Shown here in pieces: positions 1-64,000 of a stretch of 64,000 nucleotides of DNA. Location of the stretch: NCBI RefSeq assembly GCF_016888135.1, contig NZ_JACSWB010000292.1, positions 62,001 through 126,000 on the forward strand, read 5' to 3'. The stretch's first letter is position 1, and the number at the start of each line of letters is the position of its first letter. This stretch comes from Leptolyngbya sp. CCY15150. Lineage in GTDB: Bacteria > Cyanobacteriota > Cyanobacteriia > RECH01. The position numbers were made by a program, and so were the translations under genes. The notes beneath the pieces were generated by a model. That model did no database searches. It saw only the letters and a list, made by a program, of their open reading frames with translations, and was not told where the DNA came from.

Positions 1-2
1 AT

Positions 3-1007
3 GAGCTGCGTCCCCATCGCGCAGCCGTCCTCTGTGCGGCCCTGCTGCATGACGTGGGCCATGGCCCCTTTAGCCACACCAGCGAAGAGATCTTTGGCTG
101 CCACCACGAAGCATGGACGCTGCGGATTTTGAACGAATCCCCGTCGGTGCGCCACCTGTTGGATGCCTTTGATCCAACCTTGATCCAGCAACTGGAGCAG
201 ATTTACAGCAAAGAGCATCCCATCCCCTGCATTTGGCAACTGGTATCGAGCCAGCTCGACTGCGATCGCCTCGATTACCTGATGCGCGACAGCTACATGA
301 CCGGGGCCTCCTACGGCAGCTTGGACCTCGATCGCATCCTGCTGGCCCTAGACTACGATCCAGTCAGTCAGCAACTGATCGTACAGCGCAAGGGCATGGC
401 GGCTATTGAGCATTACCTGATCGTGCGCTACTTCATGTATGCCCAGGTCTATAACCATCCCAAAAACCTAGCCGCCACCTGGGTGCTTCAGCAAGCGATG
501 GATCGGGCCCGCCAGCAATCGTCCCTGACCGCCGATGACACCGTCACCGCCTGGCTCCATCACGTGGATCACCTGACCCTAGAGCAATATCTAGCCGCGG
601 ACGATGGCGTTTTTCTCTACCATCTGCAGCGCTGGCAGCAGCATTCTGACCCCGTGTTGGCAGATTTATGCCGACGGTTTATCCATCGAGATCTGCTCAA
701 AACCCAAGACCTCACCGCTTACAGTCCTGGTGAACAGCAGACCATCCTCGCCGCCGTTCACCAGCAGCTAGAGCAAGCCGGCTGGGCCAGCCAATGCTAC
801 GCCGGGTTACGCACCACCGTCAGCCGTGGCTATACACTCTACCAACGCGGCATCCAAATCCAGACCGCCGATGGTCTCAGGGACATTAGCGACCTATCTC
901 CCTTGGTCACCACCCTAGCCCAGGCCATCCCTCGGCACTGGCTGATCTATCCCCGCGAAGTGGATATCACCCCATCGGTTGCCGCAGCCCGCTGCACCTC
1001 CATCTAA
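3..1007 (+). CDS. HD-domain phosphohydrolase, COG1078/YdhJ-like (5' truncated)
   Basis: The reading frame is open back to the window edge, so the true start lies upstream. It opens with an HD-family metal-binding signature, LLHDVGHGPFSH, at nucleotides 42-77, where the H-D pair and following histidine are the expected ligands. Further family-like stretches are SQLDCDRLDYLMRDS and the helical C-terminal half. Relatives of this COG1078 type hydrolyse nucleotides or deoxynucleotides (dNTPase-like), but the exact substrate cannot be read from sequence. It ends in TAA and is followed by 150 bp of non-coding DNA, so it is probably not co-transcribed with the next small gene. Family assignment is firm; substrate is unknown. 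Confidence 0.88.
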   Translation, partial: ELRPHRAAVLCAALLHDVGHGPFSHTSEEIFGCHHEAWTLRILNESPSVRHLLDAFDPTLIQQLEQIYSKEHPIPCIWQLVSSQLDCDRLDYLMRDSYMTGASYGSLDLDRILLALDYDPVSQQLIVQRKGMAAIEHYLIVRYFMYAQVYNHPKNLAATWVLQQAMDRARQQSSLTADDTVTAWLHHVDHLTLEQYLAADDGVFLYHLQRWQQHSDPVLADLCRRFIHRDLLKTQDLTAYSPGEQQTILAAVHQQLEQAGWASQCYAGLRTTVSRGYTLYQRGIQIQTADGLRDISDLSPLVTTLAQAIPRHWLIYPREVDITPSVAAARCTSI

Positions 1008-1159
1008 ATCCCAAATCTAAATGCCAGATCTCAACCCCAAATCTGAATCTTTGTAAGCAGAGGAGGGCGATCGCCTGGGAATCTGGGTAGAGTAGCAGCA
1101 GGAGTGGGAGCTATGCCCTATCCTTAAATGTTCGTTCAGGTATCCATCCGCTTGAATCT

Positions 1160-1456
1160 ATGCAAAGTCAAGACAGTGTTACCCAACTAACCGTCTACTA
1201 TCTAGACGGCAGCAGTGAATCCTTCAATATTTTTGACGCGATCGCCGGCCTCGACGCCGAGGAGCAAGATCCAGCGATCGACCTAGAACAGCTTCTTCAG
1301 CAGCCCCTCTGGGTATTGCACCTACCCGACCAAACCGTCATGATTCGGTCTGAAACGGTGTTGAAAGTTGAAGTGAAGCCACCTTTATTGCACATCCAAG
1401 GGGCCGGCGTGATCAACAACAGCGATCGCGTCACGGCCCTTACCCGTATGAGATAG
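1160..1456 (+). CDS. Small conserved-looking hypothetical protein
   Basis: A 98-residue protein with no signal peptide or membrane segment. It is acidic in the middle (DAEEQDPAIDLEQLL) and predicted beta-rich at both ends (LTVYYLDGSSESFNIF; WVLHLPDQTVMIRSETVLKVEV). Codon use resembles its neighbours, and it carries HIP1 octamers in frame like native genes. It lies alone between the HD gene and the convergent cysC gene, with a GC-rich hairpin between the two stops. I do not recognise a named family. An ORF on the opposite strand over its 3' end looks like a shadow. Confidence 0.7.
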   Translation: MQSQDSVTQLTVYYLDGSSESFNIFDAIAGLDAEEQDPAIDLEQLLQQPLWVLHLPDQTVMIRSETVLKVEVKPPLLHIQGAGVINNSDRVTALTRMR

Positions 1457-1464
1457 CCGGCTTC

Positions 1465-1483
1465 GGGCGGGCCAGCCCCGCCC
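1465..1483. terminator. GC-rich hairpin between convergent genes
   Basis: A perfect 7-bp stem, GGGCGGG/CCCGCCC, around a 5-nt loop. It sits 8 bp after the stop of the small hypothetical gene and 31 bp before the stop of the converging cysC. There is no long T-run on either side, so it may be a bidirectional or factor-aided terminator rather than a classic intrinsic one. Confidence 0.4.
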
Positions 1484-1514
1484 AATAGGTTGATCTAGAG
1501 CAATCTAGTTCCAA

Positions 1515-2054
1515 TCACTCGTTCAAATAGCCGAGGGATTTTAGCCCAGCTAGCACCTTCTCCGTGCTTTCCTCTAGGGTTTCCAGATCCGTACGGCATT
1601 CAATATCTGGGTTGAGAGGAGCTTCATAGGGATCATCAATCCCCGTGAACTGCTTAATTTCACCAGCACGGGCCCGCTTATACAGTCCCTTCACATCGCG
1701 ATCTTCGCAGACCGCTAGGGGAGCATTCACAAAGATTTCTACAAAATCACCAATCTTTTGACGCACCTCATCACGAATGTTGCGGTAGGGAGAGATGGCA
1801 GAGACCAAAACAATCACACCATTGCGCGTGAGCAGATGGGACACAAAACCAATACGGCGGATGTTTTCGTCACGGTCTTCCTTGCTGAAGCCTAGCCCTT
1901 TGGTGAGGTTCTCGCGCACAATATCCCCATCTAACACTTCTAGGGCATAGTTTTGCGCTCTCAGTTTTTCCTCAACCGCCATACGAATCGTTGTTTTGCC
2001 GGCTCCGCTCAATCCCGTAAACCAAACGGTGACACCGCGTTGATTTGCTGCCAT
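1515..2054 (-). CDS. cysC: Adenylylsulfate (APS) kinase
   Basis: Phosphorylates adenosine-5'-phosphosulfate with ATP to give PAPS, in assimilatory sulfate activation in the cytoplasm. The Walker A loop GLSGAGKTT lies near the N terminus, followed by the family motifs [25 protein letters not shown] and the lid region [26 protein letters not shown], ending in [14 protein letters not shown] chose the ATG at 2054 (179 residues, the usual family length) because AAGG lies 9 nt before it. The frame stays open upstream to 2141, but that extension has no family-like sequence. It appears to be a single-gene unit convergent with the small gene at 1160. No sulfate-pathway partner is adjacent. Confidence 0.95.
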
Positions 2055-2410
2055 AACGTTCATCCTTGTGGTACACATACATAATTCGGCTTGGTGGCTT
2101 GGTCTGCCCCGCAGTACCTGCCTCCTAACCCTGACAAACAAGCCTTTTTGATACTACGTCGTTTTTGTGTAGAAATGCGTCGTTTTTACCGGGGTTTGCC
2201 CAACAACCCTGGGGATAAGAGACGCTGAGATAGGTCGTCTTGCCTACCTCTATCCCCCCATATCTCCCTTGTTCAGGACGTTAACGCTAAGCCCTGCTCG
2301 ATCCAAGATGGATCCCATGGATCACGTCGATCGTTAGGGAGATTCGTTCCCAGCCTCAACGCCCTCTCAACGTCCTGCCAACATCGGGCGATCGCTCCCC
2401 CCCGTCCCCT

Positions 2411-4615
2411 ATGACCTTATTTGAGCAGCATCGTCAGCGCCTGCTGGCCACTGAAGCACCCTTGGCCGCCCGGATGCGCCCCCGCACCCTTGATGATTTT
2501 GTGGGACAGGATGCGATCATCGGGCCGGGCCGCTTACTGCGCCGGGCCATTGAAGCCGATCAGTTGTCCTCCCTGATTTTCTTTGGCCCGCCCGGCACCG
2601 GCAAAACCACCCTAGCCCAAATTGTCGCCAACACCACCCGCGCCCAGTTTATTCCCCTAAATGCCGTCCTAGCCGGGGTGAAGGATATTCGGGAAGCGAT
2701 CGCCTCTGCCCAAGATCAGCGCGGCATGTATGGCCAGCGCACCATCCTGTTTGTGGATGAGGTGCATCGGTTCAACAAGGCCCAGCAAGACGCGCTGCTG
2801 CCCTGGGTGGAAAACGGTACGGTGATTCTCATCGGGGCAACCACGGAAAATCCCTATTTTGAAGTCAATCAAGCGTTGGTAAGCCGATCGCGGGTGTTTC
2901 AGCTCAAGCCCCTAACCGACGATGATCTGCGCCAAGTGGTTCACCAAGCCTTGGCCGACCCTGAACGGGGCTATGGCGATCGCTCCGTCCAGCTCGATCC
3001 CGATGCCCTAGAGCATTTGATTCACGTAGCCAACGGCGATGCCCGCGCCTTGCTGAATGCCTTGGAGCTAGGAGTAGAAACCACGAGCCCCAATGACCAG
3101 GGCATCCTGCACATCACCCTAGCGGTCGCCGAGGATTCGATTCAGCAGCGGGCGGTGCTCTACGACAAAGAGGGGGACGCCCATTTTGATATCATCAGCG
3201 CCTTCATCAAAAGCGTGCGTGGGTCTGACCCCGATGCGGCGCTCTATTGGCTGGCCCGCATGGTCTACGCCGGCGAAGATCCGCGCTTTATTTTCCGTCG
3301 ATTGGTGATTCTTGCCAGTGAAGACGTGGGTTTAGCCGACCCCCAAGCGATCGCCATCGTCAATGCCTGTGCCCAAGCCTTTGACCGGGTAGGGATGCCC
3401 GAGGGACGCTATCCCCTAGCCCAAGCTACCCTCTACCTAGCCACGGCGGCCAAGTCCAACAGCATCATGGGTTTCTTCGATGCCCTAGCGGCCGTGGAGC
3501 AGGAGCGAGAAGCGGAGGTGCCCAATCCCCTGCGGGACGACAGCCGCGACAAGCATAGCTTTGGTCATGGAGCCGGCTATCTCTATCCCCACGCCTATCG
3601 CGACCACTGGGTTGCCCAGCAGTATCTGCCCAGCAGCCTCCAGGGCCAGGTGTTTTACCAACCCTCTGACCAGGGCTACGAACACCAGATTCAGCAGCAG
3701 GTGGCCCGGCAGCGCGAGGCCCAGTTGGCCGCCTTGGTAGACAGCAGCGATACTCCCGAGGTGTTGACCTTCAGCCCTGCCGATGTCTCCACCGATCGCT
3801 GGGTGCAGCGATCGCTCAGCCAACAGGGTCATCATCTGGCCCAGGTGCGCGATCGCCTGTTTGAGCTGGCACACCTGCAGCGCCATCATGTGGTGATTGA
3901 CCTGAACGGCGGCAGTGGCTTGCTGACCTGGGAGGCGGTGCGCCAAGTGCCGGAGGGCGGCGTCTATGTCTGCGTTGCCCAGTCCACCGATCAAAACGCA
4001 CTCCAGGAACAGGCCAACGCCTTACCCGACCTACGACAACCGATGATTCTCCCCGTCGCCGCCACCGATCTGGGTAATTGGCTGGCAGAGCATAGACCGG
4101 ATCTGCGGGGCGATCGCCTTCTGGGTCGCAATGCGATCATGACCACGATCGATCCAGCCCAACTTCTTACCTCCCTGCGGGCTTGGCTACAGGCGGATGG
4201 ACAACTGGTGTTCGCCGAATCGATTCCCCAGCAAACTCAACGACTCTATGCGCTGCTCGATCGCCTCCCAGACGATCTGTACCAACAGGTTTCTATGGCG
4301 GAAGAGGCCATGTACCAATCTGAGGATCCACGCCTGGCTTGGACGGTAGATACCCTGCGATCGCTTCTGGAAACCACCGGCTACAGCGCGAATCTAACCG
4401 TGACCGTCACCCAAACGCCCCTGCGGATTACCCCTGCCCTAATCCAGCGCTGGTTTAGCCCAGGGCGCGATCGCCCTAGCTACCAAGATCATCTACAGCG
4501 CCATCTTTCTCCCGACCAGATTGCGATCGTGAAAACCCAAGTGCAGCGGCAGTTGGCTAACCGGGTGGTCGATTGGCAGGGAGCGATCGCCTATGGGGTT
4601 GCTACACCCACATGA
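2411..4615 (+). CDS. RarA/MgsA-type AAA+ ATPase fused to a methyltransferase-like domain
   Basis: Residues 1 to about 435 are a replication-associated recombination protein A (RarA/MgsA) homologue: Walker [10 protein letters not shown] at 59-67, Walker B FVDEVH at about 114-119, sensor 1 GATTEN at about 142, and the C-terminal RarA signature [15 protein letters not shown]. RarA family proteins act at stalled replication forks. From about 455 to 734 a second module has a [16 protein letters not shown] stretch (residues about 490-505) that looks like the Rossmann glycine motif of SAM-dependent methyltransferases, followed by a predicted alpha/beta fold. Plain RarA proteins are about 430-450 residues, so the extra 280 residues are a genuine fusion. 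Whether the second domain still methylates, and what, is not evident. The last codons and downstream DNA recur at 5829. Confidence 0.9.
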
Positions 4616-4714
4616 CCGATAGTCCTGGGATGCTCATACCTATTCTCGGATTATTCGGGAGCGATCGCCCTTACGCCAACCCCTCTCCCATGCTTTGCCA
4701 CTCTATCAATCGAT
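4583..4714. repeat. Direct repeat, copy A (rarA 3' end)
   Basis: The last 11 codons of the RarA-fusion gene and about 100 bp after its stop recur in the same orientation at 5829-5966, with point changes and a short insertion. Shared landmarks include GCGATCGCCTATGGGGTTG, CCTGGGATGCT and CTCTCCCATGCTTTGCCACT. The segment between the copies holds the VapBC-like pair. The rest of this 285-bp gap (to 4900) shows nothing else recognisable. Confidence 0.85.
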
Positions 4715-4900
4715 GGGAGAACTAGGGCAAGGACTCAACGCAGGGACAGCTGACGCTCGGCTCTGCGGCTGGTAACCTTTGTATCTTCACCAATATTTCT
4801 CAACTGTCCGCTGCAAGGGATTTGTTGGGCAGCGTTTGTAACAACAAGCTGACAATGCGATCGCAATCTATACCTCCCAACTAACCTAAGCACCATTTTT

Positions 4901-5312
4901 CTATCTGACTTGCTGCAACAACTCTTGAATGGATAAAACGGGTATAGGTGAACTCAAAAAACCTTGAGCATCACGAGTCACAATTACTTCTGATCCTTGT
5001 TTAACGGCGCTAAAAATTTGAACAGCGTCTTCAAAATCAGCTAAGCCAGAGTTAAAAGCCAATTCCAGAACAACTCGATCAACTGGACAAATCATCATGG
5101 CAGTCAGTATTTCTGAGACTGCTTGCCGCGCTCGCTCAATATTACGGGTATATCTGCGTGAGATATAGAAAATATCCGTTAGTGTTGTTGCTGTAACATA
5201 GCCAACAATCTCGCCTCCATCAATTGCCTGAAACAGCAGTTCTGCATCCTGCGAAAATGGCTCTCGTTGCAGCAAAAAATCTAGAACAATATTGGTCAAC
5301 TAAAACTCTCAC
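4901..5312 (-). pseudogene. PIN-domain (VapC-like) toxin with an N-terminal frameshift
   Basis: The body is a PIN-domain RNase of about 135 residues: TNIVLDFLLQREPF near the start, a central VDRVVLELAFNS, the acidic SGLADFEDAVQ motif, and the C-terminal VTRDAQGF. PIN toxins begin with a strand ending in the catalytic Asp (xLLDTNI). Here a GTG at 5312 overlaps the antitoxin stop (GTGA), the usual coupled start, and reads V-R-V-L-V-D, but then the frame breaks. The in-frame codons for T-N-I-V-L-D begin only after a 2-nt shortfall at about 5293-5297. A TTG at 5299 would give a protein lacking the catalytic Asp. Either the toxin is inactivated or there is a base-calling error. The antitoxin gene is intact. 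Confidence 0.75.
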
Positions 5313-5539
5313 TGAAGATACTTCTCCGCCCGTCTCTCTTCCAGCATCACTGCCACTTCTTCATCTGTTGGTGCAGGCTGGTCTGTTTTTAACAATCCCC
5401 TCATCCGCCAAATTGCACTAGAACGATCTGGTTGAGCAACACTCGTATCTTGTAAGGACTCAACGATAGCAGAGATCAGTGCGAGGCGATCGCTGGGCGG
5501 CAACTTGAAGATTTGCGCTTTTAGTTCTTGTAGCAACAT
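5309..5539 (-). CDS. Antitoxin of the PIN-toxin module
   Basis: A 76-residue acidic/helical protein, starting MLLQELKAQIFKLPPSDRLAL and containing SDRLALISAIVESLQ, the pattern of the small addiction-module antitoxins that precede PIN toxins in cyanobacteria. Its TGA overlaps the GTG of the toxin gene by 4 nt (GTGA), indicating translational coupling. The C-terminal half, DEEVAVMLEERRAEKYLQ, is a likely toxin-binding helix. Family-level assignment rests on size, context and coupling rather than on a diagnostic DNA-binding fold, so the type II antitoxin call is an inference. Confidence 0.75.
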   Translation of the reverse strand: MLLQELKAQIFKLPPSDRLALISAIVESLQDTSVAQPDRSSAIWRMRGLLKTDQPAPTDEEVAVMLEERRAEKYLQ

Positions 5540-5828
5540 AGACTGCTTCCGGGTTCAACGGGATTTAACATCTAGTATGAGCGATCCTATCCTGAATGAC
5601 CAAACTGGTATTTACGTTACAGCTTCCATTAAAAGATGCTTACTGTGACCAGACGGCTTTTGCTGTCCAACGTTGCCCATCACCCGCCGCAGACAACCTT
5701 TCATGCCTACAGATAACCTCTCGGCGATCGCTTGCACTAGCCTATGCCTGACGTAGCCTACTGTGTTGTGTAGATAGAAAACCAGTTCCGAATGTTCCGG
5801 GGGGCACAAGCGACTATCTGATGGTGGA

Positions 5829-5966
5829 GGCGATCGCCTATGGGGTTGCCACACCGACATGACGGACATCCCTGGGATGCTTATGCCAATTTTTGGATCA
5901 CCTGGTAGCGATCGCCCTCTCCCCAAACCCTCTCCCATGCTTTGCCACTCCATCTCTAGCAATCGA
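5829..5966. repeat. Direct repeat, copy B (displaced rarA 3' end)
   Basis: A diverged copy of 4583-4714 (see there). Because it is severed from the rarA gene, its former coding codons are non-functional. It lies inside a 500-bp stretch (5540-6046) with no convincing gene. The minus-strand reading frame over 5612-5962 is partly made of this copy and shows no family-like sequence. Confidence 0.8.
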
Positions 5967-6046
5967 CTGATCAGCTAACACCCGTCCGTTGCAGCGAGGT
6001 GTTAGCCTGCTCTAAACTTAGACGTATACAAATACCTGTTCTTATA

Positions 6047-6277
6047 ATGAGCTATCGTGACATCATTACGATTGAGCCTGATAAACGTGGTGGCAAGCCG
6101 TGTATCCGCCGGATGCGCATTACGGTCTATGATGTCTTGGGCTGGTTAGCGGCTGGCATGTCTAACGCTGAGATCATTGACGACTTTCCAGAACTGACAG
6201 AAACCGATATTAGAGCCTGCTTGGAATTCGCCGCTGATCGCGAGCATCGTTTAGTGGCATCAGTGAGTGCCGCTTGA
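6047..6277 (+). CDS. DUF433 antitoxin-like protein
   Basis: A 76-residue protein starting MSYRDIITIEPDKRGGKPCI and carrying RITVYDVLGWLAAGMS and a helix-turn-helix-like EIIDDFPELTETDIRACLEFAADRE, the full DUF433 pattern. DUF433 proteins are antitoxins, usually paired with a downstream DUF5615 PIN-like toxin. I start at the internal ATG 6047, because the 16 upstream in-frame residues do not belong to the family. No intact toxin follows: only a short remnant-like sequence directly after the stop. It is therefore an orphan antitoxin. Confidence 0.85.
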   Translation: MSYRDIITIEPDKRGGKPCIRRMRITVYDVLGWLAAGMSNAEIIDDFPELTETDIRACLEFAADREHRLVASVSAA

Positions 6278-6345
6278 AACTTCTATTAACAGCTTTCTGG
6301 TAGTGCTCAAAATTGGTAATGGTAGCGGAATGAGACCCCTGATTC
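6274..6345 (+). pseudogene. Possible remnant of a DUF5615-type toxin
   Basis: A TTG overlapping the DUF433 stop (TTGA) begins TTG AAA CTT CTA TTA, reading M-K-L-L-L like the first residues of DUF5615 toxins. In another phase NSFLVVLKIGNGS follows almost at once, resembling the late strand and RxGN turn of that family. This fits a toxin gene with its middle deleted. The match is short, and coincidence cannot be excluded. Confidence 0.25.
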
Positions 6346-6370
6346 TTAAGGGTTCTAGTGATAGACAGCA

Positions 6371-7126
6371 TTACTTTTGTAGCACTACCGGACTATCAAC
6401 TGTGACTGTTTGTGCCAAGTACTTAAGAGTATCAATTTGCTCTGAGGCAGTTACTGTCTTACCATCTATCCAATTAGATGGAGGCACAGAAGGATTTAGC
6501 TTTCCAAAAGCTTGAAGGCAATGTGAGTAAGCAATTGCCGCCTGCAGTCTGTAGCTTCCTGTAAATTTTCCATCATTGCCAAGGATCGACCACGCGATCA
6601 TTCCTTGCTTGATCCCATCCAAAAGAGCTACTGCCAGTTCTTCGATATCATTTATAGTCAGATCAAAGTGATGTTGATTAGCTGGATAGAATTCCAGATT
6701 ATTTTTAGGAGTAAAGTCGTAATAAGTAGTTTTAGGAAGACAAGATATTGGAATGATTAGGGAACCACGTGTACAACTAGACTTCCGTTTAGAGCCTCTA
6801 TTAGAACGAAAGTTACTTTGCGACATACCTTCTGCTACAACGGCAAAAGCATGTCCACGATCTAGAGGGTCAAGAGTAGCTGAGCTATAAACTGATACAC
6901 CTGAATCTGCTCCCTCCAAAACAAATTGGATAACTCTATCAACAAGTTCTTGATTCCAACTTTGATTAGGATAATGAATTGCTTCATTAATTATAGTAAT
7001 AAATTCAACACGATTCCTACAAAGGCGCACTAAATTCTCAGGGTGAAGCTTACTGGGTTTTGAACTTGTAGCCCTCCCTAAAGATATATAAATTCGCTGC
7101 AAGAAGTTAGGAAATGATGGCATCAT
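6371..7126 (-). CDS. Hypothetical protein, third gene of the AT-rich operon
   Basis: A 251-residue protein I do not recognise, with no signal peptide or obvious membrane span. Visible features: an N-terminal basic helix (NFLQRIYISLGRATSSKPSK), RVEFITIINEAIHYPNQSWN, a Ser/Arg/Lys-rich linker around residues 105-122 and a helical C-terminal half (NDIEELAVALLDGIKQGMIAW; SYRLQAAIAYSHCLQAFGKL). The ATG overlaps the upstream stop by one base (TAATG), so it is translationally coupled to the middle gene. HIP1 sites are rare here and the base composition is AT-richer than the chromosome around it, suggesting acquired DNA. Confidence 0.65.
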   Translation of the reverse strand: MMPSFPNFLQRIYISLGRATSSKPSKLHPENLVRLCRNRVEFITIINEAIHYPNQSWNQELVDRVIQFVLEGADSGVSVYSSATLDPLDRGHAFAVVAEGMSQSNFRSNRGSKRKSSCTRGSLIIPISCLPKTTYYDFTPKNNLEFYPANQHHFDLTINDIEELAVALLDGIKQGMIAWSILGNDGKFTGSYRLQAAIAYSHCLQAFGKLNPSVPPSNWIDGKTVTASEQIDTLKYLAQTVTVDSPVVLQK

Positions 7127-7878
7127 TAACTCAGAAGTTCGCTTATGCCTCTAACAAGTTGTGAATGAGGCAATTTTTGAGTAGCAAGTACTTGAAATAG
7201 AAAATCTCTACCTAAACTACCACCGCATGTAAGTAGAAAAGCTGCTGCCGTTTGAGCTAAACGTTTGTCAGTGGATTTAAGGAATGAACTAACAGAGGCA
7301 ATCAAACTGCCGTTATCAGTTGAAAATTCTGCATCACTGAGAGCCGCGATTAGAATTCGGACGCTCTTTGAAGGGATAGTTTGAATATAACCAGCAAAAA
7401 ATGTTTGATATTCATGAGGAGCATCCATTAACCACTCAGCTATCAAACTCGAGGTCTCGTATAAATTATTATCACCCTCCTGAAAATGAGAAATTCTGCC
7501 AAAGCACTCTCTAACTTTATGAGGAATACTTTTTAGAGTTGCAAATTGGACTGAGGAAAACGTAGATGTCCCTGCTTCTTGTAAATACTGAAAGCTTGCT
7601 ACACCTTTGTGCAGAAATATTCTCCGAACAGCTTCATTTTGGAGAATTCTTCTATCAGCTGAAATATGATTAATTGAAGCTTGAAAATACTCTTCAAGTA
7701 TCGAGGAGGTGTCATCTGTAAGAGTTGTCGAAGCAAGAGAAAAAAGTATCCTTTTAGATTTTTCTTTGGTTTCATGTAAGGGGTTTAGGCTGGAGAGCTT
7801 GTTGTAATTCTTCTGTGATACACCAGCGGAAAAAGTTTCCTGCTTCTCGGTTAAATTGGTCGAGAGAGTGAGTGACAT
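7126..7878 (-). CDS. Hypothetical helical protein, second gene of the AT-rich operon
   Basis: A protein of up to 250 residues, predicted largely alpha-helical (SSILEEYFQASINHIS; LQNEAVRRIFLHKGVASFQYLQ; VRILIAALSDAEFS; TAAAFLLTCGG), perhaps HEAT-like, but not assignable. The start is doubtful. The only ATG in frame is at 7878 and forces a 107-nt overlap with the upstream TIGR04255-like gene. An ATG that overlaps the upstream stop (ATGA, near 7774) lies in another frame that closes soon. Either an unusual long overlap, a non-standard start, or a frameshift near 7750-7774 is implied. The 3' end is coupled to the next gene by a 1-base overlap. Confidence 0.6.
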   Translation of the reverse strand: MSLTLSTNLTEKQETFSAGVSQKNYNKLSSLNPLHETKEKSKRILFSLASTTLTDDTSSILEEYFQASINHISADRRILQNEAVRRIFLHKGVASFQYLQEAGTSTFSSVQFATLKSIPHKVRECFGRISHFQEGDNNLYETSSLIAEWLMDAPHEYQTFFAGYIQTIPSKSVRILIAALSDAEFSTDNGSLIASVSSFLKSTDKRLAQTAAAFLLTCGGSLGRDFLFQVLATQKLPHSQLVRGISELLS

Positions 7879-8554
7879 CGTTTATCTCCGTGTTATTCTC
7901 AGTATAGAAATCAGCATCTATTAAATATCCCAATTCGTCGGATTCATCTTCCCTGGCAAGACCATACCGAACCCGTAGAACTGCATCTGCATAATCAAGA
8001 CGACAAGCGAACACTGATAATGCTTCAGTGAAATCATGCTCTGGCAAATTATCAGCTACGAAAACTCCTAATACAGGAGGTTGAAGCAATCTTCGCCAAG
8101 GATGCTGTTCTAATCCAAGTTCCGAGCGGATAATGAGGTCTTGATAACGTAATCCAACTCTAGTGAAGTGTGAAGGAGAATAATACTTAACTAATAAGCT
8201 AATAGCAGAAGATAAACGAGATCTAAAGTCTTCCCACTTCTCATAATCTACCGTTGAAAGAGCAATAAAGTCACTAGATAAGACAAGTTTCCACTTTCCT
8301 TCCTTGTCAAAAAACTCGTAAGTCAATCCTTGACCCATTACTATAGGAGGTGAGTTAGTCTGAGGATTTGACAAAAATGGTAGTTCAATAGCATGAGAAG
8401 TATTCAAAGTTGGGTATTCAGCACGAATTGCTTCCTGAAAAGCAACCGGAACCTCAGTGTCAATCCGTAGAATTTTTGGAAAGCGAAGTTGACAAATCAC
8501 CTCTAAAAGAGGGTTCCGGGAATACGTTACACGTTGAGATTCAGGGAAATTCAT
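7772..8554 (-). CDS. TIGR04255-like protein, first gene of the AT-rich operon
   Basis: A 260-residue protein that opens with the family-like signature RNPLLEVICQLRFPKIL, followed by EAIRAEYPTL, a central YEFFDKEGKWKLVLSSDFIALST and GLRYQDLI, and the usual helical end LDQFNREAGNFFRWCITEEL. TIGR04255 proteins are sporadically distributed and of unknown function, which fits accessory DNA. The gene heads a three-gene minus-strand operon with coupled or overlapping junctions and an AT-rich composition. It is transcribed away from the integrase relic to its right. No DNA-binding or catalytic motif is visible. Confidence 0.75.
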   Translation of the reverse strand: MNFPESQRVTYSRNPLLEVICQLRFPKILRIDTEVPVAFQEAIRAEYPTLNTSHAIELPFLSNPQTNSPPIVMGQGLTYEFFDKEGKWKLVLSSDFIALSTVDYEKWEDFRSRLSSAISLLVKYYSPSHFTRVGLRYQDLIIRSELGLEQHPWRRLLQPPVLGVFVADNLPEHDFTEALSVFACRLDYADAVLRVRYGLAREDESDELGYLIDADFYTENNTEINDVTHSLDQFNREAGNFFRWCITEELQQALQPKPLT

Positions 8555-8933
8555 GTCTTATCAAAAAGTTACTACTATGAGTTTCCACATCAAGAAAGAC
8601 AAAACCATGTGCTTTTTGGCGTACACGTGTGCTAACAATGCATAGGTATGACCCGCCAGGTTAATTATCTGCGTTGCGTTACCCTCATGGCAATGCCCGC
8701 TTCCGACGTCATCGCAGCTAATAAGCCCTCCTTATCATAAGCCAGTGCAGCAACTCAACCTATGTAGATCAAGTAGATATAGTATTTATTATAGCCTCTC
8801 AGTTGCAACCATTATAGATATGAGGAGTCGAGGGCTAACTATTGTTTATGGTGAACATCCCTCCTCTGATCTGCATAACACCTCTCCCAAGGATGATTAG
8901 TAAGACCACAATTGAATGTTACTCCCTGCAGAG

Positions 8934-9109
8934 GGGACTAGGCTGAAAATTGTCTACATAGTCTTTTATCTGGGTGTTAAGCAGACTTCCATCAGCCTAT
9001 ACACCTAATAGGGGAATTATGCTGATTAGATGCTTGATAAAGCTCTAAATAGGGTAATTATGCAGACTGACGTCAATATAATACGCCCATTTCAGGGTGT
9101 TATGCGGCT
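8934..9109. repeat. Degenerate ~15-bp motif repeated about every 40 bp
   Basis: Imperfect copies of a GGGnnTTATGCnGA-type motif start at about 8934, 8972, 9012, 9052 and 9095, spacings 38, 40, 40 and 43 bp. They end about 85 bp before the start of the integrase relic. They look like an array of recombinase binding sites or the subterminal repeats of a mobile element rather than a CRISPR, because the intervening and repeat lengths vary and the motif is short. The rest of 8555-8933 is AT-rich with no convincing gene. Confidence 0.55.
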
Positions 9110-9192
9110 ATCTTCAAACAATCTTCACGGTCAGCCCAGGATCAACGCGTGCAGTATTTAGTACACGGGTTCTAGTTGAAGATTCCTGACTT

Positions 9193-9439
9193 ATGATCGA
9201 TTCTCAACCCAGAAAACTCTTGGATCAAGTTCGCGATGTGATGCGGCTGAAGCACTACTCCTATCGAACCGAGTAGACCTAGGTCGGTTGGATTCGTCGC
9301 TCCATCATTTTTCATCACAAGACCTATCCCAAGGATATGAGTGCCCCTGAGATTGAAGCCCTTTTGACACATCTAGGCGTATGGAAATGTGTCCGCATAA
9401 GCATCGCCTTCAACCTCACGAGTTGAAGCGGAGTTGCCC
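9193..9439 (+). pseudogene. N-terminal relic of an integron-type tyrosine recombinase (IntI-like)
   Basis: From the ATG at 9193 the translation gives QPRKLLDQVRDVMRLKHYSY, then VGWIRRSIIFHHKTYPKDM and APEIEALLTHLGV, the N-terminal SAM-like domain of integron integrases and their solitary relatives. Two TAG codons interrupt it where Q and Y are expected (E-Q-T-Y-V). After LTHLGV the frame shifts twice, with traces of AFNAL and VEAELP. The catalytic domain is absent. It is a dead fragment about 80 residues long. Confidence 0.8.
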
Positions 9440-9508
9440 GCAGGAGGAGCGATCGCCCAAGGCTGGAAAGACGACCCCGAGATCATCCAGTTACTGTCAC
9501 AACCCTAG
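9440..9508 (+). pseudogene. C-terminal fragment of a HEAT-repeat (NACHT-associated) protein
   Basis: AIAQGWKDDPEIIQLLSQP followed by TAG matches the A-x-A-x-G-W-K-D-D-P repeat that is tandemly repeated at the C termini of large cyanobacterial NACHT/HEAT proteins. Only about 20 residues remain, joined directly to the integrase relic and ending one base before the Uma2 gene stop. It indicates that a much larger gene once ended here. Confidence 0.6.
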
Positions 9509-10078
9509 TCAACCCACCTGCAACACCTGGGTAGCGGTTAGGTTCAGATTGCCCAGCAGCGGCGAGGCCATGGGGTCGTCCCCGGAATATACCGCCTCTT
9601 CATAAAGTCCCTCCACCCACTCCAGCACCGTCACCCGCTGTTGCATCGGGTCTACAATCCAATATTCAGCAATGCCCCGTGCAGCATACTCCGATCGCTT
9701 ATAGCGATAATCCCGATTCTCCTGCCCTGGGCTGACCACCTCAACCACCAACAGCGGCGGCGGCATATCAAGCAAGACAAGCGATCGACTGGCTCCTGCT
9801 AATGCAGCGACTCCCTCATCTGAGAAGATCACCAGATCGGGGACACGCACAGATAGGCGAGTGCTACTCACCGCAACCTCTGTCTTCATCGACAGGCGAT
9901 CAAATGAAATCCCCAGCTTCAGGAACGTCGCCACCAAAAACATTGCGATGCGGCGGTTCAGTTCACTCTCGGCAGGCATCGCAATCAAGTCCCCATTTTC
10001 TAATTCATACCAGTTATCCGTTCCATCGTCATAGGACAGGAAGTCCTCAAAGGTCATCTTTGCAACGGCAATCGTCAT
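9509..10078 (-). CDS. Uma2 family (DUF820) putative endonuclease
   Basis: A 189-residue protein of the PD-(D/E)XK-like Uma2 family, abundant in cyanobacteria: N-terminal MTFEDFLSYDDGTDNWYELE, central VRVPDLVIFSDEG, then PPLLVVEVVSPGQENRDYRYKRSEYA and GIAEYWIVDP. The conserved acidic/Lys pattern (PDL...EVVS...YKRSEY) is intact, so catalytic activity is plausible. I start at ATG 10078 because a perfect AGGAGG lies 7 nt upstream. The biological role of Uma2 proteins is poorly known. It is monocistronic and ends against the relic zone. Confidence 0.9.
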   Translation of the reverse strand: MTIAVAKMTFEDFLSYDDGTDNWYELENGDLIAMPAESELNRRIAMFLVATFLKLGISFDRLSMKTEVAVSSTRLSVRVPDLVIFSDEGVAALAGASRSLVLLDMPPPLLVVEVVSPGQENRDYRYKRSEYAARGIAEYWIVDPMQQRVTVLEWVEGLYEEAVYSGDDPMASPLLGNLNLTATQVLQVG

Positions 10079-10291
10079 CTCCCTACCTCCTGACACATGT
10101 GACGGCCCCCTGCATGACGTTGAAGCCGAGTCTCTCCATTATCCCAACATCTCCTTCAGTTCAAGCATCCCCTTGTGATGTTGAGTCCGGTTGAAGGGTC
10201 ATGACTGGAATATCCTGCATTCAATTCCCCGCTTCGCCGCCCCCTTGGCAAGGGAACTACAGATATTGGGGTTCTGCCACAGCCTTGAAGT

Positions 10292-11221
10292 CTACCGCCG
10301 CTGCCGGAGATCCTTGGCCTTTTGCCGCAGCCGCACAAAGAAATCCGACTCGGTGATTTCCGCCACCTGGCTAGCCCGCTTCGCCTCATCCACCTCAATA
10401 CGCAACTCCTGCAATTGCTCCTGCAGCTTCGCCTCCCGCTGCCGAGCGGCCTCCATTTGCCGTTGGTAGAACAGCGCATTTTCAATCGCCGGGGCAGACT
10501 GGAGGGCGATCGCTGTCAGCAGTTTCAAATCCGCTGCGGTATAGGTAAACAACTCCGAGTGATGGATGCTAATCACCCCAATGACCCGATCCAGGGCCTT
10601 CATGGGCGCACAGAGGAGCGATCGAATACCGGGGACAACCTCCCCATAGCGAACATCAGCGGCCACATCGTTGACAATTTCGGAGATGCCCGTCTTGGCC
10701 ACATAGCCAGCAATCCCTTCGCCTAGGGAGGTTTTGGGTTCCGTTACGGCCGGATCCCCCACCATGAGCTGCAGATCCAAGACCTGGGTTTCAGGATTCA
10801 GCAGCATCAACACAGCACTGGTGCCATAAATCAACCGCTGCGCTTCCTCTAGGGCAACGGTGGCAACGGTGGACACTTCTCGACAATGGGTTAACTTTGC
10901 CGCAATGTTGTAGAGCAGATTAATTTCTCGATATCGATCCAACACCTCATTGGCCAGGGTTTTCTTTTCCACAGCGCGCAGGGCCAGGTCGGAGAGCAGG
11001 GACGCTAGGGGCGCAGCTTCTGCACCACCCTGCACCCAACCCAACGTTTCCTCACCAACAGCGATCGCATAACGGTCAGCCTCTGTCTCAAAGGTTTCAC
11101 CCACCAACAGATTGCCCTGGACATCATAAACCGCTAGGGGGAGATGGCTGATCTGCAGAATGCGCTGGGCTAAGGGCAAAAGCTCCTTGCGTAGGATAGA
11201 TCGGAGCCGAATTTCTGCCAT
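10292..11221 (-). CDS. GAF-domain sensory protein
   Basis: A 309-residue cytoplasmic protein. Residues 1-95 form an N-terminal region with LPLAVYDVQGNLLVGE, like small ligand-sensing domains. Residues about 110-260 are a GAF domain (TVATVALEEAQRLI; LGEGIAGYVAKTGISEIVNDV; SLLCAPMKALDRVIGVISIHH). Residues 265-309 are a long coiled coil (QRQMEAARQREAKLQEQLQE). No output domain is fused. The start codon lies 4 nt after the response regulator stop, so it is the last gene of the two-component cluster and probably acts with it. No chromophore-binding Cys pattern is evident in the GAF domain. Confidence 0.85.
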   Translation of the reverse strand: MAEIRLRSILRKELLPLAQRILQISHLPLAVYDVQGNLLVGETFETEADRYAIAVGEETLGWVQGGAEAAPLASLLSDLALRAVEKKTLANEVLDRYREINLLYNIAAKLTHCREVSTVATVALEEAQRLIYGTSAVLMLLNPETQVLDLQLMVGDPAVTEPKTSLGEGIAGYVAKTGISEIVNDVAADVRYGEVVPGIRSLLCAPMKALDRVIGVISIHHSELFTYTAADLKLLTAIALQSAPAIENALFYQRQMEAARQREAKLQEQLQELRIEVDEAKRASQVAEITESDFFVRLRQKAKDLRQRR

Positions 11222-11225
11222 GGGC

Positions 11226-11603
11226 TTACAAACCTAAAATTTGCTGGGATTTTTGTAAAATTTCATCTGGATCAAAGGGTTTCGTCATATAGATATCTGC
11301 CCCCATATTCTCACCCTTCTGCTTATCAATTTCCTGCCCCTTGGCCGTCAGCATGATGATGTAGATGTTACGAAGATTGCTATCTTGCTTAACAGCAGCA
11401 CAAACCTCATAACCATTCATCTTCGGCATCATCACGTCTAAAAAGACGAGCTGAGGGCATTCACGGCGAATGAGGTCTAGGGCCTGCTGGCCATCGCCTG
11501 CCGTCAACAGTTCTACCCCCTCATCCTCCAGGTCTTCTAGGGTTTGTTCCATCAAAGCCCGAATATGGGGCTCGTCGTCCACAATGAGAATTTTTTGGGT
11601 CAT
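11226..11603 (-). CDS. Single-domain response regulator (CheY-like)
   Basis: A 125-residue receiver domain: KILIVDDEPHIRALM with the acidic pair, phosphoacceptor Asp in QLVFLDVMMPKMNGYEV, the Thr of IIMLTAKG and the Lys of YMTKPFDPDEIL. There is no effector domain, so it must signal by protein contact. I start at ATG 11603, where the receiver fold begins, rather than 11645, which would overlap the kinase gene. The gene lies 19 nt after the hybrid kinase and 4 nt before the GAF gene, in one transcription unit. Confidence 0.93.
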   Translation of the reverse strand: MTQKILIVDDEPHIRALMEQTLEDLEDEGVELLTAGDGQQALDLIRRECPQLVFLDVMMPKMNGYEVCAAVKQDSNLRNIYIIMLTAKGQEIDKQKGENMGADIYMTKPFDPDEILQKSQQILGL

Positions 11604-11622
11604 GACATCAAGATTCCTAGAG

Positions 11623-14600
11623 CTAGGATGAAGGATGGGATACACCCTCCGATGGTTGATCAGCTAGCAAGAAAAAGCATAGGTTTTCAGCTCCTTTTTC
11701 CCACTGAAAGCGCTTGAGGATATCGTGCTGCTCGGCATCGGTGATGCTGGCGATCAGCATATCAGGCTGGGCCAAGGCCACCTGATTGAGAAACTCTTGG
11801 CGGTTGTAAACCTGAACGTTATATCCACCGGTGCGCAAAGCGCTCACCAGCGCACTCGTGGTGGATACATCATCATCCACCACCAAGACGGTTTTCTGGG
11901 ATGCACCATAGGAGACGAGACGATCGACCTCATGAATGAGATTGCTAACCTCTAGCGGTTTTGTAAAGTAGCGATCGACACCTAGGCGATAGCCACGTTC
12001 GCGGTCTTCTAAAACAGACAAGATGATGATGGGGATGCGAGAGGTTTGAGGATCGCGTTTGAGGGTTTCGGCAACCTGAAAACCATCCACCCCTGGCATC
12101 ACTATATCTAAGATGATCAAACTAGGGCAAAAACTACGCACTTTTGCGATCGCTTCTTCACCATTTTCGGCTTCTTGCACCTCATAGCCTTGCGATTCCA
12201 ATTCCTGGCGCAGCAGGTTACGAATGTTGGCATCATCATCCACCACCAAGACGCTTTTGGCAGCAGGCAGCAGGCTAGAAGGCTGAGGTAGATAGGCTCT
12301 GAGCTGCTTGAGGAGGTCATCCCGGTTCATTAAGGGGCGATCGCTCTCCTCGGAATCAGAGACAGCCTCCTCTAAAACCGGCAGGGTGAAGTAGAACGTA
12401 CTACCATGGCCTAGTTCACTTTCCACCCACAGCTCCCCGTTGTGGTGTTCAACAATTTGTTTACAAATAGGCAACCCGAGCCCCGTGCCCTGGGGCTTGT
12501 CGGTGAGGGTATCGCCCACCTGCCTAAATTTTTCAAACACCTTAGGCTGATCCTCGGGCGCAATGCCGATGCCGCTGTCGGTAATGCCCACCACCAAGCG
12601 ATCGCCCTCCTGCCTAGCCTGACAGTGCACCACACCGGCGGGGGTAAATTTGACCGCATTGGACAAGAGGTTGATGATCACCTGAATGATGCGATCGCCA
12701 TCCGCCTGCACCAGGGGTAGCTGCGGCCCGATGTCGCGCTGCAGGTCTAAGGACTTTTGCTCAAACAGAGAGGTGGTGGCAGCGATCGCCCGATCCATCA
12801 GTTCATCAATCCGCAGCGGCTGCATATTCCAATCTACTCGACCCGCTTCCATTTTGGCGATGTCAAGTAAGTCATTGATCAAGGCCGTGAGGCGCTCCCC
12901 TTCAGACACAATGATGTCGATGTTGTCCCCCACCTGGCGGGCTGTGCGTTCGACCTTGCGATCGCCCTCGGGCACTAACGGCAGCAAAACATCCTGGAGT
13001 TTCTTTTTAATAATCTTGGCAAATCCTAGCACCGAGGTGAGGGGCGTCCGCAGCTCATGGGACACGGTGGAGATGAAATCGGTCTTCATGCGATCGATTT
13101 CTTTCTCGGAGGTAATATCCTGCACTAGGATTACGGCACCAATATAGTCCGTAGCAACGCCAGGAGTATCTGTTATTTCAGATTTGCCATTCTCAGATTT
13201 GCCGTTCTCAGATTCACCATGATCAGACTCACTGCTAGCGGGTCTAAGAATCGCCGTTGCAGATGCCTTGCCCACCCGTCCTCCTCCCAGGTCAAGCTCT
13301 GTCGTCCATACATCTTGGGGCGATCGCATGGTGTTTCGAACTAGGTCTGCTACATCATCGCCTAGGAGGGTCTCACAGGACTTATGCTCAATATCTTCTT
13401 CCGCAGACAGGCTAAACATTTTTAGCAATGCTGGATTATAGCGGGTCACACGTCCATGAATATCGGTGACCAGCAACCCGTCGGCCATATTGTCAATAAT
13501 TGAGGATAAGTAAATTAAGGTATCCTGTAGATCGTGCGTGGCATCTGCAACCCGCTGTTCTAGGGTATAGCTATACTCGGCCATCTGCTGGTTCGAGTCT
13601 CGCAATTGCCCCGTCATTTGATTAAAAGCGCGGGCCAGGAGCCCAATCTCATCGTCTGTTAACACTGGAGCTTTCAGGGACAAATCTCCATCTGCCAATT
13701 GAATGGCAGTATTGGCGATCGCCATGATCGGCTGGGTAATGCGTCGAGAGAGGAGATACACAGCGACGAGGAGCAATCCAGCAGAACTCAGTCCGATCAA
13801 CAAAATTTGGCGGGCTAGTTGGCGAGCAGGGAGGAAGGCTTCATTTTGGCTAATTTCAGCCACAAGGGCCACGTTTTGCTTAGGCAGCCAGCGATAGACC
13901 CCCACAACTGGAGTCCCTTCATAGTTGACAAAGCTCCCTTGGGCACTGCGTTTAGCGATCGCTAGATCAATGCCTGGACTGCTGACGCCCTGGCTAGGAG
14001 AAGCATCGGCATCTTGATCCTCCGTCTCGCCCTCACTCTCAGCCTCAGCCTCGGTCTCAGCCTCGGTCGTTGTCCGCGAGATAAACACCGTCTCGGAGCC
14101 AGAGCGGCCAATCAAGTACGTCTCTGCCTCTTCCCCAAGCCCTGTATTCTCGCGAATGAGGTTGTCAATATCGGTCAGGTCTAGATCAACAGCGATCGCT
14201 CCCATTTGTACGTTCTCTTGGTCTAGCAGCGGGGTGGCAAAGGTGATAGCTGCTCGCCCTGCAGAGGTAAGGTAGAAGTTAGGCACCACAGACTGGGCTC
14301 CATCCTGGGTAAAGTAGGTGGTGGGCTCTCCCAGAGCTTTATAACGACCCTCCAGATTTTTATCGCGGGACGAAAACACTACAAAGCCGCCGTTGGTAGT
14401 GATAGACACATTACCCAGGCTCGACTTCACGCGGCTCAGTTGGTTAAAGTAATCCGTCAAGATCCCATAGGCTTCTTGATACTCAGGCTCGTCAGGATCA
14501 TAGATCAGCAGCGCCGCCACCTGTTGCCGCACCTCCGGCAGTTGGCTGATCAGCAGCACATCTTCCCGCTGGCTATCCACCCATTCATTCAGTTGAAACT

Positions 14601-14763
14601 CCTTCAGGAAGGTCGCCACCATTAAGCGATCGGTCACGGATTCTTCTAGGGCATTTTTCGCCCGTTGGTAGGCAGCGATCGCCACCGTGCCCAACATCAC
14701 CACCGACAACAACGAGAAATAGCTCACCAACTGAGCCAGCAGACTGCGTCTCCAGAAGTTCAT
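11623..14763 (-). CDS. Hybrid sensor histidine kinase (Cache-like, HAMP, PAS, HisKA, HATPase, REC, degenerate REC)
   Basis: A 1046-residue membrane kinase. An N-terminal transmembrane helix (about 10-32), a periplasmic double-Cache-like sensor, and a second helix (about 320-342) lead into HAMP (RRITQPIMAIANTAIQLA). A PAS domain follows (SSIIDNMADGLLVTDIHGRV), then HisKA with the phospho-His in STVSHELRTPLTSV (about 568) and HATPase boxes NLLSNAVKF, DSGIGIA and GTGLGLPI. A first receiver keeps its Asp (LIILDIVMPGVDGF). A last receiver-like segment begins VLVVDDDVS but has ASITDAEQ at the acceptor position and is cut short, so it is probably inactive. The ATG overlaps the stop of the solute-binding gene (ATGA), pairing ligand binding protein and kinase. 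Confidence 0.95.
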   Translation of the reverse strand: MNFWRRSLLAQLVSYFSLLSVVMLGTVAIAAYQRAKNALEESVTDRLMVATFLKEFQLNEWVDSQREDVLLISQLPEVRQQVAALLIYDPDEPEYQEAYGILTDYFNQLSRVKSSLGNVSITTNGGFVVFSSRDKNLEGRYKALGEPTTYFTQDGAQSVVPNFYLTSAGRAAITFATPLLDQENVQMGAIAVDLDLTDIDNLIRENTGLGEEAETYLIGRSGSETVFISRTTTEAETEAEAESEGETEDQDADASPSQGVSSPGIDLAIAKRSAQGSFVNYEGTPVVGVYRWLPKQNVALVAEISQNEAFLPARQLARQILLIGLSSAGLLLVAVYLLSRRITQPIMAIANTAIQLADGDLSLKAPVLTDDEIGLLARAFNQMTGQLRDSNQQMAEYSYTLEQRVADATHDLQDTLIYLSSIIDNMADGLLVTDIHGRVTRYNPALLKMFSLSAEEDIEHKSCETLLGDDVADLVRNTMRSPQDVWTTELDLGGGRVGKASATAILRPASSESDHGESENGKSENGKSEITDTPGVATDYIGAVILVQDITSEKEIDRMKTDFISTVSHELRTPLTSVLGFAKIIKKKLQDVLLPLVPEGDRKVERTARQVGDNIDIIVSEGERLTALINDLLDIAKMEAGRVDWNMQPLRIDELMDRAIAATTSLFEQKSLDLQRDIGPQLPLVQADGDRIIQVIINLLSNAVKFTPAGVVHCQARQEGDRLVVGITDSGIGIAPEDQPKVFEKFRQVGDTLTDKPQGTGLGLPICKQIVEHHNGELWVESELGHGSTFYFTLPVLEEAVSDSEESDRPLMNRDDLLKQLRAYLPQPSSLLPAAKSVLVVDDDANIRNLLRQELESQGYEVQEAENGEEAIAKVRSFCPSLIILDIVMPGVDGFQVAETLKRDPQTSRIPIIILSVLEDRERGYRLGVDRYFTKPLEVSNLIHEVDRLVSYGASQKTVLVVDDDVSTTSALVSALRTGGYNVQVYNRQEFLNQVALAQPDMLIASITDAEQHDILKRFQWEKGAENLCFFLLADQPSEGVSHPSS

Positions 14764-16193
14764 GACCACTCTCCAAAAATCTGTTTCACACGAGCGATCG
14801 CCTGATCGGTAGCTTGTTCTGGCGAGACGCCATCGTTCAGGACTTGCAAAATGGCTTTAGCCCACACATTATCCTGCAGAACTTTACTGTAGGCCGGTGC
14901 ATAGACCTGATAGGAAGGGCGAGTATCCTGCTGATGTTGCTGCAGGGCCAAGGATAGATGGGGATCATTCACCGCATTCCAAAAGGGATCTTGCCAGAGA
15001 GAGCGAATGACTGGGAAAATCCGACCTTTGGTGGCCAACTGTAGATATTTATCTATATTTGCAGGCTGAATAAAGTAGGCGGCAAAGCTTTCTGCGGCTT
15101 CAAGCTGGTCGGTGTCTTTCAAAATGGCCAGTTGTTTGATGCTGAGAATGGAGCGATGGGGACTGCCATCTGGCTTGTTGGGCCAAGGAATGGTGCGAAT
15201 CTGGTTGAAATAGTAGTCCGTGGACTGTCGATTGTAGGGCGTATCTGGCTGCCGCTGACTAAAGGGCACCGATAGGGTACTGTTGACCGTCATCAGCGAC
15301 TGTTGCTCAAGGAAACTGATATTGTTACCTGAATCCGTCCATTCCACAGCAGCAGGTGGAATATAGCCATCTTGGTAGAAGGCAGCGAATTGCTTAATCG
15401 TATTGATCAGCCCTTGGCGAATACCTGGTTCCTCAATCCGAAGGTTTCCTTGTTCATCTACCACCTCTAGGTTGTAGGCGTCTAGAAATTGCTCAAATTG
15501 CCAGAATGTGTCTGTCCCTAGATCCGAAAGACAAAGACCAATACCATAAACCGTATCCTTGCCCTGATCCCGCAACTGGGTATGGGCAGTCTGCCAAAAC
15601 TGCCAAAACTCATTCCATGTGTTGGGAATCTCATCGTTATACAGCCCTGCCTCTGTCAAAAGCGGCTGCCAATAGTGCAGATGCACCGTATTCTGCCCAA
15701 ACGGAAGCGCATAGTAGCTGCGCGCTTGGGTGATATTATTTTGGTAGTATACCGACTCCAAGGCCGTGGGTGTAATGGTGTCTTGAATCGGTTCCACCAA
15801 GTGGGAAACATCTGCCAATTGATCGTTCCAGGCAAGGCGAGGGAAGAGATTGGTATCGGCTGGAAAGCTAAACACAACATCCGGCGATCGCTCTTCTTCA
15901 ATGGCTCGCTGGGTATCACTCAAGATGTCGCGATCGGGCAGGAGAACTAAGTCGGCTTCAAACCCAGACGCTTGCTCCCAATCCGACACCAGTTGCACAA
16001 TGACCTCATTCTCTTCTGGCAGAAACCCCTGGGTCCACCAGATGGTGAGCTTATCATCCACCACCGTCTCTAATTCTTCGGGCATGGCTTCAGAATCAGA
16101 CTGGATAACGGGGGTACCCTGAGCACAGGTAATCAGCCCTAGCGTTAAGCTGGCTAGGATGAAAACTCTTAAGATTTGCTTGAAGGTCACCAT
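14760..16193 (-). CDS. Lipoprotein extracellular solute-binding protein (family 1 type)
   Basis: A 477-residue exported protein with a lipoprotein signal peptide: hydrophobic ILRVFILASLTLGL then lipobox LITC with the acylated Cys at 23. The mature protein has the fold signature of ABC sugar/oligosaccharide-binding proteins (KLTIWWTQGFLPEENEVI; VSDWEQASGFEADLVLLPD; TLSVPFSQRQPD; LAILKDTDQLEAAESFAAYF). No ABC permease or ATPase is nearby. Instead its stop overlaps the start of the hybrid kinase (ATGA), so it most likely presents a ligand to the kinase sensor domain. The ligand is unknown. The gene starts 35 nt after the wecB stop. Confidence 0.9.
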   Translation of the reverse strand: MVTFKQILRVFILASLTLGLITCAQGTPVIQSDSEAMPEELETVVDDKLTIWWTQGFLPEENEVIVQLVSDWEQASGFEADLVLLPDRDILSDTQRAIEEERSPDVVFSFPADTNLFPRLAWNDQLADVSHLVEPIQDTITPTALESVYYQNNITQARSYYALPFGQNTVHLHYWQPLLTEAGLYNDEIPNTWNEFWQFWQTAHTQLRDQGKDTVYGIGLCLSDLGTDTFWQFEQFLDAYNLEVVDEQGNLRIEEPGIRQGLINTIKQFAAFYQDGYIPPAAVEWTDSGNNISFLEQQSLMTVNSTLSVPFSQRQPDTPYNRQSTDYYFNQIRTIPWPNKPDGSPHRSILSIKQLAILKDTDQLEAAESFAAYFIQPANIDKYLQLATKGRIFPVIRSLWQDPFWNAVNDPHLSLALQQHQQDTRPSYQVYAPAYSKVLQDNVWAKAILQVLNDGVSPEQATDQAIARVKQIFGEWS

Positions 16194-16228
16194 AGTTTCT
16201 TACTATTCATACTGATCCAGATAGCTAA

Positions 16229-17362
16229 TCAAACGACTGTTGAACAAGGTGTTGTCGCTGGGAGTGCTGCACCCCAAACCGCCAAGATATCCACAATCCG
16301 CTCCGCTGTATTTCCATCCCATAGGTCAGGAACACGCCCCGTTTTTCCCTGCCCCTCTAGAATTTGAAACACTTCCTGAATGATGCGATCGGGATCTTGC
16401 CCCACCAAGGTATTGGTGCCTTCGATGACGGTTTCGGGGCGATCGGTATTGTCCCGCATGGTGAGACAGGGAATGCCTAGCACCGTTGTTTCTTCCTGCA
16501 CGCCGCTGGAATCCATGAGCGTAAACTGAGCCGACGATAGAGCGCAGATGAAGTCTAGGTAACCCAGCGGTGGCGTCACCCAGACCTGATCTAGGCTATC
16601 GAGCCGAGCCTGTAGGCCAAACGTTTCCAGCCGCTGCTGGGTACGAGGATGCATGGGAAACAGGAGGGGCACCCGTTCGCTCACCGTGGCGATCGCCTCT
16701 AGCAAGCGTTCAAGCATCACCGGGTCATCTACATTGCCAGGACGATGGAGAGTCACCAATCCGTACTGCTGAGGCTGAACTGGGTAGGTCTCTAGCAGTG
16801 TGGATTGGTGACGAGCCCGTTCGAGATTGGCCTTGAGGCTATCAATCATCACATTGCCCACGAAATGAATGGCTTCTGGGGCAATACCCTCCCGCAACAG
16901 GTTATCCGTGGCGATCGCCGAGGTGGTGAAGAACAAATCGCTAATGGCATCGGTGCAGATGCGGTTAATCTCCTCCGGCATGGTTCGATCCCAACTGCGC
17001 AACCCTGCCTCCACATGGGCGATGGGGATATGCAGCTTGGACGCAGCCAGTGCCCCCGCCAAGGTAGAGTTCACGTCGCCTACCACCAGCACTAAGTCAG
17101 GCTGATAGTCCTGCATCACCTCTTCTAGAGCGATCATCGTCCGCCCCGTTTGCTCGGCATGGGACCCCGATCCAATCCCTAAAAACACGTCTGGAGCAGG
17201 CAGTTGGAGGTCATCAAAGAAGACCTGAGACATGCGGTCATCATAGTGTTGCCCAGTGTGCACCAATTGCCACTGCATCGTGGAATAGAGATTCATTTGA
17301 CGCAGAATGGGCGCAATCTTGACAAAATTGGGGCGTGCTCCTACAACATTGAGGATTTTCAC
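16229..17362 (-). CDS. wecB: UDP-N-acetylglucosamine 2-epimerase (non-hydrolysing)
   Basis: Interconverts UDP-GlcNAc and UDP-ManNAc for surface polysaccharide synthesis. Start MKILNVVGARPNFVKIAPIL, then HTGQHYDDRMS, VVGDVNSTLAGALAASK, HVEAGLRSWDRTMPEEINR, TLHRPGNVDD and LMDSSGVQEETT, all hallmarks of the family. With the GTG at 17362 the protein is 377 residues, equal to E. coli WecB. This GTG overlaps the TGA of the upstream transporter gene (GTGA), which decides the start. Its place between a transporter and a sensory operon is unusual; no other glycan gene is adjacent. Confidence 0.93.
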   Translation of the reverse strand: MKILNVVGARPNFVKIAPILRQMNLYSTMQWQLVHTGQHYDDRMSQVFFDDLQLPAPDVFLGIGSGSHAEQTGRTMIALEEVMQDYQPDLVLVVGDVNSTLAGALAASKLHIPIAHVEAGLRSWDRTMPEEINRICTDAISDLFFTTSAIATDNLLREGIAPEAIHFVGNVMIDSLKANLERARHQSTLLETYPVQPQQYGLVTLHRPGNVDDPVMLERLLEAIATVSERVPLLFPMHPRTQQRLETFGLQARLDSLDQVWVTPPLGYLDFICALSSAQFTLMDSSGVQEETTVLGIPCLTMRDNTDRPETVIEGTNTLVGQDPDRIIQEVFQILEGQGKTGRVPDLWDGNTAERIVDILAVWGAALPATTPCSTVV

Positions 17363-18366
17363 GTCATAACTCCGAATAAGAGAACCCAAAGCGGCAGAAG
17401 AACAAGCAAGGCTAAACAGCCAAACACAAGCGTCGTCACGGCTAGTTCTCGATCAAGACCATAGGCCTCTGCAAACACAACCGTTGCAAACGCTGGCGGC
17501 ATCCCCATTTGCAGCACAAGGGCTAACTGGGTTTGTTCTGCTACCCCAAAAAACATCAGGCCGGTTCCTACCACCAAGGGCACAAGAACCATTTTGATGC
17601 CAAGGCATGGCAAAGCCTGCTTCAGCTTACGAAGGGACGTAAGCTGACTGAGCTGCATACCGATGAGGACTAGGGCTAAATTGACAATGCCCCAGGCACA
17701 GGTTCGGAGACTGGTCTCCGCGAATTCTGGTAGATTCACTAATCGTAGTAGCAATCCGAACCCCAGACTCCAAATTGCAGGATTCTTCAAAATTTTTTCA
17801 GAAAGCTTTACAGAACTCCCTTCCCCAACTGTGCCGTATTTAGCAGCGAGAACCACCCCCACACCATAAACCCCAACAAATGTGCCGAGGAGATCGTAGA
17901 ATAAAGCCCAAGCAAAGTAGTCGGGGCCAACCAGACCAAGAACCACCGGGAATCCCATATATCCAGTGTTGCCCACCATCATGGCCAACAAAAAGCTACC
18001 TTGGGTGGCGCGAGACCAGTCGCTATTGCGAAGTATCAAACCCGTGTTGGGAGCATGGTCATCCAACCCTTTAGACATGGCCCGGAGGCGTTCGTCTCCC
18101 ACCCCTAGGTCAATCCAAACCCAGGCGAAGGCAGCACCCACCGCGATCGCCACCCAGGCGGTTACCGGGGCGATGAGAATCCAGCCCGATAGGTCAGCCC
18201 GATACAAAAATGCCACAATGCTAATGGGCAGTCCAATCCAAAAGATAAATTGACCTAGTTTGGCCGATGCCCCCTTTGGCAAAAGACGACCTAACACCCA
18301 TCCTAAAGAAATCCAACCCATAAGAGGGATGTAGAGTTTGATGAGAGCAGGAATGAGATCAGGCAT
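17359..18366 (-). CDS. AEC-family (auxin efflux carrier-like) transporter
   Basis: A 335-residue integral membrane protein with about ten hydrophobic segments, in two halves (ALIKLYIPLMGWISLGWVLG; then from about residue 195 KILKNPAIWSLGFGLLLRL). The GNTGYMGFPVVLGLVG motif and the repeated NPAIW are typical of the bacterial auxin-efflux-carrier family, which moves small carboxylates. Substrate unknown. I prefer ATG 18366 over the TTG at 18375; no strong ribosome site helps the choice. The stop is coupled to wecB by a GTGA overlap, so the pair is co-translated. Confidence 0.88.
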   Translation of the reverse strand: MPDLIPALIKLYIPLMGWISLGWVLGRLLPKGASAKLGQFIFWIGLPISIVAFLYRADLSGWILIAPVTAWVAIAVGAAFAWVWIDLGVGDERLRAMSKGLDDHAPNTGLILRNSDWSRATQGSFLLAMMVGNTGYMGFPVVLGLVGPDYFAWALFYDLLGTFVGVYGVGVVLAAKYGTVGEGSSVKLSEKILKNPAIWSLGFGLLLRLVNLPEFAETSLRTCAWGIVNLALVLIGMQLSQLTSLRKLKQALPCLGIKMVLVPLVVGTGLMFFGVAEQTQLALVLQMGMPPAFATVVFAEAYGLDRELAVTTLVFGCLALLVLLPLWVLLFGVMT

Positions 18367-18375
18367 AGAACTCAA

Positions 18376-18864
18376 GTAATTAGATAAACTTAGCTAAGTA
18401 ATCAGCAATCAGCAAATGCAGCGATCTTGGGACAAGGCTCAAGTATCCTTTGGGGATCCTAGAAACCCACCAGAACTCTAAGCCTAATGCTAGTCGATAG
18501 ATGCTTCTTTTTATACATGTTTAAGGTCTGACCATAGGTTCATGCTCCCATCGCTCCGCCCCTTGGGAAGGAGGCGCACTGGATCGACGGTGTTACTGAA
18601 TCAGGGGATGAGCCTCGAACGGGAGGCATGAACTGCCTGCCAAGGGTTGCGGGATCCTACGGCTTCTCAAAAACGTCTCGGTTCAACCCCCTCTCCCGTG
18701 ATGACCGCGTTGATGTCGGCTGCTCATTCAGGAAAACGCGCCACAGAGCAGGTTTTTGCCCTCCCCAAGGATGACGACAGCAAGACGGGCGATCGTTTAA
18801 GCTAAAAGAGTGGCAATGAGATGAATTTGGGTCACCCTAGCGTCTTTCTAACCATTCCTACTCC
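18376..18864. other. Intergenic region with a dispersed-repeat candidate
   Basis: About 490 bp without a convincing gene, between divergent genes. At about 18589-18700 lies a stretch with GTGTTACTGAATCA, GATGAGCCTC and AAAAACGTCT in order. The same landmarks, slightly changed, occur in order at 35455-35520, so this appears to be a decayed member of a dispersed repeat family. The promoters of the AEC gene and the DHH gene should also be here, but I cannot point to them. Confidence 0.45.
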
Positions 18865-20109
18865 TTGTTTAACCTCACCCCTGTTGTAACGGAGCCAACT
18901 CGATCTGTGACTGATTCTGACCATGCCTTGAGCCATTCTCACCCCGACCCGTCTCCCTCTCATCCGGCAGAGAAGCCATCGGCCTCCTCCTGTGACGAAA
19001 GCGATCGCAAGATTCAGGAGCTAAAACAGGTGCTCGACCGTCATCGGGGCGATCGCGTTTTGGTGCTGCTCCAGGATTTTCCTGATCCCGATGCCCTATC
19101 CTGCGCTTGGGCCTTTCAACTGATTGCCAAACAGTATGAAATCCGCTGTGACTTAGTTTACGCAGGCACCCTCAGCCATCAGGAAAATATTGCCCTTGTG
19201 AAACTGACAGGGCTGCCGGTGCAGCGCTGGACGCCGCAAAAAGCCCGAGAGCGAGATCTCTCCACCTATCAAGGCTATGTGCTGATCGACAGCCAGGGCG
19301 GCACCACCCAACTCCTATCGCTGGTGCAGTCTGCCAATATTCCTGCCTTGATTATCGTGGATCACCATAACGTCCAGGATGACCTCAAGCCAGAGTTTGC
19401 CGACATTCGCTCCCATACCCGCGCCACCGCCACTATTTTTACTCAATATATCCAATCCGGGCTGATTAAATTCGACACAGGTAATCGAGAGCATGTGAAA
19501 TGTGCGACTGCTCTGATTCATGGGCTGCGATCGGATACCAATGGACTGATGCACGCTCAGGAAGAAGATTTCTTGGCGGCAGGCTTTCTCAGTCGGTTTC
19601 ATGATTCCCAACTGTTAAATGCCGTATTACAAGCGTCCCGATCGAAGCAAGTTATGGATGTGATTGAACGAGCCTTGCGCAATCGGGTCTTAGAAAATAA
19701 CTTCTCTATTTCTGGAATTGGCTATCTGCGCTACGACTATCGGGATGCTATTCCCCAAGCGGCAGACTTTTTAGTCACCGAAGAGAACGTACATACTGCG
19801 GTGGTCTACGGCATTGTCTATGATGAAGACGAAGATCTAGAAGTGGTGATTGGATCGCTGCGCACCAATAAGATAACCCTGGATCCCGATGAGTTCATCA
19901 AAGAGGCCTTTGGGCAAGATAACCAGGGACGCTTCTTTGGCGGTGGACGCGCCATGGCTGGCGGCTTCGAGATTCCCATGGGATTCTTAACCGGATACAA
20001 TGAAAACTCTGAATATACCCAGCTCAAATGGCAAGTCTTCGATGCTCAGATCAAGCAAAAGCTAGAGCGACTAGTGGATCCAGAAGAAGGCGAGATTCGC
20101 ACGATGTAG
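18865..20109 (+). CDS. DHH/DHHA1 family phosphoesterase (NrnA/RecJ-like)
   Basis: A 414-residue protein with DHH motifs: DFPDPDALSCAWAF (motif I), DSQGGT (II) and IIVDHHN (III, about residue 165), followed by the TATIFTQY and TALIHGLRSDTNG stretches. The C-terminal DHHA1-like end has FGGGRAMAGGFEIPMGF. Relatives cleave short oligoribonucleotides, pAp or cyclic dinucleotides using two divalent metal ions; which of these applies here is not decidable. A Ser/Pro-rich N-terminal tail of 45 residues precedes the domain and the annotated start is TTG, so the true start may be further in. QueG begins 3 nt after its stop. Confidence 0.87.
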   Translation: MFNLTPVVTEPTRSVTDSDHALSHSHPDPSPSHPAEKPSASSCDESDRKIQELKQVLDRHRGDRVLVLLQDFPDPDALSCAWAFQLIAKQYEIRCDLVYAGTLSHQENIALVKLTGLPVQRWTPQKARERDLSTYQGYVLIDSQGGTTQLLSLVQSANIPALIIVDHHNVQDDLKPEFADIRSHTRATATIFTQYIQSGLIKFDTGNREHVKCATALIHGLRSDTNGLMHAQEEDFLAAGFLSRFHDSQLLNAVLQASRSKQVMDVIERALRNRVLENNFSISGIGYLRYDYRDAIPQAADFLVTEENVHTAVVYGIVYDEDEDLEVVIGSLRTNKITLDPDEFIKEAFGQDNQGRFFGGGRAMAGGFEIPMGFLTGYNENSEYTQLKWQVFDAQIKQKLERLVDPEEGEIRTM

Positions 20110-20112
20110 CCC

Positions 20113-21132
20113 ATGACAGATTCAGAACCCCATGCAAATCAGATAAGCTTAAGCGATCGCATTAAACACCAGGCTCAGGCCCTTGGCTTCCATCGGGTCG
20201 GCATTGCTAGCGTTGAAGCCGCCGATCGCGACGGGGCTGCCCAGCGCCTGCAGGCTTGGCTCAAGCAAGGCTATCAGGCCGAGATGGCTTGGATGGCTAA
20301 TCCCAAGCGGCAGGATATTGACCAGGTGATGCCTGGGGTGCGATCGCTGATCTGTGTGGCGTTGAATTACTACACCCCCCACGCCCATAGCGATGATCCT
20401 AGCCACGGCAAAATCTCCCGCTATGGCTGGGGGCGCGACTACCATCGAGTTCTACAATCACGGCTGAAGGCGCTGGCCACCTGGATTGAACAGCAGGGTG
20501 AAGGTATCGAAACTCGCTACTACGTCGATACGGGGCCGATCTCAGATAAGTTTTGGGCAGAACAGGCTGGCATTGGCTGGGTGGCCAAAAACGGTAATCT
20601 GATTACCCGCGACTACGGCTCCTGGGTGTTCCTAGGCGAAGTGCTGACCAACCTCGATCTCACCCCCGATCGCCCCCATATCCCCCACTGCGGCACCTGC
20701 ACCCGTTGCATGGACGCTTGCCCTACCGGAGCGATCGCCCAACCCTTTGTGGTAGATGCCAATCGCTGCATCGCCTATCACACCATCGAAAATCGCGCCG
20801 ACCAGCTTCCCGAGGCGATCGCCAGCCAGATGCAGGGCTGGGTAGCCGGTTGCGATATCTGCCAAGATGTTTGTCCTTGGAATCAGCGCTTTGCCCAGGA
20901 AACTGACATACTAGACTTTCAGCCCTATCCTTGGAATATTGCGCCAACCTTAGCCGACTTAGCGGCCAGCACCGACGAAGACTGCGATCGCCGCTTTCGA
21001 GCCTCAGCCCTCCGTCGGCTCAAACCCGCCATGGTACGCCGCAATGCCCAGGCAGCCCTCGCCCACCGTCCGAGTCCCTCACTGGAACAGGAATCCGGAG
21101 AGCAGGAGCGGCAGCAAGAGAGCGATCGCTAA
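20113..21132 (+). CDS. queG: Epoxyqueuosine reductase
   Basis: Reduces epoxyqueuosine to queuosine in the wobble base of certain tRNAs, using cobalamin and two [4Fe-4S] clusters. Diagnostic sequences: GFHRVGIAS near the start, DTGPISDKFWAEQAGIGWVA, then the ferredoxin-like CGTCTRCMDACPTGAI at about 193-208 and CDICQDVCPWNQRF at about 247-260. Length (339) fits, but the C-terminal tail after RNAQAALAHR is low-complexity Glu/Gln/Ser and probably lineage-specific. It lies 3 nt downstream of the DHH gene, so the two are likely co-transcribed. A small ORF runs antisense through its last 54 nt. Confidence 0.95.
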   Translation: MTDSEPHANQISLSDRIKHQAQALGFHRVGIASVEAADRDGAAQRLQAWLKQGYQAEMAWMANPKRQDIDQVMPGVRSLICVALNYYTPHAHSDDPSHGKISRYGWGRDYHRVLQSRLKALATWIEQQGEGIETRYYVDTGPISDKFWAEQAGIGWVAKNGNLITRDYGSWVFLGEVLTNLDLTPDRPHIPHCGTCTRCMDACPTGAIAQPFVVDANRCIAYHTIENRADQLPEAIASQMQGWVAGCDICQDVCPWNQRFAQETDILDFQPYPWNIAPTLADLAASTDEDCDRRFRASALRRLKPAMVRRNAQAALAHRPSPSLEQESGEQERQQESDR

Positions 21133-21189
21133 AATCACCACGACCGTCACCGCATCAATATTGAGTACATTCTTCGGTGGTTCTGTCAT
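21079..21189 (-). CDS. Possible 36-residue single-pass membrane protein
   Basis: A short ORF on the strand opposite queG. The polar N terminus MTEPPKNVLNIDA is followed by one hydrophobic helix (VTVVVILAIALLLPLLLSGF) and ends FLFQ. A purine-rich AGGGGA precedes the two successive ATGs at 21192 and 21189; the second has the better spacing. Its polar-head plus single-helix layout recalls the tiny subunits of thylakoid complexes, but it matches none I know. The overlap with the variable queG tail argues that the tail, not this ORF, may be the unconstrained frame. Confidence 0.45.
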   Translation of the reverse strand: MTEPPKNVLNIDAVTVVVILAIALLLPLLLSGFLFQ

Positions 21190-21411
21190 CATTCCCCTGA
21201 GACTAGCTGTCGTCAACCTGCAACCTGAGTAGAAACGACCTAGCCTCAACTCTGCTGCCTACACCACCCATTCTAAGAGACGAGCGACCATTAGGCGATC
21301 GCCTGCACCCAACCTTGTCGTATGATCCTCACACGTGCCTGGGAAACACGTTACCCGATCACAACGTCATAGATCTCCTCTGATACTCTTCATGAACAAC
21401 GCAACACTTTT

Positions 21412-22146
21412 ATGATCAACACTTCTCGATTCTCTCGGTCGATGACAGCATCAGTGCTGGGATGTGTCTTGCTTGGATTGGGGGCGGCGATCGCTCCCCC
21501 CGTCTTAGCCAACGAGACCGATGATTTCCTTCTCCTCGACCTAACGCGGGCCCGCAACCTAGCCCGTCAAGCCATTGAGCGCGAGAATGGTGGTCTTGGA
21601 CAATATCGGGCAGAGGCCGCCATGCATGGCTTCAGCGCCGATACCCCCCATACCGTCAATGCTGATGGAAGCTGGACATTTCTCTTCCAGGGCTATGATC
21701 CAAGAACGCTGGCTCCTGGCCGGGCATTAACCTACAGCGTTGAAAGCGAAGTCACGGTTAGCCCAACTGGACAAGTCAGCATTGACTACAACGGCCCCCT
21801 GCGCAGCACCTCTGCCACGGCTGGCTCATCCCCCCTCACGGGTAGCGACACTGTTGAAGACTACCGCATCTCTCTCGATCTCAACCGGGCCAAAAATCTA
21901 GCACGCCAAGCTGCCGAACGGGAAAACGGTGGACTGGGGCAATATCGGGCCGAGATCGCTATGCATCAAGACGGAGCCAGTGCTCCCCATGTGGTGAATG
22001 CTGATGGCAGTTGGACGTTTACCTTCCAAGGCTTTGACCCTCGCACCGCTACTACCATGGGTGTTGTCACCTACACGGTGGAAAGCGTTGTCACGGTGAC
22101 GCCAGCAGGCGAGATCACGATTGACTACAACGGCCCAATTCGCTAA
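21412..22146 (+). CDS. Secreted protein with two tandem homologous domains
   Basis: A 244-residue protein with a Sec-type signal peptide (TASVLGCVLLGLGAAIAPPV, cleavage near VLANE). The mature part consists of two copies of an 85-residue unit: residues about 44-130 and 155-244. Both contain RA(R/K)NLARQA, ERENGGLGQYRAE, AMH, NADGSWTF, FQG(Y/F)DPRT, T(Y)(S/T)VES and IDYNGP in the same order. No family name comes to mind. The internal duplication and export suggest a periplasmic or extracellular binding role, but that is inference. The gene stands alone, and its last 4 bases overlap the convergent gene's stop. Confidence 0.8.
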   Translation: MINTSRFSRSMTASVLGCVLLGLGAAIAPPVLANETDDFLLLDLTRARNLARQAIERENGGLGQYRAEAAMHGFSADTPHTVNADGSWTFLFQGYDPRTLAPGRALTYSVESEVTVSPTGQVSIDYNGPLRSTSATAGSSPLTGSDTVEDYRISLDLNRAKNLARQAAERENGGLGQYRAEIAMHQDGASAPHVVNADGSWTFTFQGFDPRTATTMGVVTYTVESVVTVTPAGEITIDYNGPIR

Positions 22147-22712
22147 CGCTTTTTAGCCTTGCTCCGGCGGCGCGACGTAGTTTTGGACGAACGGCTGGTT
22201 TTGCGGGGTGGGCGGGTGATCTTCTTATAGGTAGACGTCAGCCAATCGGCTCCATAGTGGCTCATGGCTCCTACCTCCAACCCGACGCCCAAGGCTAAGA
22301 GTTCGATCAGCCATTGCTGTAGCGATCGCTGGGTGAGCAAACCCAGGTCAGCCCATGTCCAGCCAAATTCTCCTAGTTGATTGGCCAGGGCGATCGCAGC
22401 CACCCCTAGCACCAAGAGCCAGAGCAGCAAGTAGAGCACTCGCACCACCGTACCCACCACAGGGCCGTGCGACCAGAGCGATCGATGCTTGAGGCGGCTG
22501 CGGTAGGGCAACCAAATCCACCGCAGCCAGCCCCAGCGTTTATATTGCACAGAATGAATATCGAGGTCGGGGCCAAGCATCAAGCCACCCAGCAGAAAAC
22601 CGCTCAGCACCCAGAGGGTGAGGTAACTGCTGCCCGTGCTCACCAATGCACCGGCTGCAACCAGCGGTAAGCAAAGGATGGTGATGCGATCGTGGGTGCG
22701 ACCTGAGGGCAT
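22143..22712 (-). CDS. DUF2227-like membrane protein (putative metal-binding)
   Basis: A 189-residue protein beginning MPSGRTHDRITILCLP, with HDR near the start, two hydrophobic segments, GPDLDIHSVQYKRWGWLRWI, HRSLWSHGPVVGTV, more membrane helix, and a very basic tail (residues 165-189, KKITRPPRKTSRSSKTTSR). The conserved His/Asp residues (HD, DLDIHS, HRS-WSH) are the basis for calling such proteins metal-binding membrane proteins; they also resemble the YdjM/LexA-regulated hydrolase family. Function unknown. It converges on the secreted two-repeat protein. Confidence 0.8.
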   Translation of the reverse strand: MPSGRTHDRITILCLPLVAAGALVSTGSSYLTLWVLSGFLLGGLMLGPDLDIHSVQYKRWGWLRWIWLPYRSRLKHRSLWSHGPVVGTVVRVLYLLLWLLVLGVAAIALANQLGEFGWTWADLGLLTQRSLQQWLIELLALGVGLEVGAMSHYGADWLTSTYKKITRPPRKTSRSSKTTSRRRSKAKKR

Positions 22713-22767
22713 TGAAAAAATTATCAGATTTTTCTAATATGTTGCATCTTAGCAGGTGTTTGTCTGC

Positions 22768-22773
22768 TACAAT
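22768..22773 (+). promoter_or_regulatory. Probable -10 element of tRNA-Val
   Basis: TACAAT lies 31 bp before the mature tRNA start, a suitable distance for transcription beginning at a purine a few bases further on. No well-spaced -35 accompanies it (TTGCAT is 20 bp upstream, slightly long). Confidence 0.35.
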
Positions 22774-22804
22774 GTGATCTTGTGTTCAGCAGTTGTCCCC
22801 TCAG

Positions 22805-22877
<73 letters not shown>

Positions 22878-23209
22878 TTTTGATACCCATAGTCTAGGCG
22901 ATCGCATCTGCTACGGTGACTATCCGTTGTGGCGGTCATTCATCGATGGGTGTGGTTGTCCAAAGCTGCCTTGCCCGCTCTGTCCATCGGGTATGGCAAC
23001 TAGACGTCGTGCTCATATAGATAAAACCTAACTGCACAGGCTCATGAATATCGGCTTGTTGATGCCAATTTGAACTGTGTAGCCTCGACTTTATCTATCT
23101 AGTATATTTACACCGTCACCCCTTCTAGTTCTTCATCGGTTAACTCATAGAGCGATCGCAAAAGCCGCTACCGTAGTCTGTTAGCATACGGTCACCAAAA
23201 TAAGCACCC
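22878..23209. other. Intergenic region after tRNA-Val
   Basis: About 330 bp without a convincing gene. Its right part is the decayed copy of the chlH-like 3' end (23108-23188). The left part (22880-23100) shows no terminator, repeat or recognisable gene fragment that I can support. Confidence 0.4.
23108..23188 (-). repeat. Displaced copy of the chlH-like gene 3' end
   Basis: Reading the minus strand, RSLYELTDEELEGVTV followed by a stop codon is encoded here, identical to the last residues of the ChlH paralogue at 24560-24670. Upstream the match continues with about 31 nt deleted inside. The similarity stops at the termination codon. The glycosyltransferase gene lies between this copy and the true gene end. 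Confidence 0.88.
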
Positions 23210-24484
23210 ATGAAAATCAACATTCTCACGATCGGGTCTCGCGGTGATGTTCAGCCTTACATCGCGCTGGGAGTAGGGCTACAGCAAGCGGGCTACACCG
23301 TCCAGCTCACCACCCACGACACCTTCAAAGATTTAATTCAACACTATGGTCTAGACTTCTGGCCCATTGGCGGTAATGTGCAAGCGATCGTCCAAGGAGA
23401 AGCAGGGCAGAGCATGATTGAATCCGGAGGCAATTCACTGCAAGCTCTGAGTCTTTTACGACAAGCGCTAGATCCGATTTTGGCAGAGTCCTTAGCCCAG
23501 ACTTGGGCCTCTTGTCAGGATGCAGATGCCGTCATTAGCAGCGGCACAGCCTTTTTTGGCGATGATGTGGCGGAGTGTCTGGGACTACCGTCTTTCATTG
23601 CCCTCCTCCAACCCCTTTTGCCAACCGGATCAATCACCCACCCGATGGCTCCTCCCTTTCACCTGGGAAAAACCCTCAATCGTTGGGTCTATCAATTTTT
23701 CAACCGCTTTTACTGGCAGCTCTTCAAGCAATCGGTCAATGATTGGCGGCAGCGCACGCTGCACTTAGCGCCGCACCAAGAATGTCCGTTCTTGAGTCAG
23801 CGTTGGCGATCGCTGCCTAAGCTGTTGGGCTACAGTCCAGCAGTCATTCCTCATCCTCCCGACTGGGATGCCCACCACCATATAACGGGATACTGGTTTC
23901 TGGATGCGCCGCCGGATTTCACACCACCGGCTGATCTGCTGGCATTTTTGGATGCAGGAGACCCACCCATTTCGATTGGATTCGGCTCTATGACCAGCCG
24001 AGATGCAGAAACTATCACAGCGATCGCCCTGGCTGCATTAGAGAAAACCGGTCAACGGGGACTGCTGCTCACAGGATGGGGCGGCATTCAAAATACCGAT
24101 CTTCCCGACCACATCTTTAAGCTAGACGCCATTCCCCATGACTGGCTGTTCCCCCGCATGAAGGCGATTGTTCACCATGGTGGTGCAGGAACAACAGCAG
24201 CAACGTTGCGATCGGGCATACCGGGGATTGTTGTACCGTTTTTTGCCGATCAACCCTTTTGGGGCAATCGCTCTGCTCAATTAGGCGTTAGTCCTCAACC
24301 CATTCCCAAAAAACGCCTCTCGATTGATTCTCTGGCCCATGCTATCCAGCAGGCAACCACAGACTCAGCCCTACGACAGCAAGCTCAGCATCTAGGAAGA
24401 ACCATTCGGGCGGAGGATGGTATTGGTCAAGCTATGCAGGTGATCAACGCCACCCTCACCACTGCCAAGATTGCTTCGACGTAA
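23210..24484 (+). CDS. GT1-type glycosyltransferase (UDP-sugar:lipid/sterol glucosyltransferase-like)
   Basis: A 424-residue GT-B enzyme. The N-terminal half starts MKINILTIGSRGDVQPYIAL with the G-S-R-G-D-V-Q-P motif of sterol/macrolide glycosyltransferases. The C-terminal half has IGFGSMTSRD, LDAIPHDWLFPRMKAIVHHG and HHGGAGTTAATLRSGIPGIV with ADQPFWGNR, the nucleotide-sugar site. The acceptor is unknown; terpenoid or lipid alcohols are usual for relatives. It is a lone gene with its own terminator, and both flanks carry copies of the chlH-like 3' end, so it is probably a later insertion. Confidence 0.9.
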   Translation: MKINILTIGSRGDVQPYIALGVGLQQAGYTVQLTTHDTFKDLIQHYGLDFWPIGGNVQAIVQGEAGQSMIESGGNSLQALSLLRQALDPILAESLAQTWASCQDADAVISSGTAFFGDDVAECLGLPSFIALLQPLLPTGSITHPMAPPFHLGKTLNRWVYQFFNRFYWQLFKQSVNDWRQRTLHLAPHQECPFLSQRWRSLPKLLGYSPAVIPHPPDWDAHHHITGYWFLDAPPDFTPPADLLAFLDAGDPPISIGFGSMTSRDAETITAIALAALEKTGQRGLLLTGWGGIQNTDLPDHIFKLDAIPHDWLFPRMKAIVHHGGAGTTAATLRSGIPGIVVPFFADQPFWGNRSAQLGVSPQPIPKKRLSIDSLAHAIQQATTDSALRQQAQHLGRTIRAEDGIGQAMQVINATLTTAKIAST

Positions 24485-24506
24485 GTTTGAGCTAGGTAAA
24501 GATAAA

Positions 24507-24556
24507 GCTGAAGTGATTGAGATTCAATACGTTGAGCGTCACTCTCAGCTTTTTTG
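24507..24556 (+). terminator. Intrinsic terminator of the glycosyltransferase gene
   Basis: GCTGAAGTGA (24507-24516) pairs with TCACTCTCAGC (24539-24549) with one bulged base, followed by seven T residues. The loop is long (22 nt). It lies 22 bp after the stop codon. Confidence 0.6.
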
Positions 24557-24559
24557 TTG

Positions 24560-27500
24560 CTACACCGTCACCCCTTCTAGCTCTTCATCGGTTAACTCAT
24601 AGAGCGATCGCAACTGACTAAGTTTCCGATCATCCGCAGCCCAAAAGCCGCGACCGTGAGCTTCTAGCATTCGTCCTACAATATTGCGAAACGCTTCGGG
24701 GTTAGCCCGCCGTAACTTCTCGGCCATCTCTGCATCAAGGGCATAGGTCTCGGCGGCTTGATCATAGACCCAGTGATCTTGGAAATCTGTCGTGCCGCTC
24801 CAGCCGATCAGAGCAGTCATGCGCTGGGAAATTTCGTAGGCTCCGCCAGAACCTTGGTCGGACATGGCTTCAGCCCATTTAGGATTAAGGAGCTTGGTGC
24901 GATATTCCATGCGCAGGAGAGATTCTAAACTGCGAGGGGTAGTGTCTTTGGAGAAGCTTTCCACGAAGCTAGCAGTGACTTTCTTGCCGCGTTTCTGTTC
25001 GGCTGCCTGTTTCAGCGCGCCGGTGTTAGCGTAATATTCCTGAATATCGGTTAAGCCATATTCCACGGAGTCGATCTGTTGCACAATGCCGTCGGTGGAC
25101 TGGAGTAAGATATCTAAAATTTCGGGGCGCGACTGCCCTTTATCGTGGCGACCATAGCTAAAGGTGTTGCGACCTTTCCAGGTGTCGGCTAGCTCTTTCC
25201 CGGTTTCCCAGTTGGAATCCACGACGCGATCGTTGACTAAGGAACCAAAGTCACCAGCGGGATTGGAAAAGAGACGGGCACAGGGATTTTCGACACCTTG
25301 AGCTTGGAGGGCGATCGCATGTTTGCGAATAAAGTTACGCTCAATCGGCTCGTCGGCTTGGGCGGCGCGCTGGAATAGATCGTCGAGTAACTCAATCACG
25401 TTGACGAAGCTATCGCGGAAGATGCCGGATAAGTTACCCAGGACATCAATGCGGGGATGATCGAGGTCGTCTAGGGAAATCAGGTCGTAGCGGACAATGC
25501 GGCCGGTGCCTTCTTTCACCGGTGCAGCTCCCACCAGTTCCAGTAAGATACCGATGGATTCGCCCTTGGTTTTGATCGTATCCAAGCCCCAGAGCATCAC
25601 CGCAATGGTTTCTGGATAGGTTCCCTGGGCGTCCTGGTGTTGGGCGATCAACTGGCGAGCGATCGCTTTCCCGCGTTCGTAGGCGGCGGGGGAGGGCATC
25701 CGGTAGGGATCGAGGGCGTGGATGTTACGGCCGGTGGGTAAGACGCCGGGGCCGTCGCGCAACAGATCGCCGCCGGGGGCGGGGGGAATATATTCGCCGT
25801 TGAGGCCGCGCAGTAGGTTGGTGAGTTCGTCAGTGGTTTGGGCCAGGCGGTGGGTGATCTCCTGGGCGATCGCCGCTTGGTCTTGATCATCGTCAGGGCG
25901 ATCGCCAAAGTAGGCGGATAAATAGCCCTGCACTTGGTCTGGATTTGGTGCTTCCCCGAGGATGTGCAATCCCGAAGAAAAGAGGCGGGCTTCGAGCACT
26001 TGCAGATAGTCGTAGAGCTTGACCAGGTAGTGGCGGAAGCGATCGCTGCTGAACATGCGGACGGTTTCAGGACTGAAGGCTAGGCCAAGGCGCTTGGCAT
26101 CGTCAAAGGGACAGTCGGCTTCTAGACCAGTATCCAGAACTTTTTTACAGATAATCTCGGTGAGTCCGTCGTTTTTCTCGGGATCCTCGCGATACTCGGC
26201 GATCAAATCCCGTAGGGTCACCAGTTCTTTATACAAACCAGCTCGACCGTAGGGCGGTACGTTGTGGGAAATCAGCACGCCGTAGCCCCGCCGCTTGGCC
26301 AGCATCGACTCGGAGGGATTATTGGCCGCATAGATATAAAGATGGGGCAGATTGCCTAGGAGGACGTCCGACCAGGAATAGCCAGTGTTGCCGAGGGGGG
26401 AGCCGGGCAGCCATTCCACCGTGCCGTGCATCCCAAAGTGGAGCACCACATCGGCTTGGAAGTCGTGCTGGAGCCATTGGTAGAAGGCGGCATATTGGGG
26501 ATGGGGCGTCAGATCTCGCTCAAACATCAGCCGCATGGGATCGCCCTGGAGACCCAGGGGCGGCTGCACGCCAATCCACAGATTACCCAACTGCACGCCG
26601 CCCAGCAGGTAGCGGCTATCCTCGGGATGTTCGCCGGTGAGGGTGCGAATGCCGCTCTGGGTGAGGGATTTCCACTGTTTTTCCACCCGGCGGGTGAGCA
26701 GGTAGCCCAGCCATTTCTCCAACTGGCGGGGGGCGACGGTGGTGGTTTGGCCATCGGTCAGCCGAGAGCCGGGGGGCATGGCGGAGACAAACAGATCGTC
26801 TGCGGCCTTCACTTGGGCAATCAGGGCTTCCCCATCCTCTGGTAGCGGGTCGTTGCCGAGATCGTACCCCTCAGATTCCAAGGCCCGTAGGACGTTCATC
26901 AGCGATTGAGGCACATTCAGCAGGGCGGCGGTGCCGGTTGCGCCGTAGCCGGGGGGAAAGCCGTAGAGAATAATCGCCAGCTTGCGATCGCTCTTGGGTT
27001 TGCGGCGCAGGGCAATCCATTGGTTCAGCCGACCCGTCAGCCGTTTCACCCGTTCGGGCACTAGGTAAATCTTGTCGCCCACCAAGCCGCCTAGGGGCAC
27101 CGGATCGATGGCTCCGTCGAGTTCGGGCAGGGCATAGAGCACCACGCTTTGCAGACCGCCGATACCCTGGCGTGTCCAGGAATGAATATCTTGAATCAGC
27201 AGCGGCGCGGAGACGACATAGGGCACATTTTTGGCACTGAGGATGCGCTTGGCTACCTCCACCTGCCGCCCGGCTTCCATGGATCCGGCCGGGCCGCCCA
27301 CCAGGGGAAAGCCAATGGTCGAGGTAATGGCATCCACCGTCACGGCATCCGTGGAGAGGGAGGGAAGGTCTACGGTGCCCTGCTGGCGCTGGGCCTGTTC
27401 GTGGGCGGTGGTCATCCAGTCGCGCACCGCTACGTGGCCTTCCACACCGTTAATAAAGATGGGAATGGGAATCAGCCCGGCTTGCTCAAAATGCCGGATC

Positions 27501-28264
27501 AGTTGGGGAATGTAGGGCTGGCGGGTGATCACATGCTTGCGGTAGAGCAGCAGACCGACGCGGGGAGCGGTGGCAGCTAGGGAAGATTGGCTCAGGTACC
27601 AGTCGAGGTAGGAGCGGGGGGATAGAAAATAGCCGTCGTAGTCGGGATGGAGCAGCCCCATGTTGGGGGTTTCCAGCATCGGCGGAATCTCGCCAACGGT
27701 TAGCCCTAGGTAGGTTTTGGCCAGGTACCCGGCCATAGCCGCCACGTTGTCGCTGCCGCCCGCATTCCAATAGCCGTAGATGATCAGCCAGTTGCGCAGA
27801 TCCTGCACCTTGCCCACGGGGATGTATTTCAGAAGCTTGGGGCCAACCTTGAGGAAGCTGATGTAGCCGGCCAGCTTGTCTTCCTCCCGCTGGCTGCCGC
27901 CAAACTTGCTAAGGATAAACTGCACCGGCTTGGGCATACCTTTAGGCTTGTCGCCGATGGCAAACTTGCCCAGTTGGGTGAGGCTCATCAGTTCCAAGGC
28001 CGACTCAAACACCAGGCGAATGGGAATCTGCTGTACCCGCTCCCGCAGCCAGAGGACTTGATCGTAGTCAAACATCAGGCTGGCGAAAAACACATCAGCA
28101 CCCTGGAGCGCCTGCTCAACCGCCTGGGGATCCGCTGCCAGATCGCGATCGCTAAACACCTGCATCTGTAGCTCAGGACAGCGATCGCTCACCTCTCGGG
28201 CCGCTTGGCGATAGAGATCGGCATTAAATGACTCAAACCCAGCGATTAACACGATGCGTTTCAT
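24560..28264 (-). CDS. Magnesium chelatase subunit H-like protein (ChlH paralogue)
   Basis: A 1234-residue CobN/ChlH superfamily protein. It begins MKRIVLIAGFESFNADLYRQ with the short N-terminal domain found in ChlH rather than CobN, then has the shared core ([111 protein letters not shown]). It ends ELTDEELEGVTV. It is about 95 residues shorter than the neighbouring ChlH and clearly diverged. It may insert Mg2+ into protoporphyrin IX under other conditions, or Co2+ in cobalamin synthesis; the ChlH-like N terminus favours the former. It is divergent from chlH. Confidence 0.88.
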   Translation of the reverse strand: MKRIVLIAGFESFNADLYRQAAREVSDRCPELQMQVFSDRDLAADPQAVEQALQGADVFFASLMFDYDQVLWLRERVQQIPIRLVFESALELMSLTQLGKFAIGDKPKGMPKPVQFILSKFGGSQREEDKLAGYISFLKVGPKLLKYIPVGKVQDLRNWLIIYGYWNAGGSDNVAAMAGYLAKTYLGLTVGEIPPMLETPNMGLLHPDYDGYFLSPRSYLDWYLSQSSLAATAPRVGLLLYRKHVITRQPYIPQLIRHFEQAGLIPIPIFINGVEGHVAVRDWMTTAHEQAQRQQGTVDLPSLSTDAVTVDAITSTIGFPLVGGPAGSMEAGRQVEVAKRILSAKNVPYVVSAPLLIQDIHSWTRQGIGGLQSVVLYALPELDGAIDPVPLGGLVGDKIYLVPERVKRLTGRLNQWIALRRKPKSDRKLAIILYGFPPGYGATGTAALLNVPQSLMNVLRALESEGYDLGNDPLPEDGEALIAQVKAADDLFVSAMPPGSRLTDGQTTTVAPRQLEKWLGYLLTRRVEKQWKSLTQSGIRTLTGEHPEDSRYLLGGVQLGNLWIGVQPPLGLQGDPMRLMFERDLTPHPQYAAFYQWLQHDFQADVVLHFGMHGTVEWLPGSPLGNTGYSWSDVLLGNLPHLYIYAANNPSESMLAKRRGYGVLISHNVPPYGRAGLYKELVTLRDLIAEYREDPEKNDGLTEIICKKVLDTGLEADCPFDDAKRLGLAFSPETVRMFSSDRFRHYLVKLYDYLQVLEARLFSSGLHILGEAPNPDQVQGYLSAYFGDRPDDDQDQAAIAQEITHRLAQTTDELTNLLRGLNGEYIPPAPGGDLLRDGPGVLPTGRNIHALDPYRMPSPAAYERGKAIARQLIAQHQDAQGTYPETIAVMLWGLDTIKTKGESIGILLELVGAAPVKEGTGRIVRYDLISLDDLDHPRIDVLGNLSGIFRDSFVNVIELLDDLFQRAAQADEPIERNFIRKHAIALQAQGVENPCARLFSNPAGDFGSLVNDRVVDSNWETGKELADTWKGRNTFSYGRHDKGQSRPEILDILLQSTDGIVQQIDSVEYGLTDIQEYYANTGALKQAAEQKRGKKVTASFVESFSKDTTPRSLESLLRMEYRTKLLNPKWAEAMSDQGSGGAYEISQRMTALIGWSGTTDFQDHWVYDQAAETYALDAEMAEKLRRANPEAFRNIVGRMLEAHGRGFWAADDRKLSQLRSLYELTDEELEGVTV

Positions 28265-28599
28265 GGCAGTCCCTAACGGTTCCAGCTACTTTGATCCTAG
28301 GCATAATTCCCAGCAATCGCCCAATCTCGCCCAAAAACGTGACCGATCCCCATCGGTGAAATCCAGAGCTGAAAAGACATGGGAGCGATCGCCCTTAACA
28401 TTGTTGCAATAAATTTACAATTAAATGAGTGCCTACTTCAGGATATGTCAAATATTGTAAATTTTTGTCTCAGTTTTTTTATCAAATTGTTTCAGATCTT
28501 AGGAGGGTGCGGTTTCTGACCTGGTTTTTCTGGTACAAACACTCAATAGTAGTGATTTGAGCAAGCCTCAATCTGGCAGCTTTACAGGAGCCTCACTGA
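28265..28599. promoter_or_regulatory. Divergent promoter region between the two chelatase H genes
   Basis: A 335-bp AT-rich spacer that must carry promoters for both chelatase genes. Long T runs lie at about 28455-28480. A clear AGGAG precedes the chlH ATG by 10 nt. I cannot assign -10/-35 boxes with confidence. Confidence 0.4.
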
Positions 28600-31500
28600 A
28601 TGTTCACTTATGTCAAGCCCGCGATCAGACACATTGAGCCGGAAAATCTTCAGAACCGTTCGCTGCTCAAGGTTGTCTATGTGGTGCTAGAGCCGCAGTA
28701 CCAAAGCGCCTTATCCGCGGCGGTTCGCTCGATTAACCAGAACAACCCCAATCTCGCCATCGAAATCAGCGGGTATCTGCTAGAAGAACTCCGCAGCCCA
28801 GAAAACTACGAAGCTTTTGAGAAGGACGTCGCCAACGCGAATGTCTTCATTGCCTCTTTGATTTTCATCGAAGAGCTTGCGGAAAAGGTGGTGACAGCGG
28901 TGGAGCCCCACCGCGATCACCTCGACGTGGCGGTGGTGTTCCCCTCCATGCCGCAAGTGATGCGCCTCAACAAGATGGGTACCTTCTCCATGGCCCAGCT
29001 TGGTCAATCCAAGAGCGCCATCGGCGAGTTCATGAAGAAGCGCAAGAAGCAGTCGGGCAGCAGCTTCCAAGACGCCATGCTCAAGTTGCTCAACACCTTG
29101 CCCAAGGTGCTGAAGTATCTACCCATGGACAAGGCCCAGGATGCTCGCAACTTCATGCTCAGCTTCCAGTATTGGCTGGGTGGCTCGGCGGAAAACCTGG
29201 AAAACTTCCTGCTGATGTTGGCCGACAAGTATGTCTTCAAAGACCAAGTATCCCAAGATGGGGAAGCTCTGCACTACCAAGAGCCGGTCACCTACCCCGA
29301 CATGGGCATCTGGCATCCCTTGGCTCCGCGCATGTTTGAGGATGTGCAGGACTATTTGACCTGGTATAACAGCCGTCCTGATATTTCCGATGACCTCAAA
29401 GATCCCCTCGTGCCCACGGTGGGCATGGTGCTGCAGCGCACCCACTTGGTCACCGGGGATGATGCCCACTATGTGGCCATGGTGCAGGAGCTGGAATGCA
29501 TGGGCGCACGGGTGATCCCGGTGTTTGCCGGCGGACTCGACTTCTCAAAACCCGTCGATGCCTATTTCTACTACCCCAATTCCCCCGGCAAGACCCTCGT
29601 CGATACGGTGATTTCCCTTACCGGTTTTGCCCTGGTTGGCGGCCCCGCTCGGCAGGATCATCCCAAGGCCATCGACGCCCTCAAGCGCCTCAACCGTCCC
29701 TACATGGTGGCGCTGCCCTTGGTGTTCCAAACCACCGAAGAATGGCAGGATAGCGACCTGGGTCTCCACCCGATTCAGGTGGCGCTACAAATTGCTATTC
29801 CCGAACTGGATGGAGCCATTGAACCGATCATCCTCTCCGGTCGCGATGGGGCCACGGGGAAAGCGATCGCTCTCCAAGATCGGGTTGAAGCCATCACCCA
29901 ACGGGCCATGAAATGGGCCACCCTCCGCCGTAAGCCCAAGGTGGATAAGAAGGTGGCGATTACCATCTTCAGCTTCCCGCCCGATAAAGGCAACGTGGGT
30001 ACTGCCGCCTACCTCGACGTGTTTGGCTCCATCTACGAAGTGGTGAAGGCGCTGAAGGGCAACGGCTACGACATTCAAGACCTGCCCGATTCGCCCCAAG
30101 CGCTGATGGAAGCGGTGATCCATGATGCCCAGGCCCAATACGCCAGCCCCGAGCTGAATGTGGCCTACCGCATGTCGGTGCCAGAGTATGAGGAGCTAAC
30201 GCCTTACCATAAGCGCTTGGAAGATAGCTGGGGCCCTGCGCCAGGACATCTCAACTCCGATGGTCAGAATCTGCTGATCTACGGTAAGTCCTTCGGCAAC
30301 GTGTTCATCGGGGTTCAGCCCACCTTCGGCTACGAAGGCGACCCGATGCGGCTGCTGTTCTCCCGTTCCGCCAGCCCCCACCATGGCTTCGCCGCCTACT
30401 ACACCTTCCTCGAACGCATCTGGCAGGCGGACGCGGTGCTGCACTTTGGCACCCACGGCTCCCTAGAGTTCATGCCGGGTAAGCAAATGGGCATGTCGGG
30501 CGAATGCTACCCCGATAGCCTGATTGGCACTATTCCCAACCTCTACTACTACGCGGCGAATAACCCTTCAGAAGCGACGATCGCCAAGCGCCGTAGCTAT
30601 GCCGAGACCATCAGCTACCTGACGCCCCCAGCCGAAAATGCTGGGCTGTACAAAGGTCTGAAGGAACTCAGCGAACTGATTGCCTCCTACCAAACCCAGA
30701 AGGAAAGCGGCCGGGCGATTCAAATCGTCAATGCCATTGTGGATAAATGTCGCTTGGTGAATCTGGATAAGGACATCGATCTACCGGAGGTCGAGGCCGA
30801 TCAGCTTTCCATGGAAGAGCGGGACAATCTCATCGGCAAGGTCTATATCCGCCTGATGGAAATTGAGTCGCGGCTGTTGCCCTGCGGTCTGCATATCATC
30901 GGTCAACCACCGACGGCAGAGGAAGCGATCGCCACCCTGGTGAATATCGCCAGCCTCGATCGCGCCGAAGATGATCTGCTGGGTCTACCGCGCATCATCG
31001 CCACCAGCATTGGCCGTAACTTGGATGATATCTACAAGAACAGCGATCGCGGCGTTCTAGAAGACGTGCAGTTGCTCTACGACATCACCCAAGCCACCCG
31101 CGTCACCGTGGCTGCCTTAGTTCAGGCCCAAACCGATGCAGAGGGTCGGGTGTCCTTGGTCTCCAAGCTCAACTTCTTCAACATGGGCAAGAAGGAGCCA
31201 TGGCTGCAGGCGCTGACCGATGCAGGCTACCCCAATGTGGATGTGGACGCCCTCAAGAAGCTGATGGAATATCTGGAATTCTGTCTGCAGCAGGTCTGCG
31301 CGGATAACGAGCTGGGCGCTCTGCTGAAGGCGCTGGAGGGTGAATACGTCATCCCTGGCCCCGGCGGCGACCCAATTCGCAACCCCGATGTCCTGCCCAC
31401 CGGCAAAAATATCCACGCTCTCGATCCTCAGTCCATTCCCACCACCGCTGCGGTGCAGTCCGCCACCATCGTGGTCGATCGCTTGCTCGATCGCCAACGG

Positions 31501-32589
31501 GCCGAAAATGGTGGAGCCTATCCCGAAACCGTGTCCTTCGTCCTCTGGGGCACCGACAACATCAAAACCTACGGTGAATCCTTGGCCCAGGTGATGATGC
31601 TGGTGGGTGTGCGGCCGGTGCCAGATTCCCTCGGTCGGGTGAACAAGCTGGAACTCATTCCCCTAGAGGAACTGAAACGTCCTCGTATTGACGTGGTGGT
31701 CAACTGTTCTGGGGTCTTCCGCGACCTGTTTATCAACCAAATGAACCTGTTGGATCGGGCTATCAAGATGGCCGCCGAATCCGATGAGCCCATTGAGATG
31801 AACTTTGTGCGCAAGCACGCCCTGCAGCAGGCAGAAGAGATGGGCATCCATCTGCGCCAAGCCGCTACCCGCGTATTTTCCAACGCCTCCGGTTCCTACG
31901 CCGCCAACGTCAACCTGGCCGTGGAAAACAGCACCTGGGAAAACGAGTCGGAACTGCAGGATATGTACCTGCGCCGCAAGGGCTTTGCCTTCAACTCCGA
32001 CAACCCTGGCATGATGGACGAGTCACGGGAGATCTTCGAAGCCTCCCTGAAGACCGTGGATGTCACCTTCCAAAACCTGGATTCGTCAGAAATTTCCCTG
32101 ACGGATGTGTCCCACTACTTCGACTCCGACCCCACCAAGGTGGTCGCCAATCTGCGCAAGGACGGCAAGACCCCGTCGTCCTTCATCGCCGATACCACCA
32201 CAGCCAATGCTCAGGTACGCAGCCTGTCAGAAACCGTGCGCCTCGATGCCCGCACCAAAATGCTCAATCCCAAGTGGTACGAAGGGATGCTCTCCCACGG
32301 CTACGAAGGCGTGCGGGAACTATCGAAGCGATTGGTGAACACGGTCGGCTGGTCGGCAACGGCGGGCGCTGTAGACAACTGGGTCTACGAAGATGTGAAC
32401 ACCACCTTCATGGAAGACGAGGAGATGCAAAAGCGGTTGATGAACCTCAACCCCCACTCCTTCCGCAAGATGGTGACCACGCTGCTGGAGGTCAACGGTC
32501 GTGGCTACTGGGAAACCAGCGAAGAAAACCTCGATCGCCTACGCCAGCTCTACCAAGAAGTGGAAGACCGCATCGAAGGCGTTGAGTAG
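28600..32589 (+). CDS. chlH: Magnesium chelatase subunit H
   Basis: Porphyrin-binding catalytic subunit of magnesium chelatase, which with ChlI and ChlD inserts Mg2+ into protoporphyrin IX, the first committed step of chlorophyll synthesis. At 1329 residues it has the standard cyanobacterial length. The N-terminal domain has [20 protein letters not shown] and [13 protein letters not shown], and the core carries [58 protein letters not shown] and [16 protein letters not shown]. It ends in an acidic [11 protein letters not shown] is preceded by AGGAG. It reads away from its paralogue; no chlI or chlD is near. Confidence 0.97.
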
Positions 32590-32721
32590 TCTATGACAAG
32601 GAGGGTAGGGTCTGCCTACGGGTTGCCCCTACCCCAGCTTTGGCAGAAAATTTGACGCTGAAGGCGTCACCTGAATTACAATGTATGCTATTCTAGTTAA
32701 GCATTGTAATTCATTGCAATT

Positions 32722-32795
32722 CGGGGCGTAGCGCAGCTTGGTAGCGCACCACTTTGGGGTAGTGGGGGTCGTGGGTTCAAATCCCGCCGCTCCGA
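32722..32795 (+). tRNA. tRNA-Pro (anticodon GGG)
   Basis: A 74-nt cloverleaf: acceptor CGGGGCG/CGCTCCG (one G-U), D arm GCGC/GCGC, anticodon stem CCACT/AGTGG enclosing TTGGGGT so the anticodon is GGG, T arm GTGGG-TTCAAAT-CCCGC, discriminator A. Counting the seven loop bases decides GGG over TGG. Confidence 0.95.
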
Positions 32796-32802
32796 TTTTA
32801 AG

Positions 32803-32828
32803 AAATCTCGCATCACTGCGGGATTTTT
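32803..32828 (+). terminator. Intrinsic terminator after tRNA-Pro
   Basis: AAATCTCGC (32803-32811) pairs with GCGGGATTT (32818-32826) around a 6-nt loop, with one G-U pair, followed by further T residues. It starts 8 bp after the tRNA. Confidence 0.7.
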
Positions 32829-32922
32829 GATTTTTAAATCCTGCTAGGTAGGTGAACTCGGCATTGCAGAATAACAGTATGATTCCGCAACGCCGTCCCC
32901 AACCACCGTTCAAGCATCCCCC

Positions 32923-34383
32923 CTACAGCACCGGAGCTGATATCTTCACCGATGCCCAGATACGCTTGAGCAACTGTTCAAAAGGTTGCCAGTCATCATC
33001 CACAGTAATCGGCTCCCACACCGCTTCAATCTGCGATCGCAGCAGGATGGTATCGGGATTCCAGCGATTGAGCCTTGCCGCCACCGCCTCATGCTCTGCC
33101 GCAGCGATCGCCCTATGGTAGAGCGATCGCCATTCTTGGAGATGGGCTGGGTGAAATTGGGACTCATCCAGTTCACAGCCAGGCTGGGCGATCGCCCCAT
33201 TCAACATCAAGGATGCATCCTGCCACCACAGGGGCGACACCTGCTGCCGCAGCATCAGGAAAAAGGCATGGTAGCTGATGTCGCTGTCCACCAAAAGCTG
33301 GAGCGTCGTTTGCAGCAAAGGAATACCGAGGTCATCCGGCACATGCGCCAAGCCCAGTTTTTGCAGCATCAACCGCCGATACTCTGTGGTGAAGCGATCG
33401 CCAAATCCAGCTAAGGCATCCTTCATGACATCCGCCGACAGTACAGCCTTCAACGGCACCTGAAGCCGCTCTAGATTCCATACACAGGCCGCCGGTTGAT
33501 TAGCGTAGCAGTAGCGACCGCTGTAGTCAAAATAGGCGGCCGTGAAGCGAGGATCGTAGCGATCCAGGAAGGCATAGGGGCCGTAGTCAAAGCTTTCGCC
33601 GGTGATCGACATGTTGTCGGTGTTTAACACCGCATGGCAAAAACCCGTCATCATCCACTGGGCCGTCAAGTCCGCTGTCCGCTGCACCAGCTCTTGGTAA
33701 AACAACTCGTAGCGATCGCTCTCCTCCCAGAGATGGGGATAGTAGGTGACAATCACATGGTTGAGCAACCGCTGAATTAAGTCTGGACGCTGAATATAGT
33801 GCAGACGCTCAAAGGTGCCAAAGCGAATATGGGAACGGCTGAAGCGCACCATCACCGAGGCACGGGTGGGGGACGGTTCGTCACCCCGCCATAGGGAATC
33901 GCCGGTTTCCACCAAACTTAGGCAGCGAGAGGTGTTGACCCCCAGCACATGCAGCATTTCCGCCGCCAACACCTCCCGCACGCCGCCCTTCAGGGTGAGG
34001 CGGCCATCACCGCCTCGGGAGTAGGGCGTTGTCCCCGATCCCTTGGTACCCAGGTCGTAGAGATCGCCATCCGTACCCCGCACCTGACCGTATAAGAAGC
34101 CGCGACCATCCCCCAAAAAGGGATTATATTCCCCAAACTGATAGCCATGGTAGCGCAGGGCCAGCAGCGGTTCCCGTCCCTTAAAGGCTGCAAAGGCTTC
34201 GATAAAATCGCCATCGGTCACCGACTCAGGCGATAGCCCTAACCGGGGTAACAGGGCATCGTTACGAAAGCGCAGGATCTGCTGAGGAAAATCTGCAGCG
34301 GCGACCACATCATAGTAATCATCACCGATCGCTTCTAGGGCTGGCTCGTAGTCTAGATTGAGAAATGGGTTAGCAGAAACCAT
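32923..34383 (-). CDS. selO: Protein adenylyltransferase SelO (YdiU/UPF0061)
   Basis: A 486-residue pseudokinase-fold enzyme that AMPylates protein Ser/Thr/Tyr residues. Family sequences are present throughout: [55 protein letters not shown] (the glycine-rich nucleotide loop), [20 protein letters not shown] and [20 protein letters not shown] with the catalytic N/D pair, then [13 protein letters not shown]. The length is standard. In E. coli SelO modifies redox-linked proteins; targets here are unknown. It is divergent from the K+ channel gene and stands alone. Confidence 0.95.
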
Positions 34384-34579
34384 GGCGAGTCCAAAACAAC
34401 GGGCGGGGTATGGGTGTGCCGTACCCAGGCTATCCTCTCATGGACTTGCGCCCCAGATGGATAGAAATCTTACCCATGAAGCAATTGATAGAGCCCATGG
34501 TCAGCGATCGCCCCCAAATTCTCTGCTGCCGATGCTTTCATGGCACCATACGAACAGTACAAGAGACGATTGGTCGCCT

Positions 34580-35428
34580 ATGAATCCGCCGCCTTCTGCT
34601 CAGCCTGACCAGCCTGCCCCACTCACCCAAGTCTCCGAGACCATCCGCGAGTTGCTGCGAGAACCCGCCCTCAGTGACGCGATCGCTCAGGTGATCATCC
34701 AGCATTTGCAAGCCACGGGAGCGATCGCCGCCGACGAGCCCATGATCCACACCCAAGTCACCTCCCGCTATGGTGGTCTCACGGCCCTACGTCAGGTCAT
34801 GGGAGCGATCGCCCTGGTACTGTTGATTCTCTGTGGACGCAATACCCTGCAAGCCATTCAGATGGATTCCCCCAGTCATGCCCTAGGTCTATGGCTCTCC
34901 GGGATCTCCATTAGCAGTGGTCTAGGATTGGTTATCTTACTCATTCTGGAAGTGTTTCTAGGCGCAGGGAAAGAGCAGGAAGTCGAGCGACTCCAGGGAA
35001 CCATGCGGGTGCGAGACTATACCTTCACCCCCGCCATCAATCGCCTGCCTGTGGTTCTAGCGCTCTTATCCATCGGCTTTTCTGCAATTATCCTTGGCTT
35101 CTCCAGCCTGTATAGCGAACTGGTACGCCAAGATCCCAGCCATTTTTCTGGACTCGATCCAGGTTTGGTCGCCATCTATTTTGCCTTTGTCACCTTTTCC
35201 ACCGTTGGCTTCGGTGACATCCATGCCGTCTCTCTGATCGCCCGAGCTGCTGTGACCAGCGAAATAGCGATCGCCATGTTTTTTAGCTTGGTTGTACTGT
35301 CCACAACCCTATCCTGGATCACCGCCTACGAACGGCAGCAGCATGAAGAATTTATCAAGCAGCGCGTTCAGGGGCTCCAGGCTCCACCATCTGTGCCATC
35401 CAATACCTCAGCGTCATCTAGGCAATAA
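34580..35428 (+). CDS. Two-pore-helix type potassium channel-like membrane protein
   Basis: A 282-residue membrane protein with four hydrophobic segments: about 72-92, 105-130, 154-178 and 220-245. Between the last two is a pore loop FSTVGFGDIHAVS, where TVGFGD is a K+ selectivity filter. A Pro/Gln-rich cytoplasmic head precedes it and a short basic tail follows. I choose the ATG at 34580. The frame is open to 34358, but that would run into the selO promoter and start region, and the added residues look random. Regulator domains (RCK) are absent, so gating is unknown. Confidence 0.83.
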   Translation: MNPPPSAQPDQPAPLTQVSETIRELLREPALSDAIAQVIIQHLQATGAIAADEPMIHTQVTSRYGGLTALRQVMGAIALVLLILCGRNTLQAIQMDSPSHALGLWLSGISISSGLGLVILLILEVFLGAGKEQEVERLQGTMRVRDYTFTPAINRLPVVLALLSIGFSAIILGFSSLYSELVRQDPSHFSGLDPGLVAIYFAFVTFSTVGFGDIHAVSLIARAAVTSEIAIAMFFSLVVLSTTLSWITAYERQQHEEFIKQRVQGLQAPPSVPSNTSASSRQ

Positions 35429-35454
35429 GTCGCAAGGCTGTCACCAGAGTCGGG

Positions 35455-35520
35455 AGTGTTGCTGAATCACAGATGAACCTCAAGCTAGAAGCGCTATCCC
35501 CTACAAACGTCTGCGGAGTC
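35455..35520. repeat. Dispersed-repeat candidate (second copy)
   Basis: Carries GTGTTGCTGAATCA, then GATGAACCTC and ACAAACGTCT, in the same order as the stretch at 18589-18700. Outside those landmarks similarity is weak. Confidence 0.4.
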
Positions 35521-35593
35521 GTACTGCTATGGCATCCACCCTGGCGACTGTCCTAGAGCCAGCGGGTGTTGACTAGTGGGCATTCAAAGTTAT

Positions 35594-36547
35594 TTACGTC
35601 TGGAGAGTTTGACGATAATCTGAAGCAGTTAGAATTTTCTGGCAAGCTTGCTGAATCATCTGTCTCAGCCAAAGATTAGCAGAGTCGCGATCGCTTAGCC
35701 TACTCCACACCATAGACACCGACCAAGTGGATAGATCGAGAGGAATTTCAAAGGATTGCAGGGGATAGTGCTTAGTCAGGTGCATCTCCAAACAAGCGGG
35801 AATTGCCGCCAGTAGATCCGACGAAGCGATCGCATTGGGTAGCGCAAACCAATAGGGAACAGTGAGGGAAATGCGGCGTTGTAATCCCTGTTGGGCTAGC
35901 GCCTGGTCGATAGCACCAACAGCATCTCGCCGTAGCGTAAACAGGGCATGGGGAAACGCAGCAAACTTTTCCAGGCTGATGGCACCCTGTTCAAACGCCG
36001 GATGTCCCACGCGACCGATACCGACAAATCGCTCTGGGAGTAGGTTTTCCTGCATAATATAGGGCGGCAGATCCGTAAAGGTTCCCAGAGCTACATCAAC
36101 TAGGCCGTCTTCTAACACATCTGTAATAGAGGATTTGTCTACCGGCAGCAGACGTAGATCGACTTGAGGAGCCCGATCGCTCAAGATCATCAGCAGTTCG
36201 GGCAATACTAAGCTAGCAAAATAATCGGATGTGGCGATGGTGAATATTTGCTGGGATTGGGCAGGGTCAAAGATTTTTAGGTCTGCCAGAGTGGCTCGAA
36301 TAGTATCCAGAGCAGCAGCAACCTGGGGAGCGATCGCCACAGCTTTTACGGTTGGCTTCATCTCTCGCCTCACCCGCACAAATAGATCATCGGCAAAGAG
36401 CGATCGCAATCGCCCCAAGGCCGCACTCATCGCCGGCTGCCCCACATGGATGCGTTGGGCAGCTCCCGTAACGCTGCGTTCGATGTAGAGTGCTTCGAAG
36501 GCCACGAGGAGGTTGAGATCGATCCCACTCAAGTCAATTGATTTCAT
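35594..36547 (-). CDS. LysR-family transcriptional regulator
   Basis: A 317-residue regulator. The N-terminal winged helix-turn-helix (residues 10-65) has LLVAFEALYIERSVTGAAQR, then VGQPAMSAALGRLRSLFADDLFVR, the classic LysR motif. The rest is the periplasmic-binding-like effector domain (FTIATSDYFASLVLPELL; ALGTFTDLPPYI). The co-inducer is unknown. It is divergent from the SMP-30/ABM/SDR genes, and a perfect 9-bp dyad lies 16 bp before its own start codon, so it most likely controls itself and that operon. Confidence 0.93.
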   Translation of the reverse strand: MKSIDLSGIDLNLLVAFEALYIERSVTGAAQRIHVGQPAMSAALGRLRSLFADDLFVRVRREMKPTVKAVAIAPQVAAALDTIRATLADLKIFDPAQSQQIFTIATSDYFASLVLPELLMILSDRAPQVDLRLLPVDKSSITDVLEDGLVDVALGTFTDLPPYIMQENLLPERFVGIGRVGHPAFEQGAISLEKFAAFPHALFTLRRDAVGAIDQALAQQGLQRRISLTVPYWFALPNAIASSDLLAAIPACLEMHLTKHYPLQSFEIPLDLSTWSVSMVWSRLSDRDSANLWLRQMIQQACQKILTASDYRQTLQT

Positions 36548-36563
36548 TGATAGATGTAATTTT

Positions 36564-36592
36564 CACAATCAATTTGATTTATCTTGATTGTG
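36564..36592. promoter_or_regulatory. Probable LysR operator (perfect dyad)
   Basis: CACAATCAA (36564-36572) and TTGATTGTG (36584-36592) form a perfect 9-bp inverted repeat around an 11-bp spacer, the spacing of LysR recognition boxes. It sits in the 184-bp divergent gap, next to the LysR start and about 140 bp from the SMP-30-like ATG. Confidence 0.7.
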
Positions 36593-36731
36593 CCACTATC
36601 TTAGTTTGTAGGCAAGAACTTTGGCGTTGCTGGTTAGTAAGATGACTCCACAACGTGAGGACGTGTTGAGCGAAAACGCGCAGGTAATTACAGAGCTAAA
36701 CATCGATGGCCATTTATTCTAAAGTACTCTT

Positions 36732-37628
36732 ATGACCTTGCCCCCTATCTATACCAATACACCTACCAACCTGCTTCCAGCAGAATCTGTGGCTACCTTC
36801 CCGGTCAATACGTTTCTAGAAAACTTGGCGATCGCTCCTTCCGGCGACATCTATATCACCAATCACGAAATCGGTGAGATCGTTAAACTTGCCCCAGACG
36901 GTAGCCTGACTGTATATGCCCAACTTAGCGGTAAAGTCAGCGGCATTGCCTTGATTTCTCCAAATCAATTATTAGTCAACGGTTGGAATAGAGAAGGAGT
37001 CCCTTTTGTAGCCATAGTGTCAAACGGTGAGGTAGAGGTTCTGCTAACCTTACCCAATGCTATCTTCCTCAATGGCATCACGCCATTAACGGCTAACTGC
37101 TATCTCATGGCTGATTCCTATCGGGGAGCGATCTGGTCATTCGATACTACGACAAAAACCGTCAACCTATGGCTGGAGCATCCTCTCCTAGCTCGGAGTG
37201 ATGAAACGAGCGTATTTCCGGCAGCTAATGGGTTAAAGCGATTTGGCCAGACCCTTTACGTATCCAACACTCAGCAAATGTTGCTCTTACAGATTCCTCT
37301 AGATGAAGCGCTCAATCCCCAAGAGCCAGAGGTTTTTATTCAAGGCACGAACCTTGATGATTTTGCCTTTGACGATCACGGCAATCTCTATGGAGCGACC
37401 CATGTTTACAACAGCGTGATTCGCATTGAGCCCAATGGCCACACCACCATCGTGGCCCAGGCTGAACAGGGAGTAACAGGCTGCACCGCCGTGGCCTTCT
37501 ACGGCACCGACTTGTATGTCGTCAACAACGGCGGCATGTTCTTACCTCCAGCGACGGGGGTAGAGCCTGCCCAGGTGGTGCGCTTAGCGGCTAGGGTCAG
37601 CGGTGCGCCACTGTTGCTTGAGGATTAG
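36732..37628 (+). CDS. SMP-30/gluconolactonase-like beta-propeller protein
   Basis: A 298-residue protein made of propeller-like repeats: [76 protein letters not shown] and [18 protein letters not shown]. These match the SMP-30/strictosidine synthase-like lactonase fold, where acidic and Asn residues bind a divalent ion. The substrate is unknown. It is the first gene divergent from the LysR regulator; the ABM gene begins 4 nt after its stop. Confidence 0.8.
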
Positions 37629-37632
37629 AGTC

Positions 37633-38184
37633 ATGCAGCCCGATCCTCCGGTCACAGTGGATGTGGTGCAGCGGGCTAGACCTGGCAAAGCCAGGGAGTT
37701 TGAAGCCTTGCTAGAGCAAATTCTCAACACCGCCAGCACCTTCGAGGGCTATTTGGGCGCATCAGTGTTTCGTCCTAGCGAACCAGGAGATGGAGAATAC
37801 CGTATTGTCTTCAAGTTTGATCGGCTAGACCATCTGAAGCAGTGGGAACATTCGACCCTTCGTCAACAGTTTCTGAATCAGGCTAAGGAACTAACAGTTG
37901 ATACCGGTCACTTCTCCATTATAACCGGGTTAGAAACTTGGTTTACCCTGTCTGCAAAGCCAGGAATGCAGCCACCTCCCCGCTACAAAATGGCACTGGT
38001 CTCTGGCATGGCAATTTTTGGCATTAACCAGCTTTTGAGACTGTTGCCACTCATCTGGCTAGCACCCTTGCCAGATCTACTGGAACGACTGATTTTGGTG
38101 TTTATCACCACTACCTTAATGACCTATGGGGTAATGCCAAGGCTCACCAAACTATTGGCGAGATGGCTGTATCCCAGACGTTGA
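37633..38184 (+). CDS. Antibiotic biosynthesis monooxygenase (ABM)-domain membrane protein
   Basis: 183 residues. Residues 8-105 are an ABM ferredoxin-like domain (VVQRARPGKAREFEALLEQI; TFEGYLGASVFRP; YRIVFKFDRLDHLKQWEHS). The C terminus carries two hydrophobic segments (ALVSGMAIFGINQLLRLLPL; LILVFITTTLMTYGVMPRL), as in the larger ABM membrane proteins. I start at the ATG 37633 because the earlier frame extension overlaps the SMP-30 gene. The role may be oxidation of a quinone-like or aromatic compound together with its operon partners; this is inference. Confidence 0.85.
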   Translation: MQPDPPVTVDVVQRARPGKAREFEALLEQILNTASTFEGYLGASVFRPSEPGDGEYRIVFKFDRLDHLKQWEHSTLRQQFLNQAKELTVDTGHFSIITGLETWFTLSAKPGMQPPPRYKMALVSGMAIFGINQLLRLLPLIWLAPLPDLLERLILVFITTTLMTYGVMPRLTKLLARWLYPRR

Positions 38185-38231
38185 TCACGCAAGTCATATC
38201 TCAATAAATTACTCAACAAGGAGAGACTACA

Positions 38232-38882
38232 ATGGCTAACTATTGCATCATTGTCGGCATGGGCGAAGGTAATGGCATGGCGATCGCTCGCCGGTTTGCC
38301 AAGGAGGGGTTCACCCTTGTCATGATGGCTCGCAATGAACAAAAGCTCCAGAGCTACCAATCGACGCTACAAGCGGAAGGTATCACCTCCCACTATTTCT
38401 TGGCGGATGCTGGGGATGAAGCGGAGTTAAACACCGCGTTGACTGCAATTCAAGACCAGTTGGGAGTTCCTGCAGTACTTATTTATAATGCCGCTGTTCC
38501 GCGAATGGAAAATATGTTGCAGACCAGCTATGAAACGCTGGTGAATGATTTTCGGGCCAATGTGGCCGGGGCAATGACCTGCATTCAAGCCGTTCTCCCA
38601 GCAATGCAGAGTCAGCAGCAAGGCACTATTCTGTTCACAGGAGGTGGATTTGCCCTGTATCCCCAGCCCGACTTTGTGTCGCTGTCTATCGGCAAAGCTG
38701 GACTTCGCGTCTTGGCTAATACCCTCCATGCGGCCCTCAAAGATTCCCCCATCAAAGTAGGTACCGTCACCATCTGTGGCACCGTCAATGGGGATGACCC
38801 CAAATACAGTAGCGATCGCATTGCCGAGGAATATTGGCAACTCCATGTATCTGACAACTTAGACTATGAAACCGTTTACTAA
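38232..38882 (+). CDS. Short-chain dehydrogenase/reductase-like protein
   Basis: A 216-residue Rossmann protein. The nucleotide-binding loop reads CIIVGMGEGNGMAIARRFAKEGF, a G-x-x-x-G-x-G variant, followed by VLIYNAAVPR (NAA motif) and GGGFALYPQPDFVSLSIGKAGL. The usual Y-x-x-x-K is changed: the position before K reads S-L-S-I-G-K, so the catalytic Tyr is missing, as in several SDR-like proteins from this type of operon. It may bind NAD(P) without classic SDR catalysis. It follows the ABM gene after 47 bp with AAGGAG before the ATG, as the third gene of the LysR-linked operon. Confidence 0.85.
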   Translation: MANYCIIVGMGEGNGMAIARRFAKEGFTLVMMARNEQKLQSYQSTLQAEGITSHYFLADAGDEAELNTALTAIQDQLGVPAVLIYNAAVPRMENMLQTSYETLVNDFRANVAGAMTCIQAVLPAMQSQQQGTILFTGGGFALYPQPDFVSLSIGKAGLRVLANTLHAALKDSPIKVGTVTICGTVNGDDPKYSSDRIAEEYWQLHVSDNLDYETVY

Positions 38883-39058
38883 CCATTGAAGGTCGCCCAA
38901 AGATAATGCTATTCATCTAGCCAGAAAGCTACAGGATACATTTCTTATCCTAGCTCTCTTTCTAAACTTGGGACAGCAACTAATCTGAGCCCTTCCTCCT
39001 GCGGGCTACTGCATGCACAGGTTCAAAGTTTGTGACCACAAGTTCTGGAACCTTTGCC

Positions 39059-39165
39059 TAGTAGGGTGTTGTTAGGCGCGGACGTAACGCACATTCTATG
39101 AAACTTGGATGCGTTACGCCAATCGCTTCAGCGGCGGTACGGTGCGGACTATAGGCATCCTACTA
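39059..39165. repeat. MITE-like element, GTAGG..CCTAC family
   Basis: A 107-bp element bounded by TAGTAGGGTG and its near-perfect inverse CATCCTACTA (one mismatch). Inside are GTAACGCAC and TGCGTTAC, an internal inverted pair. It contains no ORF, and shares the terminal and internal words with the elements at 44431-44609. It lies in a 490-bp gene-free stretch between the SDR and glnN genes. Confidence 0.6.
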
Positions 39166-39204
39166 GAGCAGAAGGCTTGGCTGAATTGCAATATGATTTT
39201 CGCC

Positions 39205-39237
39205 AACGAACTTTGAGCACGATGCTCAAAGTTCGTT
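39205..39237. other. Perfect 15-bp inverted repeat with 3-nt loop
   Basis: AACGAACTTTGAGCA and TGCTCAAAGTTCGTT are exact reverse complements separated by CGA. Such a perfect hairpin might be a terminator stem, a regulatory protein site, or the tip of a mobile element. A smaller hairpin, TGAGCG-TCT-CGCTCA, lies about 20 bp to its right. Confidence 0.6.
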
Positions 39238-39303
39238 GATCGTGCATGAGGTGTGAGCGTCTCGCTCATATTCTGATGTCATATCTTCATTCATCAACAT
39301 CAC

Positions 39304-39341
39304 ATAAAAAAGTCTGAGGCTAGGCGAACCCAACCTCAGAC
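39304..39341 (-). terminator. Intrinsic terminator of glnN
   Basis: On the minus strand GTCTGAGG pairs perfectly with CCTCAGAC around a 14-nt loop, followed by TTTTTT. It lies about 36 bp after the glnN stop codon. Confidence 0.85.
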
Positions 39342-39376
39342 AGCAATGGAAACTAAGGTATTGATTGAGTAGAGTA

Positions 39377-41551
39377 CTACTTGACGAAGAGCATCTCCTG
39401 ATAGGTTGGCAAGGGCCAGAAGCTATCAGCAATTTCTCCTTCTAGGGCATCTGCGTAGCCACGAACATCATCCATCAATGGACGAAGGGTTTTGGCACAG
39501 TACTGCATCTTCTCTTCGGTGCTAGCAAAGTCATGCTTACCTAGAGCATCACTCAACTGCCCCACAGCAGCAATCATCGAGTTGGTCAAGGTTGCAATCG
39601 TCTGAACGCTGCCCTTGTCTAGCTCAATCCCCAGACTAATTAGGTCAGTCATGGTAGATGACAGAGAAGACAGGTAGTTAATTGCCGCTGGATAAATCAA
39701 TGTTTTGGCCATGCTGATCACCAGCTTGGCTTCCACTTCGATCGACAGAATATACTGCTCTGCATAAACTTCGAAGCGACTTTCCAGTTCAACGGGCGTC
39801 AACACTCCTGTCTTTTCAAACAGATCTTCAATGTACTCTTCTTTCAGAACTGGCAAAGCGTCAGCCGTGGTGCGTAGGTTCGATAAGCCACGCTCCTCAA
39901 CCGCCATTTTGTGCCATTCATCAGAGTAGCCGTTTCCTCCAAAGACTACCGCACCGTGCTCTTCCATGACCTCCTTGAGCACTGTGATGATCGCCGTGCT
40001 GCATTCCACGCCCTTGGATAATTCACTCTCTAAGCGATTACCGATCCAATCCAGGGAGTCAGCCAGCATAGTATTCAGGACAATCAACGGCCCCGATACC
40101 GATTGACTCGAACCCACGGCGCGAAACTCGAAGCGGTTGCCCGTGAAGGCAAAGGGAGAGGTTCGGTTGCGATCGCCCGCATCCTTAGTCAGATAAGGCA
40201 AGACATCTACACCCAAGTCCATGACGCCTTTCTGCCGCGACTCGGTCACCGTTCCGGTTTTAATTTGCTCGAAGACTTCTTCTAGCTGCGTGCCGAGATA
40301 CACAGACATGATCGCTGGAGGCGCTTCATTGGCACCCAAGCGGTGATCATTACTGGCCGTGGCAATCACAGCCCGCATCAAAGAGCCGTACTTGTGAACC
40401 CCACGAATCACCGCACCACAGAAGACCAAAAACTGGGCATTATCATGGGGCGAATCACCGGGATCTAGTAAATTCCCCTGGGTAGCATTCCCTACTGACC
40501 AGTTGACATGCTTCCCGGATCCGTTGATGCCCGCAAAGGGTTTTTCATGGAGTAGGCAGGTAAATCCATGCTTCTTAGCGGTATGACGCAGGACGGTCAT
40601 TAGGAGCTGCTGGTGGTCGCTGGCAACGTTAGCGGCTTCAAAGAAAGGAGCAATTTCAAACTGCCCAGGAGCCACTTCATTATGTCGCGTCTTGGCTGGA
40701 ATCCCCAGTTTATAAAGCGTTGACTCCACATCCTGCATGAAGACCTGTACCCGTTCGGGAATGGCTCCAAAGTAGTGGTCATCAAACTCTTGCCCCTTCG
40801 CTGGCGCTTTGCCAAATAGGGTACGTCCAGCTAACAGCAAATCTGGCCGCTGGCTGGCAAAGTTAGTATCCACCAAGAAATACTCTTGCTCGGCACCACA
40901 GCTAGAGTTCACTGGCGCAACGTTTGTATTTCCCAGGATTTTCAATACCTTATTTGCAGCTTTATCCATCGCCGTGATGGAGCGCAGGAGAGGAACTTTT
41001 TTATCTAATGCTTCACCTGTCCAGGATACAAACACCGTGGGAATACACAGGGTTGATCCATTGTCCGTCTCCATGATGTAGGCGGGGCTCGTCACGTCCC
41101 AGCCGGTGTAGCCCCGAGCTTCGAAGGTATCGCGAATGCCGCCGTTCGGGAATGACGAGCCATCCGGCTCCCCTTGCACCAGCACCTTGCCCGAAAATTC
41201 TGAGATGACATTACCATCCCCCTGCACCGAGATGAAGCCATCATGCTTCTCGGCCGTGAGGTTGGTCATGGGGTAGAACACGTGGGCGTAGTAGAGCGCC
41301 CCCTTAGACATGGCCCAGTCTCGCATTGCCGTTGCAACGGTATCAGCAATGGAAGGATCGAGCCGCTCTCCCGTCAAGATGGTGTTTTTAATCGACTTGA
41401 AGACAGGCTTAGGGAGACTCGCCTGCATTTTGCTGAGGTTGAAGACATTCTCTGCCCAGATCTCTTCGAGACGCTCCGGGGGCTTGGGCGGCATCAGCTC
41501 TCGATTAATAATCTGATGGACGGCTTGAACACGGGCAGCATTTCCACTCAT
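39377..41551 (-). CDS. glnN: Type III glutamine synthetase
   Basis: Makes glutamine from glutamate, ammonia and ATP; the GSIII form is used by many cyanobacteria under nitrogen stress. At 724 residues it has the family length. Family landmarks: [20 protein letters not shown] near the start, [20 protein letters not shown] (metal-binding Glu region), [40 protein letters not shown] (the N-G-S-G-K-H substrate loop), [16 protein letters not shown] and [19 protein letters not shown]. An NtcA-like site with correct promoter spacing lies upstream and a strong terminator follows. It is monocistronic. Confidence 0.97.
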
Positions 41552-41578
41552 ACAGGTTCCTTAGGATCGAACTTCTTG

Positions 41579-41620
41579 ATAGTACTCAAAGCCGATCGTT
41601 GAAATAGACAGCAGAGATAC
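41579..41620 (-). promoter_or_regulatory. NtcA-like activated promoter of glnN
   Basis: Reading the minus strand, GTA-N8-GTC (41620-41607) is followed after exactly 22 nt by TACTAT (41584-41579), then the glnN ATG 27 nt later. NtcA-activated promoters have GTA-N8-TAC at 22-23 nt from a TAN3T box, so one half site and the spacing fit and the other half site is degenerate. Confidence 0.45.
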
Positions 41621-41647
41621 CAAACTTCAACTATTCGGTCTTGGATC

Positions 41648-42610
41648 TTACGTTCTACACGAGCAAGAGTGCTGACAGGTTGGACAATCTAGGTGAATCT
41701 GGCGGCGTTCGGTGGGTAGCCTAAGCTTTTGGCAACACACTGGGCAGTCAAAGGTCACCTTCATCTCTCCATCCACCCATTCAAATCGATAGTCGGCAAA
41801 CTGCGATCGCTTCCCCGTCTGAGGCGATCGCTTCGTCCACCACCGCCGCCCAAGATAGAGCCACCGCCACCATATCAGGCTACGAGCGAAAGGCGGTCTC
41901 GCTCCTTCCCTGCGGGCTATACGCAAGCCTTGACGATAAAGCTCCCGCGCCTGGAGCGTCAGGAGGCGATCAATACGTTCATTGAACAGCAGCGATCGCT
42001 TAGCCAACACATAGGCAAATTCCTCCGGCGTTAGGTAGCCTACCTTCGATGCCGAAAAATGGCGTATGGTTCTAGGGCCAACATAGCCAAAGTCAAGAGA
42101 GTCCTGTACTGAGATCCGGAATGCATTCAAGCAGGGCCATCCTACCCCTAGATATGTTGCAGCGGTATCGGTAAGAATTTCGTTCTCCAGAACATTTGGA
42201 AACGCTATCTTTAGGCGATATAAAAAGATATGAACAATTTCATGGGCAAGCAGGGCTGGAATATCTTGGCTATCGAAACGATAACGCTCATGCAAGCGCA
42301 CCAGATAATCATCTGCAGAAGACAGTTCTACTTGGGCAGGGCAGGGCAAGCTAGAACTAAAATTCACCAAGATTCTACCTATCGGCAAGCCTAGATAATG
42401 CGCGATGCGTCCGGCTAGCTGCTGCACCTCAATCACAATATCTGCTGATGGATGAATGAAGATATCTGCGGGTGGAAGACTAGCTGCATACATCGACAGC
42501 TTTTGCTGAGGCAAGCGTTGATGCAGCAGCTTAATTGATGTCTTGACGCTGCTCAGGTGCGGGTATCCTCGCACAATTTTTGCCGTTGAATGATCGGTTG
42601 GTTGTTTCAT
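41648..42610 (-). CDS. Putative zinc-dependent metallopeptidase-like protein with C-terminal zinc ribbon
   Basis: A 320-residue cytosolic protein. LLAHEIVHIFLYRL at about 140-153 contains an HExxH zinc-protease motif, and an acidic ENEILTDTAATYLG follows about 20 residues later, a plausible third ligand region. The C terminus has two Cys-x-x-Cys pairs (CPVCC..; DCPTCQHSCSC), a zinc-ribbon-like module. The combination suggests a zincin with a nucleic-acid- or protein-binding tail, but I do not recognise the family, and the substrate is unknown. It sits upstream of glnN, with which it shares no coupling. Confidence 0.7.
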   Translation of the reverse strand: MKQPTDHSTAKIVRGYPHLSSVKTSIKLLHQRLPQQKLSMYAASLPPADIFIHPSADIVIEVQQLAGRIAHYLGLPIGRILVNFSSSLPCPAQVELSSADDYLVRLHERYRFDSQDIPALLAHEIVHIFLYRLKIAFPNVLENEILTDTAATYLGVGWPCLNAFRISVQDSLDFGYVGPRTIRHFSASKVGYLTPEEFAYVLAKRSLLFNERIDRLLTLQARELYRQGLRIARREGARPPFARSLIWWRWLYLGRRWWTKRSPQTGKRSQFADYRFEWVDGEMKVTFDCPVCCQKLRLPTERRQIHLDCPTCQHSCSCRT

Positions 42611-42685
42611 GCCACAACAGGAGCCCAGATGATGATGGGTGGATCAACAGACAGGAAAACGGCATAAAGGAAGTCATTCTAGGGC

Positions 42686-42753
42686 GTGTTTTACAACTCA
42701 CCTAAACCCTGATTCTCTCGTACGAAAGATCAAGGGGTTTAGCAGGTTTTAAA
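42686..42753. repeat. Imperfect palindromic element
   Basis: Arms CTAAACCC...TGAT and ATCA...GGGGTTTAG, extended outward by GTTTTACAAC and GGTTTTAAAC, flank the palindromic core TCTCGTACGA. The arms total about 28 bp with mismatches. It is ORF-free and looks like a short interspersed palindromic element. The rest of the 320-bp gap (42611-42929) shows nothing else. Confidence 0.5.
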
Positions 42754-42929
42754 CCAGAGCCTAGCACTATGACTTGAGGAAGATTGTGCAGCAAGGTAAG
42801 CCTGAATGAGAAGGAAAAGCGATCGCCCTTTGAGTCGATAAGAATGACGGCTTGCCCCTAACGGTTGCAACCAGTGCTAATCTTACTCATCTCTAAAAGA
42901 GCGATCGCTCCTCCGTGGTCTTGCAAAAC

Positions 42930-43595
42930 CTAATCCGTCAGGTCTTCCACCAGCATAGTTACGGCATCCTCAACAGCCTCGCTGAGCAGTTCATTCTCAC
43001 GGCTGCTGCTAGAGCCGCCGCCAATACCTCTAAATGAGCCGCTAGAGGAACGTCCACTCGCCTCACCATAGCCCTGCATGGCTTGCACAACTGCTCCATC
43101 TGAGGTGCTAATCATGCGTGCCGTGATGCCCACATTGGCAACCGTAGAGCGACTTGAGGCACCAATCCCCAAAAAGCTGCCCCCAGACGACTCTGTTTCC
43201 ACATTAAACTCAGTCACCGACCCAATGATCACATAATCAACCCCTAGTTCTCGTCCAATTTCTACAGCCCGAGCCACATCGGTTACATAACCTTGTCGTT
43301 CCCCAACCAAGCTACTGTCAATCACCGTGTAGGCACTATCGCCCACCAAGGCATTCACTACCAAATCGCTAATTCCCGCCGCACTTCCCTGCCGCCAATA
43401 GGACAGGTAATAGTTGCTATTGCTGGTGGCAGCATAGTCAAAATCCAAAACAACGACCCGCTGCGGCGCTTGCTTGGTGTGTTCTGTGATCATGGGGGCA
43501 GCGATCGCCGGTGCCATGAGCTGAGGCACTCCTGTTCCAGTGAGCAATAGGGCACCTGCCGAAATCGTCGCAAGGCTGGCAAAAAGATGATTCAT
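42930..43595 (-). CDS. CsgG-like secreted protein
   Basis: A 221-residue protein with an N-terminal signal peptide (ATISAGALLLTGTGVPQLMA, cleavage near AIAAP). The mature part resembles the CsgG/YraP-type domain: QRVVVLDFDYA, SDLVVNALVGDSAYTVIDSS, AVEIGRELGVDYVIIGSVTEF and GITARMISTSDGAVV. The Ser/Gly-rich segments (SSGGSFLGIGASS; SSSGSFRGIGGGSSSS) are odd insertions. There is no lipobox Cys, so it is unlikely to be a true curli export lipoprotein. Role: envelope-located, unknown. Confidence 0.8.
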   Translation of the reverse strand: MNHLFASLATISAGALLLTGTGVPQLMAPAIAAPMITEHTKQAPQRVVVLDFDYAATSNSNYYLSYWRQGSAAGISDLVVNALVGDSAYTVIDSSLVGERQGYVTDVARAVEIGRELGVDYVIIGSVTEFNVETESSGGSFLGIGASSRSTVANVGITARMISTSDGAVVQAMQGYGEASGRSSSGSFRGIGGGSSSSRENELLSEAVEDAVTMLVEDLTD

Positions 43596-43889
43596 GGTTT
43601 TACTCTACGGTTAGATAGACAACAAGACTTGGATGGTCGTGGACGCTAGCTTATAGATATTCTTGGCGAAACGTTGACCCTATGCATTTCTCCACAAAGA
43701 AGCTGATCGTATTCAATCATAACCCGCCACATCTTTATGATTCTTAATATGAAGCGATCGTGAAGCCTCCAGTCACCTCGTCCCTACGGATGCGGTCTTC
43801 ATCGTGGATCACCATAGAAAAAAACCACTAGAAGCGATCGCTCCCTACCCCGCCGTCCCCAAACTCGCTACCATAGAATACGGTCTTGC

Positions 43890-44411
43890 ATGGGCATTAG
43901 TATGGGAAGCAATAGTCTACGTCAGGGTATCAAAGTGTTGGTGATCGCGATATTGGCGGTTTTATGGATGTTGCTGAGCGCCACGCCAGCGATCGCCCTG
44001 GAAGACACGGTTAACTACACCAACGCTAGCCTCAACGACGTAGACTTTTCTGGCGAAGATCTATCGGGCAAGTCCTTCATTGCGGCAGAAATGCGCAACG
44101 CCAACCTCAAAGGCGCAAATCTCACCAACGCCATGCTCACCAAAGGCATCTTGCTGGATGCTGACCTAGAGGGAGCCAACCTAACGGGCGTACTAGCCGA
44201 TCGCGTCTTTTGGGTAGGAGCCAATCTAACCAATGCCATCCTGGAAGACGTGACCGCCACCCGCACCAGCTTTGACAGCGTCACCATTACGGGCGCAGAT
44301 TTCACCAACGCCATCCTCGATCGCTACGAAATTAAACAACTGTGTGCCAGAGCAGACGGGGTAAATCCAGTCACAGGCGTCTCAACCCGCGATAGCTTAG
44401 GCTGTCCTTAA
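43890..44411 (+). CDS. Pentapeptide-repeat protein, probably thylakoid-lumenal or periplasmic
   Basis: A 173-residue protein with a signal peptide ([21 protein letters not shown]) and then about 100 residues of A(D/N)Lxx-type pentapeptides ([65 protein letters not shown]). It closes with a Cys-containing cap ([22 protein letters not shown]) that could form a disulfide. Such small exported pentapeptide proteins are common in cyanobacteria; their function is not established. Two MITE-like repeats follow its stop. Confidence 0.93.
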
Positions 44412-44430
44412 GCTCAAATTCGTAAAATTC

Positions 44431-44509
44431 GTAGAATGCATTAGCGACAGCGTAATGCATCAAAGATCTATAAAACAGTACGTTACGGCTTCGCCTAACA
44501 GCACTCTAC
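44431..44509. repeat. MITE-like element, first of a tandem pair
   Basis: A 79-bp unit bounded by GTAGAATGC and GCACTCTAC (inverted, one mismatch), with an internal palindrome GATGCATTA..TAATGCATC-like and ACGTTACGGCTTCGCCTAAC. It is repeated almost exactly 100 bp further on (44531-44609) and shares words with 39059-39165. Confidence 0.75.
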
Positions 44510-44530
44510 AAAGCAACTTATTTTGCACCC

Positions 44531-44609
44531 GTAGGATGCATTAGCGACAGCGTAATGCATCAAAGATCTATAAAACAGTACGTTACGGCTTCGCCTAACG
44601 GCACTCTAC
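44531..44609. repeat. MITE-like element, second of a tandem pair
   Basis: Nearly identical to 44431-44509 (three base differences), 100 bp apart start to start, including most of the spacer. The duplication of unit plus spacer points to a recent tandem duplication rather than two insertions. The region 44412-44665 holds only this pair. Confidence 0.75.
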
Positions 44610-44665
44610 AGGGCAACTTATTTAGTGAGGAGACGGTGCGTTCTAACCACCATCAGCGATGCACC

Positions 44666-45379
44666 CTAGGAGGTCGCCAGCGATCGATTGAGCCAATGAA
44701 TCATCGGGTACCAGTTCAACACATCTTGCAGGAGGGCTTCATACCCAGCCGTATTAGGATGGAGACCATCAGGGCCAAGACGAGGCATCCACCATTGCTC
44801 GCCCCGAGATAGCCATAGATCAAACACATCGAGATAAGGAATATCGCGATCATGGCAAGCGTTTTGAGTTGCCGTCTTGTAGCGCGCTTGATCAAGGTGG
44901 TTGTAGTACAAGCAACCGGAAAAAGGCATATGTGCGCTATTGACAGGCGGCATTCCTACAAACAGCACCGGACAGAGTTGCTGGGCTCGGTCTAACAGAT
45001 TCTCCAAAACCTCAGTAAACTTGCCAAAGTCTGTCAAGTTACGTCCATCAGGTTTACCAAGGCGGGCAGAATCATTAACGCCTACCGATAAGATAATGAC
45101 ATCGGGTACCTTGTTGCGCAGTTCACCCCGATAGCGAAACTCTGCTTCTAGGCGATCGCTCACTTGCTGAACACCATCACCGCGAATTCCCAAATTATAG
45201 AGAGCATGGCCAGGGCTAGTCGGATGCATCCAACTGCGTCGCAGTCGCTCTACCCATCCTCCTCCCTCTAGATCGCCATATCCATAAATCAGGCTGTCTC
45301 CTAAAGCCACCACTCGCAGGGAGTGATGGCTTTGCATGAGCGGCGATCGCGATTCAAAAGGATTCACCAGTGTTTGCAT
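44666..45379 (-). CDS. SGNH/GDSL-family hydrolase
   Basis: A 237-residue esterase-type protein. Block I VVALGDSLIYGYGD has the nucleophilic Ser, block II-like NLGIRGDGVQQ the oxyanion Gly, block III SVGVNDSAR the Asn, and GPDGLHPNTAGYEAL carries the catalytic D-x-x-H. The full SGNH set is present, so activity on acyl or acetyl esters is plausible; the substrate is unknown. There is no signal peptide with this start. I prefer ATG 45379; the ORF is open to 45463 but the extension is not family-like. Confidence 0.87.
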   Translation of the reverse strand: MQTLVNPFESRSPLMQSHHSLRVVALGDSLIYGYGDLEGGGWVERLRRSWMHPTSPGHALYNLGIRGDGVQQVSDRLEAEFRYRGELRNKVPDVIILSVGVNDSARLGKPDGRNLTDFGKFTEVLENLLDRAQQLCPVLFVGMPPVNSAHMPFSGCLYYNHLDQARYKTATQNACHDRDIPYLDVFDLWLSRGEQWWMPRLGPDGLHPNTAGYEALLQDVLNWYPMIHWLNRSLATS

Positions 45380-45678
45380 AGAAATAGCAGTTGTAGAGCG
45401 TCGTGATGGACAGTCGATACATCGAGATGAGAACACAGACGGAACTGTGTTTAAAGTACCCAATCCTGTGTTTCATTCTTTGTGGATCTGTGGACTTTTG
45501 TAAACCCCTTGGCATAAATCTTCGAAAAGTCGAGACCTATATCCGGGGGCGATCGCTTCATAATGCTTTTTACGCATAGCATTGTGCAGATCCGTCCACC
45601 TCTATGTCAAACTTTACATGAACGAAACCCTAAGTCTTGCTAAACTAGGATGAATGTTCAAAAAAACTGGGATTTTCT

Positions 45679-45909
45679 ATGCTGAAGCGTTCCACTGTGG
45701 ATAATGCCCAACTCATGCGTCGGGCCGAGGATTTAGTCAGTGCCGCTTCCAATCGGTATCGCATCACCGTTCAAGTAGCAAGCCGGGCCCAGCGCCGCCG
45801 CTACGAAGACTTTGAAAATCTGGATGATCCCAAGATGAAGCCGGTGATCCGCGCCATCATTGAAATGTCGGACGAACTCACTCAGCCAGAAATTATTGGC
45901 GACGAATAG
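45679..45909 (+). CDS. rpoZ: RNA polymerase omega subunit
   Basis: A 76-residue protein, [20 protein letters not shown] then [20 protein letters not shown] and [20 protein letters not shown], the cyanobacterial omega subunit. It promotes RNA polymerase assembly and, in cyanobacteria, sigma factor recruitment. It is followed 19 nt later by an exported hypothetical protein, so the two may share a transcript. Confidence 0.95.
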
Positions 45910-45928
45910 CGTTGACGGTAAGACACCT

Positions 45929-46624
45929 ATGATTTTGACGTTGAAACAGCGCCTGATGCTCACCTTGCGACGCCTGAGGCCGTTGTTATGGATGGGGCTT
46001 GGGCTTGCTTTGGCGTTCATACCAATGCTGGCAACGCCTCAGGCAGGCGTTGCCCAGGTGACCCAACCCTTACCGATCGCCCCAACACCGATCGCCCAAA
46101 CGCCGGGACGCAGCATTACGCCTGGAACGGCTAATACGGCCGACACCACATGGCGCACGGTCTATCAACTACTTCCAACCCTGCCGCAAGAAAACTACTA
46201 CATCAGTCGAGACACCAACGATGTAGCAACAGACAATACTCTTGTGGGGCGGATTGTGCAGTATCACATGAATGTTCAACAGCGATCGCCTTTCTTTCGC
46301 TTGGACTGGAAGCTTACCCTGGCAGATTATTTAAGAGTCAATGAGGGGATCAACACCAGCAGCTATCCCGGTGCCAACACCCTGGAGGAGAATCCCCTTG
46401 AGGGCGATCGCCAGGCCATTGCAGCTCTTAGCCGCGCCCAGCGAGATGAGCTAGTTGAAGTTTTGGTCATCCTCTTCAATCCAAACTACATCAGCAATCT
46501 ACAAGCTACGCCCATCCACGATCTCTCCAGCCCCACCCCCACGCCAAGCACCCCAATAGCACCGCCACCGTCCAGCTTGCCATCCCTACCCCAACCTGGC
46601 GACGCCCAGCTTTTAGCGCCCTAA
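45929..46624 (+). CDS. Exported Pro-rich hypothetical protein
   Basis: A 231-residue protein with a signal peptide (LLWMGLGLALAFIPMLATPQ, cleavage near GVAQV). A short Pro/Thr linker follows, then a folded core: TTWRTVYQLLPTLPQENYYI, DTNDVATDNTLVGRIVQYH and FRLDWKLTLADYLRVNEGI. It ends in a Pro/Ser-rich tail of about 40 residues. No known family. The start at ATG 45929 leaves 19 bp after rpoZ, whereas the open frame extends back into rpoZ and is not credible there. Confidence 0.75.
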   Translation: MILTLKQRLMLTLRRLRPLLWMGLGLALAFIPMLATPQAGVAQVTQPLPIAPTPIAQTPGRSITPGTANTADTTWRTVYQLLPTLPQENYYISRDTNDVATDNTLVGRIVQYHMNVQQRSPFFRLDWKLTLADYLRVNEGINTSSYPGANTLEENPLEGDRQAIAALSRAQRDELVEVLVILFNPNYISNLQATPIHDLSSPTPTPSTPIAPPPSSLPSLPQPGDAQLLAP

Positions 46625-46674
46625 GGTCAGCTCCTTTTACAGGTTTTTGTCAGGTAACTAGCGTTCAACCGACC

Positions 46675-47055
46675 ATGGACAGCAGGACATCGACGCGACA
46701 GGTTAAAGAAGGCGATGGCTGGCGGCTAGGCTGGAATCCAGAATCAGAGCCGTTTGTTGGCCTTGTGGGCGGTGCCGGTTGGGCGATTGAACTCACCCGT
46801 GAAGAATGGCAGGATTTTTGTCGGCTGGTGCTGCAATTGGCCGAGACCCTTGAGCAGATGAGCCATGAGCTGATGGATGAGGAGCGGATTTGCTGCGACG
46901 TGGAAAGCGATCGCCTTTGGCTGGAAGCAGAGGGCTATCCCCATGCCTACGAACTCCACATCATTCTGCGGCAAGGACGGCGGGCAGAGGGCACCTGGGC
47001 TGCGGAGGCCGTGCCAGGACTAGTGCAGGCTAGCCAAACCCTGCATCTGTTTTAA
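46675..47055 (+). CDS. DUF1818-like cyanobacterial protein
   Basis: A 126-residue protein: VKEGDGWRLGWNPESEPFVG, VGGAGWAIELTREEWQDFC, EERICCDVESDRLWLEAEG and HIILRQGRRAEGTWAAEAVP. These are the conserved stretches of the small DUF1818 family found in cyanobacteria. The fold is related to the Cypl/PurS-like beta-sandwich proteins only by guess, so no function is assigned. It is followed by the DUF3122-like gene after 66 bp. Confidence 0.82.
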   Translation: MDSRTSTRQVKEGDGWRLGWNPESEPFVGLVGGAGWAIELTREEWQDFCRLVLQLAETLEQMSHELMDEERICCDVESDRLWLEAEGYPHAYELHIILRQGRRAEGTWAAEAVPGLVQASQTLHLF

Positions 47056-47121
47056 TGCCCGCGATGGATGACAGAATCAGTACAGCCAGATATGGTGATC
47101 CATAGGACTACCTGGTGACTC

Positions 47122-47712
47122 ATGGTGTTGACTATCCGTTTTCCCCATGCCCTGCTCAATCGATGGGGGCGGGCGATCGCTATCCTTCTGATATTCATCA
47201 CGCTGACCCTTGGGTCTGGGGCACCAGCACGGGCTGACGTTCGTACCCATCTGGAAACCCCAACCCAGATGCTCTACCAGTCTCGCCAAACCCTACGGGA
47301 TCGCGATCGCCATACCTGGCAAGCGATCGCCTTCAAGCGAGTCACCCCCCACGACGAAACCCTTCTCTACCTGCGGCTCGTCAGCTTTCCTGGCAGTGTC
47401 GATATTGATCAAGACCAGCCGCTGATCCTGCGGGATACCGTCGGGCATACCCATCAAGCCCCCACCGCCATTGATGAACTGTTTACCCAAGGACGTCCCG
47501 GCAACAATGTCGGCCAATATCGGCTGACCGCAGCTCTCGCAGATCTACAAGGCGATAGTCCCCAGTGGCTGGTGATTCCTACCCATGATGACACCCTAGT
47601 GGAACTGAAAGCGCCGCCCATTGCCCTGCGAGAATGGCGAGCGATCGCCCAGTGCCATAGCTTCACCTGTTCGGATCCCGCCTGGCAACAAACGCCCGAC
47701 CACCTGCCCTAG
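47122..47712 (+). CDS. DUF3122-like exported protein
   Basis: A 196-residue protein with a signal peptide (IAILLIFITLTLGSGAPARA). The mature part has LYQSRQTLRDRDRHTWQAIA, YLRLVSFPGSVDIDQDQPL, LPTAID-like FQGRPG region (LFTQGRPGNNVGQYRL) and TLVELKAPPIALREWRAIA, the DUF3122 pattern. Periplasmic or lumenal, function unknown. Its last 4 bases overlap the convergent HlyD-adaptor stop. Confidence 0.83.
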   Translation: MVLTIRFPHALLNRWGRAIAILLIFITLTLGSGAPARADVRTHLETPTQMLYQSRQTLRDRDRHTWQAIAFKRVTPHDETLLYLRLVSFPGSVDIDQDQPLILRDTVGHTHQAPTAIDELFTQGRPGNNVGQYRLTAALADLQGDSPQWLVIPTHDDTLVELKAPPIALREWRAIAQCHSFTCSDPAWQQTPDHLP

Positions 47713-49097
47713 CGCACCGAGAAAGCTTCATCAAAGCGGCGGGTAATCGGTTCCAGCAAGAACGTCAGCACCGACTTTTGACGGGTGACAATTTCCGCTG
47801 TCGCCGCCATGCCTGGCGCTAAGGGCACCAACGTTCCCCGCACCGCTACGGCGGATTGATTGAGGCGAATCTGAGCCATATACACCAGCCCCAAATCTTC
47901 ATCCAACGTGGCATTGGGACTGATGCGCACTACTTCACCCTCAATTACGCCAAACTCTTGGAACGGAAACGTTGCCACCTTGACCTTCGCCCGCATCCCT
48001 TCGGCAATAAAGCCAATATCACGGTTCATCACCTTCACCTCTAACCAGAGGTTGTCCCCGTCCGGCAAAATTGACAGCAGTTCTTCGCCAGGTGCGACCG
48101 TCCCTTCCGCCAGGGTGACCTGAATGTTGTACACCCGTCCTGCCACCGGGGCCCGCACCGCATCGCCACCGCTGCGAATCTCCGCGAGGTTGAGCTGTCC
48201 TTCGATGTTCGACAATTCTTCCTGACGGCGGGTGAGCTGGCCTAGAATTTCACTGCGGCGCTCGGAGGTCAGTTGTTCGATCGCACTTTGGGCAGCCTGA
48301 AACGCTGCTTCCGCCTGAACAATCACCTGCTGCTGTCCCTCAATTTCTCGCTCAATGGACGACACCTGATCCTGGGCTTGGGTGAGGCGATCGATGGCTT
48401 CCAGGTAATCAAAGCGCGGGATGGCATCGCCCACCAATTCCCGCAGGCTGGCTTCCCGGCGCTCAGCATTCTCTAGGAACTGATAGGCATTTTCCAAATT
48501 GCCCTCCAGCCGAGCCAACCGCGATCGCGCTTCAGCAATCGTAGACTCCTGACGAGCGGCCTCGGCGATCGCTGACGTACGGCGGGTATCAAATTCCTGC
48601 AGACGCGCATCCAGCAATTGATCCTGCAACGGCACCCCTGTGGTGGCATTGCCGCTCCGCTCTGCCTCTAGGCGAGCTAGGTCTTGACGCACCAACTCCG
48701 CCGCCTGCTGTAGACGATCGACCTCAGACTGATTGAGATCGGGATCCTTCTCCAGCAAAATATCTCCCGTTTCCACCCGATCGCCCTCTTCAACATTGAT
48801 GCTGCTGATCACGCCACCTTCCAGAGCCCGCACGGGTCGCACCTGCATCGACGGAATCAGTTCACCGGGAGCGATCGCCACTTCATCTATTTCGCTGAAA
48901 TGGGCCCAAGCGATCGCCCCAAAGACCAGCAGCGTTAAACTACCGGCCAGCAACCGCGTGTAGAGCGGCGGTAATTCTTGAACCGCTTTTCCCAATTCGT
49001 AGGACAGGTAATCCTCTGGCGATACAAACTGCTCACGGGTTTGGCGCACTTGAGCAGCTTGGGACGAGGGCGGCGCTGAGTTCGAAGATTGCATCAT
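47709..49097 (-). CDS. HlyD-type periplasmic adaptor (type I secretion membrane fusion protein)
   Basis: A 462-residue membrane fusion protein. A cytoplasmic N terminus is followed by one helix (LLAGSLTLLVFGAIAWAHF), then a biotinyl-lipoyl-like half (LEGGVISSINVEEGDRVETGD), long coiled coils (about 130-310) and the second lipoyl half (IRSGGDAVRAPVAGRVYNIQ), ending in a beta-barrel domain. This is the layout of HlyD/PrtE adaptors that link an inner membrane ABC exporter to TolC. No exporter or TolC gene is adjacent, so partners must lie elsewhere. The first two codons are both Met. Confidence 0.92.
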   Translation of the reverse strand: MMQSSNSAPPSSQAAQVRQTREQFVSPEDYLSYELGKAVQELPPLYTRLLAGSLTLLVFGAIAWAHFSEIDEVAIAPGELIPSMQVRPVRALEGGVISSINVEEGDRVETGDILLEKDPDLNQSEVDRLQQAAELVRQDLARLEAERSGNATTGVPLQDQLLDARLQEFDTRRTSAIAEAARQESTIAEARSRLARLEGNLENAYQFLENAERREASLRELVGDAIPRFDYLEAIDRLTQAQDQVSSIEREIEGQQQVIVQAEAAFQAAQSAIEQLTSERRSEILGQLTRRQEELSNIEGQLNLAEIRSGGDAVRAPVAGRVYNIQVTLAEGTVAPGEELLSILPDGDNLWLEVKVMNRDIGFIAEGMRAKVKVATFPFQEFGVIEGEVVRISPNATLDEDLGLVYMAQIRLNQSAVAVRGTLVPLAPGMAATAEIVTRQKSVLTFLLEPITRRFDEAFSVR

Positions 49098-49230
49098 AAA
49101 ATCCAGGGCACGAGCAATAGGGCAGTCTAGGCAGCGGTGCTGCCCAGCCCTAGTGTTCCCAGGTTAGATCAATCTGCCCGCATTGGTGAACTATCTCCAG
49201 CAGGTACAGGTGAGATACAGGTATGGCCAG

Positions 49231-49677
49231 CTACCCATCCAGTTGCCCATCAACGGGAGGGCGATCGCCACCATGGGACTGGGACAGCAGATTGAGCACC
49301 TGTTGGAAAATAGCTTCCTGGGGACGGGTTGCCAAAATTGATTGAACCAAGGCAATAAAGTCCGTATCTGCCTGGCTATCGTCTTGAATGAGCTTGCTGG
49401 CCGGATACTCTAGAGCCTGGGTTGCATCTAGTTCATTCGTATTGCCAGTGCGGATCAGGTTGCCCTTACGATCCCAGGTGAGCGATCGCCCCCGCAGGGT
49501 AAATTGAAACCACTGAATGTCGCCGTCCTGCACGTCAAACAGCACATCAAAATAGGTTTCACCACCGTAATACCAAACCCGCCCAGGCTTAAGCTGCTGC
49601 TTCACTTGTCGGAGAGACGCGCCCAGTTCAGCAATATCATCAGGGCTAACGGCATATGTCCAATTGGAAGAGACCAT
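49231..49677 (-). CDS. Hypothetical protein
   Basis: A 148-residue soluble protein, VSPDDIAELGASLRQVKQQL, then GRVWYYGGETYFDVLFDVQD, IQWFQFTLRGRSLTWDRKGN and an acidic/helical end. The beta-rich centre suggests a compact domain. I do not recognise a family. The start at ATG 49677 is where the protein-like sequence begins; the ORF is open to 49812, but the earlier residues look random. Confidence 0.65.
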   Translation of the reverse strand: MVSSNWTYAVSPDDIAELGASLRQVKQQLKPGRVWYYGGETYFDVLFDVQDGDIQWFQFTLRGRSLTWDRKGNLIRTGNTNELDATQALEYPASKLIQDDSQADTDFIALVQSILATRPQEAIFQQVLNLLSQSHGGDRPPVDGQLDG

Positions 49678-49945
49678 AGGGGGTACTGTTGAAACAATAG
49701 GAGACCGGATGCAGGGCATCGAGCCTCTAGTTCTATTAGACAAAATTGTCACGGACAACTCCGGAGGAACCTTGCCACTTTTTTGACTGGCAGCTAGCAC
49801 CCCGGTGACCAAACGTCGCGGCTATGCAGACCAAACCCGCCGGCACAGGTTCAAAACACCCTAATCTCTGGCTATCCTAACCCATCTGGCTCCTACCATA
49901 TCAGGCAGCTAGCTTCTACAGGCTGCTTAGGTATCAGGACATGAG

Positions 49946-50176
49946 TCAATCCGGCTCAGACGGCGGCGACTTGAACACCTGATCTTCAAGACCAACCCAC
50001 CATTCTCCCAACTTCATCATGTCCTGATAGATATCGCTCATTTCCTGCACATAGGCCTCAGTAGACAAGCTAGCCTTGCGCTCTTGGAGTTTTTTCAGCC
50101 GCAATTGCACCAACAGCCAAGGCTGAGACAGGCCATCGGTGGCTTCAATGTAGGCGGCAAGGTCGTGGCTATTCAT
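49946..50176 (-). CDS. Small hypothetical protein downstream of fghA
   Basis: A 76-residue, mostly helical protein (MNSHDLAAYIEATDGLSQPW, LRLKKLQERKASL, DMMKLGEWWVGLEDQVF). AGGA with 8-nt spacing supports ATG 50176 rather than 50206. It follows the fghA stop by 22 bp and is probably co-transcribed with it. No family recognised. Confidence 0.7.
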   Translation of the reverse strand: MNSHDLAAYIEATDGLSQPWLLVQLRLKKLQERKASLSTEAYVQEMSDIYQDMMKLGEWWVGLEDQVFKSPPSEPD

Positions 50177-50198
50177 AGGGTTTTCCTGAGGGCGATCG

Positions 50199-51053
50199 CT
50201 AATCAATACACAGTGCTACCGCATGGTGACGGATGTGGTCGTCCATGAACGTGGCGATGAAGAAATAGCCGTGGTCGTAGCCCTCCTGCATCCGCAACGT
50301 CAACGGTTGTCCAGCTTGCCGACAGGCCTGCTCAAACACCTCGGGCAAGAGCTGCTGCTGCTCCAAAAAAGGATCGGCGGTGCCTTGATCGATCAAAATG
50401 GGGCGATCGCTGGCCATGGTCGCGACGAGTTCACTAGCATCGTAGGCCGCCCAAGTGGATGGATCATCTCCAAGGTAATGGCTAAAAACCTTTTGCCCCC
50501 AAGGACAGCGCATGGGAGCGGCGATCGGGGCTAGGGCCGAGATGGATCGGTAGCGCTCCGGATGGCGCAAACCGCAGACTAGCGCCCCATGACCACCCAT
50601 AGAATGGCCGAAAATCCCTTGGCGATCGCGGCGGATGGAAAACTGCTCAGCAATCAGCTCGGGCAACTCCTGCACCACATAGCTATACATCTGGTAGTGC
50701 TGGCTCCAAGGCTCCGCCGTCGCGTCTACATAAAATCCAGCTCCACTGCCCAAGTCCCAATCGTCATCTTCCCCAGGAATACCCGTCTTGCGCGGGCTGG
50801 TATCGGGAGCCACCAGCATCAGCCCGTGCTCAGCCGCATAGCGCTGGGCTCCGGCCTTGACGGTGAAATTATCCTCCGTGCAGGTCAATCCCGACAGATA
50901 GTACAGCACCGGCACCGGGCCGGCCGCCGCTTGGGGCGGAATAAAGACCGCAAACCCCATCTCACTGCGGCAAGTCTGGGAAGCATGGCGATAGTAGGCA
51001 ACGGTGCCGCCGAAGCAGGCATGGGATTGAAGCAGGGTGGGAGATGAGGTCAT
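50199..51053 (-). CDS. fghA: S-formylglutathione hydrolase
   Basis: Hydrolyses S-formylglutathione to formate and glutathione in formaldehyde detoxification. 284 residues, the usual length. Family sequences: FGGTVAYYRHASQTCRSEMG, PVLYYLSGLTCTEDNF, VAPDTSPRKTGIPGEDDDWD and the nucleophile elbow FGHSMGGHGAL, then the Asp of LIDQGTADPFL and catalytic His in EGYDHGYFFIATF. It lies 29 bp after the sensor kinase stop, which is the unusual feature of its context. The glutathione-dependent formaldehyde dehydrogenase usually paired with it is not in the window. Confidence 0.95.
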   Translation of the reverse strand: MTSSPTLLQSHACFGGTVAYYRHASQTCRSEMGFAVFIPPQAAAGPVPVLYYLSGLTCTEDNFTVKAGAQRYAAEHGLMLVAPDTSPRKTGIPGEDDDWDLGSGAGFYVDATAEPWSQHYQMYSYVVQELPELIAEQFSIRRDRQGIFGHSMGGHGALVCGLRHPERYRSISALAPIAAPMRCPWGQKVFSHYLGDDPSTWAAYDASELVATMASDRPILIDQGTADPFLEQQQLLPEVFEQACRQAGQPLTLRMQEGYDHGYFFIATFMDDHIRHHAVALCID

Positions 51054-51082
51054 GGAGCCAGGAATGGGTGTTACTGGTCAGA

Positions 51083-52507
51083 TTACACCAGCGGCAACAG
51101 AACTTCAAACGCCGCCCCTGCCGCATCTTGATGGGGCGATCGCCACCGGAGATATCCACCATGGGCGGCAATGATGCGATGACTGAGGGCCAGGGGTTGA
51201 TGCCAGCGATCGCTGGACAGGGTATCGGTCAACTCCTGCTGCTGGGTTGCCGTCCAGGGGGCACCATTGCGGCTGACTTGAATCGAGATCCAGCGCTGGG
51301 TAGACGGGGCGATCGCCTCCGATGGAGCCGTAGCCTGCATCCAGGCTTCAAAAGCCCCCTGACCGCGACTCATCCAGCCCGGCTGATCGTGGTGGGGCGA
51401 CAGCACCTGGGTAGTAATGGCAATCTCAGGAAGGGGCAGGGCGATCGCTGCCTGGGAAAACAATGCCCCAGCTAGATTCGCCGCCACGGAACGGTGGGCC
51501 ACGTCGCTCAACAGTTCATCCACAAACTGCAGCAGCAGCGACATCAACACCTGATTCAGTTGCCCAATATGACAGGTGAGCGGCGGCAGATGCCCATAGG
51601 TACGCGTCAGTTGGATCTCCCCCTTCAGGCGACTATTCACCAACAGCACCAAACTATCAAGGGCTTCATGCATATCGGCGGGCTTGGGATATACCTCATC
51701 CATATGGCAAAAGTTTTGTAGGCTAGACGCTAGATTTTTCAAGCGTTTTGCCCCAGATTGGATGCTAGCGATCGCCTTCGGTAAATCCTGCTGCAGGTAG
51801 TCTAGCTCCTCTTCATCCAGCCCCATCTCAGGTAGCGCTCCCCCCTGCTGGCGATAGGCCGCCACCACCTGCAACAGTTGATCGGTATAGTCGGCAATGT
51901 GGCTGAGATTTCCCCAGATAAAGCTTACCGGATCGAGAATTTCATGGGCTACCCCATCCACCAAGCGTCCTAGGTTAGCCATCTTTTCATGGCGAATCAT
52001 ATGGATCTGGGTGCGCTCATAGCGGCTTTGCACTTCAATGCCCCGCAGTTGCCAATGGGCCACATTCAGCTCATGGGCATCCAGCAAGCTATAGTCCCCC
52101 GTGCTTTCCTGCACCATAATAGGTGCCGATTGGTCAGGCAGCGATCGCTGCAGAGCCTGCTGGGCTGCCGTCAAAATTGGCGTCTCGGCTGCAACACAGA
52201 GAGGCATCTGAGGACGATAGCTGTGGGCGATCGCCAAGGTTAGGGTCTTGAGATTGCCCTCTAGGTGCGATCGCAGCATCAGCTCCATTAACGGCAGGCG
52301 CGGGATCATGCCATGCCAATCGCCCTGGCGCAGCACCACCACGCCGGGCAGCTTGGGATACTGGTTGAGGATGGGCCAAATCTCGGCGCAGCTCAGCGTT
52401 GCCTCAACCTGAAAGTGGTAGCGCCCAAGGTCGCAGACGGTAGACTCCAAACTCAGCAGAGAATGAGTTGGGGGCATATGCCGAGGACGAGGAACCAGAG
52501 CACTCAT
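51083..52507 (-). CDS. Soluble sensor histidine kinase with degenerate ATPase end
   Basis: A 474-residue protein without membrane spans. Residues 30-150 form an uncertain sensor region that resembles paired CBS-like segments (PILNQYPKLPGVVVLRQGDW). A dimerisation/phosphoacceptor helix follows: MANLGRLVDGVAHEILDPVS. The HATPase region is weak: a GGYLRWRSPHQDAAGAAFEV end is present, but a clear N-box is not, so catalytic competence is uncertain. ATG 52507 is preferred to the TTG at 52513. It leads a unit with fghA and a small gene, suggesting that it senses a condition related to formaldehyde or another electrophile. Confidence 0.8.
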   Translation of the reverse strand: MSALVPRPRHMPPTHSLLSLESTVCDLGRYHFQVEATLSCAEIWPILNQYPKLPGVVVLRQGDWHGMIPRLPLMELMLRSHLEGNLKTLTLAIAHSYRPQMPLCVAAETPILTAAQQALQRSLPDQSAPIMVQESTGDYSLLDAHELNVAHWQLRGIEVQSRYERTQIHMIRHEKMANLGRLVDGVAHEILDPVSFIWGNLSHIADYTDQLLQVVAAYRQQGGALPEMGLDEEELDYLQQDLPKAIASIQSGAKRLKNLASSLQNFCHMDEVYPKPADMHEALDSLVLLVNSRLKGEIQLTRTYGHLPPLTCHIGQLNQVLMSLLLQFVDELLSDVAHRSVAANLAGALFSQAAIALPLPEIAITTQVLSPHHDQPGWMSRGQGAFEAWMQATAPSEAIAPSTQRWISIQVSRNGAPWTATQQQELTDTLSSDRWHQPLALSHRIIAAHGGYLRWRSPHQDAAGAAFEVLLPLV

Positions 52508-53095
52508 GGTCAACTATTCACACTAACAACAGCACCCGATCACCCCGATCGCCCCCCAATGAGCCGCAGAGAGCGATCGCCCTAAACTAGGGTATCAACG
52601 GGCGGGCAACGGCAGATGGCTGATGCAACAAACTCAGAGCAGGGATGATTACAATCTCAAATCAGTCTGATCACAAGAACTGAATTGTAATCGTCTAGTC
52701 ATGACTGCGTCTTCACCTGTAGTATTTAGGTAAGCTCAAGGTTTAGTTTAGATTTAAAGTATCCAATTAAACCGTTCCACCTAAAACTATTTGAACAAAG
52801 ACGTCCTAAACACCCCCATTCTCGTTCACGAGCCCTTCATCGTGCAGGCCATTGGTGCCTACACAACCTGTTGGGCTGCAAGTAGGACGTAGGGCATTCC
52901 TGGGCGATCGCGTCAGCCTGAATCAGCATCATGGTTCATCGCTGAACAGGAAACATCCACGTCAAACCGCGATCAGGGCAGCATCCGGTGTTTAGTCCTT
53001 GTTCAGATTCTTATAAGATCAGAGCATTAGGCGTTCAGATAGGCTCGCATCCTGTCTTGGCCGCCCGCAGGTTGACTATAGAGAGGTATTCACCC
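52508..53095. other. Intergenic region
   Basis: About 590 bp with no gene I can support. It must hold the promoters of the divergent sensor kinase and GNRPI-repeat genes. AT-rich around 52640-52800; no clear hairpin, tRNA or repeat seen. Confidence 0.4.
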
Positions 53096-53497
53096 ATGGC
53101 TACAGACGCTACCCAAGATAACGGAACGCCTAGCTCCGAACCCCCGAAGGACAAGCCGTCCTCGTCTAGAAGTAAAGCATCGTCCACTCAAGGAGCCGCC
53201 CTCACCGTGAAATCAAAAGAAGAATCTAGTTCCATTGAAGTTGCTCAGCCTCGCTTTTTCATGGGCAACCGTCCCATCGAGCCCAGCAACCTGCACATCT
53301 TTGGCATGACGGCCGTTGGCAATCGCCCCGTGTTTTCTAGCGAGATGGAAATTGTTAGCTCCGACTTGTTGCCGGGTCATCGCCCGATCGTAGCCAGCAG
53401 CGCCGATCTTTTGAATGCCCATATGGTGCTTGGCAATCGCCCCATTGCCTCCAATGAACTTGATGATCCCCTAACGCTGATGGGCTATCTAGACTAG
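53096..53497 (+). CDS. Short-repeat protein with G(N/H)RP motifs
   Basis: A 133-residue protein. The first 55 residues are a low-complexity Ser/Lys/Pro tail. Then a four-fold motif appears with spacing of about 20: GNRPIEPSNL, GNRPVFSSEM, GHRPIVASSA and GNRPIASNEL, each preceded by a hydrophobic stretch (HIFGMTAV; IVSSDLLP; DLLNAHMVL). The ATG at 53096 has AGAGG upstream. I have no family name. The regular spacing suggests a small structural repeat; its role is unknown. Confidence 0.72.
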   Translation: MATDATQDNGTPSSEPPKDKPSSSRSKASSTQGAALTVKSKEESSSIEVAQPRFFMGNRPIEPSNLHIFGMTAVGNRPVFSSEMEIVSSDLLPGHRPIVASSADLLNAHMVLGNRPIASNELDDPLTLMGYLD

Positions 53498-53750
53498 CGA
53501 TCGCCCCATGGTTTCGCACCCCTACAATGCAAACCACGACCGTGCCAACCAACCTGGATCAGCGTCGTCTGGTCTAGGTGGGCGGATCATCGGGGCATGA
53601 GCCCCTATTTTTATGGCAAGGGCTGGTAGAATACGTGAGCGATCGAACCGGTCATGTTCACCTGCCGCCCCTTGCGTCGGCTGGGACGAGGCAACAGATT
53701 CGTTCAACATGTTCGTTCATCGTTTAGTCACCCCATTGCGATCGCGTTCC

Positions 53751-54401
53751 ATGATTACTGTGGCATTACCCAAAGGCGCACTCCTGAACGACAGCATCCG
53801 GCTGTTTAAGGCGGTGGGTCTCGACTTTAGCGCCTTCCTCGATAGCTCCAATCGGCAGCTTGAAATTTGGGATGCAAGCCATCGAGCCAAGGCGCTGTTG
53901 GTGAGAAATTATGACGTGCCCGTGTATGTTGAATATGGGCAGGCGCAGCTTGGGGTGGTGGGCTATGATGTGCTTTGTGAAAAGCAACCCCAAGTTGCTC
54001 AACTGGCTGATTTGCAATTTGGGCAATGCCGCATGTCGGTAGCGGTCAAGGCTTCCAGCCCCTATCGTTCCGCCCTCGACCTACCGCCCCACAGTCGGGT
54101 GGCGTCCAAGTTTGTCCACTGTGCCCGCAGCTATTTCCAAGGGTTGAACCTGCCGGTGGAAATTGTGCCGCTCTACGGTTCCGTAGAATTGGGGCCGATT
54201 ACGGGCATGTCGGAAGCGATCGTGGATCTAGTAGCCACAGGGCGCACTCTTCAGGAAAATCATTTGATTGAAATTGAGCCGTTGTTTACCAGCACCGCTC
54301 GGCTGATTGCCCATCCCCTCAGCTATCGTATTGACCTCGACGGGGTGCGATCGGTGATCGACCAAATTCGTCACTGTACGGCAGCGATCGCCTCCAACTA
54401 A
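53751..54401 (+). CDS. hisG: ATP phosphoribosyltransferase, short form
   Basis: First step of histidine synthesis, condensing ATP and PRPP. 216 residues, the size of the short HisG, which needs the HisZ regulatory subunit. [75 protein letters not shown] and [16 protein letters not shown] are all family hallmarks. The frame extends upstream to 53613, but family sequence begins at ATG 53751. hisZ is not in the window. Confidence 0.95.
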
Positions 54402-54518
54402 TCAGCGCTTGACATAGCCCAACCCCTGCATAGGCAGTCTTGCTGCAGATCCGGCAGGTTTGTTATACAGTGCGATAGGACAGGCGTCGTTGCGCGACTC
54501 AGGCACTGACTAAAAACT

Positions 54519-57458
54519 ATGACCCCTACACAAGTGTTGGGTGCCTTATTGATTATGGTGATTGGCCCACTGCTCGGCGGGCTACCCTTGATCCGTTGGC
54601 TAACCTATGGGCTCACCCGCAAAGATTTGGCCCACCTAGGCACCGGGAATCTTAGTGTCTCGGCAGCGTTCTACCATGGCGGAACGATGGCGGGAGTGAT
54701 GGCTGTTCTCCTAGAAGCGGGTAAGGGCATAGGCGTTGTATGGCTAGCGCGATCCTATTTTCCTACCAATCCAACCTGGGAAGTGATTGCCCTGATTGCC
54801 CTAGTGATGGGGCGCTATTGGGGAGGACGGGGAGCCGGTACCACCAACGTTACCTGGGGCTACATCGTCCATGATTGGCTAGCCTCCGGTCTTGTGCTGC
54901 TGCTGAGTTTAATTAGCTTTACTATTTTTCGAGAGAAGCGCCAGGGTCGTTTAGTCGTCCTGGTGCTGCTGCCGGTGTTTGCGGCCTTGCTGCATCCCAC
55001 CCAGGGCGATCGCGTAGTCGCAACTCTCATCCTCAGTGTTCTCATGGCTTGGATTTATCATAAGATGCCGGACGATTTAGACCTATCCACCGGGCAAGCC
55101 CAACCTGGATCAAAAACCATGTTTCGTTTCTTCCGAGGCGATCGCGCCGTCCCAACCCTCGCTCAGGCCAATGATGCCAAAAAATTTGGTGCGAAGGTTG
55201 CCACCCTTGCCCAGCTCACAACCTGGGGCTACCCCGTGCCCATGGGCTGGGTGTTGCCGCCGGGGGATGACCCTTCGCCGATGATCGAGATGCTCAATCC
55301 CACTCCAGAGCAGCCGCTCATTGTCCGTTCATCCGCGATCGGCGAAGATTCTGAATCCACCTCCGCTGCTGGACAGTATGAATCTATCGCCCAGGTCACC
55401 AGTCGCGAGGCCCTGGCCCAAGCGATCACCCAATGCCAAGCCTCATACAACCGGCCCACGGCAGTGCAGTATCGACGCGATCGCGGCATTCGAGATGAAG
55501 CGATGACCGTCCTCGTCCAAGTTCAAGTATCGGGCGTCTTTTCCGGCGTGGCCTTCAGCCGTGATCCCATCAGCCGTCAAGGGGACAGCGTGGTGATCGA
55601 GGCGCTACCGGGTTCCGCCGCACGAGTCGTCTCAGGGCAGGTGACCCCAGAGTCTTACCAAGTGATGGTGACCGAGGCAGATTTGACCACCACCCAGGCG
55701 GTGGCTAATCCACCGTGGCGTTTGCCAGAAGCGATCGCGTTCCCCATGGAAGGTGAGGGCGATGTGCCGCCGCGATTAATCCAGCAAGTGGCCTACCTGG
55801 CCCGCCATCTCGAAGCCCGCTACCACGGCATTCCCCAGGATATTGAATGGAGCTATGACGGTCAGCAGCTTTGGGTTTTACAAAGCCGACCGATCACCAC
55901 ACTCCTGCCGATTTGGACAAGAAAAATTGCCGCTGAGGTGATCCCTGGCTGGATTCGTCCCCTCACCTGGTCGATCAACCGTCCCCTGACCTGCGGCGTA
56001 TGGGGCGAGATTTTTACCATCGTCCTCGGCGATCGCGCCCGAGGGTTAGATTTCACCGAAACCGCCACCCTACACCACTCCTCCGCCTACTTCAATGCAT
56101 CACTGCTAGGACAGATTTTTCGGCGCATGGGTCTCCCGCCCGAAAGCCTAGAATTTCTTACCCGAGGCACCCCCTTCAGTAAGCCGCCGATCCTCTCCAC
56201 CCTCAAAAATGTGCCGGGATTGCTGAAACTGCTAGGGCGAGAACTGCGCCTAGCGCAAGACTTTGAGCAAGACGACCAGGATCTCTTTACCCCCGGTCTA
56301 CGCCAACTCATCGCCCATCCCGCCAAGGGACAGCAGCCATCCGCCATCCTCGGCCGCATTCAGTTAATTTCGACCCTCCTGCGCCGCGCCACCTACTACA
56401 GCATCATGGCTCCCCTCAGCGTTGCCCTGCGGCAAGCGATGCTCAAGGTATCCGACAACGACCTCAATGTTCAAACCCAGCCAGAAATTGCCTCCCTGCG
56501 ATCGCTGCAACGGTTAGCCCAGTCCTGCCGTCCCCTAGTCGGAGCGATCGCCCGGGCCCAAGTCCCCGATTCAGGCTCAGCCCTGTTTGCCAGTCTGAGC
56601 GAAACCACAGATGGCCAAGCTGTTCTTACCCAGTTCAACCAATTTTTGAACGAATATGGCTATCTTAGCCAAGTAGCCACCGACATTGCCGTACCGCGCT
56701 GGCGGGAAGCCCCCCAACCCGTGCGCGAACTGTTTTTACAGTATCTAAACCAGCCCACCCAGATCATCAGTCCGCCACCGGAGACACAATCATGGCGATC
56801 GCAACAGGTGCAGGCTCGCCTTACCCTCAAAGGTCGCGTCACCGAGGTCTATAACCGCCTCTTAGCTGAACTACGCTGGAGCTATGTCGCCATCGAACTG
56901 CATTGGCTCGCCAGTGGGCTCCTCACGGATCCTGGAGATATCTTTTTTATCACCGATGAAGAAATCCACCGTCTGTTGAATGAGCCCGAAGGTGACCTAG
57001 CCGCTACCTTATCTACCCGCATCAGCGAACGGCGATCGCAATTCCAGCAGGATCAAGCCACGCCAGCTGTACCCTGGCTAGTCTACGGCAACGAACCCCC
57101 TCGGGGGCAGCGATCGCTTCAGGTTTCCGCGTCATCGTTGCGGGGAATTGCTGCAAGTCCTGGCTATGTGGAAGGCACGGTTAAAATCCTGCGCACCCTG
57201 CAGCCCGGCATGGCCATCGATTCCACGACCATCTTAGTGGTGCCCTACACCGATGCTGGCTGGTCGCCGGTGTTGGCCCGAGCTGGAGGATTAATTGCCG
57301 AGGTGGGTGGCCGTCTATCCCACGGGGCAATTTTGGCCAGGGAGTATGGCATTCCAGCGGTGATGAATGTGCAGAATGCGATGGAGTGGTTGCGGGATGG
57401 GCAACGGGTGCGGCTGGATGGTGAAGCGGGCACCGTTGAAGTGATCACCGATGTATAG
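54519..57458 (+). CDS. Fusion of PlsY-like membrane acyltransferase domain and PEP-synthase/RPH-like domains
   Basis: A 979-residue protein. Residues 1-185 are an integral membrane region with divergent PlsY-type sequences (GPLLGGLPLIRWLTYGLTRK; LGTGNLSVSAAFYHGG; YWGGRGAGTTNVTWGY), the family that acylates glycerol 3-phosphate. Residues about 220-470 are a PEP/pyruvate-binding ATP-grasp domain (PLIVRSSAIGEDSESTSAAG; FSRDPISRQGDSVVIEALPG; DIEWSYDGQQLWVLQSRPI). A central helical region follows. Residues about 880-975 form the swivelling His domain (GIAASPGYVEGTVKI; GGRLSHGAILAREYGIPAV, catalytic His). The soluble part resembles PEP synthase or rifampicin phosphotransferase. Product and substrate are unknown. 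Confidence 0.85.
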   Translation: MTPTQVLGALLIMVIGPLLGGLPLIRWLTYGLTRKDLAHLGTGNLSVSAAFYHGGTMAGVMAVLLEAGKGIGVVWLARSYFPTNPTWEVIALIALVMGRYWGGRGAGTTNVTWGYIVHDWLASGLVLLLSLISFTIFREKRQGRLVVLVLLPVFAALLHPTQGDRVVATLILSVLMAWIYHKMPDDLDLSTGQAQPGSKTMFRFFRGDRAVPTLAQANDAKKFGAKVATLAQLTTWGYPVPMGWVLPPGDDPSPMIEMLNPTPEQPLIVRSSAIGEDSESTSAAGQYESIAQVTSREALAQAITQCQASYNRPTAVQYRRDRGIRDEAMTVLVQVQVSGVFSGVAFSRDPISRQGDSVVIEALPGSAARVVSGQVTPESYQVMVTEADLTTTQAVANPPWRLPEAIAFPMEGEGDVPPRLIQQVAYLARHLEARYHGIPQDIEWSYDGQQLWVLQSRPITTLLPIWTRKIAAEVIPGWIRPLTWSINRPLTCGVWGEIFTIVLGDRARGLDFTETATLHHSSAYFNASLLGQIFRRMGLPPESLEFLTRGTPFSKPPILSTLKNVPGLLKLLGRELRLAQDFEQDDQDLFTPGLRQLIAHPAKGQQPSAILGRIQLISTLLRRATYYSIMAPLSVALRQAMLKVSDNDLNVQTQPEIASLRSLQRLAQSCRPLVGAIARAQVPDSGSALFASLSETTDGQAVLTQFNQFLNEYGYLSQVATDIAVPRWREAPQPVRELFLQYLNQPTQIISPPPETQSWRSQQVQARLTLKGRVTEVYNRLLAELRWSYVAIELHWLASGLLTDPGDIFFITDEEIHRLLNEPEGDLAATLSTRISERRSQFQQDQATPAVPWLVYGNEPPRGQRSLQVSASSLRGIAASPGYVEGTVKILRTLQPGMAIDSTTILVVPYTDAGWSPVLARAGGLIAEVGGRLSHGAILAREYGIPAVMNVQNAMEWLRDGQRVRLDGEAGTVEVITDV

Positions 57459-57599
57459 CCAAGTCCGCTGATGTCTGCCACAAGGGTAGTTAGGGGAGCG
57501 ATCGCTTTCCTGTTCATGGGATGCTTTCAGGACTTTTTTAACATTCCGACTACTGCCCACTAAACTTTAAGTATGGAGTTTTAAACTGGGAGACCGCAC

Positions 57600-57872
57600 A
57601 TGACTTTATCTGAAGTTCTTCCCTCTGTTCGTCAGCTCTCTACTGTTGAGAAGCTGAAGCTGATTCGGATTCTGGCAGAGGATCTAGAAGCAGCAGAGGA
57701 TATCTCACCTCTAGAACCCTTCAAAACCTATGATTTGCCGACTCCTTACAATAGCTTTGGGGCTGGTGTCGTGCTTATGCAAGCGTTAGAGTTATCTGAC
57801 CCATGTTCCTCACTATCCCTCACCATCGCTGGATGCGGGCGATCGCTTTCGTCCTCAACACCCTTGGGTTGA
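57600..57872 (+). CDS. Small antitoxin-like protein with altered C terminus
   Basis: A 90-residue protein. Residues 1-65, LSEVLPSVRQLSTVEKLKLI, RILAEDLEAAEDISPLEP and YDLPTPYNSFGAGVVLMQAL, match a small cyanobacterial family thought to be antitoxin-like. Members normally end soon after LMxAL. Here the frame continues with SDPCSSLSLTIAGCGRSL, which is out of phase with the next gene and overlaps it by 40 nt, suggesting that a junction or small indel removed the original stop. No partner toxin is next to it. Confidence 0.6.
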   Translation: MTLSEVLPSVRQLSTVEKLKLIRILAEDLEAAEDISPLEPFKTYDLPTPYNSFGAGVVLMQALELSDPCSSLSLTIAGCGRSLSSSTPLG

Positions 57873-58639
57873 TCATCGGCATCAGCGTGGGGATTTGGCT
57901 GCCGGTGCCGGGGCTGCTGGTGTATGCCACCGGGGCAGTGGGGGGCGCGATCGCTCTGATATCTAGTCTTTACCTCACCCATCGATTCCTCGGCCCCAGG
58001 TTACCCCTCGGCACCATTCAATCCTTAGCCTTCTTAGGCATCCTTCAAGGGCTCATCTTCACCGGCCTCTTGATCCATGTCTTGCCGCTCTTCTACGCTA
58101 CCTGGAACCAGCCCCGCGAGCCGATTCCCGTGGCGATCGCCCAACTTCCCACAGCCCTGCCAGCCTATGTCAGTCTCACGGGCTACCCGCAACCCCAACT
58201 GACGGTGACGGATACCTATCGTCTGCAGCCCACCCCAAATAATCGATACCCCCGCACCCTGACGGTCACCTGGGTGCCGTTAGTAGCTCAGGATTGGCGT
58301 CCGCCCCAAGCGGTTCAGGTGATGGTGGAAAGGCAGGCGTTGGGCAGATATCAGGAGAGCGATCGCCCTGTGACGGTGACGGGCATGTTATTTTCTCTCC
58401 ACCCCAAAGACCGCGCCGACTTTGTTCCTGCAGATATGACCCTTTATCTCAGCGATGGCGTGGGCGTCAGTGATGCTTGGCTTCGCCGTCGGGCTGGGTT
58501 TCAGGTCGATCCTGATCAGGTGTATCTTCTACGAGACCTAATGCCTGCCCAAAGTCGCACGGTGGTCATGATTGTGTCGATATTGATTTTGGTGATCGTA
58601 GGAGCGATAGCTTGGTTGACCCTTGCTGCCCTTAAGTGA
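57833..58639 (+). CDS. Membrane protein of unknown function
   Basis: A 268-residue protein with three N-terminal hydrophobic segments (FVLNTLGLIIGISVGIWLPV; YATGAVGGAIALISSLYLTH; AFLGILQGLIFTGLLIHVL), a soluble beta-rich domain of about 140 residues and a C-terminal membrane helix (MIVSILILVIVGAIAWLTLA). The soluble part has DTYRLQPTPNNRYPRTLTVT and MTLYLSDGVGVSDAWLRRRA. I do not recognise it. The ATG at 57833 avoids most of the overlap with the preceding small gene. Confidence 0.7.
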   Translation: MRAIAFVLNTLGLIIGISVGIWLPVPGLLVYATGAVGGAIALISSLYLTHRFLGPRLPLGTIQSLAFLGILQGLIFTGLLIHVLPLFYATWNQPREPIPVAIAQLPTALPAYVSLTGYPQPQLTVTDTYRLQPTPNNRYPRTLTVTWVPLVAQDWRPPQAVQVMVERQALGRYQESDRPVTVTGMLFSLHPKDRADFVPADMTLYLSDGVGVSDAWLRRRAGFQVDPDQVYLLRDLMPAQSRTVVMIVSILILVIVGAIAWLTLAALK

Positions 58640-58665
58640 TCTTGTCCCAGGCAAAGAAAACATAT

Positions 58666-59913
58666 CTATTGATATTCGAACTCTTGATCTTCAACCTTGA
58701 AGTAAATTGATAGATTAGCAATGTTCCAAGGAGATGCCGCCTGAAGATTCTGTTTTGTTAGTGCATTCCAACCTTTATTCGCAGCGCGTTGAGTAATATA
58801 ATCCTCCTGCCGTCCTCTAAGACCAGCGTCAATCATTAGTAACAGACCATCACGTATCGCAATCGGATGAGACTGTGTTTGAGCATCATTATAAATCTGA
58901 TACTCCACAGGTTTATTTAGCGCAATGCTAACATCCTGATCTTCAACTTCTGACATTGCATCAGACCCAGGTAACTCTTGCAGTTGCTTCAATTCCGACG
59001 GAGGCAAGCTCTTCTGCCAGCTAGTATGATTTTGCCAAGCTTCCACTAGGGCAAGATCGTGATGATAGATACGAGTTATCTCAGGAAATAGAAATCCTAG
59101 CTCACTGTCAATAGAGCAAGATGCAACAACTGAGACCATGTCTTTGCGCATAACTTGTTGTATGTGTGACAAGTGGTCGCATACGGCACTGAGTTCACCT
59201 TGAAGCTGGTATGTCATTGCTATAGCTTGCTCTATCGCCCATGCACACTCCTGTCTACGTAATCGCGCTGCTGAACATACATTATCCAAAATTTGATCAT
59301 TTCTATAATCGGCTAGAGCATCAAACAACATGCCTCGCGCTGCTGTAATTTCATCATAGCGAAGGCTAAGATCTTGAATGCTGACGGCTATTTTCAGTCG
59401 AGCGATCGCCTGTTGAAAAAGACCATAAGCTCTAACCAAGATGGTGCGATGATTGCGAAACTCAACATCCGCTGCAACCAACTGAATATGTTGAATAATC
59501 TCACTGCCCTGGTCAGCCAATGCTTTTTTCATGTCCAAAAAACCATCTTGAACCTCCAGCCGCATTTGCTTAACATCTTGCCGTAATTTCAGCGTTTGCC
59601 ATAGATTAACGGCTGTCAATGCTGCAGTAACAGCCGTGCCAACACCAATCACGGCTGTGGTCGCCTGTAAAGTAGCAACTGAAGTCGATAGACCTTGGAG
59701 CGACTGAAATATTGCTGATCCTGGCACCTGAATACCTGTTATAGAGCTTCCAGATAGTATATCTCCATTATCATTAAACATACCCACTGCATGAGCAACA
59801 AATCTACCTGAAGCATCCCGTACCATGCTCAATGGCACACCATTTGAGAGGACGGGGAAATATTTCCCAGATGCAATTCCTTGTTGAATGAGAGGCGGAA
59901 ATATATATATCAT
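58666..59913 (-). CDS. Membrane-helix/coiled-coil partner of the dynamin-like gene
   Basis: A 415-residue protein of unknown family. A short N-terminal region (FPPLIQQGIASGKYFPVLS) is followed by a strongly hydrophobic stretch (ATTAVIGVGTAVTAALTAVN, about 90-112), then long helices (LRQDVKQMRLEVQDGFLDMK; IEQAIAMTYQLQGELSAVCD). The layout, a membrane-inserting hairpin flanked by helical bundle, resembles alpha-helical membrane-acting proteins; this is inference. AAGGA lies 7 nt before ATG 59913, which is better than the TTG at 59919. It starts 72 bp after the dynamin stop, so the two are one transcription unit. Confidence 0.7.
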   Translation of the reverse strand: MIYIFPPLIQQGIASGKYFPVLSNGVPLSMVRDASGRFVAHAVGMFNDNGDILSGSSITGIQVPGSAIFQSLQGLSTSVATLQATTAVIGVGTAVTAALTAVNLWQTLKLRQDVKQMRLEVQDGFLDMKKALADQGSEIIQHIQLVAADVEFRNHRTILVRAYGLFQQAIARLKIAVSIQDLSLRYDEITAARGMLFDALADYRNDQILDNVCSAARLRRQECAWAIEQAIAMTYQLQGELSAVCDHLSHIQQVMRKDMVSVVASCSIDSELGFLFPEITRIYHHDLALVEAWQNHTSWQKSLPPSELKQLQELPGSDAMSEVEDQDVSIALNKPVEYQIYNDAQTQSHPIAIRDGLLLMIDAGLRGRQEDYITQRAANKGWNALTKQNLQAASPWNIANLSIYFKVEDQEFEYQ

Positions 59914-59985
59914 GATCAAATCCTTTAGAGTTGAGATAAGGTTAACAGAGCTAAAGCAGTGCGATCGCTAATTAATACTTAGACA

Positions 59986-62601
59986 TCAGGCATCTGACAC
60001 TAAAAATTCCAAATCGCGCTGGAGCTGACTTAGCCTACCAAGACACTGATGAACATAGGCTTTCTCAGATTCTCTATTTTCGACAGTTTCATGAGTTATG
60101 CGTTCTTGTTCTTCAAGAAAGAGGTTGAGAATTGAGATTGACTGCCGAACCGCTTTGGATGATGCTTCAACTCTTCCGTCAAATGCGGCTTGAATAGTGT
60201 CGGTAACCTTGTCTAGGAGTTCGTCTGATGAGTTTGAAAAATGCTTTAGCCCTTTTTGCAAGACTTCATTTCTGCAGTTTTCTTCCGTGCTACTACTTGT
60301 TAGCCAGCCAATAATTACACCAGCAGCAGCACCAATGAGCAAAACAGGAACAAAACTCACTCCCAAACCAGCTAAGGCAATTCCACTTAGCAACCCACTA
60401 CCTCCTCCAAAGCCAAGAAACCCCATAAAACCGCTACCTTCGGCTGGATTTAGTGAATTGGAAAAGTTGACGTTAATTCCTAGATTTTTAAGGGATAGAT
60501 TAAACTGCCCCCCCAAGGTTGAGCCAATTTTGGAATCTAAGGCTTCTAAATTCGCCTGAATAGCACACATTTCATCCAGGATAAAATCATCTAGGGCATC
60601 CAGGTTAGGGGAAAGGATGTTGTGAACAACCTCTCTCTCCAATCGAGTGTCAATCTCATGGGAGATGTCTTGTATAAACTGATTCGAGAAATCTCTGGTA
60701 ATCTTATCTTTTTGATGATGCTCTGTTTTCCAGGTTGCACTTTTCTGTCTTATTTCTCCACCTATTTCCAGAGTCCACCCTTGCCAGCCCTCAGTGACTT
60801 GGTCAAAAACTTTATTAGCTAAGGACTGAGCTAATGCTCGAATTTTAAAATCCCGACTGCTCACCTCGCCAATTTGATCAACTATTTTCCTCTTGTCCGA
60901 TTCCACAAGTTGAATATTATCGTCTAGAGTCTTAAGAGACTGCTGCAGTTGCTCCTGAAATTTCTGAGCTATAGTCTTCAGTTGTCGTGCATTATGCCGG
61001 ACTACAATCATACCTCGATCATGAATGAGGAAACGTTCGAGGGCTGATGTAAACGCCTTAAAGGACTCTAGAAACTCATTACCTTCACCTTCAATAATTG
61101 CATCTAGAGCAGCTTGAGCAGAAATAAAATGAACCCGATTATCACCAGAGACAATCGGATTGCTACCTTGCAAAAAGTTTTCAACGAGCTGACGAACCTG
61201 TTTGCGATCGGACTGGCGACGCAGAAGATCCATGAAGTTAACCAACACAAAGAGATTGTCCGCCGGACTATCCTGATCTCCTCGATTAAGTTGAGAACGT
61301 AAGTCCTCCAGCAAGAGTCGCTCACCTTGCGTCAGGGGACGAGACGCGTTAGCTAGGAATATGGCTGCATCGGTTTTCTGCAGCAAGCGCTGGGTAATTT
61401 CCGTCCGGTTGGGATGTTCATTTAAGCCTGGAGAATCAACAATTTCAACATTATGTCGGCATAGTTCTAAGCTCGGATGCTCTAAGATAATTTCCTGGAT
61501 GGTAGACTGTCCAAGTTCATCACTCAATCCACACAGTGCAGCCTGCTCAGAAATTGATGCTTTTTCCTGGTAGTTTTCAAATGGGATCTCTTCTTGTCGT
61601 CCATCAGTATAAACGCACAATACACGTGTTTTTTCGCCAAATCTTAGCACTGTTACCGTACCACTACAGGGAATAGCACGAACAGGTTGAATTTCTTCAC
61701 CCAAAAGAGCATTCAGGAGCGTTGATTTACCCTGGCTAAATTCGCCAACAACTGCAACTCGGAATTTCTGATTACGGACTTGGTCTAAAAGACTGAGAAT
61801 ATCCTGCGCTTGTCCTGGAATTTGACAAACGTTTTCTTCATAGTCTTGTGTAATACTCAGCAAAGACTGGCACAAATGCCGCAATCGATCCTGATCTACC
61901 TTGAAATTCTCCAGTTGTTTGTAGCTCAGAGCGGACGCTTCACCAGAGATATGGACATCATGAGTCTTCGGTAGTTTCGACGTTATGTAATCGGCAATAC
62001 GCACAAAGACAAAGTCATGAGCTTGAAATCGACTAGGATCTAGAAGGTTATGAACATCAAAAACTGAATTGGGGTCTGCAGACTGAGACTGGGATTGAAA
62101 TGCTGAGAGGAGAGTCTCTAAGTAGTCAGACCTTAGCTCAAGATGACCGCTAACCTTTTGAAGGTAGTGCATTTCTTCTGCTACAACATCGCTATCTGCA
62201 GTTGCAATTTCACAGGCAAACGCCAGAACCAACAGCTTTTCAGACTCAGAGAGACCTTGAACAAGCAGGGAAAGATGGCTTGGATCCTGAAAAAGACCAC
62301 GTTGCTGGACACTTTTCTTAAGCCCCCTAACAAGTTGCCCCATTTTGCTCTCTGAAGGGAAAAACTGATTAAAAATCTTTTGGAAGGTTTCTTTTTCTTC
62401 TTCTACCACAACACCATCGGCACACAGTGCTCCCAGCATCGCAGTCACAAGTGCTGTCATAAAGAGAAGTTTGGGATTGATCTGCTGGCTTGTTACAGGT
62501 TGGCCAACAATATCTGATAAGAGACTTATGGTTTCTTGGGAGTAGGATGCTGTGGTCATTCTCACTAATGATTGCAATACTAAGGGGTCTACAAGTGTCA
62601 C
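59986..62601 (-). CDS. Dynamin-like GTPase with N-terminal TerB-like domain
   Basis: A 871-residue protein. Residues about 45-170 are TerB-like helical (LGALCADGVVVEEEKETFQ; VLAFACEIATADSDVVAEE). The GTPase domain starts at about 275: G1 VAVVGEFSQGKSTLLNALLG, G2 Thr in IPCSGTVTVL, G3 EIVDSPGLNEHP and a G4-like VNFMDLL. Long stalk helices follow, then a hydrophobic hairpin (GLLSGIALAGLGVSFVPVLL; IGAAAGVIIGWL, about 745-785) for membrane attachment. This is the layout of bacterial dynamin-like proteins. The start is either the GTG at 62601 or ATG 62559; no ribosome site decides it. It is the first gene of a two-gene operon with AT-rich composition. Confidence 0.88.
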   Translation of the reverse strand: MTLVDPLVLQSLVRMTTASYSQETISLLSDIVGQPVTSQQINPKLLFMTALVTAMLGALCADGVVVEEEKETFQKIFNQFFPSESKMGQLVRGLKKSVQQRGLFQDPSHLSLLVQGLSESEKLLVLAFACEIATADSDVVAEEMHYLQKVSGHLELRSDYLETLLSAFQSQSQSADPNSVFDVHNLLDPSRFQAHDFVFVRIADYITSKLPKTHDVHISGEASALSYKQLENFKVDQDRLRHLCQSLLSITQDYEENVCQIPGQAQDILSLLDQVRNQKFRVAVVGEFSQGKSTLLNALLGEEIQPVRAIPCSGTVTVLRFGEKTRVLCVYTDGRQEEIPFENYQEKASISEQAALCGLSDELGQSTIQEIILEHPSLELCRHNVEIVDSPGLNEHPNRTEITQRLLQKTDAAIFLANASRPLTQGERLLLEDLRSQLNRGDQDSPADNLFVLVNFMDLLRRQSDRKQVRQLVENFLQGSNPIVSGDNRVHFISAQAALDAIIEGEGNEFLESFKAFTSALERFLIHDRGMIVVRHNARQLKTIAQKFQEQLQQSLKTLDDNIQLVESDKRKIVDQIGEVSSRDFKIRALAQSLANKVFDQVTEGWQGWTLEIGGEIRQKSATWKTEHHQKDKITRDFSNQFIQDISHEIDTRLEREVVHNILSPNLDALDDFILDEMCAIQANLEALDSKIGSTLGGQFNLSLKNLGINVNFSNSLNPAEGSGFMGFLGFGGGSGLLSGIALAGLGVSFVPVLLIGAAAGVIIGWLTSSSTEENCRNEVLQKGLKHFSNSSDELLDKVTDTIQAAFDGRVEASSKAVRQSISILNLFLEEQERITHETVENRESEKAYVHQCLGRLSQLQRDLEFLVSDA

Positions 62602-63054
62602 TTGCTTAATTGTTCAAACTGAAGTTGAGTCATTCGCTCATGGCGCATCGACCAAGATAGTTATGCTTTTGATCGAGGTGCTTGCTACATTTCATAGATA
62701 GAGCAGTCGTATTCTTTGAAAGATTTTCACTTGATCAACTGCTCTGGCTCCATGCTAAATAATCATTCATAAATGGGGATTGAGTCTTAATGAAGCTTGA
62801 CCTTTCGCAATTAGCCTTGTTTATTGAGTACAGAATTTAGTATTCCCCTAAATCTAGTATCGATACCAAGAATCTCGGAAAATCTGCGTTTTTCGATCCA
62901 TGAAGCTCTCAAGCCGGTTGCAGATAGACCGTGCATGTCTTGTTAATATCGTCCTAGATAGGACGATCAAGAACAGGGCTGAAGCTGATGGAGCATTGAA
63001 GAATCCTCATGTGTCGTGCGATGCTAAACCGACTCAATGATTCTTCCCAGCATG
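62602..63054. other. Intergenic region between the dynamin operon and the EAL gene
   Basis: About 450 bp, AT-rich, with no gene I can support. It must hold the dynamin operon promoter on the minus strand. Near 62947-62972 GTCCTAGATAGGAC forms a perfect 6-bp dyad; no terminator for the EAL gene (which ends at 63055) is obvious. Confidence 0.4.
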
Positions 63055-64000
63055 TCAATAGCGAAAATAGTGCTGCGTGATAAACGCCTCTACATCCTGA
63101 GCCGCCATGGGTTGAGCAAAGAAATAACCTTGCCCTAGTTCACAGCCCAGTTGGCGCAGGAGATCAATTTGTTCAAGACAGTCAATACCTTCAGCGATCG
63201 CTGCTATGCCTAGCTGGTTGGTAAGATTCACAATTGTTTCCACAATTTTGTGGTTGCGATCGCCCTGTTGCATTTGATGGACGAACGAACGATCAATCTT
63301 GAGAGTATCGACGGGTAGCTGATAGAGATAACTTAGGGATGAGTAGCCCGTACCAAAATCATCAATACTAATTTGTAACCCCTGTTGCTTAAGCTGTAAC
63401 AAGAGAGCGATCGTGTCACCGACATTATCAACGAGCATACTTTCAGTTAGCTCCAAATTCAGACAGTGGCTCTGAATTCCCGTTTGGGCTAAAATGTCGA
63501 TGACATCCGGCAGCAGGTGCGGATCGCGAAGATCAAGGGCGGATAAATTAACGCTCACCTTAAGCTGCTTAGCATCCTGAAAGCGCTCATTCCAGGATGC
63601 TAACTGTTGGCAGGTGGTACGCAAAACCCAGCGATCGAGGGGGACAACCAGACCCGTCTCCTCGGCAATGGGAATGAAGTCATCGGGAGGAATGCGCCCT
63701 CGCACAGGATGCTGCCAGCGCACTAGCGCCTCAAAACCTATCAATTCACCGGTTTCTAACGCCACCAGCGGTTGGTAGTAGACCAAAAATTGCTGACGGG
63801 CGATCGCTCGTCGTAGATCATTTTCTAAGTGCAGTCGTTTTACCACCTGGGTATGCATGGCGCTATCAAAAATCTGATAGCGGGCGCGTCCCTTCGACTT
63901 AGCTTGATAGAGAGCGATATCAGCATCTCGAATCAGATCTGATGCATGACGATAGGTCGCAGATCCAAACACGATGCCAATACTGGTACTGAGGGTAATC
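63055..64000 (-). CDS. GGDEF-EAL protein, C-terminal part (5' truncated by window end)
   Basis: The frame stays open to the window edge. The first readable residues (ITLSTSIGIVFGSATYRH, then DADIALYQAKSKGRARYQIF) are the end of a GGDEF domain. A complete EAL domain follows, residues about 50-300 of the visible part: GFEALVRWQHPVRG with E-A-L, SVNLSALDLRDPHLLP, LNLELTESMLVDN, IDDFGTGYSSLSYLYQLPVD and KIDRSFV, so the phosphodiesterase acid residues (E, N, E, D-D, K) are present. It probably cleaves cyclic di-GMP. Upstream sensory domains lie outside the window. Confidence 0.93.
   Translation of the reverse strand, partial: ITLSTSIGIVFGSATYRHASDLIRDADIALYQAKSKGRARYQIFDSAMHTQVVKRLHLENDLRRAIARQQFLVYYQPLVALETGELIGFEALVRWQHPVRGRIPPDDFIPIAEETGLVVPLDRWVLRTTCQQLASWNERFQDAKQLKVSVNLSALDLRDPHLLPDVIDILAQTGIQSHCLNLELTESMLVDNVGDTIALLLQLKQQGLQISIDDFGTGYSSLSYLYQLPVDTLKIDRSFVHQMQQGDRNHKIVETIVNLTNQLGIAAIAEGIDCLEQIDLLRQLGCELGQGYFFAQPMAAQDVEAFITQHYFRY

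Follow-up and report, generated by a model that had tools for sequence, protein, structure and literature searches.

The operon consists of three consecutive open reading frames on the minus strand of the window (the whole 64,000-nucleotide stretch of DNA analyzed here), all of them intact, to which we refer as genes A, B, and C (Table 1). The overlap is 107 nt between A and B and 1 nt between B and C (TAATG), which confirms both the coordinates and the coupling given in an earlier, sequence-only reading of this DNA. Both proteins are encoded in the A/B overlap (7772-7878), each in its own frame. The GGAG in front of the B start is kept in the copy of the operon in Nodosilinea sp. LEGE 06152 (L033) and in the viral-contig relative L049. 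Overlaps of 98 to 122 nt are also present at L004, L009, L012, L033, L034, L049, and L051. Among the loci checked, A/B overlaps of about 100 to 120 nt occur only in the clade of A proteins that includes the window copy, with the exception of L061 (95 nt). The operon has a GC content of 0.391, versus 0.526 for the window, and 0 HIP1 sites (GCGATCGC), versus about 5 expected from the window density (147 in 64 kb). It is therefore AT-rich and HIP1 poor, as had been noted. Promoter-like sites across the region are at chance level overall, and the best match (8693 to 8664) is within the block common to the window and Nodosilinea. No Rfam RNA was found in the operon neighborhood.

Table 1. Coordinates of the operon and its features in the window
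Feature	Position	Strand	Remark
Gene A	7772..8554	-	260 aa; TIGR04255 family; constant component
Gene B	7126..7878	-	250 aa; orphan middle protein
Gene C	6371..7126	-	251 aa; orphan third protein; effector position
A/B overlap, out of frame, 107 nt	7772..7878	-	sequence
GGAG, likely Shine-Dalgarno of B within A	7886..7889	-	7 nt before ATG
Candidate promoter TTGCCA-18-GATAAT	8664..8693	-	10/12 consensus; hexamers unchanged in L033
Extent of transferred cassette common to Nodosilinea sp. LEGE 06152	6390..8842	-	single blastn block

Gene A had been described as TIGR04255-like, and it is in fact a full-length member of that family, matching NCBIfam TIGR04255 over profile positions 2 to 251 of 252 (E = 2.3e-49; 168.5 bits against a cut-off of 30). 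It is the only TIGR04255 copy in the host genome. Its conserved residues are P15, P48, Y104, R132, R136, Y137, D213, and F242. A low-confidence structure model (mean pLDDT 66.8; six alignment rows) has two beta-alpha-beta-beta-beta-alpha halves, and no internal duplication was detected in the sequence. When the model was used in Foldseek searches, TATA-binding proteins (TBPs) were the top PDB matches and recurred among the named viral matches (E about 3e-4; Foldseek probability about 1). However, the TM-scores were about 0.2 to 0.37, with similar values for the viral TBPs, and did not reach the 0.5 threshold for a TBP fold. Therefore, the A model is like TBP in topology only. The A sequence had no match to TBPs. 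We rejected the idea that A is a SecB-like chaperone, because neither sequence nor fold supports it: 26 TIGR04255 proteins had no Pfam matches, and hence none to SecB, and SecB was absent from the 50 PDB fold matches listed for the low-confidence A model. Scans of viral contigs with the window A and two other A sub-alignments found no matches.

The other two genes had been said to match nothing known, and searches of Pfam, NCBIfam, PADLOC, and, by sequence, the PDB were negative for both. Relatives of B were found only in Nodosilinea (80% identity) and at L049 and L050 (about 30%), each directly behind an A. When 84,980 species genomes were scanned with C, the one relative found was in Nodosilinea (84 to 85% identity), inside the same trio. 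If B and C are partners of A, then their homologues should occur with TIGR04255 genes, and those found all adjoin one. No matches were found when viral contigs were scanned with C, and its structure model (pLDDT 39.7) was too low for use. We also rejected C as a distant cysteine peptidase or a divergent member of another C family, since hhalign comparisons with the C families were all without signal. For B, hhalign revealed that its N terminus resembles those of B proteins from L004, L009, L012, and L022 (E = 0.0008 to 0.002 over about 35 residues). However, this region is in the overlap with A, and the likeness may largely reflect the conserved C terminus of A. Between the window and Nodosilinea, five of the six changes in the overlap alter B, and four of those five spare A. 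A shared N-terminal docking tag in B ("SSGxS," seen by eye) was dismissed when an unbiased search for motifs gave nothing that stood out convincingly from shuffles. A membrane-anchored B was also rejected; only some HTH-type B proteins have a hydrophobic N-terminal stretch.

The A-B-C set of Nodosilinea is complete, and its gene order and type of overlaps match those of the window. It aligns to the window as one block (8842 to 6390) with 86.8% identity, and the flanks are unrelated on both sides. The dN/dS values between the two copies were 0.11 for A, 0.29 to 0.31 for B (after the overlap), and 0.18 to 0.21 for C. These are well below 1, and all three window genes are under purifying selection. 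Therefore, A, B, and C are not chance open reading frames; the cassette moves as a unit, and its three proteins are maintained.

Of the 386 genomes of the phylum that were searched, 33 have TIGR04255. Plasmids of Rhizobium, Sinorhizobium, Mesorhizobium, Vibrio, Acinetobacter, Klebsiella, Pseudomonas, Rhodococcus, Kocuria, Thermus, and others also carry it, as do prophage or viral contigs. Large contigs, probably chromosomal, carry the window copy and most of the cyanobacterial ones. After near-duplicates were removed, B was directly after A at 57 loci (56 within 30 nt; median, -4), and C was after B at 56 (53 within 30 nt); the search for partners extended only about 160 nt, and each start codon was taken from the longest open reading frame, so single intergenic distances are rough. 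The genes upstream of A differ between loci. With two coupled genes following in nearly all loci examined, the earlier suggestion of an undescribed system with a TIGR04255 head and two partners is strongly supported. A has no such partners at L046 and L076, and at L074 the next genes look different.

Several individual copies are worth recording. The solitary TIGR04255 gene of L046 (4809-5624) is on a human fecal contig filed as phage, and that of L076 (2963-3760) is in a distant genome of the phylum. On a plasmid of Rhizobium sp. CB3060 (L034, 1171-3468), the trio is just behind a multiubiquitin/ThiF/DUF6527 operon, a bacterial ubiquitin-like conjugation set that is likely to be a conflict system. 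Complete TIGR04255/HTH/TQxCD trios (the TQxCD group of C proteins is described below) are in Acinetobacter-type prophage or viral contigs (L063 to L066), in one case (L065) directly behind a long phage-like gene. On a Klebsiella pneumoniae plasmid (L057, 3992-6256), the trio follows a phage tape-measure gene at a distance of a few genes.

Grouping by blastp gave about a dozen groups of C proteins, unrelated to one another, and about fourteen groups of B proteins, and the B groups go together with the C groups. Recognizable C proteins include HEPN (L024, L025, and L041), PIN (L029 and L071), and zeta toxin (L056) types, and the HEPN proteins of L024 and L041 have no evident RxxxxH motif. The C proteins of L034 and L051 have invariant HVG and GLTCAT motifs, which, from the motifs and general knowledge, we take to be those of permuted papain-like peptidases. 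The commonest C proteins, the TQxCD group, are nameless and without a known relative, and their usual B has an Xre-type HTH, as in antitoxins. Unlike the C proteins of some relatives, the window C belongs to no toxin family known to Pfam, NCBIfam, or PADLOC, and its position suggests that it is the effector. In the relatives, PADLOC gave weak matches only, one of an HTH segment to RmrA and the other a marginal one to HEPN.

The A tree shows that C has been swapped among close A proteins. The clade of the window A (seven rows; SH-aLRT 99) has at least four C types: that of the window, the peptidase-like type, TQxCD, and that of L004/L022. L004 and L012 are sisters in this tree and have different C types. 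The tree was made without L034, whose A is 40% identical to the window A.

Most of our loci were located by way of A, so that the count of C genes without A is biased. Searches that began from C and were blind to A do not have this bias. We took two unrelated C families and searched for them in 386 genomes that had been drawn regardless of A; the profiles were built from A-linked copies, so that very distant free-standing relatives could be missed. Both families together were found in 13 genomes, 12 of which had A 326 to 939 nt upstream. The TQxCD family accounted for nine genomes (eight with A at those distances), and in G328 its C and A are on different contigs. The second family was in four genomes, all with A 549 to 685 nt upstream. 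This linkage is not a coincidence, because so few of the 386 genomes have TIGR04255 at all.

Damaged loci were also found. A TQxCD-type C was split by about 1.5 kb (G278:C5:31906-34313; L085 and L087), C was cut short beside a transposase (L061), or it was missing altogether (L049 and L050), and in all of these A and B were intact. At L067, A was broken and C was absent. No intact C without A and B was seen among the loci and 386 genomes searched.

Near the operon, the window has genes for a PIN_3 protein (4901-5299; next to it, at 5309-5539, is a weak antitoxin match), a DUF433 protein (5999-6277), and a Uma2 protein (9509-10096). The sequence-only reading placed toxin-antitoxin remnants here. 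The genes are present, but they look intact rather than relict. It also proposed a dead integrase and a NACHT-type relic, for which we found no match in five further small open reading frames searched near the operon. The window DUF433 gene has no obvious DUF5615 partner, and Nodosilinea has DUF433 and a DUF5615-like gene (8552-9339) near its cassette.

We propose, at slightly better than an even chance, that the operon is a member of a widespread modular A-B-C cassette in which A and B restrain the effector C until a trigger arrives. C would be a swappable effector or toxin, with a toxin fold in the recognizable cases. A and B would jointly keep it inactive, with B binding C and A binding or stabilizing B. 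This hold would be broken by a trigger, of which phage infection or element loss is the most likely, and the freed C would stop growth. We infer the toxicity of C, its neutralization by A and B, the trigger, and likewise the chemistry of the window C and the role in defense. The trio is probably a new toxin-based self-protection or antivirus module. It had been put forward as a candidate defense system, and the system part of that proposal is strongly supported. The defense part is circumstantial: no known defense model in PADLOC matched A, B, or C, and the points in its favor are the toxin types among the third genes, carriage by prophages and plasmids, and the toxin-antitoxin neighbors. Phage defense is plausible, and the chief alternative to which the same mechanism could lead is stabilization of a mobile element. 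A broader proposal, which we make tentatively and with less than even confidence, is that these trios are a new tripartite immune or addiction class. In it, the constant TIGR04255 protein, in which the alpha-beta architecture is duplicated and Arg, Tyr, and Asp residues are nearly invariant, would be a sensor or chaperone for exchangeable B-C pairs, including those with nameless effectors like the window C.

The trio might instead be a defense or conflict system without antitoxin logic, in which A is a sensor or recruiter, B is an adaptor, and C is inert until recognition and harmless alone. Carriage by prophages and plasmids, modular effectors, and a peptidase-like C are all consistent with this, and the invariant polar residues R132, R136, Y137, and D213 of A could bind a ligand. 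However, proteins of the PIN and zeta types are usually active by themselves, and it is C that is lost or broken, so we consider such a system rather unlikely. Less likely again is that the same biochemistry serves retention of plasmids or prophages rather than fighting phages. Many copies are on conjugative plasmids and in prophages, as expected of such an addiction module, but the probably chromosomal location of the window copy and most cyanobacterial copies argues against it.

The TBP-like topology of A and the HTH of the commonest B might also suggest a regulatory trio, in which A and B control genes and C is an ordinary enzyme or ligand-binding protein. We regard this as improbable, because the A model is of low confidence with TM-scores of 0.22 to 0.37, the recognizable C proteins are toxin types, and the variable upstream genes mean that there is no constant target. 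Finally, low GC, the lack of HIP1 sites, and orphan genes are what a chance cluster of decaying AT-rich genes would have. That explanation, to which we give almost no credence, is refuted by the Nodosilinea trio, with its overlaps and unrelated flanks, and by the dN/dS values for all three genes. Furthermore, relatives of B and C were found only beside A.

The strict linkage to two partner genes, one of them swappable and with recognized toxin types, makes TIGR04255, until now a name without a function, part of a testable system. The A-B-C trio around it is what is new here. TIGR04255 and the next two genes are also a handle for finding effector families that are absent from libraries. More generally, a family called "sporadic" can be a marker for the constant component of a modular conflict cassette that plasmids and prophages carry in several bacterial phyla.

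The trio is apparently undescribed, as well as widespread and mobile. The NCBIfam entry of which A is a full-length member (sporadTIGR04255, function unknown) gives no partners or mechanism, and among open-license papers we found none naming TIGR04255 and no description of such a trio. The A model resembles the TBP fold in its two halves and in the proteins that lead its PDB matches, but it differs in its low TM-scores and lack of a sequence match, and confidence in the model is low. Type II toxin-antitoxin systems (VapBC/PIN, HEPN, epsilon-zeta, and Xre) are similar in that some C proteins are PIN, HEPN, or zeta types and some B proteins have an Xre-type HTH. However, the trio has three genes, not two, with a constant extra protein, and the window B and C are in none of those families. 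Tripartite toxin-antitoxin-chaperone systems are described as three-part toxin modules, and in CmdTAC a phage protein can draw off the third component so that the toxin is released (PMC5105189, PMC11618068). The trio differs from these systems in its gene order (A-B-C, with the toxin-type gene last) and in A, for which neither the sequence searches nor the fold matches listed gave SecB. In the N termini of the B proteins, no common motif and no chaperone-addiction sequence was found. Because A shows no likeness to SecB in these searches, the trio is not a canonical toxin-antitoxin-chaperone system, and we intend the comparison as an analogy, not as membership. What the two would have in common is three coupled genes, a toxin-type protein with a cognate partner that often has an HTH, and one further protein that is used with different toxins.
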